Shown: positions 1 through 50,309 of the stretch, one piece after another | How positions within the stretch are numbered: the first letter of the stretch is position 1 | Layout of the letters: each line of letters starts with the position of its first letter | IMG/VR virus record: IMGVR_UViG_3300025000_000148 | Location: 1 to 50,309 of that record | From: a virus | Length of the DNA stretch: 50,309 nt | Strand: one strand, 5' to 3' | Translations under genes and position numbers: made by a program | The notes under the pieces: generated by a model | Told to the model about the DNA's origin: nothing | Seen by the model: the letters and a program-made list of their open reading frames with translations, nothing else | The model's database searches: none

Positions 1-130
1 TGCCCTCCGATCCCTGGTGGCATGAGTGGCACAGCTCGAAGGTCGGACCTCCCTGCTTGCGCCCGCCCATCCCCCCGCGCCATGCGTGAGCGCCTTCGAG
101 ACGGAAGGCCGGGGGGCCGGGTGGTTCACC
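1..130. repeat. Left copy of the 130-bp end repeat
   Basis: These bases recur at the right end of the window (offset 50179) with one mismatch: T at 122 against G at 50301. The repeat lies inside the HNH-like gene, and joining the ends across it restores an open frame. This is what a circular assembly, or a circularly permuted phage genome, produces. A physical 130-bp terminal repeat is possible but less likely because it would sit inside a gene. Confidence 0.93.
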
Positions 131-250
131 GCAAATCAGGCACCTTCCCCCGTTGCCGTATCTCACCGGATCGAGCGCGCGGATCTCCGGCCCTGACAGG
201 TATTTCTCTGTCGGCACCCACCACGGGACTCCTGATCCGGTGGGGATCAC
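1..250 (-). CDS. HNH-like zinc-binding protein, N-terminal part (split by the contig ends)
   Basis: The gene begins at a GTG that overlaps the stop of the upstream cysteine-rich gene (GTGA) and runs off the left edge. It continues from the equivalent point of the right-end repeat to a TAG at 50073. The joined product is about 118 residues. It has a CLICGE pair near residue 39, then a GAHAWRGG segment and an ELCHSCHQG segment. This C-x2-C ... H ... C-x2-CH order is that of small HNH/zinc-finger nucleases. Phage HNH proteins often assist packaging or act as homing nucleases, but this one sits at the end of the replication block and not beside the terminase. Its activity is inferred; it could be a structural zinc finger only. 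Confidence 0.6.
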   Translation of the reverse strand, partial: MIPTGSGVPWWVPTEKYLSGPEIRALDPVRYGNGGRCLICGEPPGPPAFRLEGAHAWRGGMGGRKQGGPTFELCHSCHQGSEG

Positions 251-498
251 GCCCCGGTCCTCTCGTAGCGCTTGCCCGCACGCCGGCATTCCTTGCAGTC
301 GCGCACGCTCGTGACATCCGCCCTCGGACATGAGAGCGGATCGTTCTCGTCGTGAGCATCGCACAGCCCGCAGTACGGGTAGCGCGCAGACCCCGGCGCC
401 GGGCTCGAGAAGTCCCCCCGCGCGTATCTTGTCGCCGGCGTGTCGGCGTAGCGCTCCTCTGCCGCTTCGATGAAGGCGGATGCTGACAGAGCACTCAC
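247..498 (-). CDS. Cysteine-rich small protein
   Basis: 83 residues, function unknown. The C-terminal half has YCGLCDAH, a CPR and DCKECRR, two C-x2-C knuckles that would form a zinc finger. The start ATG overlaps the stop of the upstream gene (ATGA), and its own stop overlaps the GTG of the HNH-like gene, so the three are probably translationally coupled. It may be a partner or regulator of the HNH-like protein, but only its position suggests that. Confidence 0.7.
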   Translation of the reverse strand: MSALSASAFIEAAEERYADTPATRYARGDFSSPAPGSARYPYCGLCDAHDENDPLSCPRADVTSVRDCKECRRAGKRYERTGA

Positions 499-881
499 TC
501 GTCACCCCAGGGGTCGATAGCAGATGCGAACTCAGCCTCGACCGCGCTGTCAATCGTGAGCGGGTGGGCGGGGACCCCCGCGTCTTCAAGCGCCCGGATG
601 TGCCGCGTGCGGATCCCGTCTTTGATCTCGGCGTCTCCGGAGGTGTCTCGCCAGTCCTTGGCGGTGGTCGTCGAGCCGTCCGGGTTCGTGTGCGTGCGCC
701 ACCTCGACTCGAAGCGGTAGCTCCCGTCAGGCAGCGGCTTGTCCTTGCTCCCGTGCATCTTCACGAGCTCGCTCATCCTCGTGCGGAAGTTCCCGAGACG
801 GACCCGGTAGAAGTCCGGACCCTCGACCCACCTACCCCCGTCGAGCAGACCGAGGCACCGCTGCTGGTCTTTCGAGTACAT
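495..881 (-). CDS. Hypothetical protein, winged-helix-like N-terminus
   Basis: 128 residues. A strong Shine-Dalgarno (GAAGGAGGACGCG) precedes the ATG. Residues 8-60 have the pattern GGRWV...F..R...R.SEL...G...FESRW. Small phage and plasmid winged-helix proteins show a similar pattern, with an alternating basic segment and a glycine turn before a strand. The rest is charged and lacks a recognisable motif. It could be a DNA-binding regulator; I have no firm family assignment. Confidence 0.65.
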   Translation of the reverse strand: MYSKDQQRCLGLLDGGRWVEGPDFYRVRLGNFRTRMSELVKMHGSKDKPLPDGSYRFESRWRTHTNPDGSTTTAKDWRDTSGDAEIKDGIRTRHIRALEDAGVPAHPLTIDSAVEAEFASAIDPWGDE

Positions 882-896
882 CGCGTCCTCCTTCGT

Positions 897-1070
897 CTAG
901 GTCAGTGACATCTGCGCAGTCTCACGCTTCATGCCCCACGCGCAGCCCTTGCTGTGGGGGCCTACCTCTCCGCCTCCCTTCTGGCACTGGGCTTTTCCCG
1001 TGGTAGGACCGGCCCAGCACTCGCCGCAGCGAGCGGGGCGGTTCTCCGGTCTTGTGCGTGTCCATCTCAT
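897..1070 (-). CDS. Small zinc-knuckle protein
   Basis: 57 residues. The ATG overlaps the stop of the RlpA-like gene (ATGA), so it is probably translated by re-initiation. Cysteines lie in CGECWAG, AQC and KGCAWG, consistent with one metal site. It is basic and rich in Gly and Arg. Function unknown. It is one of many short cysteine-pair proteins in this genome. Confidence 0.6.
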   Translation of the reverse strand: MRWTRTRPENRPARCGECWAGPTTGKAQCQKGGGEVGPHSKGCAWGMKRETAQMSLT

Positions 1071-1606
1071 GGCAGGATCTGATACCTCACCGTGCCCACA
1101 CCCGAGAACCCTAGCGCGGTTGCAGTGCCGGGCCCAAGGTCGAACGTGCGGCCACCTACGAACGGACCGCGGTCGTTGCACGTGGCGACACAGGTCCGGC
1201 CCTGGTACTCGAACTCGATACGTGTGCCGAAGTCCATTGATCGGTGAGCGAAGTTCATCATGCCCTGTACGAGCGTGGCGCCCGACGCTGTCGGGTTTCC
1301 ATAGAGCGAGGGGCCGTACCACGAGACGCGCGCAGAGTTCCAGCCGCCACTCGCCGCAGACGTGCTCGAAGTTGCGCGAAAGACCGGCTTGGGAATCTCG
1401 ACCATCGCCCTGGGTATGACTTCGAGTCCGGTTCTCGGCATGGGGTCTGTCGGTATCTTGACCGCGGGGACATCGAGCGGCCGGCCGTGCGCCAGCTCGG
1501 GAGCGAAGAACACCACCACCCAGACGGTGGCGAGGAAGGCGAAGGCCATGATGGCGATCGCGAGCAGTAGCACGGCGAGTCCGATCACCGGATTGCGACG
1601 TTTCAT
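1067..1606 (-). CDS. RlpA-like double-psi beta-barrel protein, membrane anchored
   Basis: 179 residues from an ATG preceded by AGGGAGGAG. Residues 8-34 form one strongly hydrophobic segment that should anchor the protein in the membrane with the rest outside. Residues 94-179 match the RlpA/expansin-type barrel: VSWYGPSLYGNPTASG at the start, and CNDRGPFVGGRTFDLG carrying the Asp-Arg-Gly-Pro signature. RlpA relatives bind or cleave naked glycan strands of peptidoglycan. There is no lipobox cysteine, unlike the E. coli lipoprotein. It lies in the early/replication block and not beside the lysis genes. It could aid wall remodelling during infection or late release; which one cannot be told from sequence. 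Confidence 0.85.
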   Translation of the reverse strand: MKRRNPVIGLAVLLLAIAIMAFAFLATVWVVVFFAPELAHGRPLDVPAVKIPTDPMPRTGLEVIPRAMVEIPKPVFRATSSTSAASGGWNSARVSWYGPSLYGNPTASGATLVQGMMNFAHRSMDFGTRIEFEYQGRTCVATCNDRGPFVGGRTFDLGPGTATALGFSGVGTVRYQILP

Positions 1607-1660
1607 CTTGCTCCTCCCTGTTGTCAGCGACGTTAATCTCTCTATCTGGATATTGGAATA

Positions 1661-1672
1661 AGGATAGCATCC
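1661..1672 (-). promoter_or_regulatory. Possible extended -10 promoter before the RlpA-like gene
   Basis: The 94 bases between the replication gene and the RlpA-like gene are locally AT-rich. On the coding strand they hold TGCTATCCT, which fits an extended -10, set within GGAT-GCT-ATCC, a short inverted repeat. No convincing -35 is visible. This would let the RlpA-like gene be expressed apart from the replication genes. Confidence 0.3.
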
Positions 1673-1700
1673 ATTGAGCAGAGCGTCTGCAGTGCGGTCG

Positions 1701-2084
1701 CTATGCGGACGCATCGTTTTCAGCCCTCCGTTTCGCATGCATCGCGAGGGCCGCTGAACGCGCTTGTTCCCTGCGTGACGCGCATTTCTGGGCTTCCTGG
1801 TAGAGGCGGTTGGAGAACAGCGAGCGCTCTCCTTTTTCATTCTCTTCAGTCAGTATAAGGATTGGAGAAGGCCCATCGGTTGTGAGAAAAACCCACGCTT
1901 TGCCGTATCTCTTGACGGCGATCGCGTGGGGCAGATGGCACCCGGCATCCCCGTATTCCCACATCGAAGCGAGGCAGTGGATGTACTTTCCTTGGTTGGC
2001 GAATGAGAGGTTCTGCACCTTGGGATCAGCGAGCCAGTCCTTGGCGTAGAAGGGGAAGGAGGGGGCGCGGTCCTGGGTGGGCAT
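1701..2084 (-). CDS. DUF1376/YdaU-like phage replication protein
   Basis: 127 residues. The N-terminus PSFPFYAKDWLADPKVQNLS, followed by a QGKYIHCLASMWEYGDAGCHLP segment, matches DUF1376 proteins. These occur in phage replication modules, often at the head of DnaD/replisome-organiser-type proteins. Only that domain plus a charged helical tail (REQARSAALAMHAKRRAE) is present, so it is short for the family. The ATG directly follows the stop of a small upstream frame (TGAATG). SSB and the recombination genes lie just upstream in the same unit, supporting a role in replication initiation or helicase recruitment. Confidence 0.75.
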   Translation of the reverse strand: MPTQDRAPSFPFYAKDWLADPKVQNLSFANQGKYIHCLASMWEYGDAGCHLPHAIAVKRYGKAWVFLTTDGPSPILILTEENEKGERSLFSNRLYQEAQKCASRREQARSAALAMHAKRRAENDASA

Positions 2085-2177
2085 TCACTCGCCCCCAGAC
2101 AGCACAACAGGGCCCACCGAATGAGGAGCGGCTTGGCGAGTCGCCCAGTCCGGTGAACCCTGTTCTGCCCTCTGCAT
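2085..2177 (-). CDS. Short leader-type protein, 30 residues
   Basis: A 30-residue frame beginning MQRAEQGSPDW, with a good Shine-Dalgarno (AGGAG, 8 bases before ATG). Its stop abuts the ATG of the DUF1376-like gene. The frame extends further upstream without a better start. No domain is visible. It may be a coupling leader for the downstream gene rather than a functional protein. Confidence 0.4.
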   Translation of the reverse strand: MQRAEQGSPDWATRQAAPHSVGPVVLSGGE

Positions 2178-2274
2178 GAGAAAAGCTCCTGTCTGGTTGT
2201 CGCGACTCGCCAACGTCATCTTCCTACAACACCCCAGCCCGTGCAACCCGGTGTGGCTGCACGGGCCACCGCAA

Positions 2275-2643
2275 TCAGAAGGGGATCTCCTCATCGTCCG
2301 AACTCTGCTGGGCGCTTGCCCCGCTCATGATCTCGATCTCGTCGACCACGACCTCGAGCTTGGACCGGCGGTCCCCCTGCGGGCTCTCCCACTCGCTCCA
2401 GCGCAGCTTGCCCTCGACCACGATCTTTGAGCCCTTGGACACCATGCCTGAGATGACCTCGCCGCGCCGGCCGAACAGCGTGACATCCACGTAGTTCGGA
2501 TGATCCTCCCAATCCCCAGCAGAGTTCTTGCGACGGTCGTTGACCGCCATCCTCATCCCCAGCACCGACAGCCCTCCTGCCGTCTGTCTGAGTTCCGGGT
2601 CCCTAGTCAGATTGCCGCTGATCACGACGCGGTTGATGCTCAC
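2275..2643 (-). CDS. ssb: Single-stranded DNA-binding protein from an internal start
   Basis: 122 residues beginning at a GTG preceded by AAAGGAG with a 5-base spacer, a near-ideal ribosome site. The product would read (M)SINRVVISGNLTRDPEL, the normal N-terminus of bacterial and phage SSBs. It keeps the OB-fold core, a short Ser/Gln linker and the EEIPF tip that binds partner enzymes. It is nested in the 3' part of the SWIM-SSB frame, so free SSB and SWIM-SSB could form mixed tetramers. Confidence 0.85.
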   Translation of the reverse strand: MSINRVVISGNLTRDPELRQTAGGLSVLGMRMAVNDRRKNSAGDWEDHPNYVDVTLFGRRGEVISGMVSKGSKIVVEGKLRWSEWESPQGDRRSKLEVVVDEIEIMSGASAQQSSDDEEIPF

Positions 2644-2877
2644 GGTGTCTCCTTTCGTTCGTGTGTGCGTGAGGTAGTTCTTGACCGCGCGGACGTGCGC
2701 ACAGCGCGACCGGTACGGGTGGTGCTGCCCGTGGGGGCACGTGCAGGTCGAGACGTGGCGGTCGATCGTCACCGTGTAGGTGTCGCCCCGTCCGACCACC
2801 GTGGCGCGGGTCACAGAGCCAGACTCGAGGATCCGCACGGACCCGTCTGCGAGCAGGGTGTCCGCGCGATCGGTCAC
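2275..2877 (-). CDS. SWIM zinc finger fused in frame to single-stranded DNA-binding protein
   Basis: 200 residues starting at a GTG that overlaps the stop of the metallo-beta-lactamase-fold gene (GTGA). Residues 31-68 are a SWIM finger: a strand (YTVTIDR), then C45-x-C47-x11-C59-x-H61. No stop separates this from an SSB of the usual form: VVISGNLTRDPELRQT, a VDVTLFG strand, SKIVVEGKLRWSEW, and the acidic tip DDEEIPF. SWIM fingers bind DNA or partner proteins; the SSB part would coat single strands made during recombination and replication. A GTG with its own Shine-Dalgarno lies at the junction, so both a fusion and a free SSB are expected. A lost stop codon (mutation or sequencing error) is the alternative. 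Confidence 0.85.
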   Translation of the reverse strand: MTDRADTLLADGSVRILESGSVTRATVVGRGDTYTVTIDRHVSTCTCPHGQHHPYRSRCAHVRAVKNYLTHTRTKGDTVSINRVVISGNLTRDPELRQTAGGLSVLGMRMAVNDRRKNSAGDWEDHPNYVDVTLFGRRGEVISGMVSKGSKIVVEGKLRWSEWESPQGDRRSKLEVVVDEIEIMSGASAQQSSDDEEIPF

Positions 2878-3701
2878 CAGGGGATCTCGGGGGCGTCTTC
2901 GTCCGGCGGCGTGAAAGCCGCTGTATCGTCGGCAACCACCACATCGGGCACTTGGTCGCTACAGACCGGGAGCGGGGGAGAGGGGCGCTCACGCGCGCTC
3001 GCGTGGGCAGTTTCCGCACTCGTGGTCGCAACGATCACCGGGACTCCGGTCATCTGCTGGATCTGGCGCCGGAACTCCCCCTCGTCCGAATGGCGGTCTG
3101 AAAGGTGCAAGAGCCAGACCTCCCGGAGGCGTGAGCGGTCATTGGCCGCGAGGAATCCCTTCACCGTCTCGAGGCTCATGTGCGTCTTGATCGTGCGGTT
3201 CTTCACCGAGCGGTCAAGGTCCGAGCCGCGGATCGCCTCCCAGGTGTGGTTCGCTTCTATCATCAAATGGGATATGCCCGGTATCTTCGGCCGGATGAAG
3301 CACGTGTCGCCCGAGTACATTAGCCGTTCCCCACCCGAGTCCAGCACGAACCCGAGCGGCTCTGCGGCGTCGTGCTCCGCAGCGAATGGCGTCACGAGCC
3401 ACGTCCCTATCCGGGTGGGCGCGTCGAGCACGTGGGCCCGGTGCCCGAACAGACTCAGTGCATCGAAGGTGCCGGTGCTCGCATAGATGTCCACGCCTGC
3501 CTTCATGATCTCAGGCGCCGAGCGGGCGTGGTCGAGATGTTCATGCGAGACCAGACACCCCTCGACATCCGTGAGCTTGAAGTCCAGGCCACGGCGGATC
3601 TCACGCAGGGGCAGGCCGCACTCGAGCAGCAGGGCCGTGTGCCCGTCGCTCACGCGGTAGCAGTTGCCGGTCGAGCCGGATCCGAGTGAGATGATCTCCA
3701 C
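2874..3701 (-). CDS. Metallo-beta-lactamase-fold hydrolase (YycJ-like)
   Basis: 275 residues from a GTG that overlaps the TAG of recT by one base (TAGTG). It starts ISLGSGSTGNCY, as YycJ/WalJ-type MBL proteins do, and has the metal site H53-x-H55-x-D57-H58 in SHEHLDHA. A later HD (AAEHDAAE), the GD of MYSGDTCF and a C-terminal LHLSDRHSD supply the other expected ligands. Residues after about 225 are Pro- and Asp-rich and look disordered. YycJ relatives are DNA-directed hydrolases, and MBL proteins occur next to RecT in Gram-positive phages. Here it may supply the 5'-to-3' resection that RecT needs; that role is inference. Confidence 0.85.
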   Translation of the reverse strand: MEIISLGSGSTGNCYRVSDGHTALLLECGLPLREIRRGLDFKLTDVEGCLVSHEHLDHARSAPEIMKAGVDIYASTGTFDALSLFGHRAHVLDAPTRIGTWLVTPFAAEHDAAEPLGFVLDSGGERLMYSGDTCFIRPKIPGISHLMIEANHTWEAIRGSDLDRSVKNRTIKTHMSLETVKGFLAANDRSRLREVWLLHLSDRHSDEGEFRRQIQQMTGVPVIVATTSAETAHASARERPSPPLPVCSDQVPDVVVADDTAAFTPPDEDAPEIPW

Positions 3702-4570
3702 TAGAATCCCGGCCCTTCGCCTTCGACGATCTCAGGGCTGTCGAGTACGGGCAGCTCGATAACCTCGCCCGCGTTCGCCTCCTCGAAGATAGCCTCCTCG
3801 ACCTGTGCCTCGACCACGTCTTGCTCGGATGCATCGAATGCCTGGATGAGCAGGTCCGCGTCGTCGGAAGCGTTCACGATCGGCTTGCAGGTGCGGTTGA
3901 TGAGTGTCTTCACGGCCATCTGTTCGGTGAACTTCGCGTGGGTGGAGTCGGGCTTGAGCGACCCGTCCTCATTGACGGGCTTCATCTTCGACTGCCGCCA
4001 GGCCTGCTTGATCTCGTCCATCGTCATGATGACGGTCGTCTCGCGGCCGTCCTTGTAGATCACCGAGCAGTACGCGGCCTTGATCTCGGCCTTGTCGACG
4101 TTCTCGAGCGCCTGAACGTGGTTGACCACGTGCTTCTTACCGCGCTCGATCGCGTACTCGAAGGTGTCGCCGGCGTACACGACCTGCGCGACGATGTCCT
4201 CGATCGACTCGTCGGCCCGCATCGCCACCGCCATCGTGCCGAAGTAGCTGCGCTGGAAGGTGAGCACGTTGCCGTAGGCGATGAAGTACCCCTGCTTCTT
4301 GGCCGGGTTGAGTCCCTGGATCACCATGTTCAGCAGGGCATTGGCGATGCTGGCGCGCGTGCAGACACTGAGCACGGGCTTCTTGTCCTTGTCGACCGCC
4401 TCCTGCAAGATGAGCCATGCGGATTTGAGACTATTCTGGGCGGAATAGGCCGGCGGGAAGTGCAACTCCCCTCTCGAGGCGAACTCCCGGACCTTGGCGG
4501 CGACGACGTCTACCGTCTCCTCCTTCGCGGTTGCGAGGCTGTCGTTCTTCGTCTGTTCGGTCATGGTCAC
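3701..4570 (-). CDS. recT: RecT-family single-strand annealing recombinase
   Basis: 289 residues. The central part (about 30-225) matches RecT: SAWLILQEAV, KPVLSVCTRASIANALLNMV, GLNPAKKQGYFIAYGN, LTFQRSYFGTMAVAMRA, then AAYCSVIYKDGRE and HAKFTEQMAVKTLINRTCK. RecT anneals complementary strands and promotes strand invasion without ATP. The C-terminal 60 residues are acidic and variable, as is usual. The first codon is a GTG overlapping the previous stop; an ATG two codons later is an equally good start. It lies between an SbcC-like ATPase and the MBL-fold protein, giving a compact recombination cassette. Confidence 0.95.
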   Translation of the reverse strand: MTMTEQTKNDSLATAKEETVDVVAAKVREFASRGELHFPPAYSAQNSLKSAWLILQEAVDKDKKPVLSVCTRASIANALLNMVIQGLNPAKKQGYFIAYGNVLTFQRSYFGTMAVAMRADESIEDIVAQVVYAGDTFEYAIERGKKHVVNHVQALENVDKAEIKAAYCSVIYKDGRETTVIMTMDEIKQAWRQSKMKPVNEDGSLKPDSTHAKFTEQMAVKTLINRTCKPIVNASDDADLLIQAFDASEQDVVEAQVEEAIFEEANAGEVIELPVLDSPEIVEGEGPGF

Positions 4571-6543
4571 GCCCTTTCTACTCTGAGCGACTCGTCGCCC
4601 GTGGACACGTACAGTGCGATCAGCTGTGAGCCGATCGGCGGCAGGGTGGTGATCGCCTCGGCGTTGTCGAGGAAGATCGGCGCGGTCTGGTTGTAATGGC
4701 GCGACAACGTCTCGATGATGTCAAGCCCCACCGCGATCTGGGCGGCGTTGTTGAGCCCCTTGGAGTACGGGACCCCGTTCACCAAAGTCTCGCAGCACTC
4801 CGTGATGCCGCCGTTGATCTGCTCTTCGAAGAGCCGGAAGCGAGCGAGCAGGAAGTGCGCGTTGATGCGGTCCTCGAGCAGTGCGACCTTCGTGCGCACG
4901 AACTCCTCGACCAGGAACAAGTCGGCCTCGAGGCTCTCGAACTCCGATGCCAGCCGCTTCTCATCCGCGGATAGCTCCGCGACTCGCGCCTTGCCCTTCG
5001 CGTATGCCTTCGCATCCTCGAGCTGGGACGCCAGGGCACTCCGGGCCGCGGTGATGCGGTCCTTCTCGGCCTGCAGTTCTGCGACGCGGGGCGCGGTCGA
5101 ATCATCAGCCTTGGCGATCTTCGCCTCGACCTGCGTGAGCTCCGCAGCCTTCGCGGCGCGCTGCGGGTCTGCCGTGGGCTCCACGATAGCGGGGGCCTCT
5201 TCGGCCTCGAGCATCGCGAGGTGGCCCTTGGCGCTGTCGATGTCCGCCACCACGCCGGCGATGGTCTCGCGCTTGGCTGCGATGCTCTTCTCGAGTTCCG
5301 CAGCCTCGGCCTTGAGCTTGCGGCCGTCCGAGTTGATGCGCTCGAGTTCCTCGGCCTTGAGGCGGTTGTGCTCCGCTTCCGCCTTCGCGATCGCGGCTTG
5401 GATCCGCTCCGGAGGGAGGGGCTGATCGCACGCCGGGCACACGGTGTCCAGCTCGGGCTTGGGGAAGGCCCTCGCGTCGGCGGTCTTCCACTCCTCGCGC
5501 AGATCGGCCATGCGGGTCTGCTTGCGCTCGAGGTCTTCTTGGGCATCGTCGAGTGACCGCTGCTCTCTGCCCAGCGCGCTTTGCATCTCATCGATCCCGT
5601 CACGCGCGGTGGAGAGCACGCCGCGGTGCTTGGACGCCTGGGCGTCCGCCTCGGCCTGTGCGATGTTGCGGGCGCGGGTGGCCTCGTTATCGATGGCGAG
5701 TATCTCAGCCTCGAGTTCAGCTTTGCGCTTGGCGAGGTCCGCGTGCCCCCCGGCTTCGACCTTGGCGATCTCGGAGGCGAGACGGTCGATCTCCGCGTCG
5801 TGCTCCGCGAGGTCACCGGCGATCACGTCTTCTTCGGCGTGGGGCTTGTCGGGTAGTCCCCGCTCGACCTCTGCGATGCGCACCGGTATCTTGCCGAGCT
5901 CGTCGTTGATCTCCTTGCGCCGCGCGGCCAAGACCTTCTTCTGGTCCTCGAGCTTGCGCCCGCCCAATACGTCCGGGAGCCTGGCGAGCTTCTTGTCGCT
6001 CGCGATGACATCCTCATCCGAGATGTCCCCAGCCACCTCGAGCACGATCCGGCGCCGGTCCTCCCAGTGCAGGGAGTTGAAGTGCGCAGGGTTGGTCAGC
6101 AGCCGGAAAGCCTCCTCGTCGGCGATCTCGGCTATTGCTGCTTTGTACTCCTTGAGCGGTACCGGCACACCGTCGACGAAGTAGTCCGTCGAGTGCCCGG
6201 TGAACGTCGAGTGCGCCTGGCCGCGCTTCTTGGTCCAGGTCTCGTGGTAGACCTTGCGCAGGTTGCGCATGACCGAGTAGTCATCTGCGGGGGACACGTC
6301 GATATCGGCCTCGACGATGTGCTCGAGGTTGTGGATCGCCTCGCCGGTCTTGTCCGTGGTCTTGATCGCGAAGTCCTTGCGCCCGGATGAGTCCTTGTCG
6401 AAGAACAGCCAGTGGATGGCATCCGATAGCGTGGTCTTGCCCGTGGCGTTGTCGCCGTAGACGTTCGCGTTCTTGCCCTCCGGCTCGAAGGTCAGCTCGC
6501 GCACGCCCTTGAAGTTCGTGAGCGTCAGTCTGTGAAGCCTCAT
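4567..6543 (-). CDS. SbcC/Rad50-like ATPase with zinc hook
   Basis: 658 residues from the ATG that follows AAGGAGG. The Walker A motif GDNATGKTT is at 30-38. Long coiled-coil arms run from about 205 to 365 and 380 to 545, joined by a CPAC zinc hook at 369-372. Walker B is PIFLDNAEA near 622-630. The usual ABC signature is replaced by a LNNAAQIAVGLDII segment. This is the half-length form common in phage recombination cassettes. No SbcD/Mre11-type nuclease is in the window, so the partner is more likely RecT or the MBL-fold protein. It probably organises or processes DNA ends for annealing. Confidence 0.9.
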   Translation of the reverse strand: MRLHRLTLTNFKGVRELTFEPEGKNANVYGDNATGKTTLSDAIHWLFFDKDSSGRKDFAIKTTDKTGEAIHNLEHIVEADIDVSPADDYSVMRNLRKVYHETWTKKRGQAHSTFTGHSTDYFVDGVPVPLKEYKAAIAEIADEEAFRLLTNPAHFNSLHWEDRRRIVLEVAGDISDEDVIASDKKLARLPDVLGGRKLEDQKKVLAARRKEINDELGKIPVRIAEVERGLPDKPHAEEDVIAGDLAEHDAEIDRLASEIAKVEAGGHADLAKRKAELEAEILAIDNEATRARNIAQAEADAQASKHRGVLSTARDGIDEMQSALGREQRSLDDAQEDLERKQTRMADLREEWKTADARAFPKPELDTVCPACDQPLPPERIQAAIAKAEAEHNRLKAEELERINSDGRKLKAEAAELEKSIAAKRETIAGVVADIDSAKGHLAMLEAEEAPAIVEPTADPQRAAKAAELTQVEAKIAKADDSTAPRVAELQAEKDRITAARSALASQLEDAKAYAKGKARVAELSADEKRLASEFESLEADLFLVEEFVRTKVALLEDRINAHFLLARFRLFEEQINGGITECCETLVNGVPYSKGLNNAAQIAVGLDIIETLSRHYNQTAPIFLDNAEAITTLPPIGSQLIALYVSTGDESLRVERA

Positions 6544-6559
6544 GCGTCCTCCTTCTTCC

Positions 6560-6892
6560 TTAGTCGACCCAGCGCTGCCCATGCTCTTCGCGCAGCTCCA
6601 GGTAGGTTGATACGTCGTATATCTTGCCGGCCGCCGTGATGCCGATCACCGCCGGGGCCCAGCGTTCTTTGAGTGCGGGGGACCCCTCGAGTCTGCGGTG
6701 TACGGTCCTGCGGTGAACCGGTTTGCCGGTCAGAGTGGTCTCGATCGCGGCCAGGTCGCTCACGGTCGCGATCCCGCGGGGGTGGAGTTCGCTCCAATCC
6801 AAGAATGTCACCTCCTCCTTCGTCGTGGTCGGTGCCCATGCTACCGCGTCCGGGCGACGCTGTCCACGTAGGATAGCGTGGCGCTCTGACAT
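6560..6892 (-). CDS. Hypothetical protein, possible DNA-binding
   Basis: 110 residues. The ATG overlaps the stop of the small membrane protein upstream (TGATG). The middle has a helix-rich stretch VSDLAAIETTLTGKPVHRRTVHRRLEG that reads like a helix-turn-helix; the end is GITAAGKIYDVSTYLELRE. It ends 16 bases before the SbcC-like gene and may regulate or assist that cassette. No family recognised. Confidence 0.65.
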   Translation of the reverse strand: MSERHAILRGQRRPDAVAWAPTTTKEEVTFLDWSELHPRGIATVSDLAAIETTLTGKPVHRRTVHRRLEGSPALKERWAPAVIGITAAGKIYDVSTYLELREEHGQRWVD

Positions 6893-7020
6893 CACAACCC
6901 GGCGAGCGCCTCCACAAGTCCCGCTGCGATCCCCGCGAAGATCAGAGCGGCGGTGAAGCAGAGGACGGTGTGGTCCGCGATCCAATCGCTCACGCGCTCC
7001 TCAAGCGTCCGGCTAGGCAT
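6892..7020 (-). CDS. Small single-span membrane protein
   Basis: 42 residues, MPSRTLEERVSDW followed by a hydrophobic helix VLCFTAALIFAGIAAGLVEALAGL. Its ATG overlaps the stop of the upstream gene, and its stop overlaps the next ATG by one base, so it is tightly embedded in the unit. A membrane micro-protein in the early block may act on the host envelope or on superinfecting phage; nothing in the sequence decides this. Confidence 0.6.
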   Translation of the reverse strand: MPSRTLEERVSDWIADHTVLCFTAALIFAGIAAGLVEALAGL

Positions 7021-7648
7021 CGTCGTCTCCGTAAGCGCACTCGGTGTACTCCGGATCCGTCAGCACCCGCAGCCGCTCGACTGCCGACTCGATATCGCCG
7101 GGCATCCGCACATCGTTCTCGAAGATGCACTCGTGGACCTTCGCCACCAGTGCGGCGATCTCGTGCTCCGGCTTCTCGAACGCCCCTGCGCGGTGCTCGC
7201 ACTCGCCGCCGAACTCGCAGCACTTGAACCCTGCGCAGGGGCCCCAGGAGCAGGTCTCGGGGTCGCGGGTCACACGCATGTCGAGCGCTTTGATCTCCTT
7301 GCTCACCCGCTCGGCGAGTTCCGCGCAGGCATCTGCCAGCGCGCTACTAATCTGCGAGTGTGCGGTCAATACTCCGAGTGTCCGGTTGATCCCTGCCGTA
7401 GCGTCCTCGGCGGTGAAGCCCACCGCCCCCACCTTCGATGCCGCGTGAGCGATCTCGCCAAGCCGCCCCTGTGGCGGGTTCACGGGGTCAGGGTCGCTCG
7501 TCGGCTGGTACCCGCCGCGCTTCTCGGCAAGTGCTTCGAGCTGGTCGAGCGCCTTGAGTGCCTTCGGGGTCGGCTTGCAGTGCAGCAGCCGAGCGCTCGT
7601 CTCGATCTCATCCCGCACCTGTTGTGCGAGTCTTCGTGCCTTGCTCAC
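7013..7648 (-). CDS. Hypothetical protein with a cysteine cluster
   Basis: 211 residues from a GTG behind GAGGAGG. The first 130 residues are helical and charged. A cluster CSWGPCAGFKCCEFGGECEH near 140-160 could hold one or two zinc ions or an iron-sulphur centre. The tail is again helical. No recognised family. It belongs to the early unit read from the promoter near 8.64 kb. Confidence 0.7.
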   Translation of the reverse strand: MSKARRLAQQVRDEIETSARLLHCKPTPKALKALDQLEALAEKRGGYQPTSDPDPVNPPQGRLGEIAHAASKVGAVGFTAEDATAGINRTLGVLTAHSQISSALADACAELAERVSKEIKALDMRVTRDPETCSWGPCAGFKCCEFGGECEHRAGAFEKPEHEIAALVAKVHECIFENDVRMPGDIESAVERLRVLTDPEYTECAYGDDDA

Positions 7649-7650
7649 AG

Positions 7651-7764
7651 CTACCTCCTCGGCTTCTTCGCGCTCTTGCGCGCGACGTGTGCGGCGTGAC
7701 GGGTGCGCTCGCGTTCCTTGCGCTCGCGTGCCTGGCGGATCTCGGTCGTCTCCTCGATCGTCAT
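7651..7764 (-). CDS. Short highly basic protein
   Basis: 37 residues, MTIEETTEIRQARERKERER, then RHAAHVARKSAKKPRR. A good Shine-Dalgarno (AAGGAGG) precedes the ATG. The stop lies 2 bases before the GTG of the next gene, inside its Shine-Dalgarno, so the two are coupled. The basic tail suggests nucleic acid binding; no family is recognisable at this length. Confidence 0.55.
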   Translation of the reverse strand: MTIEETTEIRQARERKERERTRHAAHVARKSAKKPRR

Positions 7765-7789
7765 CGCGTTTCCTCCTTCGGTCGTGCGG

Positions 7790-8047
7790 TCAGATGATCG
7801 TCCAGCGGGTGATTACCTGGGGCTCGGTGACGTCGGATACCAGGTTGCGGAGTTCTCCGAGGTCGCTCCAGTTGATGTCGGCGATGTCGCGCCGAGCCTC
7901 CGTCACCTCGGCGAGGAAGTGCTCGGGCTTGCCATCGTAGATGCTCTCGGCGGTCAGGGTGACGGCCTGGAAGATGCCGAGCGCGATGACGCGGCAGTGG
8001 ATCTCCTCTCCGGTGCTGGTGACTGCGACGGTCGTGTAGAGGTTCAT
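7790..8047 (-). CDS. Hypothetical protein, 85 residues
   Basis: The ATG (or a GTG one codon earlier) follows GCGGAAGGTGAGG, which overlaps the end of the previous gene. The sequence alternates strands and helices (MNLYTTVAVTSTGEEIHCRV...) and ends QVITRWTII. It shares short similarity with the upstream 85-residue protein (VIALGIF against IKALGML), so they may be paralogues. Function unknown. Confidence 0.65.
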   Translation of the reverse strand: MNLYTTVAVTSTGEEIHCRVIALGIFQAVTLTAESIYDGKPEHFLAEVTEARRDIADINWSDLGELRNLVSDVTEPQVITRWTII

Positions 8048-8052
8048 CACCC

Positions 8053-8310
8053 TCACCTTCCGCTCAGTGCGTGCTCGGGCTGGACAAGACCGGCGGCGAT
8101 GGCGATGCGCGTGCCCTGCTCGCTTTCCAGCGGCCAGCAGTCGGGGATGTGCTTGCCGTGGCGGTGGGTGTGGCATTCGGCCGGGAGCATGCCGAGCGCT
8201 TTGATCTCCATGCCGAACTCGGTATCAGCCTCGACCTCGACGAGTCCGCAGACCCGCTTCTTCTTCCCGCCCTCGGTGATGGTCCCCGCGATGAGGTATG
8301 TGCCCTTCAT
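8053..8310 (-). CDS. Hypothetical protein, 85 residues
   Basis: Starts MKGTYLIAGTITEGGKKKRV after a strong AAGGAGG. The leader from Shine-Dalgarno to start is nearly identical to that of the next gene upstream. The middle has AECHTHRHGKHIPDC, a His/Cys cluster that might bind metal. A perfect GCAA-loop hairpin stands just before its ribosome site. Function unknown. Confidence 0.65.
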   Translation of the reverse strand: MKGTYLIAGTITEGGKKKRVCGLVEVEADTEFGMEIKALGMLPAECHTHRHGKHIPDCWPLESEQGTRIAIAAGLVQPEHALSGR

Positions 8311-8325
8311 GGTCGTCCTCCTTCT

Positions 8326-8343
8326 GGGGGGCTTGCGCCCCCC
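8326..8343 (-). other. GNRA-loop hairpin ahead of a ribosome-binding site
   Basis: On the coding strand GGGGGGC-GCAA-GCCCCCC forms a perfect 7-bp GC stem with a GNRA tetraloop. The Shine-Dalgarno of the next gene starts 3 bases after it. No U-tract follows, so it is more likely a processing, stability or translation-control element than a terminator. Confidence 0.5.
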
Positions 8344-8356
8344 GGGGTTGGGGCTC

Positions 8357-8587
8357 TTAGCGGGGGTCGCCCTCGACCAGGTAGGCGACCTGCATCCAGA
8401 AGTCCGGGTCGCTGTCACTGGTGGCGACCACAAGATGTGTGTATGGTGCCCACCCCAGGACTTCGCGCACTTCGTGGTTCTCGAACTCGTAGACGCTCTC
8501 CATGAGGCTTTCGTCTACCTCGAACGGCTCGTTGACAATCTCGATCCGATCGGTGTGCTCGTCGTACTTGATTTGTGTGGCTTTCAT
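8357..8587 (-). CDS. Hypothetical protein, first gene of the early unit
   Basis: 76 residues, MKATQIKYDEHTDRIEIVNE..., acidic, ending in YLVEGDPR. A strong Shine-Dalgarno (GGAGGAGGACGACC) precedes the ATG. It is the promoter-proximal gene, about 35 bases from the -10 of the TTGACA/TATAGT promoter. Phages often put host-takeover or regulatory proteins here, but the sequence itself shows no motif. Confidence 0.65.
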   Translation of the reverse strand: MKATQIKYDEHTDRIEIVNEPFEVDESLMESVYEFENHEVREVLGWAPYTHLVVATSDSDPDFWMQVAYLVEGDPR

Positions 8588-8622
8588 GGTCGTCCTCCTC
8601 CGTTGTCCTGCGGTCATCTATC

Positions 8623-8650
8623 ACTATACTCGTTGCGTGGACGGTGTCAA
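8623..8650 (-). promoter_or_regulatory. Early promoter (TTGACA / 16 bp / TATAGT)
   Basis: On the minus strand, TTGACA at 8650-8645 and TATAGT at 8628-8623 are separated by 16 bases. This is close to a vegetative sigma consensus and is the best promoter in the window. It reads into the early/replication block. Its -35 lies in TTGACACCGTC, a motif that recurs near 42.43 and 50.06 kb. Confidence 0.75.
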
Positions 8651-8675
8651 CGCTTTGTTTCTCTGGGAAGCACGA

Positions 8676-8705
8676 AGCCCGCAGGATGGGGGATCGCTGC
8701 GGGCT
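8676..8705 (-). other. Nine-base inverted repeat between lysis terminator and early promoter
   Basis: AGCCCGCAG and CTGCGGGCT, perfect arms with a 12-base loop. It lies about 25 bases upstream of the early -35 and downstream of the late terminator. It could be a second terminator hairpin (followed by TTCGTGCTTCCC) or an operator for the early promoter. The rest of the 8588-8840 gap holds the promoter and the terminator and no supported gene. Confidence 0.45.
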
Positions 8706-8808
8706 CCGCCCGGATCGGGCGATTCGCCGCTCAGTCGCAGGGCCGGGGGTGGCCGCGCCTGAAAATCGCCAGCCCGACCTTACCGCTATTTCAGCGGACA
8801 ACGCAAGA

Positions 8809-8832
8809 GGGACCCCGGTTTCCCGAGGCCCC
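8809..8832 (-). terminator. Late-operon terminator after the holin-like gene
   Basis: On the coding strand GGGGCCTCGG-GAAA-CCGGGGTCCC: a 10-bp stem (two G-U pairs) with a GAAA loop, followed by TCTTGCGTTG. It starts 9 bases after the stop of the last lysis gene. It should end the late transcript and protect the early promoter from read-through. The U-tract is short, so it may need a factor. Confidence 0.65.
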
Positions 8833-8840
8833 CCGCCGTC

Positions 8841-9221
8841 CTAGAAGTTGAACGCATCCGGGTATCGTGCCCTCCACCATGCAGCCAGGGCCAGGCCAGC
8901 GGCTCCGCCTACTGTGGCGGCCGCCTCGCCGGTCACACCGAGCGACATCAGGAGCGGTGCGCTCACCAGGCCCAGCACGATTCCAATGACGACGACGACA
9001 CCCTGCATCAGTGTTCTGATCAGGTTGGCCGGGTTGTCCGGCTCGAACTCCTGTTTGCGCCACCAGGCCGCTACGCCGAGTGCGACCGTGCCGAGAACGA
9101 CCGACCACACCGGCGAGACCCCCGTGGACTGCCACCAGCTCTCAGTCATCATGGGCAGCAACGCCCCGATGACGACGATCAGAGCGGCGACAAGCGTGCG
9201 CCCTACATTGCGCCAGTCCAT
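8841..9221 (-). CDS. Holin-like multi-span membrane protein
   Basis: 126 residues after a GGGAGG ribosome site. There are four hydrophobic segments, near 9-25, 38-53, 70-90 and 96-114. Two similar halves each end in AAWWR (AAWWRKQEFEPDNP and AAWWRARYPDAFNF), which suggests an internal duplication. It follows directly after the endolysin, the usual place of a holin. It would form the membrane lesion that releases the endolysin and times lysis. It is not matched to a named holin class. Confidence 0.7.
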   Translation of the reverse strand: MDWRNVGRTLVAALIVVIGALLPMMTESWWQSTGVSPVWSVVLGTVALGVAAWWRKQEFEPDNPANLIRTLMQGVVVVIGIVLGLVSAPLLMSLGVTGEAAATVGGAAGLALAAWWRARYPDAFNF

Positions 9222-9243
9222 CTATCGACCTCCCTCTTGTCGT

Positions 9244-9942
9244 CTAGCGCTTCTCTATCTCCTTGAACGAGCCCTCGTAGGTCTTGATGACCCGGATGTG
9301 CTCGATGAAGGCAGTGAACCCTTCGAGCTGTTTGACGAGCGCTGGCGCGAACTCCTCGCGCGCATGCACCCACATCTCCCCGGGCGTCACCGCGTCCTTC
9401 CACATGCCCCGCCCGTCGGCGATCTTCTTGACCGTCTCGAGGTTCACGTCCGACCCGGACACAATGACCCAGCGGCAGTTCAGCTTCACGTCTTCCACCT
9501 CCTTTGCGTCCAGGAAGAACCGGCACGTCGCGAGGGTCAGGCGGTTCCCAGCCTGACGCGTGAGTTCGATGTGCAGATGATCGTAGTGGGGATGCGTGCC
9601 GGTGTACTCGCGCCCGTTCGGAGACGATGCCGAGTAGATACGGCGGTTGAAGATGACGCACTGCACCTGCAGCTCGGGCCCAAACTCCCCAAGCCGGCTG
9701 ATGATCTCGTTGCCCGCCTCGAGCGCGTAGGCGGTGGGGCGGCCGTTGTAGGTCGGGGTCATGATGTCGACGGCACGGCCCTCGCCATGGGTGGACGTGG
9801 TAGACCCGACCACGGTACGGCAGTTGTAGATCCCGCCCGACCGCACGGTGTAGTTCTCGAGGATCCACGCCAGCAGTGCCATGGCGCCGGGTTCAGGGGC
9901 GCCGGTGCAGTGTGTCGCGCCTTCCCACGGTGCCCATCTCAT
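9244..9942 (-). CDS. Endolysin, M15-like peptidase
   Basis: 232 residues from an ATG that overlaps the stop of the small membrane protein upstream (ATGA). STHGEGRAVDI (H52, D59) and HPHYDHLHIEL (H122, H124) give the S-x-H-x6-D ... H-x-H zinc site of LAS/M15-type peptidases, which cut D-amino-acid bonds in peptidoglycan cross-links. The C-terminal 100 residues are helical and charged and carry no known wall-binding repeat. There is no signal peptide, so export should depend on the adjacent holin-like protein. Confidence 0.85.
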   Translation of the reverse strand: MRWAPWEGATHCTGAPEPGAMALLAWILENYTVRSGGIYNCRTVVGSTTSTHGEGRAVDIMTPTYNGRPTAYALEAGNEIISRLGEFGPELQVQCVIFNRRIYSASSPNGREYTGTHPHYDHLHIELTRQAGNRLTLATCRFFLDAKEVEDVKLNCRWVIVSGSDVNLETVKKIADGRGMWKDAVTPGEMWVHAREEFAPALVKQLEGFTAFIEHIRVIKTYEGSFKEIEKR

Positions 9943-10061
9943 CGCTGCCACCTGCTCGCCATGATGCCGATCGCGCAGAGCGCAACGAAAACGAGGAGGA
10001 GGACCGGGGCGTGCTCGAGGAAGAACTGTACCTCATCGAGAGCCAGATAGTCGGCCCACAT
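9939..10061 (-). CDS. Small membrane protein of the lysis cassette
   Basis: 40 residues: an acidic N-terminus (MWADYLALDEVQFFLEH), one hydrophobic helix (APVLLLVFVALCAIGIM), then a basic tail (ASRWQR). Its stop overlaps the endolysin start. The topology would suit an antiholin, pinholin or regulatory membrane peptide working with the holin-like protein. The role is inferred from position. Confidence 0.6.
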   Translation of the reverse strand: MWADYLALDEVQFFLEHAPVLLLVFVALCAIGIMASRWQR

Positions 10062-10063
10062 GG

Positions 10064-10225
10064 CTAGGCCTCCTCGCTCAGGTCGACGACCTCGCCCGGG
10101 GCCGCGTAGATGGCTTCGAGGCCTTCGGTGTCATCCCCGCCTTCGAGGGCGTTGCTGCCTTCACCCTCATCCGTCTCGAGGCGCTGCTCGAGCGGCACCT
10201 CTGCGATCTCGCCAGTGTCTTTCAT
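10064..10225 (-). CDS. Small acidic protein
   Basis: 53 residues, MKDTGEIAEVPLEQRLETDE..., strongly acidic, without cysteines or hydrophobic helices. A clear Shine-Dalgarno (AAAGGAG) precedes the ATG, and the stop is 2 bases before the next start. It sits between the coiled-coil membrane protein and the small membrane protein. Function unknown. Confidence 0.6.
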   Translation of the reverse strand: MKDTGEIAEVPLEQRLETDEGEGSNALEGGDDTEGLEAIYAAPGEVVDLSEEA

Positions 10226-10252
10226 CGTCGCTCCTTTCCGTGGGGACCGTCC

Positions 10253-10705
10253 TTACAGATCGTCCGGGTCTATCGTCGGCTGCTGCCTACGCCGGTCTCC
10301 TGAATCCACGTTAGGACATGTGGCCGCCTTTGCACAGAAGCTCATCGTCGTGACGGTGAGGACGAGTGCGGTATAGGCGGATTCAGAGGTCTTCACGCGC
10401 TCCTCGAGGTCGGCGAAACGCTTCTCGTTCCGTTCCTCTAAGCGTCTCTCGCGATCTCGCCATTCTCGACGTTCTTCCTTGATCTCGGCTTCACGTTCGT
10501 CCCGGTGCTGGCGCAGAAGGTCGATGGTCAGTTTGGCGTCTTCGTTGGCCTGGGTCTTCTCGGTGACCTGTACCTCGCGCTCGGTAAGCTCGACCTCACG
10601 AACGCCTTTCTTAGCGTCGTAGCGTCCCTTGACCGCCAGGAGAATGAGCGATCCGGCCGCGATAAGGACCGAGAATGTCGTGATCACTTGGTCCGTGGTC
10701 ATCAT
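10253..10705 (-). CDS. Membrane-anchored coiled-coil protein, spanin-like
   Basis: 150 residues. A hydrophobic segment at about 8-25 (ITTFSVLIAAGSLILLAV) is followed by a long charged coiled coil (about 30-108, rich in Glu, Arg and Lys). A second hydrophobic patch near 112-130 (YTALVLTVTTMSF) comes before a CAKAATC pair. This resembles inner-membrane spanins (Rz) or other lysis-associated coiled-coil proteins. Gram-positive phages do not need spanins, so a different structural role is possible. It is the first gene after the 10.74-kb promoter-like repeat. Confidence 0.6.
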   Translation of the reverse strand: MMTTDQVITTFSVLIAAGSLILLAVKGRYDAKKGVREVELTEREVQVTEKTQANEDAKLTIDLLRQHRDEREAEIKEERREWRDRERRLEERNEKRFADLEERVKTSESAYTALVLTVTTMSFCAKAATCPNVDSGDRRRQQPTIDPDDL

Positions 10706-10733
10706 CGGTGGCGACTCCTCCCGGTGGTTTTCC

Positions 10734-10752
10734 TTGCTTCAAAGTCTAGCAC
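10734..10752 (-). promoter_or_regulatory. Late-promoter-like 19-base motif, copy 1
   Basis: The coding strand reads GTGCTAGACTTTGAAGCAA. It contains TGCTAGACT, an extended -10, with no clear -35. The same 19 bases, with one change, occur at 30990-31008. Here it lies in the 59-base gap before the lysis genes, where a promoter is plausible. A phage activator or a host sigma factor with relaxed -35 needs could read it. Confidence 0.45.
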
Positions 10753-10764
10753 GCAGGTATTTCG

Positions 10765-12258
10765 CTACCCTTGCGCTCTCGGACTGTAGCCCCAGCTCCC
10801 CGCCCGCAATGGCAGGCGCGCCAGCGCGATCTCGAGCGAGTCCGGCGAGGTATCGAGCGATAGAGCCGCCTCGCCTTGGCTGAGCGAGTATCCGATCAGC
10901 CTAGGTGTGGTGCGCTTCGCCAACCCGTCGACGGCCACGAGCTCGCCGCACAAGAGGTGCTCGAGCGGTACGCGGGTATTGGTCTCGTAGTCGCGCACCC
11001 ACCGGACCGGGATGGTGCCGGACTGGCGCCCGTAGGCGCGCTCGGCAAGTGCGATCGTGCCGAGACGCGTCGCTACCGTTGTAGACGACGTGTCGGCGCT
11101 GATCTCGATCCACTGCTCCTGGCCGATGGTGGTGAGATAGCTCGCTGCCGCGGCCACGGTGAGCGTCCTGGGGGCTCCTGATTCGTCGCGGTAGCGCACC
11201 AGCGCGTGGGTGGCGGCGTCCGATATCGACACGGTGCCGAAGTCATCCGCTCCGGTCTCGGAGACATCGATGCGGTACTTGGGCGTGGACGGGAGCGCAT
11301 CGAAGACCCCGGCCATCCTCTGCCGCTTGCCGTATGCAGCCCTGCGATATGACCAACGGCTGGCCTGGTAGCGCAGAAGCTGCTCGAACCATGCGCCCAT
11401 GTCGCCGGCCGGAAGGATGAGGGGCTCGATCACGTCCCCGATATCCGCTATCTGGACCCCGTCCGTGACCGCGTGGGTGGGTGCCTCGTCGAGGATGGCA
11501 CCGATCACGTTGGCCGGACTGATGTCTGTCACCCCGTCCACACCGTAGACCTTGATCTGCACGCGTACGATACGGTCGCGTGTCCCCGCATCTCCCGAGT
11601 ACCGCGCCTGGACGCTGATAACGTCGTGGGACTCGTCGATCTGCTTGGTGTAGGTTCCGCTCAGAGCGCCCGAGCCGTCTGCTGCAATGACCTCCGAATA
11701 CGCCCATGCCCCGCCCGCCTCGTGGCCCGTGGCCTCCACCAGGTCGTAGGTGTCCCAGTAGAGCGTGATCCGCTCGTCTGTCGTTGGCCGGGCCCACGCT
11801 ATCACGACGTAGCTCTTTCCCGCCGCTTCCTTGCGGTAGTACACGCCGTTGGTGTCACCGACCGCTGCGGTCCCGCGACCGATGAACCGGATGTATGGCC
11901 CGTCTGCCTGTATGCGCCAGAACTCCGTGGCCCTGCCGGTGTTGGTCAGCTCGTGCCAGGCACTCGTGGATGTGTCGCAAAGACGCATCTCGCTTCGCAG
12001 CACGGTCGCGAACGGGCGCTGCAATCCATCGGCGCGGATCTCATCGCGGGAAGCATCGACCACGAACCCGTCCCAGGCGATGCCCCACGGCCCGTACCCC
12101 TCCAGTCTTCCGCCGGGAGCGACGAGCTTGTCCACTTCCGCGATGCGCCCCGGTACCTCGGCGAAGGAAGGGCCGCCGAAGACATGCCAGGCGAACGTGG
12201 CGTCCGAGACATCGATCAGGCGCGCGCCGCCGCTGGTGGGCTTGAGGACCCCGATCAT
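10765..12258 (-). CDS. Minor tail protein, probable tail-tip or host-contact
   Basis: 497 residues; the ATG overlaps the preceding stop (ATGA). It begins MIGVLKPTSGGARLIDVSDATFAWHVFGG and is rich in strands throughout. A DRIVRVQIKVYGVDGVTDISP segment and a C-terminal part with RNTRVP-like loops resemble minor tail proteins of siphoviruses. It is the last tail gene before the lysis block and follows the distal-tail-like gene, the usual place of a tail-associated receptor-binding or baseplate protein. No enzymatic motif found. Confidence 0.65.
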   Translation of the reverse strand: MIGVLKPTSGGARLIDVSDATFAWHVFGGPSFAEVPGRIAEVDKLVAPGGRLEGYGPWGIAWDGFVVDASRDEIRADGLQRPFATVLRSEMRLCDTSTSAWHELTNTGRATEFWRIQADGPYIRFIGRGTAAVGDTNGVYYRKEAAGKSYVVIAWARPTTDERITLYWDTYDLVEATGHEAGGAWAYSEVIAADGSGALSGTYTKQIDESHDVISVQARYSGDAGTRDRIVRVQIKVYGVDGVTDISPANVIGAILDEAPTHAVTDGVQIADIGDVIEPLILPAGDMGAWFEQLLRYQASRWSYRRAAYGKRQRMAGVFDALPSTPKYRIDVSETGADDFGTVSISDAATHALVRYRDESGAPRTLTVAAAASYLTTIGQEQWIEISADTSSTTVATRLGTIALAERAYGRQSGTIPVRWVRDYETNTRVPLEHLLCGELVAVDGLAKRTTPRLIGYSLSQGEAALSLDTSPDSLEIALARLPLRAGSWGYSPRAQG

Positions 12259-14084
12259 GACGGCTCCGGGAGGATACCCCTCAAGTCGAGGTAGACCTCG
12301 TTCCAGCGGACGCGGAACAACCCGCCGCCGGGGGCTGCGTCGCCCGGTGTCTCGGCATCCACGAGAACCGCGCAGTCCCCGGGCCATAGTCTCGGCCAGC
12401 CATTGAGGGGAAGTGCGCTCGTGAGCACGGAGGGGTCGACTCCCTCGTCGGTGCCGTCGTTGGCATACGCGTAGATGTCGCGCTCCTGCACGGGTCCGGG
12501 GGTGAAGTCGGCCAGGAACCCCGCATCCCCCGCGCCGGTGTCACGCTCCACGATCATCGCGCCGCCCTTGGTGGGGAGGATCGCGACGTAATCGAGGTAG
12601 CCGTACTTGTTCGACTCCGCGCTAGAGGCGAGGATCTGCATCTTGGCACTTGAGTCGAACGGGACCCGCCCATACACCGCAAAGCGCACGTCGTAATCCG
12701 TGTCCATCGTCAGGGTCGCCCCTGCTGATCTTGACGAGCAGGCACCGAACGACCCGCCCGAGTACGCGCTAGGCGTAACCAGGCGCAGGTTCACGATCGG
12801 CTGCGGCCCAGAGTAGTACCCGATGAACGGCAGGAGCGCGTAGGTCACTCCCGCCTCCAATGTCGGCGAGTACAGCGAGACGAAGTCGACATTGGTATTC
12901 GTCACGTCAGCCTCTGGGTAGACCTGCGCGGAATCCACCACCGTGTCCAGCTTCCCGCCTACGACTTTCCACACCACGAGCGAGAGCAGAAGGTTCGTTG
13001 CCCCGTTGAGGGCGATGTCGAGATAGAGCGGGTAGTTCGTGGCCCGGAAAGATGCCTCAGGGGTGAAGGTCTGCACCTTGTACGGGTAAGGGACTTCGTC
13101 CAGCAGGTCGGTTTGAGCCGTCCCCGTCGCCTGCGATATCTGCGCGATGTCCGGCCCGTAGCCGCTTCCCCCGGTGAGTTTCGGCACGTTGCCCGCAGGA
13201 ATCCTCAAGGGCCGCTCCGAGAACACCACAGAGCGCCAGGCGGCCGCCTCCGATATGACCGGCTCGGAATCCACCGACGCGGTCCCTCCGAGCCCGGAGC
13301 CGGTGATCAGCGAGCGGGCCTTGGCGGTCATGCCCGTAGCCGCGACAGCGGTGTGCTTCATGCGCGCGATCGCCACGAAGTCCCCGCGATGGACGTTGGG
13401 GTCCAGCGCGTCGGCGGTGCCGATCAGCGCAGGGGTTGAGGTCATCGTGATCCGCGCGGCCGCCCCTCCGAGCGCCGTGGCATCCGCGACCCCGCTGTAG
13501 TCTTGGGTCAGAGCCAGTCCCGTCGTCGCGTCGGGAAACACGCCGAGCGCCATCATGGTCGTTTGCTGGGTGGCCACTACCGCCCACTCGGTACGTGCGG
13601 CCTTGTCCCCACCGATGGTGGGAGGGGTGAGCACTGCGGGGAACGCGGTGATCGTATCGGCGTCTTCCTTGGTGGGGATGAGCCACTCGGGGCGGCAGGT
13701 GAGCGTGAGCGTGATCGCAGCGCAGTCCTCTTCCACGACCGGCTCTGAATACACCGCATGGATGATCTCGGCCCAGGCCGAGAGTTCCCCGTTGGTGACC
13801 TTCACGATCGCGTCGCTGGCGTCCGCCGCTGTGTGGAGCAGGTCGATGTTGGGCCGCCGTACCGAGGCGGTGCCGAGCACCAGGAGCGGGAACTCATGCT
13901 CGAGCAGTTCGTGGGTGACTTCCTTGTCCCAGTCGTACTCAGTGCCCCCCGCCGCTATGTGGTCTGCGTACTCGCTTGTGGGTTCTGCCTTGCCCCACTC
14001 GGCGCCGCGGTAGAGCTCGAAGTCCGGATACGAGGTGATCTCGACCGCGACCCCGCCGCCGATGATGTGGATCTGCACGCTCAC
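12255..14084 (-). CDS. Distal tail / minor tail protein
   Basis: 609 residues from a GTG overlapping the tape measure stop (GTGA). The opening MSVQIHIIGGGVAVEITSYPDFELYRGAEWG and its position right after the tape measure fit a distal tail (Dit-like) or baseplate hub protein. The middle (about 330-480) is rich in Tyr, Val and Thr and looks like a jelly-roll carbohydrate-binding module (FTPEASFRATNYPLYLDIALNGATN...). It probably joins the tail tube to the host-contact protein. Confidence 0.65.
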   Translation of the reverse strand: MSVQIHIIGGGVAVEITSYPDFELYRGAEWGKAEPTSEYADHIAAGGTEYDWDKEVTHELLEHEFPLLVLGTASVRRPNIDLLHTAADASDAIVKVTNGELSAWAEIIHAVYSEPVVEEDCAAITLTLTCRPEWLIPTKEDADTITAFPAVLTPPTIGGDKAARTEWAVVATQQTTMMALGVFPDATTGLALTQDYSGVADATALGGAAARITMTSTPALIGTADALDPNVHRGDFVAIARMKHTAVAATGMTAKARSLITGSGLGGTASVDSEPVISEAAAWRSVVFSERPLRIPAGNVPKLTGGSGYGPDIAQISQATGTAQTDLLDEVPYPYKVQTFTPEASFRATNYPLYLDIALNGATNLLLSLVVWKVVGGKLDTVVDSAQVYPEADVTNTNVDFVSLYSPTLEAGVTYALLPFIGYYSGPQPIVNLRLVTPSAYSGGSFGACSSRSAGATLTMDTDYDVRFAVYGRVPFDSSAKMQILASSAESNKYGYLDYVAILPTKGGAMIVERDTGAGDAGFLADFTPGPVQERDIYAYANDGTDEGVDPSVLTSALPLNGWPRLWPGDCAVLVDAETPGDAAPGGGLFRVRWNEVYLDLRGILPEPS

Positions 14085-17000
14085 CCTTGCCTCAGCCTGC
14101 CTCTCGTGACGCCACGCTTGACCTTACGTCCAAGTTGAGCCTCGAAAGTCTCGACCTTACCGTCAGGCACGGAGACGATGAATGTCGCCCCGGCGTAGTC
14201 GTGGATCACGTTGCCCCCGCCACCCGAGGAAGCCGCGCCCGCCATCGCTGGCATCAGGGACGGCATCGCCATGCTCGCAGAGGTGTCGACCGCCATCGCG
14301 CCCACTGTCTGGGCGACAGCGCGCTTGAGCGCGGGAAGACCGACCAGCGCGCCCTTGGCCAGTGTGCGGGGGAACGCCGCACCCGAGGCGGTGAGGTCGG
14401 ACAGCGGCCCCATCTTCGCATCCGAGCCCGGCAGGTGGTCGCGTATCCACTGCACGATGCCCTTGATCGTCGCGCGCAGGCGGACCGATGCCGAGTTGAT
14501 GCCGGAGATGAAGGCACTGATCAGACCGGAGCCAGAAGACCTCCAGCTGCCCGCGATCGAGGACGGGACCTTGAGGACACCGGTGATGGCCCTGATCGCA
14601 CCGCTCACGAGAGAGATGGCACCGCGGATACCGTTGGCGAGCCCCGCGGGGATGTTGGCGCCGGCGCGGTGCATCACGCGCGACGGGGATTGCATCTCGA
14701 GTTCGGCGGCGATCCGGTCGGGTGGCACGCGGGCCAGGCCACGCGAAGCCGCGTCGACGGGGCTCATCCCTGCGGCGATACCGGCTGCGAACCCGGACCC
14801 GACGTTGCGCCCAAGTTCCTCGGCCGTTCCTCCAAACCCTTCGTATGCGATGAGCAGCTCGTCAAGTTGCTCTTGCATGGCCGCCCTGGCACCGCCGAGC
14901 CCCTCGGGCAGACCCGCCATCGTCGCGGCGATGTCCCTATACGCGTCCTCTGTTGCACGGAGACCATCGATGTTTGCTTTGTCCTGTGCCGACGCCTCGG
15001 CCTCAGTGGCGCCCAGGTTACTGGCCGCTTCCGAGCGATCGTCCGCTGCCCGTGCCACGCCGTCATGCGCGTGCTCGAGATCCGCCACTGCCTCGCGGTA
15101 GGTGCGGGTGTTGGTCATCCCCTCGGCTACCAGTCCGTCGACACGGGCTTGTGCGGCCTCCTCGGAGAGCAGGGCGGAGGTCTGGGCGTGCTCGGCCTGG
15201 GTAAGCGCCATCTTCGCCAGGCGCATGCGCTCGGACACGTCAGCATCCGCATTCGCGATCTGCTCACTTGCAATCCTGGCGGCGTTGACCCGGTCTTGTG
15301 CCGCCGCGCTGTCATCTGCCGCGATTGCCAACTTGTTGTAGAACTCCCGGAAGCGGTCGATGGCCGCCCCACCCGGTGCGAGGTCTCCCTCGAGAGCCGC
15401 TACGCGCCCGGCGAAGACTCCCATGTCGTCTTTCGCCTCGCGATTCTTCGCGGCGAGGTACGCCAGCCCCCCAGCAAGTGCCGCCACAGCCACCACCGCG
15501 ACTGTCACGGGGCCGCCGAGAGCACCGACCACGAGCGCGAGTCCTTCGAGAGCGGTCGCGGCTCCCCCGGCCACAGCGGATGCGGCGAAGATGGCGGTCT
15601 GCAACACGGCGAAGGCCGCTCCGAGCGCCGTGATCATCGGAGCCACAAGAGCAGCGACCTTGAGCAGCGCCAGGCGGGTTGCGACCGCGGTCAGGACGCC
15701 GATGACCTCCGGGCCGTTGGTCGTGATGATGCGGAAGGCCGCACCGATCGCACGCCCGAAGGTCTCCACGACCGGACGGACGGCCCTGAGCGCGGAGGTG
15801 ACCCCGTCTATTGCGTTGGCGAGGCCGCGCCCCTGCCCCGCGCCGTCGCGCATCGGCCCCGCGCCGTTCTTGACCCCGCGTATGAAGCCCTCGTAGATGC
15901 CCTTGGCCGCTTCGAGCACACCAGCTATCTTGCCGGTCTGCGTCTTGAACCTCTCGGCCACCGCTCCCCAGCCGCCTGCCGCCTCGACCATGTGCTGGAT
16001 AGCGACCCCCACAGCCGCTCCGATGACCGCGAACGGTACGAGGGGACCGAACGTCGACCACGCAGCCGCGGTGAGCGCCCACAGCGCTGGGACGAGGGAT
16101 CCGGCAAGCGCCCCGCCGATCGACGCCAGGACCGATGGATCCACCTTCTCGATGTTCTCGACGAACGAGCCGAGCCGCAAGGCACCCTCCTGCAGCGCGG
16201 GCATGACCTTCGCGCTCAGTGGCTCCACGAACTTGTCCCACGCGGTGATGCCCACGTCGATCAGCTTGTTGCCGAGCAGGTCGAGCTGGTCGCGGAAGTT
16301 CTTGATCTGCTCCTTGGCGACGTGCTCTGTGACCCCGCCGGCGTCCCGCAGCTTGGCCTCGTAGTCCCGGATGGCCGCACCCGAGCCGTTGAGTATCTTG
16401 ATGCCGTCCAGCGCGCCGCGGTTGATCCCCAGCTGGTCGAACATCATGGCCGCGGCCTCGTCGCTCATCCCGTCCATCGCGCTGGAGAGCGCGTCGATGA
16501 TATCGGCCGAGTGCTTGAGGTTGCCGTTCGTGTCGACGAGCGAGATCCCGAAGCGGTCGAACTCGTCTTTGTTCTTGGCGATCGCGCGGGGGATGTCTCG
16601 CATGATCCGGTTGAACATCTCGCCGGCCTCGGCACCCTTGACGCCCCGGTCTGCGAACGCGGCCAGGACCGCCACGCCTTCCTCGAGCGGCTTGCCCAAG
16701 ACTTTGAGCGCGGCGCCGGCCTTGGAGGTGAGGGCTTCTGCGAACTGCTCGGTGCTGCCGGTGGCGAGCAGGTTGGCTTTCACGAGCACGTCCGAGACCT
16801 TTGTCATGGCCTCGAGGTTCTTCGCGGCATCCGTCGAGCGCATCCCGAGAGCCGAGACCGAATCGGTCAGGAGCTCCGTGGCGACGTTGAGGTCGAACTG
16901 CCCCGCCTCGGCGAACATCGCGACCTGGGGCAGTGCCGCCATCGACTGTGCGGCGTCCAAGCCAGCGGATGCGAGGAAGTAGTACGCCTCGGCGGCCTCT

Positions 17001-17308
17001 GTGGCACTGACAGACGTGGTCTTGGCGATCGAGCGGGCGATGCCCTCCATCTTGTCGCGGGCCTCTTCCGACAGCCCGACCATGATCGCGGTGGACTCGG
17101 TCATCGCCTTCTCGAAGTCCGAGCCGAACTTGACTACCGCTCCGAGCCCCACACCGATGGCGGCAGCTACCATGTAGGAGCCGCGCTTGGCATTGTCCAT
17201 GGCGCGAGAAAGAGCGGACCCGGTGCGTCCGCCCTCCGCAGCGATGTTCTGCAGCATCCTCGAGACCTGGTCGGTGCCCCGGATGATGATGTCTACCGGT
17301 GTCGCCAT
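14081..17308 (-). CDS. Tail tape measure protein
   Basis: 1075 residues. The N-terminus (VDIIIRGTDQVSRMLQNIAAEGGRTGSALSRAM..., FEKAMTESTAIMVGLSEE) matches TP901-type tape measures. Hydrophobic stretches near 405-442 and 545-620 are typical of this family. A long coiled-coil region (650-820) and a C-terminal part containing PSRVMHRAGANIPAGLANGI follow. It sets tail length; by the usual rule of about 0.15 nm per residue the tail would be near 160 nm (inference). It follows the frameshifted chaperone pair, as in most siphoviruses. No lytic peptidase motif seen. Confidence 0.95.
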   Translation of the reverse strand: MATPVDIIIRGTDQVSRMLQNIAAEGGRTGSALSRAMDNAKRGSYMVAAAIGVGLGAVVKFGSDFEKAMTESTAIMVGLSEEARDKMEGIARSIAKTTSVSATEAAEAYYFLASAGLDAAQSMAALPQVAMFAEAGQFDLNVATELLTDSVSALGMRSTDAAKNLEAMTKVSDVLVKANLLATGSTEQFAEALTSKAGAALKVLGKPLEEGVAVLAAFADRGVKGAEAGEMFNRIMRDIPRAIAKNKDEFDRFGISLVDTNGNLKHSADIIDALSSAMDGMSDEAAAMMFDQLGINRGALDGIKILNGSGAAIRDYEAKLRDAGGVTEHVAKEQIKNFRDQLDLLGNKLIDVGITAWDKFVEPLSAKVMPALQEGALRLGSFVENIEKVDPSVLASIGGALAGSLVPALWALTAAAWSTFGPLVPFAVIGAAVGVAIQHMVEAAGGWGAVAERFKTQTGKIAGVLEAAKGIYEGFIRGVKNGAGPMRDGAGQGRGLANAIDGVTSALRAVRPVVETFGRAIGAAFRIITTNGPEVIGVLTAVATRLALLKVAALVAPMITALGAAFAVLQTAIFAASAVAGGAATALEGLALVVGALGGPVTVAVVAVAALAGGLAYLAAKNREAKDDMGVFAGRVAALEGDLAPGGAAIDRFREFYNKLAIAADDSAAAQDRVNAARIASEQIANADADVSERMRLAKMALTQAEHAQTSALLSEEAAQARVDGLVAEGMTNTRTYREAVADLEHAHDGVARAADDRSEAASNLGATEAEASAQDKANIDGLRATEDAYRDIAATMAGLPEGLGGARAAMQEQLDELLIAYEGFGGTAEELGRNVGSGFAAGIAAGMSPVDAASRGLARVPPDRIAAELEMQSPSRVMHRAGANIPAGLANGIRGAISLVSGAIRAITGVLKVPSSIAGSWRSSGSGLISAFISGINSASVRLRATIKGIVQWIRDHLPGSDAKMGPLSDLTASGAAFPRTLAKGALVGLPALKRAVAQTVGAMAVDTSASMAMPSLMPAMAGAASSGGGGNVIHDYAGATFIVSVPDGKVETFEAQLGRKVKRGVTRGRLRQG

Positions 17309-17309
17309 C

Positions 17310-17511
17310 TCACATCTCGCCCCTCGCCCGCAGCCGGTCTTCCACCATCGATCGCAGAGGGTGGGCCTGCTCCGCCTCCCCGGTTATCTGGGGTGTGATC
17401 TGGCGCAGGTACTCACTCTGCCACAGGGTCAGGTCCCGCACATGGTTCTGGATCCTCATCCCCGAGAGCACCAGCACCGCTATCCTCTGCCCCTCTGGGC
17501 TCCTCGTGAAA
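17310..17511 (-). CDS. Tail assembly chaperone, T-part reached by +1 (or -2) frameshift
   Basis: This frame has no convincing start of its own. From about 17511 on it reads like a real protein (FTRSPEGQRIAVLVLSGMRI... to LRARGEM). It would be made by ribosomes leaving the G frame in the overlap. The frame offset requires +1 or -2, not the common -1. A plausible slip point is at or near the UUU-C at 17511-17508 or the following CCC-A. The fused G-T product would bind the tape measure and guide tube assembly. The stop lies 1 base before the tape measure ATG. Confidence 0.6.
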
Positions 17512-17970
17512 TCGCGCGACCGACTCGCGCATTGCCCCCGTGACATCGATCTTGTCGGGCTGGATGCCGCTGATCTCGTAGACCACCTTGGCGATATCGG
17601 CGATGATGCCGATCGGGCGCATGCCCTGTACCTCTTCGGGTGTCCACTGCTCCCCGGATCCGGAGAGCGAGAACGCCACCGCCATCGCATCGGCCAGAGC
17701 CGAGCCGGTCTGGTACGCAGCGAGGTCGAAGCTCACCTTCGGCTTGAGCTGTGCCATGATCGCGGCTCTCGACTGCTCGGAGTCGATGGCCTCCATGTCG
17801 AGCTCGTCGCTGTCGAGCGAGAAGTCGAACCCGGACATCTGCGTGTCCTCGACCTGCGCCCACTGGCCTTCGGTGAGCGGGTAGAGCATGAGCGAACCGC
17901 CGAGACGGTCGAAAGCGACCTCCCGGCCCACATCTGAGCCGTTGAGGATATCGTTCTTGGTCAGTGCCAT
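17413..17970 (-). CDS. Tail assembly chaperone, G-part
   Basis: 185 residues from MALTKNDILNGSDVGREVAFDRLGGSL. It is helical and acidic and lies between the tail tube and tape measure genes, as lambda G does. The last 30 residues (EEPRGAEDSGAG...) look like read-through of the wrong frame, in agreement with a shift into the T frame before them. Most ribosomes are expected to end at its stop; a minority should shift. Confidence 0.8.
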   Translation of the reverse strand: MALTKNDILNGSDVGREVAFDRLGGSLMLYPLTEGQWAQVEDTQMSGFDFSLDSDELDMEAIDSEQSRAAIMAQLKPKVSFDLAAYQTGSALADAMAVAFSLSGSGEQWTPEEVQGMRPIGIIADIAKVVYEISGIQPDKIDVTGAMRESVARFHEEPRGAEDSGAGALGDEDPEPCAGPDPVAE

Positions 17971-18003
17971 CGGTTTCCCTTCCGTGGTGGGGACGCAGGG
18001 GGT

Positions 18004-19002
18004 TTATGACGCTCCGAGCACGGCGTTGGTGATGACCTGCTTGGTCTCGAGCGTCGCGGTGATCGCGGCACCCGAGGTGACATCGAACTGGCCGGCGCAC
18101 TTGACGCTCTGCACGATGCGGTCACGGCCGGAGGGCTGGATACCGACCTCCGTGTAGACCATCTTGGGCAGCGCCAGATCGAGGCGGCCGATCGTGGCCC
18201 CGGAGTCCAGGGTGATGATCGCCTCCTCGTCGTAGATGGTGTCGGCGGAGGGCTCCGTGGCGTCCGTGGCGCCCCAGTACTTGCGCTTCTCGGTGAGATC
18301 GTTGAAGGCGATGGACATCGCGAGCTCCACACCGACGTCGCCCTGCCAGATCGAGCGCGGGAAACGCGAACCCATCGTGATCGATGCCTCGGCGTCCGGG
18401 TTGTTGGTGTAGGTCAGCTCGAGCTTCTCGATGTGCGCCGAGCGGTCCGCGCTCGCCAGAGACACCGACGTGTCGACGAACGTCATCGGATAGGCGTCCG
18501 AGAGCAGCAGGTCGGCCAGCGCCGTCATGCCTGCCGGGTTGATCTGGTCCTTGCCCCCGACGATGTCGAGGGTGATCATCGCGTAGCCCTTCTCGACGGT
18601 GAGCTTGAACCCGCCCACCGCCGCCCCGGGATAGACGAACTCCTCGAGGTCCTTGCCCGCGCGGAACGTCGCGGTGCGCATGAGCCGGTTGAGCGTCGGG
18701 ATCATCGAGTAGGTGTAGATGTCGCCCACCGGTCCGGTGATGACCGGATCCCCGCCGAACGCGAGGATCAGCGCGTAGCCGATCGTGTCCACGTCGGCTG
18801 CGAACTCGGCGGGTCCCTGGCTCACGTACGGGCCGGGGCGGTGGATGCGCGGGGCGCGGCCAAGCCCGCCAGGATAGGCGATGAGCGGGTTGGACGGACT
18901 GTCGATCCCGGAGCTGGCGACGTCGACGTGGATGTCGGCAGCGACCGCGGTACCCGGTGAGGTCTCGAGTCCGATTCCAAGGTAGCGCAGCACTTCGGAC
19001 AT
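18004..19002 (-). CDS. Major tail tube protein
   Basis: 332 residues after a GGGAGGAG site. It starts MSEVLRYLGIGLETSPGTAV, like many phage tail tube proteins, then has two beta-rich halves (RIHRPGPYVSQGPAEFAADVD... and GSRFPRSIWQGDVGVELAMSIAF). It stands just before the chaperone pair and after the tail completion genes. It polymerises into the hollow tail tube. It is longer than lambda V, but siphovirus tube proteins of this size are common. Confidence 0.85.
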   Translation of the reverse strand: MSEVLRYLGIGLETSPGTAVAADIHVDVASSGIDSPSNPLIAYPGGLGRAPRIHRPGPYVSQGPAEFAADVDTIGYALILAFGGDPVITGPVGDIYTYSMIPTLNRLMRTATFRAGKDLEEFVYPGAAVGGFKLTVEKGYAMITLDIVGGKDQINPAGMTALADLLLSDAYPMTFVDTSVSLASADRSAHIEKLELTYTNNPDAEASITMGSRFPRSIWQGDVGVELAMSIAFNDLTEKRKYWGATDATEPSADTIYDEEAIITLDSGATIGRLDLALPKMVYTEVGIQPSGRDRIVQSVKCAGQFDVTSGAAITATLETKQVITNAVLGAS

Positions 19003-19007
19003 GGTGT

Positions 19008-19466
19008 CTACTCCTCCCTGTGCCTGAAACGAATCAGCAAGCGATATCCGGAGTACATCAGGCCCTCTTCTTTGAGGCCGTCGTCCCCCGCTGGCATGTA
19101 AGTAGAGCGTACCACGTCGCTAATGAGCGTCGAGAGAGTGGAGTCCGATCCACGCTCGCGCGCCTTGATCAGCACGCTCGATGCCTTCGCGGCCATCTGC
19201 GTGACCTTGAGACGCCCCTCTGCGGGTCTGTCGAAGGTCGCCATCGCCGTCACGTTGACCGGATAGACCCACTCCTCGGCGATCGCCGCGTTCTCGTGCG
19301 AGTTGTGCGCCTCTTCCGGGATGATCCAGATGGCGGAACGTGCGAGCTGGTCGACCGCGGCCTCCTCGCCGAGTATCACCTCCTCGCATCCGATGTCGTC
19401 CTTGGCGCCGACGAGCAGCTCGACCAGCGCCGCATCGATCGCCTCGATCAGCTCGTAGAGTTCCAC
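19008..19466 (-). CDS. Tail terminator-like protein
   Basis: 152 residues from a GTG behind AGGAGG. The sequence MELYELIEAIDAALVELL... then alpha/beta and the end SGYRLLIRFRHREE fits tail completion/terminator proteins of the lambda U type by size, order and general pattern. It is flanked by a gp10-like gene and the tail tube gene. The family match is by context more than by motif. Confidence 0.6.
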   Translation of the reverse strand: MELYELIEAIDAALVELLVGAKDDIGCEEVILGEEAAVDQLARSAIWIIPEEAHNSHENAAIAEEWVYPVNVTAMATFDRPAEGRLKVTQMAAKASSVLIKARERGSDSTLSTLISDVVRSTYMPAGDDGLKEEGLMYSGYRLLIRFRHREE

Positions 19467-19467
19467 G

Positions 19468-20034
19468 TCACGTTCCTCCTGCCGCAGTCGCTGCTTTTAT
19501 TGCTTTGCTAACGATTGCCGGGCTGGTTAGTCTGACTCGCGCGATCGCTCGGTCTATGTACGGATTCGGGGCGGTTCCGGGATGGTTGACAGACTGCCTG
19601 TAGACCATCGCGGATCCCCGCCGGGTGGTGGTGGTCCCGCGACCGAACTTCCCTGCGGCGCGAAGAGACTGCCCGCGCTTCGTCTGCGAGGCATACACCG
19701 CCTTGCCGCCCAGAGATGTCCCGACCTGGAAGGAGAACGCCAGCGCCTTCCCCCGCTTGGCCCTTATGACGTGGGGCTTCGTGCCGTCGTTGACGTACCA
19801 GCGATAGAGGACGTTTGAACCCAGAGTCCAATTCATCTTGCCGACCTTGCGCACCCGCCAGGACCCGCCGAGACGCCCGTGCCGTGTGGGGGCTTCCTCG
19901 CCGATTCCCTGCCACAGCGCGAGCGCTGTGAACTCTATCGCGTTCTCGAGCGCCTTGGGCATCTGCGCATAGGCCATGCGACGCAGCCTGGCGTCGTCAT
20001 ACGTGATTGCAAAGTCGATCGGGGCTCGTGCCAC
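19468..20034 (-). CDS. HK97 gp10-like tail component
   Basis: 188 residues from GTG. APTRHGRLGGSWRVRK, YRWYVNDGTKPHVIRAKRGKALAF and the C-terminal HPGTAPNPYIDRAI are the classic pattern of gp10-type proteins. It likely takes part in head-tail joining or tail completion. It overlaps the ribosome site of the tail-terminator-like gene. Confidence 0.8.
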   Translation of the reverse strand: MARAPIDFAITYDDARLRRMAYAQMPKALENAIEFTALALWQGIGEEAPTRHGRLGGSWRVRKVGKMNWTLGSNVLYRWYVNDGTKPHVIRAKRGKALAFSFQVGTSLGGKAVYASQTKRGQSLRAAGKFGRGTTTTRRGSAMVYRQSVNHPGTAPNPYIDRAIARVRLTSPAIVSKAIKAATAAGGT

Positions 20035-20039
20035 CTACC

Positions 20040-20756
20040 TTATGCCTCCTCGAGCGCGTCGGTGATATCGCGCGAGACGGAGTTCGCGATCCCGAAGCCG
20101 ATGGACCGGCCGCTTGCCCTTGGATAGACCTCGAGATCATCTCTGATCGCAGACGTGATGCACGCGTCCTCGATCAGCTTGACGGAGAACTCGTTCACGC
20201 GCACGAACGGGCTCTTGCGGCGCTGATGCGCAACAGCCCCCATGTTCGCCGCTATCCGTGTGGCGATCGAGTCGATGCCGTCCGGTACCGGGTCGTAGGT
20301 GCGGCGCCGGTCCGCGTCGATGAATGACTTGGCGGATGCGAGCCACGAGCACACGAGCCGCCCGAGTTGACGCTCGGTAGCGAGCCCGAAGTCCTCGGCG
20401 CGCAGGTTCGCGATCGCGCAGACATCCGACACGCTCCCGTAGAGCAGCGTGTCATCCTCGCGCACCTCGAGGCGCATGTACTCCGTGCGCTGGGACCCCG
20501 CGATGTCGAACACCCACGTGAGGCGCAAAGCCTTGTAGAGCAGCGTCTCAGCGATGTCGTCTTTGGAGATGTCGAGCCCGAAGTACCCCAGCGCATTCCA
20601 CGCGCCCGCGCCGGCGGACAGCTCCACCGCATCCTCCGTGCTTTCGACCTCGAGTGCCACGGACACGAGCGTGGGAGCGGTCGCGGGTATCGCACCCGCT
20701 GCTGTGCGCACCGTCATCTTGAGCGGGGTGGAGGTCCCCGGGATGAGCGCGATCAT
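20040..20756 (-). CDS. Head-tail connector-like protein
   Basis: 238 residues; the ATG overlaps the stop before it. The N-terminal 110 residues are beta-rich. The C-terminal half (DVCAIANLRAEDFGLATERQL ... SWLASAKSFIDADR) is helical, like gp6-type head-tail adaptors, with a long linker helix. It lies first in the connector-tail series, directly before the gp10-like gene. The adaptor function is inferred mainly from order. Confidence 0.6.
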   Translation of the reverse strand: MIALIPGTSTPLKMTVRTAAGAIPATAPTLVSVALEVESTEDAVELSAGAGAWNALGYFGLDISKDDIAETLLYKALRLTWVFDIAGSQRTEYMRLEVREDDTLLYGSVSDVCAIANLRAEDFGLATERQLGRLVCSWLASAKSFIDADRRRTYDPVPDGIDSIATRIAANMGAVAHQRRKSPFVRVNEFSVKLIEDACITSAIRDDLEVYPRASGRSIGFGIANSVSRDITDALEEA

Positions 20757-20953
20757 CGTGTCACCTCTCCGTTGAGGTCGAAGTCCACCGTCACGTCCCC
20801 ATCATAGTCTCTCGAGACTGTCACCGCTCCCGAGTCCCCGGCGTCGATCGTGACCGACCCGCCGAGGTTGAGGAAGGTCTCAGGGAGGGCCGTAGGCTCA
20901 AGCCATCCCCACGTGGCCAGCCTGTCCCCGAACCATCCCCACGTCGTCAGCAT
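20753..20953 (-). CDS. Small structural protein with a duplicated TWGW motif
   Basis: 66 residues from an ATG just after the previous stop. TTWGWFGDRL and ATWGWLEPTA repeat near the N-terminus; the rest is short acidic strands (VTIDAGDSGAVTVSRDYDGDVTVDFD). It could be a small capsid decoration or adhesin-tip protein. No family recognised. Confidence 0.55.
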   Translation of the reverse strand: MLTTWGWFGDRLATWGWLEPTALPETFLNLGGSVTIDAGDSGAVTVSRDYDGDVTVDFDLNGEVTR

Positions 20954-20955
20954 GC

Positions 20956-21351
20956 TTAAGTCGCCTCGGAACGTGTCACAACGAGCCCGTCGGTCGTCTC
21001 GGTCCACGTCTTGAGCACCGTCTCGCCGTCCATCAGCTCGATCGTCTTCGTGCCATCGCCGTTGTCGGTGATGCGTAGCCCCTTGAGGATCCAGTCGTTC
21101 AGCAGCGCGCCCAGTGCCGCCGTGTACCCTTGCGCGGTCATGCCGGACTGTACGAGTTCGTAGGTGGGCATCATCACGTCTAGCGCCATCGCCCCGGTCA
21201 GTGTGCAGCTCACGAGTGACCCGAGAGGTGCGTCCACTTCCCAGCCGTTCGCATCGCCCGTCGGCGTGAGTGCTTCGCCGTCTGCGGTCACGGTCGGGGT
21301 GCCGCTCACAATCGCATCGGACGTGTCCCGCATGATGAACTTGAGCAGCAT
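20956..21351 (-). CDS. Hypothetical structural protein
   Basis: 131 residues from an ATG preceded by AGGAGGACACG. The sequence (MLLKFIMRDTSDAIVSGTPTVTADGEALTPTG...) suggests an Ig-like or small beta-sandwich first half, then a helical linker and beta strands (GDGTKTIELMDGETVLKTWTET). Phage fibre-associated proteins often carry this last pattern. Function inferred from its place among surface proteins. Confidence 0.55.
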   Translation of the reverse strand: MLLKFIMRDTSDAIVSGTPTVTADGEALTPTGDANGWEVDAPLGSLVSCTLTGAMALDVMMPTYELVQSGMTAQGYTAALGALLNDWILKGLRITDNGDGTKTIELMDGETVLKTWTETTDGLVVTRSEAT

Positions 21352-21360
21352 CGTGTCCTC

Positions 21361-22155
21361 CTAGAGCCGGGTCGGTGCGAAGGCGTCGAGTCGGGCGTAG
21401 CGTCTGCGGTGGGTATTGCTCGCCGTGGCCGTTATCCGCACCACGGTCGCCGCGTCGTAGAGTCCCGATGCAGCGAGTCGCGTGATCGTCTCGGCGTCGT
21501 AGACCGCTTGAGCGGCCAGCACGACCCCGGTGGCCACGTCATAGACGGCCTGTGCGGAGATGACGGCGGTCGTGGCGCTGTCGTAGCTCGCGTCGGCAGA
21601 CAGGCCCACGGTGGTCGGTACGTCCACGGAAGCGGAAGCCGAGGCGAGCATCACCGCTTCGCTGTAGTAGACGTTGCCGCCTGCGTCGGTGAGCCGGTAC
21701 TGGTACGCCACACCGAGGACGACATCGCTGTCTTCGTAGGTGGAGCCCTCGTAGTCCTCGGCGATGAGCTGCCAGGACTCGATCTCGACCGTGGTGGCAG
21801 CGTCGTAGGCCGCATCCGCCGCGATGTCCGCTGTCGTCTGTGCGTCGTAGGTAGCGCCCGCTGAGATGCCCACTGTCGTCGCTGCGTCGTAGCTGGCGGG
21901 ATCGCCTGCGATGATCTGTTCGATGACGACCGTTGTGGCAGCGTCGTAGCTCGCTGGGGCCGAGACGAGTATCGGGTACGTCCACCCGTCGCCGGTGATG
22001 TCCACCAGGGTCGGGGAATCGTAGGAGGCATCGGCAGAGAGCACCACGGCGGTCGCCGCATCGTAGGCGGCATCGGCAGACAGGACTACCACCATCGCGG
22101 AATCGTAGCTGGCCGGTGCTGAGACCTCGACTGGGTACGTCCACGGGCCAGCCAT
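21361..22155 (-). CDS. Surface-type protein built of 14-residue YDAAT repeats
   Basis: 264 residues. About twelve copies of a 13-14 residue unit, consensus A-x-Y-D-A-A-T-T-V-x-I-S-A-x, form seven copies before and five after a central insert. The insert (about 140-175, DVVLGVAYQYRLTDAGGNVYYSEAV) looks like part of a fibronectin-type domain. The block WTYP-x2-VSAPASYD occurs twice. Such regular short repeats usually make a beta-solenoid or fibre shaft. No stop or frameshift interrupts it. It may be a head fibre or decoration stalk; no family is known to me. Confidence 0.65.
   Translation of the reverse strand: MAGPWTYPVEVSAPASYDSAMVVVLSADAAYDAATAVVLSADASYDSPTLVDITGDGWTYPILVSAPASYDAATTVVIEQIIAGDPASYDAATTVGISAGATYDAQTTADIAADAAYDAATTVEIESWQLIAEDYEGSTYEDSDVVLGVAYQYRLTDAGGNVYYSEAVMLASASASVDVPTTVGLSADASYDSATTAVISAQAVYDVATGVVLAAQAVYDAETITRLAASGLYDAATVVRITATASNTHRRRYARLDAFAPTRL
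21370..22150 (-). repeat. Coding tandem repeats (42-base period)
   Basis: The DNA repeats follow the protein units: forms of TCGTAGxxxGCxTC recur on the plus strand through the gene. The copies have diverged at third positions, so the repeat is old and under selection at protein level. The short period also makes copy-number change by slippage possible. Confidence 0.65.
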
Positions 22156-22866
22156 CTACACCACCCGGCGTTCTATCGTGAACGGCCCCGTCAGTGATTC
22201 GCTCCATGCGAGGTCGATGTGGTCGGTGTCGGGAGTGGCGGTGAGAGATCCGAACCACGACGTGTCGAATGTCGAAGCGACAAACGTGCATCCTGTAGCA
22301 TTCCAGTGGATGTCGTCAGTCTCGAAGTATGAGCTGAGGGCGTCCGTGTTCCAGTCGGCATACTCATAGCCGTTGGTCGCACAGTAGGCGGCTATCCATG
22401 CGTTGAGCGCAGCCTTGTTCGCTGTCTCGGTAGCTCCGTCTGTGTTACGCGGAGGGATGGCCGTGATGATGCACTCCGCGCCGAGGGCAACGACTTTACC
22501 AGCCAGAGCCTCTATGTTCGCGGTTATCGCTGCCTGGTCGTATGAGCCGTCCATCGGGTCAGAATGACCAGGTGCGCCGAGAATCACATAGTCGCTCGAA
22601 CTCGGAACGTCAGTGTCGAACCTAGCAAGCATCTGTGCGGACGAGTTGCCACCCACGCCGAGGTTGTAGGCCGTCCAGTTCTCGCCCACGAGCGCGTTGT
22701 TGTCGGAGTAGACCGGGGCCGAGGTGGGCGGCGTCCACGGCGTAGGCGTGATAGATGTCTCGCCGAGGTTCTCAAGCAGCTTGTAGAGCCACTGTGTAGA
22801 GTCCGTGACGGAGTTCCGGTCTACCGCATCCGTCATCGAGTTTCCGATGGCTGAGATGTACCTCAT
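22156..22866 (-). CDS. SGNH/GDSL-type hydrolase
   Basis: 236 residues; ATG overlaps the previous stop. Block I is IGNSMTDA (catalytic Ser), block II Gly is in LGVGGNSS, block III is modified (LGAPGHSD in place of G-x-N-D), and block V is TDDIHWNATG with the Asp-x2-His pair. SGNH enzymes remove acyl groups from sugars or lipids. A copy among virion genes suggests de-O-acetylation of host surface polymers on contact. The C-terminal 30 residues (TATPDTDHIDLAWSESLTGPFTIERRV) resemble a short beta add-on. Changed block III leaves some doubt about activity. Confidence 0.75.
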   Translation of the reverse strand: MRYISAIGNSMTDAVDRNSVTDSTQWLYKLLENLGETSITPTPWTPPTSAPVYSDNNALVGENWTAYNLGVGGNSSAQMLARFDTDVPSSSDYVILGAPGHSDPMDGSYDQAAITANIEALAGKVVALGAECIITAIPPRNTDGATETANKAALNAWIAAYCATNGYEYADWNTDALSSYFETDDIHWNATGCTFVASTFDTSWFGSLTATPDTDHIDLAWSESLTGPFTIERRVV

Positions 22867-24155
22867 GTCAGCGCGTCATAGATGATGTCGGTCATCACCA
22901 GATCGTGCTTCACCGTGGTGAGGAAGTCGGCGAACATGACGTATAGGTCATCGCCAGCGTCGAAGCTCTCAAGCGCGGAGAAGGCTACCTTTGCACCTGC
23001 CGTTGTGGCTATCTGTGAGCCGTTCTTCTTCACGACCCACCAGGCCAGCTCGTTAGTGTGGTCTATGTGAGTCTCCACGGTCAATACGTCGTTGTCCGAC
23101 AGCCCCGCGAACCGCTCGATAGACGTGCTCCAGCTTCCGCCCCCCGCTGAGTTCCAGAACTGCCGGGTGTGCGTGTTGTCCCAATGGGCGAGATACCATG
23201 TGTTCGCGTAGCTCGCGGCATTCGTGCCGTATGACCCGAAGTACATGACGGCGTAGGTCGCGGCACCTACCTCGGATATGGCGATGTCGGACTTGTTCAC
23301 AAGCCAGAAGCGGGCGGCGGTGTTGTCGTCCGCACCATGCAGGACGTTCGCCGTCACCTTACCGTCGATGTCCGTATTGACAGGGAGGACTCCCGCCACC
23401 AGTGAGGTGTATGTCGCGTTGGCGAGGGTGTTGATGTTGAGGGTGCCGCCTGATTCTGCGACGTAGGAGCCCTCGGTGCGCCATAGAGCCGCGTCGAGCG
23501 AGTTGTCGGCGAAGTCATCGGCCCAGCCGAGCGTTGTCTCAGTATCGGTGCCCGCAGTCCCGACTCCGCGCTCGTCATAGCCGCGAACCTCGAAGTCATA
23601 GGACGTGCCGACCGTGAGCCCCGTGACGACCTGCGCGGTGGACGATGATGTCTCGGCCCACTCGCTCCATGTCGAGCCAGCGGTGGTCTTGTAGCGGTAC
23701 TCGTGGCCGTCCGCGCCTGAGACTGCGGACCATGCGAGGGCTTCTTGCTGATAGCCCGCGGTGGCTGCGAGGTCAGTGACGGCAGCTACACGGGAACCGG
23801 CTGCAAATGTCTCGGCCCCTACCGAGAGATCGTAGAAGTCAGGAGCAGGCGAGCCGTCGCGCTTGAGCCACATGGCCTGATTGCCGCCCGTGGCAGCGGT
23901 CGCTCCCGTGGTGGGTGCGCTCTCATACATGCCATCAACCGTGAAGCACGCGAGCAGCCCCGCCGGGACGGATGGGGACAGCGTAGAGCCCGAGTCCTCC
24001 TGCGGGTCTTCGAGCGTGGTGTCGTCGATGACGCGAAAACACACCTGGATTGGCGTGTCGTCGTCAGGCAGCGGAATCGGGTACTCAGCATCCACGAGAG
24101 CCCCGTCGCGCAGCCCGACCGTGGCGTCTATGAAGATTCCAACGATCGAAGCCAT
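22863..24155 (-). CDS. FN3 and lectin-like (concanavalin-fold) surface protein
   Basis: 430 residues after AGGGAG. Residues 1-118 are beta-rich. Residues about 120-208 form a fibronectin type III domain (GYQQEALAWSAVSGADGHEYRYKT ... VTGLTVGTSYDFEVRGYDERG). Residues 210-430 begin WADDFADNSLDAALWRTEG and have the strands of a concanavalin-like jelly roll (GTLNINTL, TARFWLV-like core). This domain order suits a carbohydrate-binding fibre. It lies directly upstream of the SGNH hydrolase and overlaps it by four bases, so the two may form one device. Confidence 0.7.
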   Translation of the reverse strand: MASIVGIFIDATVGLRDGALVDAEYPIPLPDDDTPIQVCFRVIDDTTLEDPQEDSGSTLSPSVPAGLLACFTVDGMYESAPTTGATAATGGNQAMWLKRDGSPAPDFYDLSVGAETFAAGSRVAAVTDLAATAGYQQEALAWSAVSGADGHEYRYKTTAGSTWSEWAETSSSTAQVVTGLTVGTSYDFEVRGYDERGVGTAGTDTETTLGWADDFADNSLDAALWRTEGSYVAESGGTLNINTLANATYTSLVAGVLPVNTDIDGKVTANVLHGADDNTAARFWLVNKSDIAISEVGAATYAVMYFGSYGTNAASYANTWYLAHWDNTHTRQFWNSAGGGSWSTSIERFAGLSDNDVLTVETHIDHTNELAWWVVKKNGSQIATTAGAKVAFSALESFDAGDDLYVMFADFLTTVKHDLVMTDIIYDALT

Positions 24156-24165
24156 GTCAGACTCC

Positions 24166-24573
24166 CTAGACGGGTACGACGGTGCCGCTCACGCGGATGA
24201 CTGCGGTGGTGTCGGTGGCAGGTGCCTCGGCGGGACCAGCTTTGCGGCGTACCCAGAACCCGACGCCGGTCGTGTCGTCCACCGTTTCGGCGGACACGAG
24301 GTCGTCGCCATACGCTTCCGGTGTGGCAGCGGGTTCGGTGGTGTCGCCGGTAGTGAAGGCGGCGAGTTGGAATAGACCCGAGGAATCGTCGCCGGTCGCA
24401 TCGACCGCGCTCACGGTCACGTTGCCGCTGGATTCGAGCCCGGCGTCGGTGAGCACCTTGCCATACTGCCAGCCCGAGACTTCCTCGGTGTCGCGGTTCA
24501 GCGTGCCGAAGTCGAACGGGTTGGCCCCGTCGCGCTCGACATCCGAGCCATCGTAGACGGTGAAGTACGCCAT
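24166..24573 (-). CDS. Hypothetical virion protein
   Basis: 135 residues, MAYFTVYDGSDVERDGANPFDFGTLNRDTEEVSGWQYGKVL..., acidic and beta-rich, no cysteine. It reads like a small decoration or neck protein. Its place between the SAP-like protein and the FN3/lectin protein suggests a capsid or fibre accessory. No family recognised. Confidence 0.55.
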   Translation of the reverse strand: MAYFTVYDGSDVERDGANPFDFGTLNRDTEEVSGWQYGKVLTDAGLESSGNVTVSAVDATGDDSSGLFQLAAFTTGDTTEPAATPEAYGDDLVSAETVDDTTGVGFWVRRKAGPAEAPATDTTAVIRVSGTVVPV

Positions 24574-24586
24574 GTCGCACGCCTCT

Positions 24587-24658
24587 CTAGTCGCTGCTCA
24601 CGCCGTTATCCCGCATCATCCGAGCCAGGAGCGGGATGATGTCTGACTCGATAGCCAC
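24587..24658 (-). CDS. Possible 23-residue peptide
   Basis: A GTG directly after the stop of the previous gene opens (M)AIESDIIPLLARMMRDNGVSSD. The ribosome site is poor (AAGGCG). The helix is amphipathic. It may be a real coupled micro-protein or chance reading in an 85-base gap. Confidence 0.25.
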   Translation of the reverse strand: MAIESDIIPLLARMMRDNGVSSD

Positions 24659-25369
24659 TTACGCCTTCTTGAGCTTCGCGATGATCTCGTCACGCTTGCG
24701 CAGGTTGCCGAGCGAGACCTCGTTGTTCTTGGCCCACTCGCGCATCTCGGCCACGGTCATGGCGTCGAAGTCCGGGGCGGTGGGCTCGCTGTCGGGCGTG
24801 TCGCCTTCCCAGGGCTCGTGACCCTCGGCTGTGACCCACAGCCCGTTCGTCTCGTCGTAGACGATCGCGGTGCCGTCTACCTCTGCGGTCGCTCCGTACT
24901 GGGGTTCGCAGGTCCGCTTGAGGTTGTCGAGCGCTTCCTTGGCCGGGCAGCCCTCGGCGTGGGTGATGCCGGAGGCGTATCCGCCGTTGTCCTCGTGCTG
25001 CCACTCGGCACCGCACTCCGAGCACGGAGGGAACACGGCTGGCTCGAGCTTCTCGACCGGCTCGACGAGCTTGACCTCGCCGGTCTCGAGGTCGGTCTCG
25101 TAGGTCTTGCCGTCGGCCGGGACAGCGATGCCTTCGCCCACGACCCCGGTACCGGGGTGCTCGCGCTCCGTCGCGTCTTCGGTGACTTCGGGCAGCGGGT
25201 CGTACGGAGACTCCAGGACCTCGACGCGAAGTCCGACGCGCGCACGGATCTCGGCGAGCTGCGCATCCGAGACCACGATCGGGTCGGATACGGCGTTCGC
25301 GCGGAACAACCGCGAGCCGCGGCTTATCGGATGGGGATTGCTGTTCGTGACGACTATCTGGTGGAGCAT
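24659..25369 (-). CDS. Probable virion protein with zinc knuckle and SAP/HeH-like C-terminus
   Basis: 236 residues after GAGGAGGGAG. Residues 1-53 (HQIVVTNSNPHPISRG... to VGLRVEVLE) form a small domain that also ends the neighbouring glycerophosphotransferase-like protein. Residues 110-145 contain CSECGAEWQH and a later H...GC, a zinc knuckle. The last 35 residues (DAMTVAEMREWAKNNEVSL...KRDEIIAKLKKA) match the short helix-extended-helix/SAP type often seen at the C-termini of phage head accessory proteins. It follows the capsid region in the late operon and is probably attached to the head. Confidence 0.6.
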   Translation of the reverse strand: MLHQIVVTNSNPHPISRGSRLFRANAVSDPIVVSDAQLAEIRARVGLRVEVLESPYDPLPEVTEDATEREHPGTGVVGEGIAVPADGKTYETDLETGEVKLVEPVEKLEPAVFPPCSECGAEWQHEDNGGYASGITHAEGCPAKEALDNLKRTCEPQYGATAEVDGTAIVYDETNGLWVTAEGHEPWEGDTPDSEPTAPDFDAMTVAEMREWAKNNEVSLGNLRKRDEIIAKLKKA

Positions 25370-25469
25370 GGTCGTACTCCCTCCTCGTGGGGAAACCCTC
25401 TCACGATGGTATCACGACGCGATTGTTCGCCCGGTCTTTGCACACCTTCCACAGGGGGGTGTGGACAAG
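25370..25469 (-). promoter_or_regulatory. Intergenic spacer with weak hairpin and possible -10
   Basis: One of the longer gaps in the late region. After the transferase stop, CCACA-CCCCCC-TGTGG forms a 5-bp hairpin without a U-tract. Further on, TGATACCAT could serve as an extended -10 before the next gene. Both signals are weak. They may adjust expression of the surface-protein genes relative to the enzymes upstream. Confidence 0.25.
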
Positions 25470-26654
25470 CTATCCCAGGACCTCGACACGAAGGCCCGAT
25501 CGCGCTTCGACCTCCCGGAGCCCGGTCTTGGACAGCGAGCACACGACAGGGGTTCCGGGGGTGAAGATGCGGCCTGCTCTCGGGATCACCGACCCGGTGG
25601 TGTTGGTGACGCGCACCCGCACGACCCTCGACGCGGACTCAGCATCCGGCCACGCCCCGATCGCAGGCATCGGAGGGTACTCATGCGCGGGATTGTCCGC
25701 AGCCTCCACGATCGCGCGTGCGGCCCTTTGCGCCGCCTGCCCGTCGAGTCGCCCGTAACAGGCCTCCACGGCCTCTCTGCGCAGAGTCGCGCGGGCATCC
25801 GAGTCCGCCCACGCCTCCTCGAGCACTGCTGGCAGGTCTTCGGGGCGGCTCACCTGGGCCCCGGGCACATGGGACCAGAAGCGCAGCCCGTGGTCCACGT
25901 CCCTGCGGTAGTAGGGCGGGGAGAGCACGACCACGGGACGGTCGAGGGCGGCGAACTCGTAGAGGGTCGAGGAATTGTCGCACGCGAACATGTCGGCGCG
26001 CTCTATGACTTGCGCGAAGTCCTCCACCACCTCCACCCCCAAAGATGCCCACCAGCGCGCCATGTCGCGCCCGTCTGCCGGATGTGCGTGCCCGATGATG
26101 TGCCAGCGCCCCGAGGCCACCACAGCCTCCCACGCGGCCTTGTCCCACGGCCAGGCGCTACGGGTCTCCGGGTAGTTCAGCTGATCCCAGTGGTGCGAGA
26201 CCGCGACGCACGGCGGGTCGCTTGGTGTCTTGCGCGGAAGGCCAAGCAAGCTATCGAGCTTGACCGGGCCGGTGGCGACCACTCTCGCGTGCGGGTGGTC
26301 CGCCTTCATCACCGCGCCAGCGCTCGGGTTCGTGACCACCAGCACGATATCGGGCATCGGCGGGAGGTGCCCGTGGCCCTCGTAGGTCTGCCCGCAGCCG
26401 TGTTCGGCGAAGATCATCGGACGCAGCCTGCCGGGGATCCTTCGCAGCTCTGAGCGTGAGCAGAACACGATCGGCCCGAAGGGGGGGTTACGGGTCTGCA
26501 GCTCTGCTTTGATGCCGAGGGATGCGGCGTGCCTCACCAGCCCGGTATCAGCGACCTGGAAGCGCCCGCGGTAGCCTTGCGGAAGCGCGTGCCAGATCGG
26601 AGCGGTGTGGTCGACGTAGTGGCTCCTCGAGCACCAGAAGTCTACGGGTTGCAC
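25470..26654 (-). CDS. CDP-glycerol glycerophosphotransferase-like enzyme with C-terminal virion-type domain
   Basis: 394 residues from a GTG within the end of the acyltransferase gene. Residues about 75-320 follow the TagB/TagF C-terminal fold: PMIFAEHGCGQTY, VVATGPVKLDSLL, VAVSHHWDQ, HIIGHAHP, then ERADMFACDNSSTLYEFAAL and DRPVVVLSPPYY. The CDNSS-YEFA block is the nucleotide-diphosphate-binding signature of this family, which adds glycerol- or ribitol-phosphate (or a sugar) to a polymer. Residues about 345-394 repeat the N-terminal domain of the next gene's product. That suggests docking to the virion or to the same partner. No membrane segment seen. Exact donor and acceptor are unknown. 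Confidence 0.75.
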   Translation of the reverse strand: MQPVDFWCSRSHYVDHTAPIWHALPQGYRGRFQVADTGLVRHAASLGIKAELQTRNPPFGPIVFCSRSELRRIPGRLRPMIFAEHGCGQTYEGHGHLPPMPDIVLVVTNPSAGAVMKADHPHARVVATGPVKLDSLLGLPRKTPSDPPCVAVSHHWDQLNYPETRSAWPWDKAAWEAVVASGRWHIIGHAHPADGRDMARWWASLGVEVVEDFAQVIERADMFACDNSSTLYEFAALDRPVVVLSPPYYRRDVDHGLRFWSHVPGAQVSRPEDLPAVLEEAWADSDARATLRREAVEACYGRLDGQAAQRAARAIVEAADNPAHEYPPMPAIGAWPDAESASRVVRVRVTNTTGSVIPRAGRIFTPGTPVVCSLSKTGLREVEARSGLRVEVLG

Positions 26655-27019
26655 ATGCCCACCTTCTTCGCGGGGCTACCGGCCCACACCTCGCGTGAGG
26701 GCACGTCATGGGTCACGACCGCACACGCACCTATCACGGCTCCCTCGCCGATCGATGAGCATGACTCGAGGATGGTCGCGCGTGTGCCGATGAACGCGTC
26801 TCTGCCGATGACGAGCGGCGAGTAGACCATCTTGCGCTCACCCGCTTCGAAGTGATCGTGGGTCAGTATGCGCACGTCTTCGGAGATGATGACACCCGCG
26901 CCGATCGTCACGTCATCGGAGATGTCGATGTCGACCCTCGCGGCGAAGATGACAGACGGGTGTGCATGCAGGTGCCCTTTGAACTTGCGCAGGTGGCGAC
27001 GCACTACCCTGGGCTCCAT
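26642..27019 (-). CDS. Hexapeptide-repeat O-acyltransferase
   Basis: 125 residues; ATG overlaps the methyltransferase stop (TGATG). It shows left-handed beta-helix repeats (DDVTIGAGVIISEDVRI, VIGRDAFIGTRATIL, SIGEGAVIGACAVVT), the catalytic His in LTHDHF and the family end GSPAKKVG. It would transfer an acetyl (or similar) group from acyl-CoA to a sugar hydroxyl. It is short for the family but complete in its core, and is co-translated with the other cassette enzymes. Confidence 0.85.
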   Translation of the reverse strand: MEPRVVRRHLRKFKGHLHAHPSVIFAARVDIDISDDVTIGAGVIISEDVRILTHDHFEAGERKMVYSPLVIGRDAFIGTRATILESCSSIGEGAVIGACAVVTHDVPSREVWAGSPAKKVGMCNP

Positions 27020-27615
27020 CACGCCCTCACCACGAACCCGGCGAGCTGGCCGCCGGTCTCCACCGTCTCGTACGGGTAGATGCGCTCTCCAAACGTCCAC
27101 AGCTCGCCTGTGAAGACCCGCCAGTGCCGCTCTTCGACGATCGTTCCCCACGCCTCCACATCGGCGCGGTTGAACACCTGGCACACGTAGGGCGCGTTTT
27201 GCCCGTATCCCGCTTCCGGGAGCGCGTAGACGTTCTCTACGTGGCGGGTCTCGTGAAACGGCACGGTGATGATGAGGATGCCATCTGGCGCGAGCAGCCC
27301 CATCATCGCCTTGACTGCCGCCTGATGGTCCGGGATGTGCTCGAGTGTCGAGATGCACGTGATGGCGTCGTAGGGTCCGGTCAGATGCGTGTGGCAGATA
27401 TCGTCGTCGACCACATCGCAGTGGCGGTTCGCGAACGGCTTGCCGCCGTAGTAGGCGCGCTTCTCATCCGACGCAGTGACTTTCAGTCCGCTGCCCGCCA
27501 GCAGCGCCGGCCACGCGGTGCGTCCTGTGCCGACATCCAGCACGGTCCTTGGCCCCGCCTGTGCGATCGCTTCGAGGGCGAACGCCCACTCGAGCATGCG
27601 TTCGTTCAGCCGCAT
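27019..27615 (-). CDS. Class I SAM-dependent methyltransferase
   Basis: 198 residues. The SAM site is RTVLDVGTGRTAWPALL with the acidic residue after strand 2 (KVTASDEKR). Motif IV-like YDAITCISTLEHIPDH and LLAPDGILIITVPFHE complete the methyltransferase-11 pattern. The C-terminal part (VCQVFNRADVEAW, RHWRVFTGELW) resembles enzymes that act on sugars or surface polymers more than DNA methylases. The start overlaps the stop of the glycosyltransferase by ten bases. Confidence 0.85.
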   Translation of the reverse strand: MRLNERMLEWAFALEAIAQAGPRTVLDVGTGRTAWPALLAGSGLKVTASDEKRAYYGGKPFANRHCDVVDDDICHTHLTGPYDAITCISTLEHIPDHQAAVKAMMGLLAPDGILIITVPFHETRHVENVYALPEAGYGQNAPYVCQVFNRADVEAWGTIVEERHWRVFTGELWTFGERIYPYETVETGGQLAGFVVRA

Positions 27616-28535
27616 GCCGCCACCAGCCTCTCGAATGCCGGCAGGTCCTGGTCCATAACTTCGCTCCTGCGCAGTTCCTCGGTGATCTCCCATCCCTTGA
27701 GCTTGTCCAGCGTCTCGCCGAACGCCTCGAGCGACGGCGCCACAAGCCCCCATCGCCCGTCGTAGTAGGCTCCCGAGCGTCCTGTGTTGAACCCGAGCGT
27801 CGGAATGCCCGCCCCGATACCGTACTCCCACGTCTTGTTCGGCATGCACTGGCTCACGTAGCTCTGTGGCCCCCGGACGGAGTACCCCTGGAAGCCCACA
27901 GCGTACTGACTCAGCTCGCGGTAGAGCGCGGCCTGGGGCACGTGGTCGTGGATGATGCACCCGATGTCCTCGTACGCCCGGATCCTGGCGGGGTCGCGCC
28001 ACGACGGATAGACGTGGATCTCCCACCCGGCCCGCGCGATCGCGGGGAAGAGGTCGACGTTGTAGGTACGGTAGCCGATCCTGCTCGAGACGCGATGCAC
28101 GATCCCCCCGGCATAGACCACCGTGCGCGGGCGCTTCGGCAGCGGGTCGAAGCACAGGTCTTTGAGCAGCGGTCGCAGATGCACGATCTCGGTGACGTCC
28201 GGCAGCCGGTAGTGGCGCGCGAGGTACTCGTGGTGCCCCTCGGATGTGAGCAGGAGGGCGGCGGCGTTCTCGACCATCTCGCGCTCGGCATCATCCGGGC
28301 CTCCGCCGCGGCGCAACGATGCGACGTCGTTCTCGATCAGGATGTAGGGGATGCCCGCGGCCATGGCGATGCGGTGATGGGTGTGCTTGTCGCCGGTGAC
28401 TAGGATCGCGTCGTAGTCTCCTGGGTGGTTCTTCGTCTCGATCGACGTGTCCACGTCCGCGACCCGCGAGAACATCTCGACGTACTTGTAGCGCGACCCG
28501 ACCCTGCGATTCGACGTGATGTAGCCGATTCTCAC
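27606..28535 (-). CDS. GT-B-fold glycosyltransferase
   Basis: 309 residues from a GTG behind AAGGAG. The N-terminal half has RIGYITSNRR and AAALLLTSEGHHEYLARHY. The C-terminal half has RTVVYAGGIVHRVSS, WEIHVYPSWRDPARI, and CMPNKTWEYGIGAGIPTLGF, the family 4-like donor-binding region. It would transfer a nucleotide-activated sugar to a protein or polymer. It is the first gene after the capsid terminator and starts the four-gene modification cassette. Confidence 0.85.
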   Translation of the reverse strand: MRIGYITSNRRVGSRYKYVEMFSRVADVDTSIETKNHPGDYDAILVTGDKHTHHRIAMAAGIPYILIENDVASLRRGGGPDDAEREMVENAAALLLTSEGHHEYLARHYRLPDVTEIVHLRPLLKDLCFDPLPKRPRTVVYAGGIVHRVSSRIGYRTYNVDLFPAIARAGWEIHVYPSWRDPARIRAYEDIGCIIHDHVPQAALYRELSQYAVGFQGYSVRGPQSYVSQCMPNKTWEYGIGAGIPTLGFNTGRSGAYYDGRWGLVAPSLEAFGETLDKLKGWEITEELRRSEVMDQDLPAFERLVAACG

Positions 28536-28562
28536 GTGGGGACTCCTTATCGGGTAAGGCAA

Positions 28563-28593
28563 AGGCGGCACCCGGGGTATCCGAGTGCCGCCT
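28563..28593 (-). terminator. Hairpin between major capsid and glycosyltransferase genes
   Basis: AGGCGGCAC and GTGCCGCCT form a perfect 9-bp stem, with inner CGG/CCG pairing possible. On the coding strand it is followed by TTTGCC. It lies 22 bases after the capsid stop. With only a short U-tract it may end just part of the transcripts, giving much capsid mRNA and less of the downstream cassette. Confidence 0.7.
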
Positions 28594-28614
28594 CTACGTG
28601 ACTAGCGAGTTGAT

Positions 28615-29613
28615 CTAGCTGGCGGCCGGATCCTCGAGGTCGAGGTACGCCACCGCGGCGCCGTTCTCATCCTCGTAGTCCGCGTCGCACTCGACGGTGA
28701 GCACCTGGTAGGTGATGCCGCCCAGAGCGTCACGCTGCGACTCGACACCGACCTCGTCGAAGACGCCCCAGACCATGTTGGTCGGGTACTGCAGCATCGC
28801 CACGCGGCCGACACCGCCGTCCGCAGCCGCCAGTGCCCGCTCGAACATCGGGACCACGACGACCGGAAAGCCCTTGTACGGGATCGGCTGGTTGCCGATC
28901 TGCGCCACGTCGCCCAGGCCGGTGTTGCGTGCCCGCAGTACATCGCGGTACGCGTTGCCGGTGGCCCAGTCGACGTAGATGCGCCACTCGGCCGGGTTGG
29001 TGAGGAACTCCTTGGGCACCGCGCCGATCAGCGCCTCGAAGACCGCCTCGGGGTCGTCGGGGTCGAAGCCCGCACCCGCACCGGTGCCGTAGACCTTGTT
29101 GGCGGCCTTGTTGAGCCAGCCATCGGTCAGGCACAGGGTATCGTCGGTCTCGACCGTGAAGAGCTCCGTGTCGGCGAACAGGCCGTACTCCTCGAAGTCG
29201 AGGCCGGCCGCGTTGCCCATCAGGTCCACGATGTGGGCCTGGAAGCCCCCGCGCTCGATGTTGCGCCGGAGCGCCTTGTCGCGCAGCGGGACGATCGCCT
29301 TGAGCTCGTTGGCGATCAGCTTGTTGGTGTTGGTCGCGGGCTTGGCGTACTCGGTCGTCGCCAGGTCACGATGAGCACCCGTGGCCGGGGTCTTCGTGCC
29401 ATGCACGATGCGGCCGGTGAAGCCCACGCGGTCGATGTTCTCCTGCTGGGAGCGCATCGGCATGTAGCGAGCCTCCTGCAGGATCGCAGTGCGGGCCTGC
29501 ATGGCCTCGACGAAGCGGTCGAGCTGGCCGGGGCTCAGGATCGACTCGCCGAGATCGTTGACCTCGATGATGCTCTTGAGCGCGGTCAGGATATCCTCGT
29601 TGCTGCGAGCCAT
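28615..29613 (-). CDS. Major capsid protein
   Basis: 332 residues after GGGAGGG. The N-terminus is helical (MARSNEDILTALKSIIEVNDLGESILSPGQLDRFVEAMQ). The main part has the alternating pattern of HK97-fold coat proteins, with VDLMGNAAGLDFEEYGLFADTELF, IGAVPKEFLTNPAEWRIYVDWATGNAYRDVLRAR and VGRVAMLQYPTNMVWGVFDEVGVESQRDAL. It directly follows the protease/scaffold gene, the standard order. It forms the icosahedral shell. Confidence 0.85.
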   Translation of the reverse strand: MARSNEDILTALKSIIEVNDLGESILSPGQLDRFVEAMQARTAILQEARYMPMRSQQENIDRVGFTGRIVHGTKTPATGAHRDLATTEYAKPATNTNKLIANELKAIVPLRDKALRRNIERGGFQAHIVDLMGNAAGLDFEEYGLFADTELFTVETDDTLCLTDGWLNKAANKVYGTGAGAGFDPDDPEAVFEALIGAVPKEFLTNPAEWRIYVDWATGNAYRDVLRARNTGLGDVAQIGNQPIPYKGFPVVVVPMFERALAAADGGVGRVAMLQYPTNMVWGVFDEVGVESQRDALGGITYQVLTVECDADYEDENGAAVAYLDLEDPAAS

Positions 29614-29615
29614 GT

Positions 29616-30005
29616 CTACCCCCTCCCCAGCGGGCGGCCGTAGCCGTCGCGGTTCTTCATGCCGGGCTCGTGCGCCGGCTGATCGTCCGAGCCATCTTCC
29701 TTGATGGCCTGGCTCGAACCCTTGGTCAGACGCTTGACCACGGACTCGATGCCTTCCTTGAGCTCGGTGATCTCAGACTTGAGACCGTCGATCTCGGTCT
29801 TGACGGCATCCGCGCCATCATCATCGTCGCCGTCGTCGCCCTCGGAACCCTTCGCGGCGTCCTCGAGCGCGCCCATGCGATCGGTGAGGGGCGTGACCGC
29901 CTCCTTGACGGCCTCGGCGATCGTCTCGCCCAGACCCGTCTGGATCTCGTCGACTGCCGTCTTGACGCTCGCAGTGACCAGCTCCTGGACCTTGTCCTCG
30001 TCCAT
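29616..30005 (-). CDS. Scaffold protein from an internal start
   Basis: 129 residues, MDEDKVQELVTASVKTAVDE..., coiled coil with an Asp-rich middle (GDDGDDDDGAD) and a charged tail that ends GYGRPLGRG. The start follows GAGGAGGGAACG, nearly the same bases as before the full-length gene. This is the arrangement of lambda C/Nu3: a large amount of free scaffold nested in the protease frame. Confidence 0.8.
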   Translation of the reverse strand: MDEDKVQELVTASVKTAVDEIQTGLGETIAEAVKEAVTPLTDRMGALEDAAKGSEGDDGDDDDGADAVKTEIDGLKSEITELKEGIESVVKRLTKGSSQAIKEDGSDDQPAHEPGMKNRDGYGRPLGRG

Positions 30006-30971
30006 CGTTCCCTCCTCGGTCTCACCCTTGAGTGCGGAACCATCATCACCAGCAATCGTAGCACGGGCGTTTTCACGCACAAGCGCCTTGAGCGCGCCGC
30101 GCATCTTGTCGGCCAACGTCTGCCGTGACTTGATCAGCACGTACTTGGCCTTGGACACCGCCGGACTCGGGACGAGCGAGATGGCCGGCACCACCCAATC
30201 ATCGCCGAGCTCGGCGAGTGTCACCACGTCGTGCGCGTGTCCTCCGACCATCACCGTGCCGCTCGACGCCTTCACGCTCGCAGCGGTGATCCCGGCGTTC
30301 TCCGGGCGGCATCCCCAGATAGAGAAGCCGGTGAACTCCCCGCTCTTGACCGATGCCCACGAGGCGTCGTTGTCGATGCGCGCGGCGAGCATCCATGTGC
30401 CGGCGGGCACCTCGAAGGCATCGGGGCCCTCGCCGAACTTGAGGTTGACCGGCGTGATGTAGCTCTCGACCGGCACTCCTGCCGCCTCGAGTGTGTGGTC
30501 GGAGTCCATGATGCGGTAGTCGGAGAGGAACTTGTGGGCGACCTCCTCGATCTTGGCGGCGCTCACCACGTCCCCGTCGGAGTCGGGTTCGTCCGGTACG
30601 AGCACTGGCCCCATCACGATGCGCTGCTCGTCGTTCTTGGCGACGATAGGAGCGGCGAGCCACAGGGGCTTTCGCGCTGACTTCATGGCGGCGACCTCCG
30701 CCTTGGCAGCGGCCTCATCGATCCCCGCGTCGACGAGAGCAGAGAGGATGTAGACCTCGTCGACCTCCTCGGGTGCTCCGAAGCGCACGACGTCCCCCTC
30801 GATCTCGTAGGGGATCCGCATGAAGGCGTTGGTATCGTAGACCTTGATGATCACCGCGTCGGTGAAGGTATGGCGCAACGATACGTCCCACCATGTCTCG
30901 CCGAGCTGATCGGCCAGTGCGCTCTCGATCCTGCGCAGCCGGTTCTCGAGTGAATCACGCGCCAGGTCCAT
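29616..30971 (-). CDS. XkdF-like prohead protease fused to scaffold
   Basis: 451 residues. After an N-terminal helix, residues about 100-300 match the XkdF-type serine protease: WLAAPIVAKNDEQRIVMGPVLVPDEPDSDGDVVS, HKFLSDYRIMDSDHTLEA (catalytic His region), SYITPVNL, GTWMLAARIDND and SGEFTGFSIWGCRPE (catalytic Ser region). Residues 323-451 are an acidic coiled-coil scaffold. An internal ATG with its own strong ribosome site makes the scaffold alone. The protease should cut scaffold and itself during head maturation, as in other such fused pairs. Confidence 0.85.
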   Translation of the reverse strand: MDLARDSLENRLRRIESALADQLGETWWDVSLRHTFTDAVIIKVYDTNAFMRIPYEIEGDVVRFGAPEEVDEVYILSALVDAGIDEAAAKAEVAAMKSARKPLWLAAPIVAKNDEQRIVMGPVLVPDEPDSDGDVVSAAKIEEVAHKFLSDYRIMDSDHTLEAAGVPVESYITPVNLKFGEGPDAFEVPAGTWMLAARIDNDASWASVKSGEFTGFSIWGCRPENAGITAASVKASSGTVMVGGHAHDVVTLAELGDDWVVPAISLVPSPAVSKAKYVLIKSRQTLADKMRGALKALVRENARATIAGDDGSALKGETEEGTMDEDKVQELVTASVKTAVDEIQTGLGETIAEAVKEAVTPLTDRMGALEDAAKGSEGDDGDDDDGADAVKTEIDGLKSEITELKEGIESVVKRLTKGSSQAIKEDGSDDQPAHEPGMKNRDGYGRPLGRG

Positions 30972-30981
30972 GGTTCCCTCC

Positions 30982-31257
30982 TCAGTCTGTTGCTTCCAAG
31001 TCTAGCACCGCGAGATTGGGCGGCTCCATGGTCGCTGCGTTCTCCTGGACCGTCAGCAAGCGCCCGTCCGCCAGTCCCACCGCAGCAGGCATCGTGCCGT
31101 GCCCGCAGCAGCTCCACGTCGTGGTGATGTTGGCGGCGTTGAGTGCCGCTACGATGTCGGCCACGCAGAAGTCGATGGCCTGGACGCTGTGACCGCACGG
31201 CATCGGGATCGTGCAGCCGTATGTACCGATCGGTGTGCAGGCTTCAGGACGCTTCAT
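30982..31257 (-). CDS. Small cysteine-rich hypothetical protein
   Basis: 91 residues. MPCGHSVQAIDFCVADIVAALNAANITTTWSCCGHG holds Cys/His pairs suited to a zinc site, then a short beta part (GRLLTVQENAATMEPPNLAVLDLE). It overlaps the end of the C39-like gene by 14 bases. I recall similar short proteins in other phages, without a known function. Confidence 0.6.
   Translation of the reverse strand: MKRPEACTPIGTYGCTIPMPCGHSVQAIDFCVADIVAALNAANITTTWSCCGHGTMPAAVGLADGRLLTVQENAATMEPPNLAVLDLEATD
30990..31008 (-). promoter_or_regulatory. Late-promoter-like 19-base motif, copy 2
   Basis: The coding strand reads GTGCTAGACTTGGAAGCAA, one base different from the copy before the lysis genes. It overlaps the last codons of the upstream gene (VLDLEATD), 20 bases before the protease/scaffold start. 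It would serve as promoter for the head and tail genes. Because it also codes for protein here, chance or a shared coding origin cannot be excluded. Confidence 0.4.
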
Positions 31258-31732
31258 GGCCCACCCTCATCGCGATGAGCACGACCTGTATCTCGTCGCG
31301 CTCCACCGTCTTCCGTCGAGCCTGCGGGTTCGGGTCATGCACCAGCTCGAGCGTGTCTTTGTCGAGCACCACGGAGTGCGTGACGCCCTCATACATCCGG
31401 GATGGGACCGTGGCGACCACCCAACCGGACGGGGACTCGCTCTTGTGTGCCCGCTCGGGCGGTTCGTAGTAGAAGTCCCAGCCGCGCTCGTGCCAGTGGT
31501 TGTACTGCTCGATGCCCCAGCCCTTGCCCCAGATGTGCGTGTCGGGCACATCCTCGAGCGGGAGCTGCATCATCGTCGCCACGGCAGCGCGGTGGCAGTC
31601 GCCTTTCCCTCTGTCCACGATCGTCTGGTCGACGAGCACCATCACGGGGACCGGGTTCTGCCCTTGGCTTGGGTTCACCGGTAAGGAGATGCTCCGGCTC
31701 ACGTCGTCGAACCCTGGCACCAGCCCGCTCAT
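31244..31732 (-). CDS. C39/papain-like cysteine peptidase domain protein
   Basis: 162 residues; ATG overlaps the MuF-like gene's stop (TGATG). GDCHRAAVATMMQLPLEDVP carries a Cys (residue 46) at the head of a helix, as in phage C39-like domains. VTHSVVLDKDTLELVHDPNP supplies His and Asp for a triad. The sequence between (WHERGWDFYYEP) is typical of the family. It may process a head protein or modify a host target. Its place between minor head and protease genes favours a particle-related role; the activity is inferred. Confidence 0.65.
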   Translation of the reverse strand: MSGLVPGFDDVSRSISLPVNPSQGQNPVPVMVLVDQTIVDRGKGDCHRAAVATMMQLPLEDVPDTHIWGKGWGIEQYNHWHERGWDFYYEPPERAHKSESPSGWVVATVPSRMYEGVTHSVVLDKDTLELVHDPNPQARRKTVERDEIQVVLIAMRVGHEAS

Positions 31733-32598
31733 CACGTCACCCTGATCAGCTCGGCGCGGGTGAAGTACGGCACTCCGATCGGCGCGGTGTAGCCCATCGG
31801 CATCATGAACGGGAGCAGCCTGCAACGACAAGAAATCCATTCCGCGATGCGCCCCGCCCGGTCCCCCGGATACATCAGGCCGTTACTGAACTTGTCGCCG
31901 ATGCGCACGATCTGCCCGTGCAGCAGCATGTGATCGGCGAGCCCTCCGGTGGAGTAGTAGGTCCGCACCCGCGCGTCCAGGGCGGTCCACCACTCAGCGT
32001 ACTGCCCGTAGTCGCGGATGGTCTGGAACGATCCCCAGTTCTGCGCACCGTTGATCTCCGTGCGCGCCACCCGCGTCGCCTCGTACGTGCGCATGTTCTC
32101 GAACACCCCGTCGCGCAGCACACGTCCGGCCTCCTCGATACCGAGACCGGATGAGTACGCATCGATCAATGCGGCGTTGATGTTGCCCGTGAGGCGGGCG
32201 ACCGTGGCGTCTGATGCGGTGAAGACCATCGCCTCGAGCTGTGCGAGTGTGTAGTCGGAGAGCAGCGTGTCGCTCACGGCTATCCCAGCGGCTTTCAGCA
32301 TCGATGCCACAGCCAGACTGCCCTCGGTAGCAGCGTCCATCGCTGCGCCCGCCACGAGGCGCTGGTAGGTCTCGGCACGCACATCGATCGCCACGAGCAG
32401 CCGGTCGCGCTCGTACTGGTTGACCGGGACACCCCGCGCCTCGAGTTCTACGACGAGCGCCTCTTCGATCTCGGCGAACAGGCCTGCTATCGATTCGGCG
32501 AGCCGGGCCTCTGCGCTACCCGCCGACTTCGTGCTCGAGTAGAGCGCGAGCGTCCTCGAAGTCTCGAGCAGCCCGCTTTTGAGCATCTCGGTTCGCAC
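31732..32598 (-). CDS. MuF/SPP1 gp7-like minor head protein
   Basis: 288 residues. The C-terminal part (RVARTEINGAQNWGSFQTI, then WWTALDARVRTYYSTGGLADHMLLHGQIVRIGDKFSNGLMYPGD and AGRIAEWISCRCRLLPF) is the typical minor head morphogenesis motif with its final Cys pair. The N-terminal 180 residues are helical. It overlaps the portal gene by 83 bases; the GTG chosen follows AAGGAGGAGG at a long distance, and an ATG four codons later is an alternative. It binds the portal and may enter with the DNA. Confidence 0.85.
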   Translation of the reverse strand: MRTEMLKSGLLETSRTLALYSSTKSAGSAEARLAESIAGLFAEIEEALVVELEARGVPVNQYERDRLLVAIDVRAETYQRLVAGAAMDAATEGSLAVASMLKAAGIAVSDTLLSDYTLAQLEAMVFTASDATVARLTGNINAALIDAYSSGLGIEEAGRVLRDGVFENMRTYEATRVARTEINGAQNWGSFQTIRDYGQYAEWWTALDARVRTYYSTGGLADHMLLHGQIVRIGDKFSNGLMYPGDRAGRIAEWISCRCRLLPFMMPMGYTAPIGVPYFTRAELIRVT

Positions 32599-34090
32599 GT
32601 TTGGTATCCGCCTCCTCCTTGAGGATGATGAAGAGCTGCTCCTGCATCGCTTTCACTGCCTGGATCATCTGCGGGTCGTACTCGAACTCAGCCTCCGTGA
32701 TCGGGATGCCGGAGATCCACTTCGCGTCCATGAGCGGGTGAGTGACCTCAGCCAGGCCGAATCTCTTACCCACGGCGCGGATGACCTCGTTGGGACTCGC
32801 GGCGCCCACCGTGAAGAGCTTGAGCAGCGCGTCCAGGTCCGCGACCTCATCGCTCGTGTCGATCTCGACGAGCTTGAACCGCCAGTCGGTGACCCCGAAC
32901 CCATCGCGCAAGACGTGCTTGTTGATCAGATGCTCGAGCCTTGCTTGGCGCGGGTTGATCACGGATGTCCGGTATATCTCGGTGGACTCCTCGGCGGTCG
33001 ATCCCCCGAGACTCCCGGTCTCGTTCACGCCGATCCGATATCCGGGCACCCCGTGGGCGACGATGATCTCGTCGCGGTTGTCCTTGCGATATACCGTGAA
33101 GCTCGCGTCCTTGACGTCCACGGCGAGCGGCTTGATCTCTACCTTGACCTCGCCGCCGGTCCCCTCCGTCGACGGTATCGCCATGATGAGCGTCGAGTGG
33201 GGCTCGCGGGCCAGGTCGTCGAAGTAGCGCTTGACGGTGCGCACGAAGGTGTACTCGCCGCCCGCTGTGCCTTCAGGCACGACGTTGCCCTCACTGTCGA
33301 CCAGATCCCCCAGGTCGTAGTCACCGTAGCAGTAGACCGCGTAGGCCGGGACGCCGAAGTTGCGGAAGAAGGCGATGTTGTAGTCGCGCTGCGCGAGGTT
33401 GCCCTCGATCGCGCCCAGTGCGGTGATGGCCTCCGGGATGCCGTAGTAGTCCGAGCGCGAGGAGTATGCGGCGATACGCATGACCTCGTTGGCGACTCTC
33501 CCCTCCTCCGGGTTGTCCTTGCCGGTCTTGGAATCCACGTCGCCAACATGCCCTGCTGCCTTGAACCACGCGATCTTTCTGCCGCGCACCTGGGCGAAGC
33601 GGGTGAGCGTCTTGTGGCTTCGCATCGTGTGGCCGGGGAGATGGTAGAGGCCGTTGGGCTCGCCGTTGGGGAGCTTCGACATCTCGATGAACCCCTGCCC
33701 GACCGCCTCGTGGTCGAACTGCGCGTGATCGAGCGTCTCGGTGATCGGCTCGTCCAGGTCATCGAAGAACGCGATGATGCGCTGCTTCTGCGCGGGGTCG
33801 GCTTCCTTGCCCTCGGGCAGGTTCTCGGAAGGCAGCAGCTCGTATCCTAGGCCCGCCGTGTCGACCGACTTGGTCTTGCAGCACCGCAGATGGTGCGGGT
33901 TCATCTCCGGGAGCTGTGCGAGCACCTCGAGGGTGTAGGGCGGCTCGACGAGTCCTCGTATCCCGCCGTACGCCCCGGTGTAGCGGTCCTCGAGAATCTG
34001 CTGCGTGCTCTTGGTAGCGAACGACTCGAGCACCCCGGCGTTGACCGCCTTGCCGCTTTTCGTGATGAACGCCACAGGCTTGCGGCTCAT
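32516..34090 (-). CDS. Portal protein (PBSX-like)
   Basis: 524 residues after AGGAGGATC. Signatures include GLVEPPYTLEVLAQLPEMNPHHLRCCKTKSVD, the YGIPEAITALGAIEGNLAQRDYNIAFFRNFGVPAY segment and EIIVAHGVPGYRIG. It builds the dodecameric ring through which DNA enters and leaves the head. The long C-terminal helix (AVKAMQEQLFIILKEEADTKRANRDAQKRA) would form the crown. It lies between the terminase and the MuF-like gene, as expected. Confidence 0.92.
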   Translation of the reverse strand: MSRKPVAFITKSGKAVNAGVLESFATKSTQQILEDRYTGAYGGIRGLVEPPYTLEVLAQLPEMNPHHLRCCKTKSVDTAGLGYELLPSENLPEGKEADPAQKQRIIAFFDDLDEPITETLDHAQFDHEAVGQGFIEMSKLPNGEPNGLYHLPGHTMRSHKTLTRFAQVRGRKIAWFKAAGHVGDVDSKTGKDNPEEGRVANEVMRIAAYSSRSDYYGIPEAITALGAIEGNLAQRDYNIAFFRNFGVPAYAVYCYGDYDLGDLVDSEGNVVPEGTAGGEYTFVRTVKRYFDDLAREPHSTLIMAIPSTEGTGGEVKVEIKPLAVDVKDASFTVYRKDNRDEIIVAHGVPGYRIGVNETGSLGGSTAEESTEIYRTSVINPRQARLEHLINKHVLRDGFGVTDWRFKLVEIDTSDEVADLDALLKLFTVGAASPNEVIRAVGKRFGLAEVTHPLMDAKWISGIPITEAEFEYDPQMIQAVKAMQEQLFIILKEEADTKRANRDAQKRAARDFEDARALLEHEVGG

Positions 34091-34100
34091 AGAGATCCTC

Positions 34101-35750
34101 CTAGGTCGAGCTGGCGACGGCCTTGCGCCGACGTTTGGTCGTCAGGTGGGTGTAGGCATCCGACATCGCATCAACGATATCATTGTGACCTTTCTCCCCG
34201 AACCGTTCCACATCGGCGATGAAGGTCGCGTTCCACTCCCCGCGCACCAGCTTGACGTTGCCCGCCTCGGCCGCGGCGTTCCACCCCTGCGCGCGGATCT
34301 CCTTGTTGCCGGTGACGGTCTGCGAGTAGACGGTGAAGCCGCGCAGCACATGAAGGCGGTAGTCCATGATCTGGTCCTTGCCCGCCTGCCCGGGGTCTTG
34401 AGCCATGCGGATCGGGACACCGCGTCCGTCTGTCTGGGCGGTCTGCTTCACGGTATCGCGCACCTGCTTGGGCCCGCCGCGGAAGTGCTTGAGGTCCAGC
34501 ACGTAGAACACGCCGTCTGACTCCGCTACCTTGACCCCTGCGGTGGAGTCCGGATCCACGCCCGGTACCGCCTCTGTCGCCGCGAGGTCCCATGCGCGCA
34601 CGGCTCTTGCGCTTCTCGGGTAGTCGTCGACGATCTCGAACCACGAGCCTTGGAAGAACCCGCCCTCCCTCGGGCGGGGCCTTTGTTGGATCTGGCCGGC
34701 GAACACGTGCGAGCCCATGGCGATCATGTCGCTCTCGAGTTCAGCCGCGCCCTCGCGCTCCTCCCACAAGATATCCCCGCGGCAGATCAGGCGCCTGTCC
34801 GTGGTCATCTCGAACCCGCCGCCACGGCGGTGAACCTCTCGACCTGTACGCGGGAAGGTGTAGGTCGTGTCCTCCTCGCAGATGCCGGGCAGCACGATGT
34901 TGCCCACCCCGCGTTGTTGCATGACGTGGTGCGTGTAGTCGTGCTCGTGGAGGCGCTGCATGACCACGACGAACTGCGAGCGCTTGGGGTCTCTCACGCG
35001 CTTGACGAGCGTCTCGGAGTGGAAGCGGTTGGCACGCTCGCGCTTCGCGTCAGACGCCGCCTCCTGGGGGTTGACCGGATCGTCCACGATGATGCGGTCG
35101 TAGTGTGTTCCCGTGATCATGCCGCCGGTGGAGGTGGAGAACATCCGCCCGCGCTTCGTGTTGTCGTAGTGCGTCTTGACGTTCTGATCCCCGGTGAGCC
35201 GGAAGGGATCGGACTGCCACTCCTCGAGACCGGACTGGTACCACAGTGACTCGAGCACCTGTCTGCGCGCGAGCGAATGCACGCTGGACAGGTCGTGCGC
35301 GTAGCTCACGAAGGCCAGACGATCGCTCGGGCGGTGTATCCAGTCCCAGCACGGCCAGAGCACCGTGACGGTCAGGGACTTCATGGTCCCGGGTGGTTGG
35401 TTTATGACAAGCGGACGCAGCGAGTAGTCGCACGCCGGGCCGAACTGCCCCTCGACCGGTAGGAGCCCGATCTGCGCGGCGGCCTTGGGGAGCGGTCGCA
35501 GGCCGAAGGTCACGCACTCGAGCCACTCGCACAGGTAGTCCAGGTGCCAGTTCCACAGCAGAGTGATGTCGGGCTCGATGATGTGGACGGCCTGCTTGAT
35601 GAACTCGGCGAGGCTGTCTTTCGCATAGCCGTACCGCCGGCGCGTGAGCTCGGCGGTGATGGCGGCGAGCCTTTCAGCCTCCTGCGGGGTCAGATGACGC
35701 GAGGTGCAGGATGCGGTTGGCTTCGCGGATGAGGTCTTGCTCGTCGGCAT
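34101..35750 (-). CDS. terL: Terminase large subunit
   Basis: 549 residues. ATPase: NQPPGTMKS (117-125), a variant Walker A, and RIIVDDP (219-225) as Walker B. Nuclease: RAWDLAATE near 395 and GHNDIVDAMSDAY near 525 hold the acidic residues of the RNase H-like domain. It cuts and pumps DNA into the head. The first 25 residues overlap the end of the small-subunit gene by 77 bases, so translation could begin later; a ribosome site (GAGGACC) supports the ATG used here. Confidence 0.95.
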   Translation of the reverse strand: MPTSKTSSAKPTASCTSRHLTPQEAERLAAITAELTRRRYGYAKDSLAEFIKQAVHIIEPDITLLWNWHLDYLCEWLECVTFGLRPLPKAAAQIGLLPVEGQFGPACDYSLRPLVINQPPGTMKSLTVTVLWPCWDWIHRPSDRLAFVSYAHDLSSVHSLARRQVLESLWYQSGLEEWQSDPFRLTGDQNVKTHYDNTKRGRMFSTSTGGMITGTHYDRIIVDDPVNPQEAASDAKRERANRFHSETLVKRVRDPKRSQFVVVMQRLHEHDYTHHVMQQRGVGNIVLPGICEEDTTYTFPRTGREVHRRGGGFEMTTDRRLICRGDILWEEREGAAELESDMIAMGSHVFAGQIQQRPRPREGGFFQGSWFEIVDDYPRSARAVRAWDLAATEAVPGVDPDSTAGVKVAESDGVFYVLDLKHFRGGPKQVRDTVKQTAQTDGRGVPIRMAQDPGQAGKDQIMDYRLHVLRGFTVYSQTVTGNKEIRAQGWNAAAEAGNVKLVRGEWNATFIADVERFGEKGHNDIVDAMSDAYTHLTTKRRRKAVASST

Positions 35751-36372
35751 CGCTCAGGTCCTCGAATTGTATGGGGCCCCCACCGGGGCCGGACACTTCG
35801 GTCTTGAGGGTTCTGCGGAACTTCGGGTTGTTGGCTTCCAGGCACTTTTCGAGCAGCTTATCGCTGTACTCGCGCACGGTCGCGATCTGCCCGATGTCCT
35901 CTGGCCGCCCGGTGATCTCATTCAGCTTCACCAGTCTACCGCCAGCGATCAGCGGTTTCACGATCCCATCGTAGCCACGTCGCCGCGCCTCGGCTTCCAG
36001 CACGTCGTTGGCATCGTCGCGGGCATATCCCCACGCCCTGGCGAAGTCGGGGTCTGCCTCTGCCCACTCGTAGGGTACCTGCCGGTTGCGTATACCAGCC
36101 TCCATGCACGCCAGTCGCACGATACCTAGCCGTGCGAACGCCTCGAGGAAAGCGGCTTTCTTCCGGGCGCGGTCCTGTGCGCGCCGGTCCGCTGGTGTGG
36201 GAATCCCCAGGGCCTCGCGCTTGGCTTTCTTGCGCGCCTTGGCTCTCGCCTTGTTCTCGGCATCACGGCATTGATCGCTGCAGTACAGCCCGCGCTTCTT
36301 GGCTTGTTTGCGGCATCCGTTGCGCGCGCACACGCGTTTGTCCGGTTGGTCAGGCTGTACTTTCCCGCTCAT
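35674..36372 (-). CDS. terS: Terminase small subunit-like protein with zinc finger
   Basis: 232 residues. Residues 15-35 are a C-x4-C ... C-x3-C zinc knuckle (CARNGCRKQAKKRGLYCSDQC), followed by a very basic helix and then a helix-turn-helix (AFARLGIVRLACMEAGIRNRQVPYEWAEADPDFARAW). The last 100 residues resemble the oligomerisation part of small terminase subunits. It would recognise the packaging site and load the large subunit. The extra zinc knuckle is unusual for the family. Confidence 0.8.
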   Translation of the reverse strand: MSGKVQPDQPDKRVCARNGCRKQAKKRGLYCSDQCRDAENKARAKARKKAKREALGIPTPADRRAQDRARKKAAFLEAFARLGIVRLACMEAGIRNRQVPYEWAEADPDFARAWGYARDDANDVLEAEARRRGYDGIVKPLIAGGRLVKLNEITGRPEDIGQIATVREYSDKLLEKCLEANNPKFRRTLKTEVSGPGGGPIQFEDLSDADEQDLIREANRILHLASSDPAGG

Positions 36373-36452
36373 AACGTCAGTCCCTCGCTACCATGGACGG
36401 GTGTCACCATTACCGCGCGGTACTCGTCGGGGATGTCTCGCAGGTTACGCAT
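36369..36452 (-). CDS. 27-residue peptide coupled to terS
   Basis: MRNLRDIPDEYRAVMVTPVHG, then SEGLTL. The start overlaps the end of the upstream gene by eight bases and its stop overlaps the terS ATG (ATGA). Tight overlaps on both sides suggest translation. It may be only a coupling peptide. Confidence 0.4.
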   Translation of the reverse strand: MRNLRDIPDEYRAVMVTPVHGSEGLTL

Positions 36453-36813
36453 CGTGTCTCCACACGAAGGGGAGCCGGTACGGGAGCACCCACAGATGGC
36501 GCATGTTCGCACGGTTCACCAGGTCATCGCCGGGCGGGTAGACCTCTACGGCATCGAGGCCCCCGTAGCCCATGACGCGCTTGACCTCCTGGAGATGATC
36601 CCACGGGATGCCGTCTGCGAATCTGATCTGCCCCATCCGTGAGGTCGCGTTCGTGCTGCAGACGGTGAGGCGCGTGATGCTGTCGGCCTCCTCGTAGACC
36701 TGCACGAGGTACGCCCCGCCGATGATAGCCACCCTGCTCGGCTCGAGGGTCATGCCCTCCGTGTCCGGCCACTGGTCCCGTGGCACTTCGAGCAAAGACA
36801 TCTCCACGTTCAC
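36445..36813 (-). CDS. Hypothetical protein
   Basis: 122 residues from a GTG preceded by GGAGGTGGAG; an ATG five codons in is an alternative. MNVEMSLLEVPRDQWPDTEGMTLEPSRVAIIGGAYLVQVYEE... suggests an alpha/beta fold. No motif. It is the first gene after a TATACT -10 candidate and leads into the terminase genes. Confidence 0.65.
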   Translation of the reverse strand: MNVEMSLLEVPRDQWPDTEGMTLEPSRVAIIGGAYLVQVYEEADSITRLTVCSTNATSRMGQIRFADGIPWDHLQEVKRVMGYGGLDAVEVYPPGDDLVNRANMRHLWVLPYRLPFVWRHDA

Positions 36814-36836
36814 ACTCCACCTCCGTCCGGTTCCTC

Positions 36837-36866
36837 AGTATACGCTGCGTGACCGACACGCCTCAC
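36837..36866 (-). promoter_or_regulatory. Candidate promoter ahead of the packaging genes
   Basis: TATACT at 36842-36837 is a good -10. The best -35 is weak (GTGAGG, 18 bases upstream). It lies at the end of a small gene. It would allow packaging and head genes to be transcribed apart from the middle block. Confidence 0.35.
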
Positions 36867-37033
36867 AGCGCTTCCTCCTTCGCTGGCCACAGTGCGACAT
36901 CGATCCTCGGCTCGCGTGCGAAGACCAGATGCCACCACGCTGGCGAGAACCTGCGCACCGTTATCCTTGCGGCCACGATGTGTGTCGGTGCGGTATGCAC
37001 GCAAAGGCACTTCGCTCCGTCCGGTTCGCTCAT
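36863..37033 (-). CDS. Small hypothetical protein
   Basis: 56 residues, MSEPDGAKCLCVHTAPTHIV...WHLVFAREPRIDVALWPAKEEAL. The ATG overlaps the preceding stop (ATGA). CLCVH with a later His may be a partial metal site. Function unknown. Confidence 0.55.
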   Translation of the reverse strand: MSEPDGAKCLCVHTAPTHIVAARITVRRFSPAWWHLVFAREPRIDVALWPAKEEAL

Positions 37034-37389
37034 CGCCGCTCCCGCACCTCTGCCGTGACCAGTGTCGCTGTCTCCCGCATGAGCCTTGCTGCCGAGAGCA
37101 GGTGGTGGTCCGCTATCTCGAGTCTGCCCGCCCGCTCGTGCTTCTTCGCTGATGTGAGCCACGAGACTATCCCGTCCATGCGTGCCGTGTATGAGTCCGC
37201 GCGTGTCGGGAGCACAGGTCTGGGTGGTATCGGGGGCGCTGGGGGTCTCGGGGGGATCGCTGCCCGGCGCCTTTCCTCGGGGATGGGCCCGCACGCTGAT
37301 CGTGCCAGGTGCTTGTTGGGGTAGCGGAAGAGCTGCCCGCAGACCTCGCAGGGTTCCTTCTGGTCCTCTCCCCGCATGCGGTTTGCCAT
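37030..37389 (-). CDS. Zinc-finger protein with proline-rich linker
   Basis: 119 residues, abutting the helicase stop (TAGATG). CEVCGQLFRYPNKHLARSAC resembles a single C2HC-type finger. A Pro/Arg-rich linker (RRAAIPPRPPAPPIPPRPVLP) follows, then a helical tail (KKHERAGRLEIADHHLLSAARL). It could bridge nucleic acid to another protein, perhaps the helicase made from the same message. Confidence 0.65.
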   Translation of the reverse strand: MANRMRGEDQKEPCEVCGQLFRYPNKHLARSACGPIPEERRRAAIPPRPPAPPIPPRPVLPTRADSYTARMDGIVSWLTSAKKHERAGRLEIADHHLLSAARLMRETATLVTAEVRERR

Positions 37390-39093
37390 CTACGCGCCCC
37401 GGAGTACTTGCTCTGCGAGCCGCCTGACCCTGTCCGTCGTATCGGCCTGTAGGTGCATGGTCTCTCCGAACGGGTCGACTATCGGCTCTGCCTGCTGGCG
37501 TTTGAGGTTGAGCACCTCGGCGACCACGGGATCGGACCCGGAGTCCGCCACTAGGAAGTAGGCTACCACCGGATCGGGTTGTCCGTCACGCCGAAGCCTG
37601 CCGATGCACTGATGGTGGATGTATGGAGACCAGTCCAGCTCCCCGAAGACCGCGACCCGTGAGAGCTTCTCCAGCCCGTCCAGACCCGCACCCGAGCGCA
37701 GGCTCATCACCAGTATGCGGCTGTCCTTGCTTTCGAAGGCCTGCAGGGCGGAGCGCTTGGCCGCCGGGCTTTGCTTGCCCGTGTAGAAGACCGGGTTGAA
37801 CTCCGATAGCGCCTCGGCCCATATCGAGTAGACGTCGTGGTGCCATCCGAACAGCACCACCTTGTCCTCGCTCTCCAGGATCATCTTCACGAACTCCGCC
37901 ACGTAGCGGGCTTTCGCGACCCCCGTGGCGCGGCGCATCTGCCAGTCAAGGTCGCCAGCCGCCTTGAATACCTCGGCCTTGCTTCCCGCCCGGTCCACGA
38001 TCATGCGCGCGAGGTCGAGCACTCCTTTCGACATCTCCGAGAGCAGGTGCTCGTCGAGTTCGATCGTGTGCGGGACCCTGATGTCTGCGGGTAGCTCCCG
38101 GCCGACGTCTTTCCGCGTCCGCCCCAGCATCAGCCCGGACTCCTTGAGGTATGCGCCGAGCGCCTTGGGGTCTTTCACCATCACGTGCCCGTTGGGCATC
38201 GAGTGCCCCCACTCCCGGATGAACTCCTCGCGGGTGCCAAGCGCGTCGTTGTCGAGCGCGCTGATGACGCTGTGGATCTCACCGCCGTAGTTGTAGATCG
38301 GTGTGGCCGTGAGCCCGATGCGGTAGCGTGCCCCGTCCGCTATCTGGGCCGCGGCAACGTACTTCAGCGACTCGGTGCGGCGCAGCTCCTGTGCCTCGTC
38401 GAAGATGACGGTGCGGATGTTGCCCGCCAGATGGTCCGCCCAGCCGGCGAGCTTCGCGTAGTTGCAGATCAGGACGTGGGGCTCGTGGCCTTTGAGCTCG
38501 CGCACCTTCGAGAAGGCATAGGGCGTGCCTTTGCGCAGGATGTGCCCGCGCAGCATCGGGAAGGTCTCGGCCAGTTCTCCGAGCCACTGCTCGGGTAGGT
38601 GTGTGAGTGTGACCACCAGCATCGGTAGCGCCTCGGGATCGCGCGCCGTGAGCAGTCCCGAGAAGCTCTTGCCGAGTCCCACGTCGTCTGTGAGCAGAAG
38701 CCTGCCGGTCGTGAGCACCACATCGGATGCCACGAGCTGGTAGTCACGCGGCTCCCGGACCGGTTCCATCATCCCTTCGAGATGTGGCCGCTCTCCCGAC
38801 AGTATCGCGCGCACCGCGACCTCTGAACGGATGTGCGCTGCTGCGCTGGCCTCGAGCCGCGCTCTGTCCTCCTCGCTCATCTCCATGGGGTAGCGCTCGA
38901 GTATCCACGCCAGGTCGCGGCACACCTCCCGTGTGTCGCGCACGGTGATCTTTCCCGTGCGGTAGGTGTGGACGCGCGGGAGCAGTCGCTTGAGCCGGAT
39001 CATGACGTCCGGGCGGGCCTCGATCTCCCACACCGGTGTCTTCTCGGCATCGTGCCACCCCTCGCGATACGTGATCGTCCCGTTCACAGACAT
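37390..39093 (-). CDS. SNF2-type DEAD-like helicase/ATPase
   Basis: 567 residues. Motif I DDVGLGKS (136-143), Ia TLTHLPEQW, II FDEAQE (231-236), III GLTATP (260-265), a later VVLFGWHHDVY, and VI QCIGRLRRDGQ. The form is that of phage SNF2-like proteins with a short N-terminal region and no insertion domain. It would translocate on double-stranded DNA, for example to strip proteins or aid replication or recombination. It overlaps by ten bases the nuclease-like gene upstream, and the two may work together. Confidence 0.9.
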   Translation of the reverse strand: MSVNGTITYREGWHDAEKTPVWEIEARPDVMIRLKRLLPRVHTYRTGKITVRDTREVCRDLAWILERYPMEMSEEDRARLEASAAAHIRSEVAVRAILSGERPHLEGMMEPVREPRDYQLVASDVVLTTGRLLLTDDVGLGKSFSGLLTARDPEALPMLVVTLTHLPEQWLGELAETFPMLRGHILRKGTPYAFSKVRELKGHEPHVLICNYAKLAGWADHLAGNIRTVIFDEAQELRRTESLKYVAAAQIADGARYRIGLTATPIYNYGGEIHSVISALDNDALGTREEFIREWGHSMPNGHVMVKDPKALGAYLKESGLMLGRTRKDVGRELPADIRVPHTIELDEHLLSEMSKGVLDLARMIVDRAGSKAEVFKAAGDLDWQMRRATGVAKARYVAEFVKMILESEDKVVLFGWHHDVYSIWAEALSEFNPVFYTGKQSPAAKRSALQAFESKDSRILVMSLRSGAGLDGLEKLSRVAVFGELDWSPYIHHQCIGRLRRDGQPDPVVAYFLVADSGSDPVVAEVLNLKRQQAEPIVDPFGETMHLQADTTDRVRRLAEQVLRGA

Positions 39094-39431
39094 ATCAGGC
39101 TCACGGTCTCTAGCGGCTTGCCGCCGATCGCGTCAGGCATCATGTGGCGGGCCCGGTTCGTCACGAGGATGAGCGCCTCGATCTCATCGTGTGCCGCATA
39201 GCGCTCGAGTTGCCCCAACACGTCGCGCTGTCTGCCCGCGACCTTGACCTCGATGCCGACGCCCTGTGCCAGCAGGTCGATACGGTCTCGCGGGCTCAGA
39301 ATGACCTCCCGGACCGCTGGGATGCCTGCGCGCTCGAGCGCCTCGGCGATCTGCTCCTGGAGCTCTGTTTCGTTCGCGTATCGGTACGAGTACGCTCGGA
39401 TGGCGATGGCGATGGTGAGCAGCGCTGTCAC
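39084..39431 (-). CDS. PD-(D/E)XK (VRR-NUC-like) nuclease
   Basis: 115 residues from a GTG overlapping the regulator-like gene's stop (GTGA). E-rich helix (NETELQEQIAEALERAG), then REVILSPRDRIDLLAQGVGIEVKVAGRQRDVLGQL. D in DRID, and E and K in IEVK, give the D...E-x-K catalytic site, and the following RQRDVLGQLERY helix is typical. This type pairs with SNF2 helicases in many phages and may cut branched DNA. Confidence 0.8.
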   Translation of the reverse strand: MTALLTIAIAIRAYSYRYANETELQEQIAEALERAGIPAVREVILSPRDRIDLLAQGVGIEVKVAGRQRDVLGQLERYAAHDEIEALILVTNRARHMMPDAIGGKPLETVSLICL

Positions 39432-39733
39432 GACACCGGCCCCGGACGCAGGGTCCCGCCCGCCTCCCCCTCGACCAACCCGCGCTTGCGCAGCCGGACC
39501 AGGTGCTCGTGAACGGTCGAGATTGAGAGCCCCGTGTGCTCGCACAGGCTCCGTGTCGTCACCCGTCCGTCGCGCATGTACACCACCGCCAGCGCGTGAA
39601 GTATCCGCATCCTCGCGGGGGTGAACATCACACCTCCACCGTTGCGGCGGTTCGCTGCGCAGTGCTTGCACTCTCGGGCTCTGGGGTCCATCAGGTGTGT
39701 GCAGCCTTCGTTGGGGCATGGGATGTATCGCAC
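39428..39733 (-). CDS. Zinc-ribbon winged-helix regulator
   Basis: 101 residues from a GTG behind AAGGAGGACCC. CPNEGCTHLMDPRARECKHC (C-x4-C ... C-x2-C) is a zinc ribbon. Then comes a winged helix: MRILHALAVVYMRDGRVTTRSL, CEHTGLSISTVHEHLVRLRKRGLV, as in MarR/ArsR/IclR-type regulators. A probable phage transcription factor, possibly for the middle-to-late switch; its targets are not visible. Confidence 0.75.
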   Translation of the reverse strand: MRYIPCPNEGCTHLMDPRARECKHCAANRRNGGGVMFTPARMRILHALAVVYMRDGRVTTRSLCEHTGLSISTVHEHLVRLRKRGLVEGEAGGTLRPGPVS

Positions 39734-39747
39734 GGGTCCTCCTTCGG

Positions 39748-40026
39748 TCAGAACAGGGTCAGGTGCTGGTCGCTGAACAGCTCGTTGCTCATGTGCGCCA
39801 CGTCGACCCACGTGATGGTCAGGGCTCTGTCTCCCGCTACGATCCGAAGTCCTTTGCTGCGGTACGTGTCGACGAATGCCACGGTGCCGTCTTCGAGTAT
39901 CCAGGTCGAACCGCCGACACCGTACTCGCGTTTGACGGCCGCTGCGTCGCATGCGCCTTCCGCACATAGGCGCCTGATCCTCTCGTGGTAGCCCTGGACG
40001 CATGAGCCCCGGGTCTCGAGGTCCAT
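39748..40026 (-). CDS. Hypothetical protein
   Basis: 92 residues; the ATG overlaps the previous stop (TGATG). It begins MDLETRGSCVQGYHERIRRLC and ends in strands (STWILEDGTVAFVDTYRSKGLRIVAGDRALTITWVDV). It has three cysteines in the first 25 residues. No family recognised. Confidence 0.6.
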   Translation of the reverse strand: MDLETRGSCVQGYHERIRRLCAEGACDAAAVKREYGVGGSTWILEDGTVAFVDTYRSKGLRIVAGDRALTITWVDVAHMSNELFSDQHLTLF

Positions 40027-40280
40027 CAGAACATCGCCTCCTGCTGGGGTGTGCGCGAACATGGGGCTCCCCACTCGACCAAAGCACCCACACTCGCGTC
40101 ATGGCAGCACGGCGGCAGTTCGACGCGGCGGGGATGACCGGTATGCGTGCAGTAGGCCCGAGTGCAGAGCCGATCGGTGCGCGACGGGAAGTCACCCGAG
40201 AAGTCTTCGGGAGGGCGCAGGAAGAACAGCGTCGAGCCCGACACGTGCAGCGACGAGCAATCCCAGGTGCAGCGCTTCAT
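40026..40280 (-). CDS. Cysteine-rich hypothetical protein
   Basis: 84 residues; ATG overlaps the upstream stop. Seven cysteines are spread in CTWDC, LCTRAYC, PPCC and APC contexts, a metal-binding or disulphide pattern. FFLRPPEDFSGDFPSRTDRL is the only ordered-looking strand/helix part. Function unknown. Confidence 0.6.
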   Translation of the reverse strand: MKRCTWDCSSLHVSGSTLFFLRPPEDFSGDFPSRTDRLCTRAYCTHTGHPRRVELPPCCHDASVGALVEWGAPCSRTPQQEAMF

Positions 40281-41185
40281 AGCGTGATCCCCCGAGATCC
40301 GCGACCGGTCCGCCTGCCGGTGGACTTCTTGCGCTTCCTTTGTCCCCTGCGGTTGGCGCACCGGGCTTTCAGTACCTCACCTCTGTTGATGCTGCGAGTG
40401 ATCCCGGCCTGCTCGAACCTGTTGCACGCCACCCTCTGCCCGGGAGTCGATCGGAACAACCGAAGCATCTTGCGGGCCGTCTGCGCCTCCACCTGTGTCT
40501 CATCCCATTGGAGGGCGCCCCGGTATCCGAGCCTCTCCGCTATCCAGGCCTGAGACCACCCCCGGCACATCATGTCGGCGACCATCTCCCACACGGGTAG
40601 CGCGTCCACGAGCTGTCTTGGGCGCTCCGCGTCGAAGCGCACCGCGAGGAGCTTGTCGGATGTCGTCTTGCGGATCTGCTCAGGCGGCGGGGTTCCTCGC
40701 TCAGACCTTCCAGCGACGAGCACGTAGACCGTCTTCGGATTGACGCCCGCCTTCTCGGCGATGCGCTTGTACCCCATCCCGTGCGACATCAGTTTCGCGA
40801 CGTGCTCGCGGGCCGCCGTGGCCGCTACGTTGCCCGCCTTCCCGTACGCCTTGAGCTTCCTGCGGCCCGACTCATACGCGTTGTTGGCCGCGCGGCATCT
40901 ATCGCAGTGGCAACCCTCGAGGATGTACTTGCGCCGGTCTCCGTGCGGGTAGGTACCCCGCTTGGCTCCCACCTTGTGTGTCTGCCGCTTATCCGTGAGC
41001 GTCACCCAGGCCACCGGCACGCGCTCACGGTGGAATCCGATCTCCCGGGCAATCGCCTCCCGGGCTTTGGCCCGCGCGCGTATCTCGCTCGTCTCGTTGA
41101 CCTGCGTGGTGTGGCGCTTGGGAGTCTTGCGCCCCTTGACCGGGACCTTCGCGAGGTATGTGAAGACGTAGTGAGTGCGTCTCAT
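40277..41185 (-). CDS. Helix-turn-helix protein with CxCxxC knuckle
   Basis: 302 residues; ATG overlaps the previous stop (TGATG). GTYPHGDRRKYILEGCHCDRCRAANNAYESGRRKLKAYG (Cys 92, 94, 97) is an arrangement I recall from actinobacterial phage DNA-binding proteins. It is followed by a helix-turn-helix (AKLMSHGMGYKRIAEKAGVNPKTVYVLVAG, about 120-150). A second one appears near 205-225 (GWSQAWIAERLGY). The tail is strongly basic. It may be a transcription regulator or nucleoid-type protein. Confidence 0.7.
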   Translation of the reverse strand: MRRTHYVFTYLAKVPVKGRKTPKRHTTQVNETSEIRARAKAREAIAREIGFHRERVPVAWVTLTDKRQTHKVGAKRGTYPHGDRRKYILEGCHCDRCRAANNAYESGRRKLKAYGKAGNVAATAAREHVAKLMSHGMGYKRIAEKAGVNPKTVYVLVAGRSERGTPPPEQIRKTTSDKLLAVRFDAERPRQLVDALPVWEMVADMMCRGWSQAWIAERLGYRGALQWDETQVEAQTARKMLRLFRSTPGQRVACNRFEQAGITRSINRGEVLKARCANRRGQRKRKKSTGRRTGRGSRGITL

Positions 41186-41331
41186 CACACCCGCCGCCAG
41201 TTCCCATACGGCGCGATGATCGTCCGCCCGTCGTCGAGTCTGACACCGGTGTTTCGCGGCCCCGGCCCCACACCTTGCGCGAGCTTCACGCCTTCGAGCC
41301 CGTAGAGCGGGTGTGAGTGGTCGCGGTTCAC
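41185..41331 (-). CDS. Small hypothetical protein, 48 residues
   Basis: GTG overlaps the DUF4031 stop (GTGA). Sequence (M)NRDHSHPLYGLEGVKLAQG, then RLDDGRTIIAPYGNWRRV, looks like a small SH3-like strand set. It is coupled to both neighbours. Function unknown. Confidence 0.55.
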   Translation of the reverse strand: MNRDHSHPLYGLEGVKLAQGVGPGPRNTGVRLDDGRTIIAPYGNWRRV

Positions 41332-41597
41332 GTAGCGCAAGCGGATAGGATCAGCTTGCCGTGGACTATCCGCCCCATCTCCCCGAACCCGATCGGGGTC
41401 GCGCCCAGCTCCACCGCGTGCTTGCGCTTGCGAGCGCTCAGATCGTAGTGCTCCTTGTACGTCCCCGCGTCTTGGAGCCAGTCGGGCTTGAGCCGCAGCT
41501 CCCTCGCGATCTGCTCCAGCTCCTCGGATGTGTCCGCGATCAGGTGACACCACTTCCGATTGCCCCTGTGCGTCGTCATGCCGTCGACGTATACCAT
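41328..41597 (-). CDS. DUF4031 protein
   Basis: 89 residues after GGGGGGAGC. MVYVDGMTTHRGNRKWCHLIADTSEELEQIARELRLK, then HYDLSARKRKHAVELGA, matches DUF4031, a small conserved protein of phages and bacteria whose function is not established. The length is normal for the family. Confidence 0.85.
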   Translation of the reverse strand: MVYVDGMTTHRGNRKWCHLIADTSEELEQIARELRLKPDWLQDAGTYKEHYDLSARKRKHAVELGATPIGFGEMGRIVHGKLILSACAT

Positions 41598-41606
41598 GCT
41601 CCCCCC

Positions 41607-41801
41607 TCACTCGCCGGCCTCCTCTACGGTGACCGTCCATCGCTTCGGCAGTTTCTTGAGCAGTGTGTCTGGGGTCCTCTTGTCGTTCGCCGGGACTCTC
41701 AGCTCCTGGCCGTCTTGCAGCGCGAGCACGAGTTCCTTGACGAGCGTCTCCCCGCCCTCGACCCGGATGCTCACGCCGCACAGTGTCGCTTTGATCCTCA
41801 T
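41607..41801 (-). CDS. Small hypothetical protein, 64 residues
   Basis: ATG overlaps the upstream stop. MRIKATLCGVSIRVEGGETLV followed by helices (KELVLALQDGQELRVP, PDTLLKKLPKRW) ending TVTVEEAGE. Alpha/beta; no motif. Confidence 0.6.
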   Translation of the reverse strand: MRIKATLCGVSIRVEGGETLVKELVLALQDGQELRVPANDKRTPDTLLKKLPKRWTVTVEEAGE

Positions 41802-42070
41802 GCCAGGCCCTTGAGGTTTCCGGGCAGCTGCATGGCCGTGATCAGCGTGGTCTCTGCGAAGCACCACACCGCTCCTTGGTGGACGCGCAGGTGCGTGGCC
41901 TTCTCCCGTGCCAGGTACACCCCGTCCAGGTAGCGCTTCATCCTCCCGGTGTAGTCCCCGTGGCACTTGCCGTCTCGATACGCCCGCTCAGCGGCTGTCT
42001 GGTGCGATCGCTTGGGGAGTCCGAGGCGCTCGTGGATGCGCTTGTGGGCGTGGCGGGTGACGGTGATCAT
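41798..42070 (-). CDS. Small basic hypothetical protein
   Basis: 90 residues; ATG overlaps the upstream stop. MITVTRHAHKRIHERLGLPK..., then a strand-rich end (HLRVHQGAVWCFAETTLITAMQLP). I recall this short form (RHAHKR-x-ERLGL) from phages; it has the look of a RelE/BrnT-like mini-fold but lacks clear catalytic residues. Confidence 0.6.
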   Translation of the reverse strand: MITVTRHAHKRIHERLGLPKRSHQTAAERAYRDGKCHGDYTGRMKRYLDGVYLAREKATHLRVHQGAVWCFAETTLITAMQLPGNLKGLA

Positions 42071-42369
42071 CCCGGCATCTTCCATACCGGTCCCCACTCG
42101 CGGAAGTCCTCGATGTGCGCTTGCGCCAGCTCACGCATCGCGACGCGGTTCTCCTCGACCTGGTCGCGGTATGGCTTGTGCTGCTCGATCCTCTCGGCGA
42201 TCAGCGCGTTGCGCTCGGAGATCGATTCGTCGAGAGCGGCCATCGGGTAGACGGTGCCGCACACGGGGCAGATCATGCCCGAAATCTCAACGCCGTCAGC
42301 TAGCCGCTCTCTGCGCACGGAGGTCTCGAGGTCGAACTTCTTGCGGCAGTTGTCGCAGTCGATGAGCAT
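42067..42369 (-). CDS. Zinc-ribbon coiled-coil protein
   Basis: 100 residues after GAAGGAGGATCGC. CDNCRKKFDLE ... MICPVCGTVYP is a classic four-cysteine zinc ribbon. The rest is a charged helix (ISERNALIAERIEQHKPYRDQVEENRV). It is the first gene after the 42.43-kb promoter candidate. It could be a transcription or translation factor; unassigned. Confidence 0.7.
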   Translation of the reverse strand: MLIDCDNCRKKFDLETSVRRERLADGVEISGMICPVCGTVYPMAALDESISERNALIAERIEQHKPYRDQVEENRVAMRELAQAHIEDFREWGPVWKMPG

Positions 42370-42401
42370 TGCGATCCTCCTTCGGTAGTCCGGTCACGTC
42401 C

Positions 42402-42431
42402 GATGGTGCCATAGCACATGGACGCTGTCAA
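42402..42431 (-). promoter_or_regulatory. Middle promoter candidate
   Basis: TTGACA at 42431-42426 on the minus strand is a perfect -35, in the same context (CGTTGACA-S-CGTCCA) as at the early promoter. The likely -10 is TGCTATGGC, an extended form, but at only 12 bases spacing; CACCAT at 18 is poor. GTGC/GCAC arms flank the -10 and could be an operator. It reads into the zinc-ribbon gene. Confidence 0.5.
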
Positions 42432-42437
42432 CGAGGA

Positions 42438-42641
42438 AAGGCCCGGACCTGCGCACCGCTTCCAACACGGATGACCAGTCCGCTACCCCAAGGGGCCGAA
42501 GGAGGAGGGCGCTGCAGGTACCGGAGCCTCGATACACGATACCACCTGCGTGCGACAATGCCGAAGGGCCGCCCGGGCGAACCCGGACGACCCCTCTCCT
42601 GCGTCCCCACGGCAGGCACCCTACTCAAGGATAGCCCACCG
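42438..42641. other. Intergenic region between accessory and middle blocks
   Basis: The longest run free of genes apart from the early promoter region. It contains the UUCG hairpin and several GC-rich short repeats. I see no gene on either strand that has both a start and a ribosome site. A segment near 42445-42490 has a tRNA-like look on the minus strand but fails in the T arm. Confidence 0.5.
42566..42593 (-). terminator. Strong hairpin with UUCG loop after the accessory block
   Basis: GGGTCGTCCGGG-TTCG-CCCGGGCGGCCC on the coding strand: twelve pairs, two of them G-U, capped by the very stable UUCG tetraloop. It is followed by TTCGGCATTG. It lies about 50 bases after the last accessory gene and 135 before the middle promoter, so it separates the two transcripts. 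Confidence 0.75.
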
Positions 42642-42839
42642 CTATTTGAGTGCCGGTGGCTGGCGGGTGTCATCCACGATAGCGAGTGCCTCGTCGATGC
42701 GGCGCCACAGCTCCGGCCACTCGTGGCGATGCCGTGCCATGATCGCGCGGTGGTACTCCGGGTTGAGCCCTGCGTTCGTGACCGCTGCGTGGATCCCCTC
42801 GATCGCTTCGAGGCATCGGTCTCCCACAGGTCCGCTCAT
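42642..42839 (-). CDS. Small hypothetical protein, 65 residues
   Basis: ATG overlaps the upstream stop. MSGPVGDRCLEAIEGIHAAVTNAGLNPEYHRAIMARHRHEWPELWRRI..., fully helical. It resembles small phage helical proteins of unknown role. Last gene before the UUCG terminator. Confidence 0.6.
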   Translation of the reverse strand: MSGPVGDRCLEAIEGIHAAVTNAGLNPEYHRAIMARHRHEWPELWRRIDEALAIVDDTRQPPALK

Positions 42840-43027
42840 AACTCCATCTCCGGACACGTCTTGCGGTACGGGCAGATACGGCACTCCATAGGCTCACCTG
42901 TCAGCTTGTGCGCCTCTGCTGTGGCCCGACCCATCATCCGGCTACCTGGCATGCCAGCGGGGGCAAGGTCGCAGCCCACGCAGCGCTCCGTGAACACGCG
43001 GACCTTCCCGAGCGCACACGTGCTCAT
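42836..43027 (-). CDS. Cysteine-rich protein, possible metal or Fe-S binding
   Basis: 63 residues; ATG overlaps the upstream stop. Cysteines: one in MSTC, then CVGC, and CRICPYRKTC near the end. Two C-x2-C pairs and a further Cys could hold zinc or an iron-sulphur cluster. Function unknown. Confidence 0.6.
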   Translation of the reverse strand: MSTCALGKVRVFTERCVGCDLAPAGMPGSRMMGRATAEAHKLTGEPMECRICPYRKTCPEMEL

Positions 43028-43302
43028 CGCGCTTCCTCGATCGCTTCCTTGAGTACGCTGTCGGCGTCCCCCTCTGTCAGCTCCGCCACCTTCTCGGCGA
43101 GAGCCCGTCCTGCCACCAGTGTCATCACGTCGGCCCCGGTGACGAGCTGTATCCCGTATGCGCTGAATCGCGGGATGCTCACCTCCGGATCCCACGCTTC
43201 GATCTCCTCGCCGTCCGGGTCGAGCACGGCGACGGACATATCCGCGTCCCCGCCCTCCTCGATCAACTCGAGGATCCTGCGTGCCAGTGTGCTCGCCTTC
43301 AT
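43024..43302 (-). CDS. Hypothetical protein
   Basis: 92 residues; ATG overlaps the upstream stop. MKASTLARRILELIEEGGDADMSVAVLDPDGEEIEAWDP: the opening helix and VAVLDPDGEE strand pattern occurs in many phage proteins of unknown function. The C-terminus is an acidic helix. Confidence 0.6.
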   Translation of the reverse strand: MKASTLARRILELIEEGGDADMSVAVLDPDGEEIEAWDPEVSIPRFSAYGIQLVTGADVMTLVAGRALAEKVAELTEGDADSVLKEAIEEAR

Positions 43303-43448
43303 TTGCCCTCCCTGGTCTCGCGCAGCACATCACGCACCGCGCTCCGGACGTCTGACTCGCTGATGCTCGACCGCCGAAGCACCCAGAGTGCAAGCAGCCA
43401 CCACACGCTCATATCCCCGACCCTGTTGAGGAACTCGGCGATCGTCAT
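43299..43448 (-). CDS. Small membrane protein
   Basis: 49 residues, MTIAEFLNRVGDMSVWWLLALWVLRRSS..., one hydrophobic helix (VWWLLALWVL), charged tail (DVRSAVRDVLRETREGK). The ATG follows the upstream stop by one base. It could act on the host membrane or be an exclusion factor; undetermined. Confidence 0.5.
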   Translation of the reverse strand: MTIAEFLNRVGDMSVWWLLALWVLRRSSISESDVRSAVRDVLRETREGK

Positions 43449-43449
43449 C

Positions 43450-43755
43450 TCACTGCTCCCGGATGAATAGATGCGCCCCGAGCGCGATGAGCGCCAGCGC
43501 GTCGGCCATATCCTCGAGCACATCATCCGCGGGCGCGCCCTCGCGGATCCACCGGGCGGATTGGGCGTTGTCGATAGCGCGGTCGAGCATCTCGTCCACA
43601 CTCTTGCCCTCCATCGTCCAGCCGTCGCGCTGCTTCTCCGCCATCCGCCTCTCAGCCAGCTCGAGGATCGGCACCATGAACGGCCGGACCTGTACTCCGA
43701 TACGCGCGTCTGTGTTGACGAGGTCTCCGTCCCAATCGATCGGGTCTATGTTCAT
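43450..43755 (-). CDS. Hypothetical protein
   Basis: 101 residues; ATG overlaps the next stop. The helical stretch EMLDRAIDNAQSARWIREG followed by DDVLEDMADALALIALGAHLF resembles small all-helical nucleotide-binding proteins (MazG-like) only in general form; the ExxE metal residues are not clear. Unassigned. Confidence 0.6.
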   Translation of the reverse strand: MNIDPIDWDGDLVNTDARIGVQVRPFMVPILELAERRMAEKQRDGWTMEGKSVDEMLDRAIDNAQSARWIREGAPADDVLEDMADALALIALGAHLFIREQ

Positions 43756-44030
43756 CTCACTCCCACCCTCCCGTGCTTGTTGCGCTTACGGTTGGTGCTG
43801 CCGCCCATCCCGCCGGCGGGTTGCCCGCCTATCCACGGCCCTGGCTGGTTCCGAAGCGACCGCGCCACCGCCTTGAGCATCCGGCGCTCTTTGCGCTCCC
43901 AGTCACGCGAGATGCGAATGCTCGCGGCTAGTCTGGCGACTGGGGCGAGTGCGGCGGCCATGCTGCGACAGAAGCGCTTGACGGCTTCGCCCGCCTTCTC
44001 CATCGAAGCGATCATCTGCTCGTAGCTCAT
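43752..44030 (-). CDS. Basic helical protein
   Basis: 92 residues. The ATG overlapping the DUF5131 stop is preferred because GGGGGAGG lies nine bases before it; an in-frame ATG three codons earlier is possible. MSYEQMIASMEKAGEAVKRFCRSM, a hydrophobic-basic helix and a Gly/Asn/Lys-rich tail (GGSTNRKRNKHGRVGVR). Similar charge to small nucleic-acid binding proteins. Confidence 0.6.
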   Translation of the reverse strand: MSYEQMIASMEKAGEAVKRFCRSMAAALAPVARLAASIRISRDWERKERRMLKAVARSLRNQPGPWIGGQPAGGMGGSTNRKRNKHGRVGVR

Positions 44031-45184
44031 GAGCCCCATCCTCCCCCGGCCACCGGGCGGTCGCGGTGCTCGACGCCGTCGAGTAGGTGTCCCGCTGCCT
44101 TCTTGCCTACGCAGCGCACCAAGACGGCCGTATCATCCGGCGTCCCCGTGTAGTTGGACCACCTGTACTCCTCGTCGCTTTCGACGGCGCACGTGCCCGG
44201 CTCGCCATTCGTGCAGATGTAGTGGTCCCACGGACCGCTCTCGTCGATCGTCCCATTCGACTCCTTGAAGTAAGGGTCGAAGTCATCCCACGTCCAAGCG
44301 CCTCTCTGCTTGAACATGAACGGCACGCCCGCAGCCGCGCACTGATCACGAACGGAGCGTGCCCACTCTGGGTGTATCGGTCTTGCGTTCGGGCCTGACT
44401 CGCCGCCCACGATCACCCAGTCAAGGGTCTTGGCTTGGCCGTGCCACTGCCCTGGGATCCCGTAGCGTCCCGTCAACACGTCCAGCGTCCAGGGGCCCGT
44501 GCCGTGCCCAGGCGGGTTGTACGTCAGCCCCATCAGGTCCACCGGTGCCAGTAGCGGTTCCATGGACACGAACCGGACGGCCGCCGGCGTCTGAAGCAGG
44601 ATCGGAATACGCTTGTCCGCCTGCTCCTGATTCTCTGCCGTCACACCGAGCCACACGTTCGGCAGAGGGCGGTTGTAGTTCGTCGTGGCGACGTGACCGT
44701 GGAGCGCGTTGACCGCGGTCAGGTGGCGCTGCCAGCCCTCATCGGTATGCGCCGCGAGGAAGTACTCGCGCATCGCCTGGGCTCGCTTGGTGAGGAACAC
44801 GAACGTGTGCTGCGGGCAGACTGTGGCCAGCGCCATGAGTTGGTCGATGTGGCCGTCAGGCACCTGCTCGTGGAACGTGTCGGCCAGGAAGTTCACGCCG
44901 ATCACTCTGCCCCGGCGCTTGCGTCTGACCGCCTCGATGCGCTTCTCGGCGTCTGGGTGGACAGCCACCATCCCGCTCCACTCGTATGGCCCGTGCTCAT
45001 TCCAGTAGGTGTCGTGACTGATCGCCGCGCATTGGAGCTCTGCGACCTCATGCCTCGAGATGAACGACAGTCGGCGTGTGGTCCTGATCGCGTAACAGTG
45101 GTTACACGCGGGAGAGACCTTAGAGCAACCGATCAGGGTGTTGAGCGTGTCGTCCAGGTAGTCGATTCGCGTGTTGTCGCTCAC
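44027..45184 (-). CDS. DUF5131 (phage Gp37/Gp68) protein, radical-SAM-like
   Basis: 385 residues from a GTG overlapping the ASCH stop. It starts SDNTRIDYLDDTLNTLIGCSKVSPACNHCYAIRTTRR, with C-x6-C-x2-C as in the Gp37/Gp68 family, which is thought to be related to radical-SAM enzymes. Further family blocks: GRVIGVNFLADTFHEQVP, HTFVFLTKRA, NVWLGVTAENQEQADKRIPILLQTPA, RFVSMEPLLAPV, WVIVGGESGPNARPIHPEWARSVRDQC and VPFMFKQRGAW. Length is usual. Its reaction is not established; DNA or RNA modification has been suggested for phage members. Confidence 0.92.
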   Translation of the reverse strand: MSDNTRIDYLDDTLNTLIGCSKVSPACNHCYAIRTTRRLSFISRHEVAELQCAAISHDTYWNEHGPYEWSGMVAVHPDAEKRIEAVRRKRRGRVIGVNFLADTFHEQVPDGHIDQLMALATVCPQHTFVFLTKRAQAMREYFLAAHTDEGWQRHLTAVNALHGHVATTNYNRPLPNVWLGVTAENQEQADKRIPILLQTPAAVRFVSMEPLLAPVDLMGLTYNPPGHGTGPWTLDVLTGRYGIPGQWHGQAKTLDWVIVGGESGPNARPIHPEWARSVRDQCAAAGVPFMFKQRGAWTWDDFDPYFKESNGTIDESGPWDHYICTNGEPGTCAVESDEEYRWSNYTGTPDDTAVLVRCVGKKAAGHLLDGVEHRDRPVAGGGWGS

Positions 45185-45726
45185 TCCACACCCCCCAGCG
45201 CATCGACATCGATCATCCCGCGCATAGCCGCCTCGAGTCGGCAGTCCAGCCGCCACAGCCTCTGGGCACCCGCGCACACGATCGGCTCTGCGAGCAGCGT
45301 CACGTTCACGATCTCGAAGCCGAACCGCCCGCGGTGGAAGTCCCCGAGTCGTACCTCGATCTGGTCGCGCTCGAGCATGCTTCCCTCTTCTGAGCGCGCG
45401 AACATCTCCTCGACGATGTCCTCGGTCTTGACGCAGCGCTTCATCCACCCGACCCCGACGATCGCCCCGAGCGGAAGGCCCGCAAGCTCTCCTCGCGGGT
45501 ACTTGTCCGGTGCGAACCCGTGCCGCTCGAGCAGGTCGCAGAAGCCGGAGCGCTCGGCGATCATCTGGACCTCCTTGCGGAAGTCCCGCCCCGCGTGTAT
45601 CGCGATGGGCCCGGTGTAGCGGGTGGCCCACGGGCGGGTCTCGAATCGCTTCTCGCCTGTCGCGAGCAATGTGGCCCACGGCTGCCATATCGTGATGGCC
45701 CTGATCGCGTCTTGGATGTCTGTCAC
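45181..45726 (-). CDS. ASCH-domain protein
   Basis: 181 residues. The start is the GTG placed five bases after AAGGAGG; the in-frame upstream ATG would read through that ribosome site and is rejected. RAITIWQPWATLLATGEKRFETRPWATRYTGPIAIHAG is the ASCH signature. ASCH domains bind RNA or modified nucleotides. It overlaps the DUF5131 gene by four bases, so the two are probably made together and may serve the same modification pathway. Confidence 0.88.
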   Translation of the reverse strand: MTDIQDAIRAITIWQPWATLLATGEKRFETRPWATRYTGPIAIHAGRDFRKEVQMIAERSGFCDLLERHGFAPDKYPRGELAGLPLGAIVGVGWMKRCVKTEDIVEEMFARSEEGSMLERDQIEVRLGDFHRGRFGFEIVNVTLLAEPIVCAGAQRLWRLDCRLEAAMRGMIDVDALGGVE

Positions 45727-45737
45727 GCTGTCCTCCT

Positions 45738-45947
45738 TCATTGCGGTCCTTGCAGCCGGCGCGCGAGCAGCGCCAGTGCCTCTCCGATGCCGTCCTTGTC
45801 CTCATGCTTGACCTTGCTCCACCGCAGCGCTAGATCGTCCGCCGCGTCGATCACGTCGCTTCGCCATGCTGCGATGAAGTCCACGGCCTCAGTCCTCTGG
45901 TCGCTGTCCCCGGCCAGTATCGCGCCGACCGCCTCATCGAACCCCAT
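45738..45947 (-). CDS. Small helical protein
   Basis: 69 residues, MGFDEAVGAILAGDSDQRTEAVDFIAAWRSD..., all helical and acidic. It overlaps the previous gene by 14 bases. No motif. Confidence 0.55.
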   Translation of the reverse strand: MGFDEAVGAILAGDSDQRTEAVDFIAAWRSDVIDAADDLALRWSKVKHEDKDGIGEALALLARRLQGPQ

Positions 45948-46188
45948 CGGCTCCTCCTCTCAGGGCGGCCCGCTCGACGCCCCGCTCTATGGCTGTGTCG
46001 AACTCCGACCAGTCCCCGGTCTCGCGTGCGTGCTTGGCTCCCTCGATCACACGGCGGATGTCCCCGGTGGCGATGGTCACGTCGATGAGCTCGTCGAGAG
46101 CCACGATGGCGACCTCGCGGATGCGCTCCTTCTTCGTGCGCTGCGTCTTGACCTCCAGCAGGAGGAAGACCAGGCCGAGGATGTTCAC
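45934..46188 (-). CDS. Hypothetical protein with hydrophobic N-terminus
   Basis: 84 residues from GTG overlapping the upstream stop (GTGA). (M)NILGLVFLLLEVKTQRTKKERI is a short hydrophobic helix plus basic flank, then helices (VAIVALDELIDVTIATGDIRRVIEG). It may be membrane-associated. Function unknown. Confidence 0.55.
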   Translation of the reverse strand: MNILGLVFLLLEVKTQRTKKERIREVAIVALDELIDVTIATGDIRRVIEGAKHARETGDWSEFDTAIERGVERAALRGGADGVR

Positions 46189-46844
46189 TCCCCGCTCCCT
46201 TCTGCTTGAGCGAGGAAGTCCCGCCATGCTTGGTATCCGAAACTGCCGATTCCGTGCGTCGGCTTGAATGCGTACTTGCCTCTCCCGCCCGGCCTCAATG
46301 CACTTGCCGCTAGGATGTGGCACGCTTTATCCCGCTCCCGCTCTGCCTTCTCACGGGCGGTGCGTTCGGCTTCGAGGGCGTCGGCTATCTCCTCATCGAC
46401 ATCGAACGTGCTGACCGCCGCATTCCATCCGTCCATCCGGCCCGAGGTATAACCCTCGGTCAGCTTCAAGTCGCGCACCTCGGCTTCCAGCTCCGCTATC
46501 CGGGCGGCTTGGGAACGGATGAACGTCCGCAGTCTTTCGTCAGCCAGCATTTGCTTGTCGCCAGCCCCGCGATGAATCGACAGCTCTCGTAGCGCCGCTT
46601 CCGCGTCAGGCAGTGACTTCATCAGCGCCGCCTCTACCTCATCGGCAGGAACTATCAATCCACTATCAATCAAGTTGCAGTCTGATACTTCGCACTGTGC
46701 CGTACCGTGCTGTGCGGTGTCGTGGAAGGGGTCGGGACACGGGAGATAGTGGGCGGGGCCGGGGTCAGTCGCGCAATCCGTGTAATCGCGCACCGCAGGG
46801 TCGTTGCTCCCGCATGTCGGGCATCGGTACGGTGTGTCGCTCAC
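46185..46844 (-). CDS. Zinc-ribbon and coiled-coil protein
   Basis: 219 residues from GTG overlapping the radical-SAM-like stop. YRCPTCGSNDPAV opens a cysteine-rich region (further Cys at TDC, LPC, AQC and SDC). It is followed by a long coiled coil (AARIAELEAEVRDLKL; ALEAERTAREKAERERDKA). The end GYQAWRDFLAQAEGSGE matches other small proteins nearby (ARDFLAGLEG). This build is frequent among phage proteins of unknown use. Confidence 0.65.
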   Translation of the reverse strand: MSDTPYRCPTCGSNDPAVRDYTDCATDPGPAHYLPCPDPFHDTAQHGTAQCEVSDCNLIDSGLIVPADEVEAALMKSLPDAEAALRELSIHRGAGDKQMLADERLRTFIRSQAARIAELEAEVRDLKLTEGYTSGRMDGWNAAVSTFDVDEEIADALEAERTAREKAERERDKACHILAASALRPGGRGKYAFKPTHGIGSFGYQAWRDFLAQAEGSGE

Positions 46845-47752
46845 TGTCCCTCTCCTTCCACCGTTATTCCTTCGAGGGCGGGATGGTCGCCCCCGGGGGT
46901 GATGCTAGTGGCAGTACCCGTCGCAGGCTTCGCCTTCGTCTGCGTACCGGAATGCGATGATGTAGCGCATGGGTCGCTCCTAACGTCGATGATGTAGATG
47001 GGTGCGATGATGCCACAACCCTCGCAAGTCACGGCCAGCGCCTGTTCAGTGGCCGAATACTCCTCCGTTGAGAACAGGCATCGTTTGACGCGACCATCCC
47101 ACGTCAGATAGAGCCTCGGAGGTTGATGCCGCCACTTCTCAGTCTCTGCCCGGAACTCCAACGGAAACGCCGTGCGGTTGATAATGCCCCGCTCGGATTG
47201 CGGGATTCCCGACGCGAACTTCTCGCCCCAAAGGGCGGTCATGCGAAACGCCTGTTCGCCCACCGTGTTCGACAGCACGGTGCCAATGTAACCGTCCATC
47301 GTCTCTAAAAGGGGTTCCGTGAGTTCGTCCAAGATGAACATGTGGGATGTCGCCGGTGCGTCGATCTGCTTGAGAACCGCCGTTGGAAGTAGCCCTAGTC
47401 CTCGTTTGTAGCAGACCACAAGGCGGTCAATGCCTCTTGTGACCGCCTGAATATCGCCGGAGTGGTCGCCAAGGGCGTGGCCGTCAACGTTCAGATGCAC
47501 GCTCCTCCCGTGGACGTGAATGATATCAAGCAAGGCGGAGAGCTGAGGATGGTACAGCGACTCACCAAGACCATAGGCCATGACTGCATTGTGTAGCAGC
47601 GGTAGTCCCGATATCCGTGTCATTATTTCATGCAGCGTTTGTTCTGACATGAAAGACATTTCACCGTCCTGTGGACAGGTTCGCCCCCACGACAGACACT
47701 TTCTGTTTTGGCACCCGCGCACTAGTTCCACGTTCACCATCGCCAAGCTCAT
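46841..47752 (-). CDS. Divergent radical-SAM-like protein
   Basis: 303 residues; the ATG overlaps the upstream stop. VNVELVRGCQNRKCLSWGRTCPQ has the position and context of a radical-SAM cysteine site, but the spacing is C-x4-C-x6-C, not C-x3-C-x2-C. MSFMSEQTLHEIMTRISGL, a YGLGESLYHPQLSALLDIIH strand-helix (the GE region that contacts SAM) and VHLNVDGHAL follow as in the TIM barrel. A later LTWDGRVKRCLFSTEEYS and VTCEGC may form an auxiliary cluster site. The last 40 residues are low-complexity. Substrate unknown. Confidence 0.65.
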   Translation of the reverse strand: MSLAMVNVELVRGCQNRKCLSWGRTCPQDGEMSFMSEQTLHEIMTRISGLPLLHNAVMAYGLGESLYHPQLSALLDIIHVHGRSVHLNVDGHALGDHSGDIQAVTRGIDRLVVCYKRGLGLLPTAVLKQIDAPATSHMFILDELTEPLLETMDGYIGTVLSNTVGEQAFRMTALWGEKFASGIPQSERGIINRTAFPLEFRAETEKWRHQPPRLYLTWDGRVKRCLFSTEEYSATEQALAVTCEGCGIIAPIYIIDVRSDPCATSSHSGTQTKAKPATGTATSITPGGDHPALEGITVEGEGQ

Positions 47753-47952
47753 GCCGTCTCTCCTTCCATGATGCGGGATGCGTGGTAGGCGGTGCAGGTG
47801 TGGCGGTAGAGCCACGTGTCCTCCTTGAAGTGCTCGGCCTTGCGGTCGGGGTCGCTGCACCCGATGAACACGCGAACACCCTCCTTCCGCTCGGTGCGGT
47901 ACTCGCATGGCTGCGAAGCGTAGTCGTTGCCGTTGTCACAAGGCAGCTGCAT
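47749..47952 (-). CDS. Small cysteine-containing protein
   Basis: 67 residues, MQLPCDNGNDYASQPCEYRTERKEGVRVFIGCSDPDRKAEH..., four cysteines. The stop overlaps the radical-SAM-like start (ATGA). It might be a small partner of that protein; only position supports this. Confidence 0.55.
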   Translation of the reverse strand: MQLPCDNGNDYASQPCEYRTERKEGVRVFIGCSDPDRKAEHFKEDTWLYRHTCTAYHASRIMEGETA

Positions 47953-48202
47953 CGGAACCCCCTTCGAGTCCGGCGAGGAAGTCCCGCGCGGCCTTCTCGG
48001 TGTATAACGCGGGTTCGTTCACGAGGTCACGCAGCGCCTTGACCGCGCCGTTGCGCTCCGCTTCCAGTGCCTCTAGGCGAGCAGCGCTTTGTTGCAGCGC
48101 ATCGCGGGCCTCGTCGGTGAAGAAGTATGCGTTCGTGTCGGTCGTGATGTCGGCGCGATGTTGCAGCCAGGCCACCAGTTCCGCTGTCGTCCGTGTGTCC
48201 AT
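47936..48202 (-). CDS. Small helical protein
   Basis: 88 residues; ATG overlaps the upstream stop (TGATG). MDTRTTAELVAWLQHRADITTDTNAYFFTDEARDALQQSAARLEALEAERNGAVKAL ends ARDFLAGLEGGSD. Similar helical proteins sit in many phage accessory regions; function unknown. Confidence 0.6.
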   Translation of the reverse strand: MDTRTTAELVAWLQHRADITTDTNAYFFTDEARDALQQSAARLEALEAERNGAVKALRDLVNEPALYTEKAARDFLAGLEGGSDAAAL

Positions 48203-48525
48203 CACTCATCGCCTCCCAAGCGCGGCATCACGGATATGTCGATGTACACCGCGTCACCAGCGCAGTTGTCCAGCACGAGCGCATAGGACAGCCGCCCGTG
48301 TGGGTTCTTCTTGGGTTGCTGATGGCGGTAGTAGCCGCCTGTGGCTTGTGCCAGCCCGCGCATCAAGCGGTCGGCGCTGGTGGCATCTTCTGTCCACGGC
48401 ACCGCCACCACATCCATGTCGCGCTTCAGCGACCCGTGCAGCGCCAACGCATACCCGCAATCGCGCGCAACGCCGATGAGAGTCACATGCACAGTTGCGT
48501 AGAACGCTGGCTTGGCCCGCTTCAC
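48202..48525 (-). CDS. Hypothetical protein, nucleotidyltransferase-like segment
   Basis: 107 residues from GTG overlapping the upstream stop. ALALHGSLKRDMDVVAVPW resembles the G-S-x-x-R-x-x-D-h-D strand of nucleotidyltransferases. VTLIGVARDCGY precedes it, and the end YALVLDNCAGDAVYIDISVMP adds a further acidic strand. It is short and lacks a complete catalytic set, so it could be an inactive or minimal version. Confidence 0.6.
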   Translation of the reverse strand: MKRAKPAFYATVHVTLIGVARDCGYALALHGSLKRDMDVVAVPWTEDATSADRLMRGLAQATGGYYRHQQPKKNPHGRLSYALVLDNCAGDAVYIDISVMPRLGGDE

Positions 48526-48977
48526 TTCTCATCGCCTCCCAGGGCGGTACGGAGGGCGGCGGCTGCTTCTGCGTGCTTGTCCTCGGCCTCGAACTTGGCT
48601 CGCAGGTAGTCGTCTACCTCGTCGTTAGTCTTACTCAGGTTCCGCTGTGCCCGCTCCCATGCGCGGGTTGCCGGGAGTATGGCGAGGAACGCTTCCTGCT
48701 CTGCCTTCGCCGCTGCCTCTATCGCACGGAGACGGGCGAGGTCGGATGCTTCGATGAGTGTGCCGTCGGCTATGCCGTTGCATCGCAAGCGCAAGCCTGC
48801 CATATCCTGACCGACTGAGAACTCCAGGTCGTCCACTGCTGCAAGGAGCGCCGCCTGGCTCACGGGGTGGTTGATGAACTCCCGTAGCCGCTCGAAGTTG
48901 CGTTGGGTGTCATATCGCCAGTCAGGTGTAGCCGCCTCATGCCGTTCGCGTAAGCTCATGGTGTGGAGGTCACTCAT
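48522..48977 (-). CDS. Coiled-coil hypothetical protein
   Basis: 151 residues, MSDLHTMSLRERHEAATPDWRYDTQRNFERLREFINHP..., helical with a charged C-terminal coil (KTNDEVDDYLRAKFEAEDKHAEAAAALRTAL). The first 18 bases of the gene and the two bases before it are identical to those of the next gene upstream. Function unknown. Confidence 0.6.
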   Translation of the reverse strand: MSDLHTMSLRERHEAATPDWRYDTQRNFERLREFINHPVSQAALLAAVDDLEFSVGQDMAGLRLRCNGIADGTLIEASDLARLRAIEAAAKAEQEAFLAILPATRAWERAQRNLSKTNDEVDDYLRAKFEAEDKHAEAAAALRTALGGDEK

Positions 48978-48979
48978 CG
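48960..48979. repeat. 20-base direct repeat at a gene start, copy 1
   Basis: Covers the first 18 bases (MSDLHT codons) of the coiled-coil gene. The same 20 bases lie 115 bases to the right at the start of the small membrane protein gene. Confidence 0.8.
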
Positions 48980-49092
48980 CCCATCCACCTCCCGAATATC
49001 ATCACGAACAACATGGCTGCGATTGAATACGCGGCCCACAACGCATCGGCCAGCCGCACCGGAAAAGACTTTCGGGTGTGGAGGTCACTCAT
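48970..49092 (-). CDS. Small membrane protein
   Basis: 40 residues, MSDLHTRKSFPVRLADALWAAYSIAAMLFVMIFGRWMGDE, with one hydrophobic helix. It opens with the same MSDLHT as the following gene, from an identical DNA repeat. It overlaps both neighbours by 8 bases or fewer. Role unknown. Confidence 0.5.
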   Translation of the reverse strand: MSDLHTRKSFPVRLADALWAAYSIAAMLFVMIFGRWMGDE

Positions 49093-49094
49093 CG
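49075..49094. repeat. 20-base direct repeat at a gene start, copy 2
   Basis: Identical to 48960-48979. It covers the start of the membrane protein gene and the stop of the gene before it. It is a likely scar of short-homology recombination that inserted or duplicated a small gene. Confidence 0.8.
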
Positions 49095-49237
49095 GACTCG
49101 TACTCCTCGGGTTCGGCGTTCCGGCACGGCTCGTCAGGATCGGCCCACCCTCGGCACTGTTCGCTATCGTGGTTCGGCCCGTAGTCGCAGCGCTCGCACA
49201 GCGGGTCCGATACCTCGCGCGGGATCGGGTCACTCAC
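49085..49237 (-). CDS. Small zinc-knuckle protein
   Basis: 50 residues from a GTG overlapping the upstream stop (GTGA). (M)SDPIPREVSDPLCERCDYG, then CRGWADPDEPC: two cysteine pairs in an acidic peptide, suggesting one zinc. Function unknown. Confidence 0.55.
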   Translation of the reverse strand: MSDPIPREVSDPLCERCDYGPNHDSEQCRGWADPDEPCRNAEPEEYESDE

Positions 49238-49677
49238 TTCGGCACCTCCGGCACCTCTCTCGCCAGACGCTCAGTACGAGCCTGGGCCTCGACGGTCCCG
49301 ATCGTCCCCACCGGTTCGTATCCCGCCATGAACGCGGGCTCCTCGACTCCCGTGAGGTCGACCGTCTTGCGCACGGAGTCGCGATCCCGGTGGGCGATCG
49401 CATCGCTGCGCCGGGCAGACAACCGGTCCCCAACGCTGGGGCCGGTCAGGTTGCCGAGGGTGGCGAGCTCTGACGCTGCCTCCGTGAGCGCTACAGTGCG
49501 TGCTCCCAGATGCCCCTCGCTGCGATAGCCGTCGAGCAAGCGGATGCGCCCTCGCACGACAAGCACGCGCCCGCCTTCGAACACGATGCCGATCTCATCG
49601 CCGGGCAGGTTCACCAGCCCGCGGAACGCTGCGTCTCGCAGCTCCCGGTTCGTGTGCGCGAGGCCGGTTGAGTTCAT
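49234..49677 (-). CDS. Hypothetical protein
   Basis: 147 residues; ATG overlaps the upstream stop (TGATG). An N-terminal beta part (GDEIGIVFEGGRVLVVRGRIRLLDGYRSEGH) is followed by a helical, charged C-terminal half. No family recognised. Confidence 0.6.
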   Translation of the reverse strand: MNSTGLAHTNRELRDAAFRGLVNLPGDEIGIVFEGGRVLVVRGRIRLLDGYRSEGHLGARTVALTEAASELATLGNLTGPSVGDRLSARRSDAIAHRDRDSVRKTVDLTGVEEPAFMAGYEPVGTIGTVEAQARTERLAREVPEVPK

Positions 49678-50015
49678 CACAGCACCTCCGTCAAAACGCG
49701 CCAGTCCTTGAAGGCTATACCCTCGAATGCGAGTTCGACCGGGATGCCCTTGAGCTGGCTTACGTGGGCTATCTTCGCGCTGTGTAGGAGCTCATTGACC
49801 TTGCGCACGGTGCTGGCGAACGATGCGTCTCTGTCGGCCTCATCCCACTCCGTGTGGTCATCCGGTTTGATGTCGGTGGACCACCCGCCGACGAAAGTGC
49901 CGACTCCCCACCCATCACCCTCGAACGCGATGCTCAGTCCGAACTGCGCGTCCTGGTAGCCTCCATAGCCGAACTCAGCAGAGGCGATGCGCCCAAGGCG
50001 TTTGTCTTCATCCAT
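49677..50015 (-). CDS. Hypothetical protein, first gene of the accessory block
   Basis: 112 residues from an ATG preceded by GAAGGAGGATCTT; an in-frame ATG 33 bases upstream is less likely because the ribosome site would then be inside the gene. RIASAEFGYGGYQDAQFGLSIAFEGDGWGVGTFVGGWS is a glycine-rich beta segment; the rest is helical. It lies directly after the TTGAC palindrome and may be transcribed from there. Confidence 0.65.
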   Translation of the reverse strand: MDEDKRLGRIASAEFGYGGYQDAQFGLSIAFEGDGWGVGTFVGGWSTDIKPDDHTEWDEADRDASFASTVRKVNELLHSAKIAHVSQLKGIPVELAFEGIAFKDWRVLTEVL

Positions 50016-50054
50016 AAGATCCTCCTTCGGTTGGTCGGTCGTGGTCATCTTACT

Positions 50055-50069
50055 ATTGACACGGTCAAT
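50055..50069. promoter_or_regulatory. Operator-like palindrome ATTGAC-ACG-GTCAAT
   Basis: A perfect 6-bp inverted repeat with a 3-base centre, between the HNH-like stop and the accessory block. It contains TTGACACGGTC, which matches the -35 regions of the early and middle promoters at all but two central positions. TAAGAT lies 10 bases downstream on the minus strand. It is likely a regulator binding site or part of a promoter. Confidence 0.5.
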
Positions 50070-50072
50070 GCG

Positions 50073-50309
50073 CTACCATCGCAGCGCTTTCTCTGTGACC
50101 GTCTCCCCGTCGAAGGTCAGCAGCACGCCTTGGAGCGTGTCGCGTCTGATCGCGAGCGTCTTGTCGCCGCACCGGTCGATGCCCTCCGATCCCTGGTGGC
50201 ATGAGTGGCACAGCTCGAAGGTCGGACCTCCCTGCTTGCGCCCGCCCATCCCCCCGCGCCATGCGTGAGCGCCTTCGAGACGGAAGGCCGGGGGGCCGGG
50301 GGGTTCACC
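50073..50309 (-). CDS. HNH-like zinc-binding protein, C-terminal part (same gene as at the left end)
   Basis: Continuation of the split gene, covering the zinc-binding core and a short tail that ends in EKALRW. The stop is TAG. Just downstream lies a perfect ATTGAC/GTCAAT inverted repeat, before the next gene. Roughly 130 bases of this part duplicate the left-end copy. No frameshift separates the two parts when they are joined. Confidence 0.6.
   Translation of the reverse strand, partial: GEPPGPPAFRLEGAHAWRGGMGGRKQGGPTFELCHSCHQGSEGIDRCGDKTLAIRRDTLQGVLLTFDGETVTEKALRW
50180..50309. repeat. Right copy of the 130-bp end repeat
   Basis: Partner of the left-end repeat. The single difference changes a proline codon from CCA (left copy) to CCC (right copy) on the coding strand, so it is silent. 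It may be a real polymorphism in the population or a sequencing or assembly error near the contig end. Confidence 0.93.

Follow-up and report, generated by a model that had tools for sequence, protein, structure and literature searches.

A sugar-enzyme cassette beside the capsid gene

The window, by which we mean the entire 50,309 bp analysed, is an IMG/VR record of an uncultivated virus with 65% GC. The preliminary description had placed four end-to-end overlapping enzyme genes in this DNA, immediately downstream of the major capsid protein (MCP) gene and a hairpin. All four open reading frames are present as claimed (25470-28535, all on the minus strand, with overlaps of ~10, 1 and 13 nt), and their position directly 3′ of the MCP gene and hairpin was borne out by gene calls, the phrog_1623 match and folding (Table 1). 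The hairpin, for which a 36-nt piece folded alone gave −26.9 kcal/mol, may lower cassette expression relative to that of the MCP by attenuation; a longer GT reading frame, extending to 28571, would overlap it. On the 3′ side of the cassette follow a HI1506-like gene, fibre-like genes, a GDSL hydrolase, the connector, the tail tube and the tape measure. The GDSL hydrolase possibly belongs to the module, and a GDSL-like gene likewise occurs within the cassette of the related phage L016. A fibre-like fn3 gene was also observed in the window's MCP-to-connector slot. Because exact copies of cassette parts occur in two IMG/VR fragments from another dataset (L002, GPT; L004, MCP and GT), we conclude that the cassette is not an assembly accident.

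Table 1. Features of the cassette and its surroundings, in positions of the window.
Feature	Positions	Strand	Evidence or remark
XkdF-type head maturation protease, upstream of MCP	29616..30971	-	Peptidase_S78_2, 6e-27
XkdG-type major capsid protein (MCP), ends -DPAAS	28615..29613	-	phrog_1623, 3.9e-65
Hairpin between MCP and cassette	28564..28592	-	perfect GGCGGCAC/GTGCCGCC arms, TTTGCC after
GT-B-like glycosyltransferase (GT)	27606..28535	-	GTG start 28535, AAGGAG upstream
SAM-dependent methyltransferase (MT)	27019..27615	-	Methyltransf_23, 8.6e-15
Hexapeptide (left-handed beta-helix) acyltransferase	26642..27019	-	Hexapep, 1.7e-9
TagF-like GT-B transferase, GPT (residues ~1-340), with C-terminal VTN domain (~344-394)	25470..26654	-	PF04464, 4.3e-9
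Free VTN-domain protein, C-terminal SAP/Rho_N-like region	24659..25369	-	VTN-HMM, 2e-12
SGNH/GDSL hydrolase, MCP-to-connector slot	22156..22866	-	Lipase_GDSL_2, 5e-11
Tail tube protein, ends -LGAS	18004..19002	-	Phage_tube_2, 6e-11

The GT is weakly similar to a Pfam family (Glyco_trans_4_4, E=0.005, below the cut-off), is 38% identical to a GT of phage L020 and had no tblastn match among 50,697 phage records. GPT scored 36.2 bits against PF04464 (cut-off 22.1), aligning with profile positions 233-366 of 367 only, and its AF2 model (pLDDT 81) matched GT-B folds, including TagF, in Foldseek. The motifs EHGxG (H85) and GHxHP (H189/H191) are invariant in 24 sequences and are candidates for the paired catalytic histidines of TagF. 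The window's cassette contains no cytidylyltransferase; a TagD-like one is found at the same place in the relatives L083/L090.

One explanation for such a gene set is that, late in infection or during lysogeny, the enzymes change a polymer on the host surface, either wall teichoic acid or capsule, and so block re-adsorption or superinfection. The enzyme families indeed resemble those of wall and capsule synthesis, both in the window (PF04464/TagF, hexapeptide transferase) and in relatives (TagD-like, LicD, TupA). However, in many phages the cassette follows the MCP within the head operon, no membrane-spanning stretch was found in its products (maximum 19-aa hydropathy of 1.7), one of the enzymes carries a fused head-gene domain, and the C-termini of the MCP and tail tube covary with the cassette, as described below. 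We therefore regard a host-polymer target as quite unlikely.

A head-gene domain fused to sugar enzymes

The last ~50 amino acids of GPT form a separate domain, here called VTN (consensus V-x-N...R-x-G...F...L), that is 41% identical to the N-terminus of the next gene product (pairwise E 4e-7) and is recognised at the GPT C-terminus by the VTN-HMM with an iE of 2.4e-16. The preliminary description had overlooked this domain. Among ~50 MCP relatives, the VTN profile detected one copy right 3′ of the MCP in nearly all. Residues 1-52 of the free VTN protein were modelled with a pLDDT of ~97, and the best PDB match by both fold and profile was 2out (HI1506/HI1507, FluMu gp35), which was the first Foldseek hit (probability 0.91, E 0.1) and gave E 8e-4 against the A4 profile and E 0.2 against the domain-only VTN profile. 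These matches are individually modest and are consistent with VTN being a HI1506/FluMu gp35-type domain. The VTN domain matched no Pfam family, a short made-up VTN-like query had no match in phages, and a literature search on the function of the FluMu, HI1507 and YqbF proteins returned nothing useful. The C-terminal regions of VTN proteins are C2H2-like or SAP/Rho_N-like.

By default, relatives, whose MCPs are 37-54% identical, encode the VTN protein between MCP and connector. In seven architectures sugar enzymes are placed in this slot, and each complete cassette has one VTN-fused enzyme: GPT-VTN (the window), FkbM-MT/GT-A/GPT-VTN (L006), GT-A/GPT-VTN-SAP (L027), GT-A-VTN-zinc finger (L016), VTN-GT-B/TOD1-type GT (L007), GT-VTN (L020, L074, L076) and GT-B/GT-A-like-VTN (L083, L088, L090). 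Companion genes in the slots of relatives encode a TupA-type ATP-grasp enzyme, a UDP-sugar dehydrogenase, an epimerase, LicD and the TagD-like cytidylyltransferase. As an unbiased check, relatives of the window GT were collected without reference to VTN or the MCP; all the other relatives from this search alone (L020=L077/L078, L074/L075, L076) proved to be VTN-fused. The preliminary description had allowed that the genes might be silent recent passengers, which is unlikely given that many phages have this arrangement at the same locus, with other enzymes in it. Genome bins assign MCP relatives to Bacteroidota, Thermoplasmatota, Sumerlaeota, Chloroflexota, PVC and Balneolota; because the near-identical contigs L116/L117 fall in two different bins, we consider binning unreliable for the host and did not adopt these assignments.

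On the VTN tree, which is poorly resolved for this short domain, fusion has to be placed as 5 changes, of which at least 2 are forced. The fused and free VTN copies of L007 are sisters, so the fusion arose more than once. In L016 and L027 the fused copy is the phage's sole VTN protein, and a Shine-Dalgarno-like sequence (AAGGAGG or GGGAG) with an ATG stands exactly at the start of VTN, so that these phages could still produce VTN in free form. Since fused and free forms would then both be possible in these two phages, the VTN-fused enzymes might instead be virion components, displayed on the head in the manner of decoration-protein fusions and acting on host glycans at adsorption or only binding them; the sharing of the slot with the fibre-like fn3 gene and the GDSL hydrolase is in keeping with this. 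Yet no activated donor sugars are present outside the cell, the Corndog-type cassette enzymes were detected in infected cells and not assigned to virions (PMC4351075), and a displayed enzyme would leave the C-terminal serines of the MCP and tail tube unexplained. A role on the finished virion thus appears improbable to us.

C-terminal serines of capsid and tail tube proteins

The preliminary description had proposed comparing cassette presence with capsid sequence in related phages, and this comparison revealed that cassette-bearing relatives share a C-terminal Ser in the MCP. All 11 MCPs with a cassette ended in Ser, compared with 3 of 33 without (Fisher 4.7e-8); the unlinked tail tube ended in Ser or Thr in 9 of 9 compared with 4 of 22 (3.5e-5), and both proteins carried the signature in 8 of 8 compared with 0 of 22 (1.7e-7). 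These counts include the four cassette phages that had suggested the pattern, with MCP and tail tube both ending in Ser, prior to the test on the other phages. The Fisher values overstate the association because the MCP tree holds only 5 independent pairs (90% with the same direction), a number too small for a sign test. On that tree the cassette label, taken as a group, requires 6 changes, at least 4 of them forced by well supported branches. The exceptions to the Ser rule are the three cassette-free MCPs that end in Ser. As controls, neither the connector (1/10 vs 3/28) nor the free VTN protein (0/8) showed a C-terminal Ser bias. In the window, the predicted acceptors are the C-terminal residues MCP Ser332 and tail tube Ser332.

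A similar picture was obtained with GPT relatives, which were fetched by GPT similarity alone and most of which lack VTN. Many lie near or directly 3′ of MCPs of phrog_10, of phrog_1328 or of protease-MCP fusions. The MCP ended in Ser in 15 of 16 distinct GPT phages with a recognisable complete MCP, a set that counts the window, L006 and L027 again; tails included -GGS, -GSGS, -EGS, -AGS, -TGS, -GAS, -EPS and -LTS, and the exception was L065, which has a GPT and an MCP ending in -GSGSGF. The majority of these tails had been noted by the time PHROGs confirmed the MCPs; those of L063 and L067, identified only by profile, fit as well. In the GPT set, two tail tubes identified by homology end in -GSGS and -AAS. 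In comparison, only 4 of 62 distinct tails from 80 phrog_10 MCP loci, picked by MCP similarity alone, ended in Ser, and in one of these four (L196/L197) a GT2 gene directly follows the MCP. A near-isogenic pair with 90% identical MCPs shows the same covariation, in that L049 has a GPT and the extra tail AAGSGS and L124 has neither, stopping at LTP. GPT is the only obvious sugar enzyme beside the Ser-tailed MCPs of L049, L058 and L062, which suggests that direct action on protein is possible; because GPT occurs without VTN in most other phages, VTN would be dispensable for the chemistry.

We considered the possibility that the Ser signature merely reflects relatedness or a structural role, and that the true substrate of the cassette is DNA or a different head protein, for instance the VTN protein. 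The association is partly post hoc with few independent contrasts, and phage GTs can also modify DNA (as cited in PMC12619734). In contrast, the signature is seen across four HK97-type MCP groups and also in the unlinked tail tube, the L049/L124 pair and phages reported to be glycosylated, and the connector and VTN proteins lack it. This alternative therefore seems unlikely, and we favour the MCP and tail tube C-termini as targets.

A proposed role and its relation to known systems

The preliminary description had suggested that the cassette either decorates the virion or remodels a host polymer. The first suggestion gained support and can be narrowed to the C-terminal Ser of the MCP and tail tube; the second found none. 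We think it likely, from the comparison of sequences, that the cassette modifies the virion and that the C-termini of these two proteins are its targets. Late in infection, the enzymes would build a small substituted glycan on the terminal Ser residues, bearing glycosyl, methyl, acyl and perhaps polyol-phosphate groups. VTN, a copy of the head-gene domain that follows the MCP, would bring its fused enzyme to the assembling head; a GPT or GT, VTN-bearing or stand-alone, would start the chain on the terminal Ser, and GT, MT and acyltransferase would extend and cap it. That GPT, or whichever enzyme carries VTN, docks on the head through this domain is about an even call. A broader reading, which we hold tentatively and with more doubt than belief, is that many tailed-phage lineages share a swappable capsid-glycosylation slot in which a duplicated head-gene domain docks captured enzymes, with a glycosylated Ser tag on capsid and tail tube that can be read from sequence and with teichoic-acid-like polyol phosphates among the possible substituents.

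If a Ser tag together with a head-linked sugar gene marks glycosylation, the modification becomes predictable from sequence, and virion glycosylation would appear to be spread over unrelated capsid types from metagenomes of diverse kinds. Fusion to VTN suggests a way for enzymes to find their substrate in a crowded cell and offers a testable handle on the function of the HI1506/gp35/YqbF head-gene family. No report of VTN fusions, the GPT family or the C-terminal Ser rule was found in the literature searched.

GPT resembles TagF/TarL (PF04464; PDB 3l7i-3l7m, 8va1; Cps3D 8qoy) in its above-threshold Pfam score, its modelled GT-B fold and, possibly, its two invariant histidine-containing motifs, and differs in that only the C-terminal half is aligned with the Pfam model and no membrane region is present. 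As to the donor, UDP-GlcNAc 2-epimerases fit the modelled GPT fold as well as or better than TagF does, so the fold would be compatible with either. Because its genomic context is capsid genes, unlike that of TagF/TarL, the acceptor of GPT is probably a protein. HI1506/HI1507 (PDB 2out) and YqbF (PDB 2hjq) are two-domain prophage proteins whose genes lie beside that of the capsid in Mu-like and PBSX/skin-like elements. VTN matches the first of these, 2out; here it is also a fusion module on sugar enzymes.

The only tblastn match of the window GPT in the 50,697 phage records was in Rctr41k, from a methane-oxidising enrichment, whose gene 32 (KX853513) encodes a GPT relative (34%) among head genes. 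Like the window, Rctr41k has Ser-ending proteins (MCP -AEGS, tube -LPGS); unlike it, its GPT is stand-alone with no VTN fusion, and its capsid is of the protease-MCP fusion type.

Among tailed phages, virion glycosylation has been reported for mycobacteriophages and is considered uncommon in others; modification of the C-termini of capsid and tail-tube proteins has so far been reported only for phages of mycobacteria. In these phages, glycans are reported at the C-termini of both proteins (Freeman et al. 2023, pmid 37329881, as related in PMC12619734 and PMC12363180). Corndog-type phages, represented here by Firecracker and Dylan, encode an O-methyltransferase and GTs between portal and protease (PMC4351075). 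The window differs from the Che8/Corndog type in that its cassette follows the MCP, whereas the Corndog-type cassette precedes it, in its additional acyltransferase, TagF-like enzyme and fusion of an enzyme to a head-gene domain, and in having no link to mycobacteria; no homology to the Che8 gp110 and Corndog gp38 GTs was detected (tblastn, E 1e-5, in the 50,697 records, which include Che8 and the Corndog cluster). The two are alike in combining phage GTs with a methyltransferase and in the location of the cassette, since GT and GPT are encoded inside the head operon, placed for expression with virion genes, and the Corndog-type cassette also lies in the structural operon. The contrast phages Juicer (MCP -VTP, tube -IKA) and NoShow (-VTP, -AAA) lack terminal Ser. 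In the Che8/Corndog type, as in the window (-DPAAS and -LGAS), both MCP and tube end in Ser after small residues: -KTGS and -SDGS in Che8, -PDGS and -SDGS in Squirty (F-cluster, like Che8), and -LVGS and -KGDS in Firecracker and Dylan.

Enzyme genes beside the capsid gene and a possible further acceptor

In two phages (L196 and L197) of the control set, which was sampled by similarity to another MCP family (phrog_10), a GT2 gene lies directly 3′ of the MCP gene and is probably another glycosylation cassette; the MCP of both ends in -FQAS. At two further viral loci, L083 and L090, a TagD-like cytidylyltransferase gene and a LicD-family gene adjoin the capsid gene, and these sequences hint at CDP-polyol or phosphocholine-type virion chemistry. 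The SGNH/GDSL hydrolases of the window and of viral locus L016 possibly trim or deacylate the proposed virion glycan, or attack host glycans. A tail protein of the window ends in -PEPS and is a possible third acceptor.

Features and their coordinates
Feature	Position	Setting
SGNH/GDSL hydrolase	window 22156-22866	MCP-to-connector slot
SGNH/GDSL hydrolase	L016:12818-13477	MCP-to-connector slot, as in window
TagD-like and LicD-family genes	L083:2346-3381	beside capsid gene
TagD-like and LicD-family genes	L090:9890-10943	beside capsid gene
Tail protein	window 12255-14084	
In-frame ATG with Shine-Dalgarno-like sequence	L016:11685	VTN start inside enzyme-VTN fusion
In-frame ATG with Shine-Dalgarno-like sequence	L027:6949	VTN start inside enzyme-VTN fusion
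DUF5131 protein	window 44027-45805	

VTN fusions and free VTN proteins

In the enzyme-VTN fusions of L016 and L027, an in-frame ATG with a Shine-Dalgarno-like sequence is placed exactly where the VTN domain begins, such that each single gene may yield a fused and a free product. In alignment A4, a C2H2-like zinc finger is present in many of the VTN proteins whose genes follow that of the MCP, and others of these proteins have SAP/Rho_N-like ends; both are nucleic-acid-binding-like domains.

Other observations

The DUF5131 protein has an N-terminal extension of ∼210 aa, and its profile match spreads 243 positions across 374 residues, which suggests an inserted stretch. Two near-identical viral contigs (L116 and L117) fall in different MAGs, one Thermoplasmata and the other Sumerlaeota, pointing to mis-binning in public genomes.
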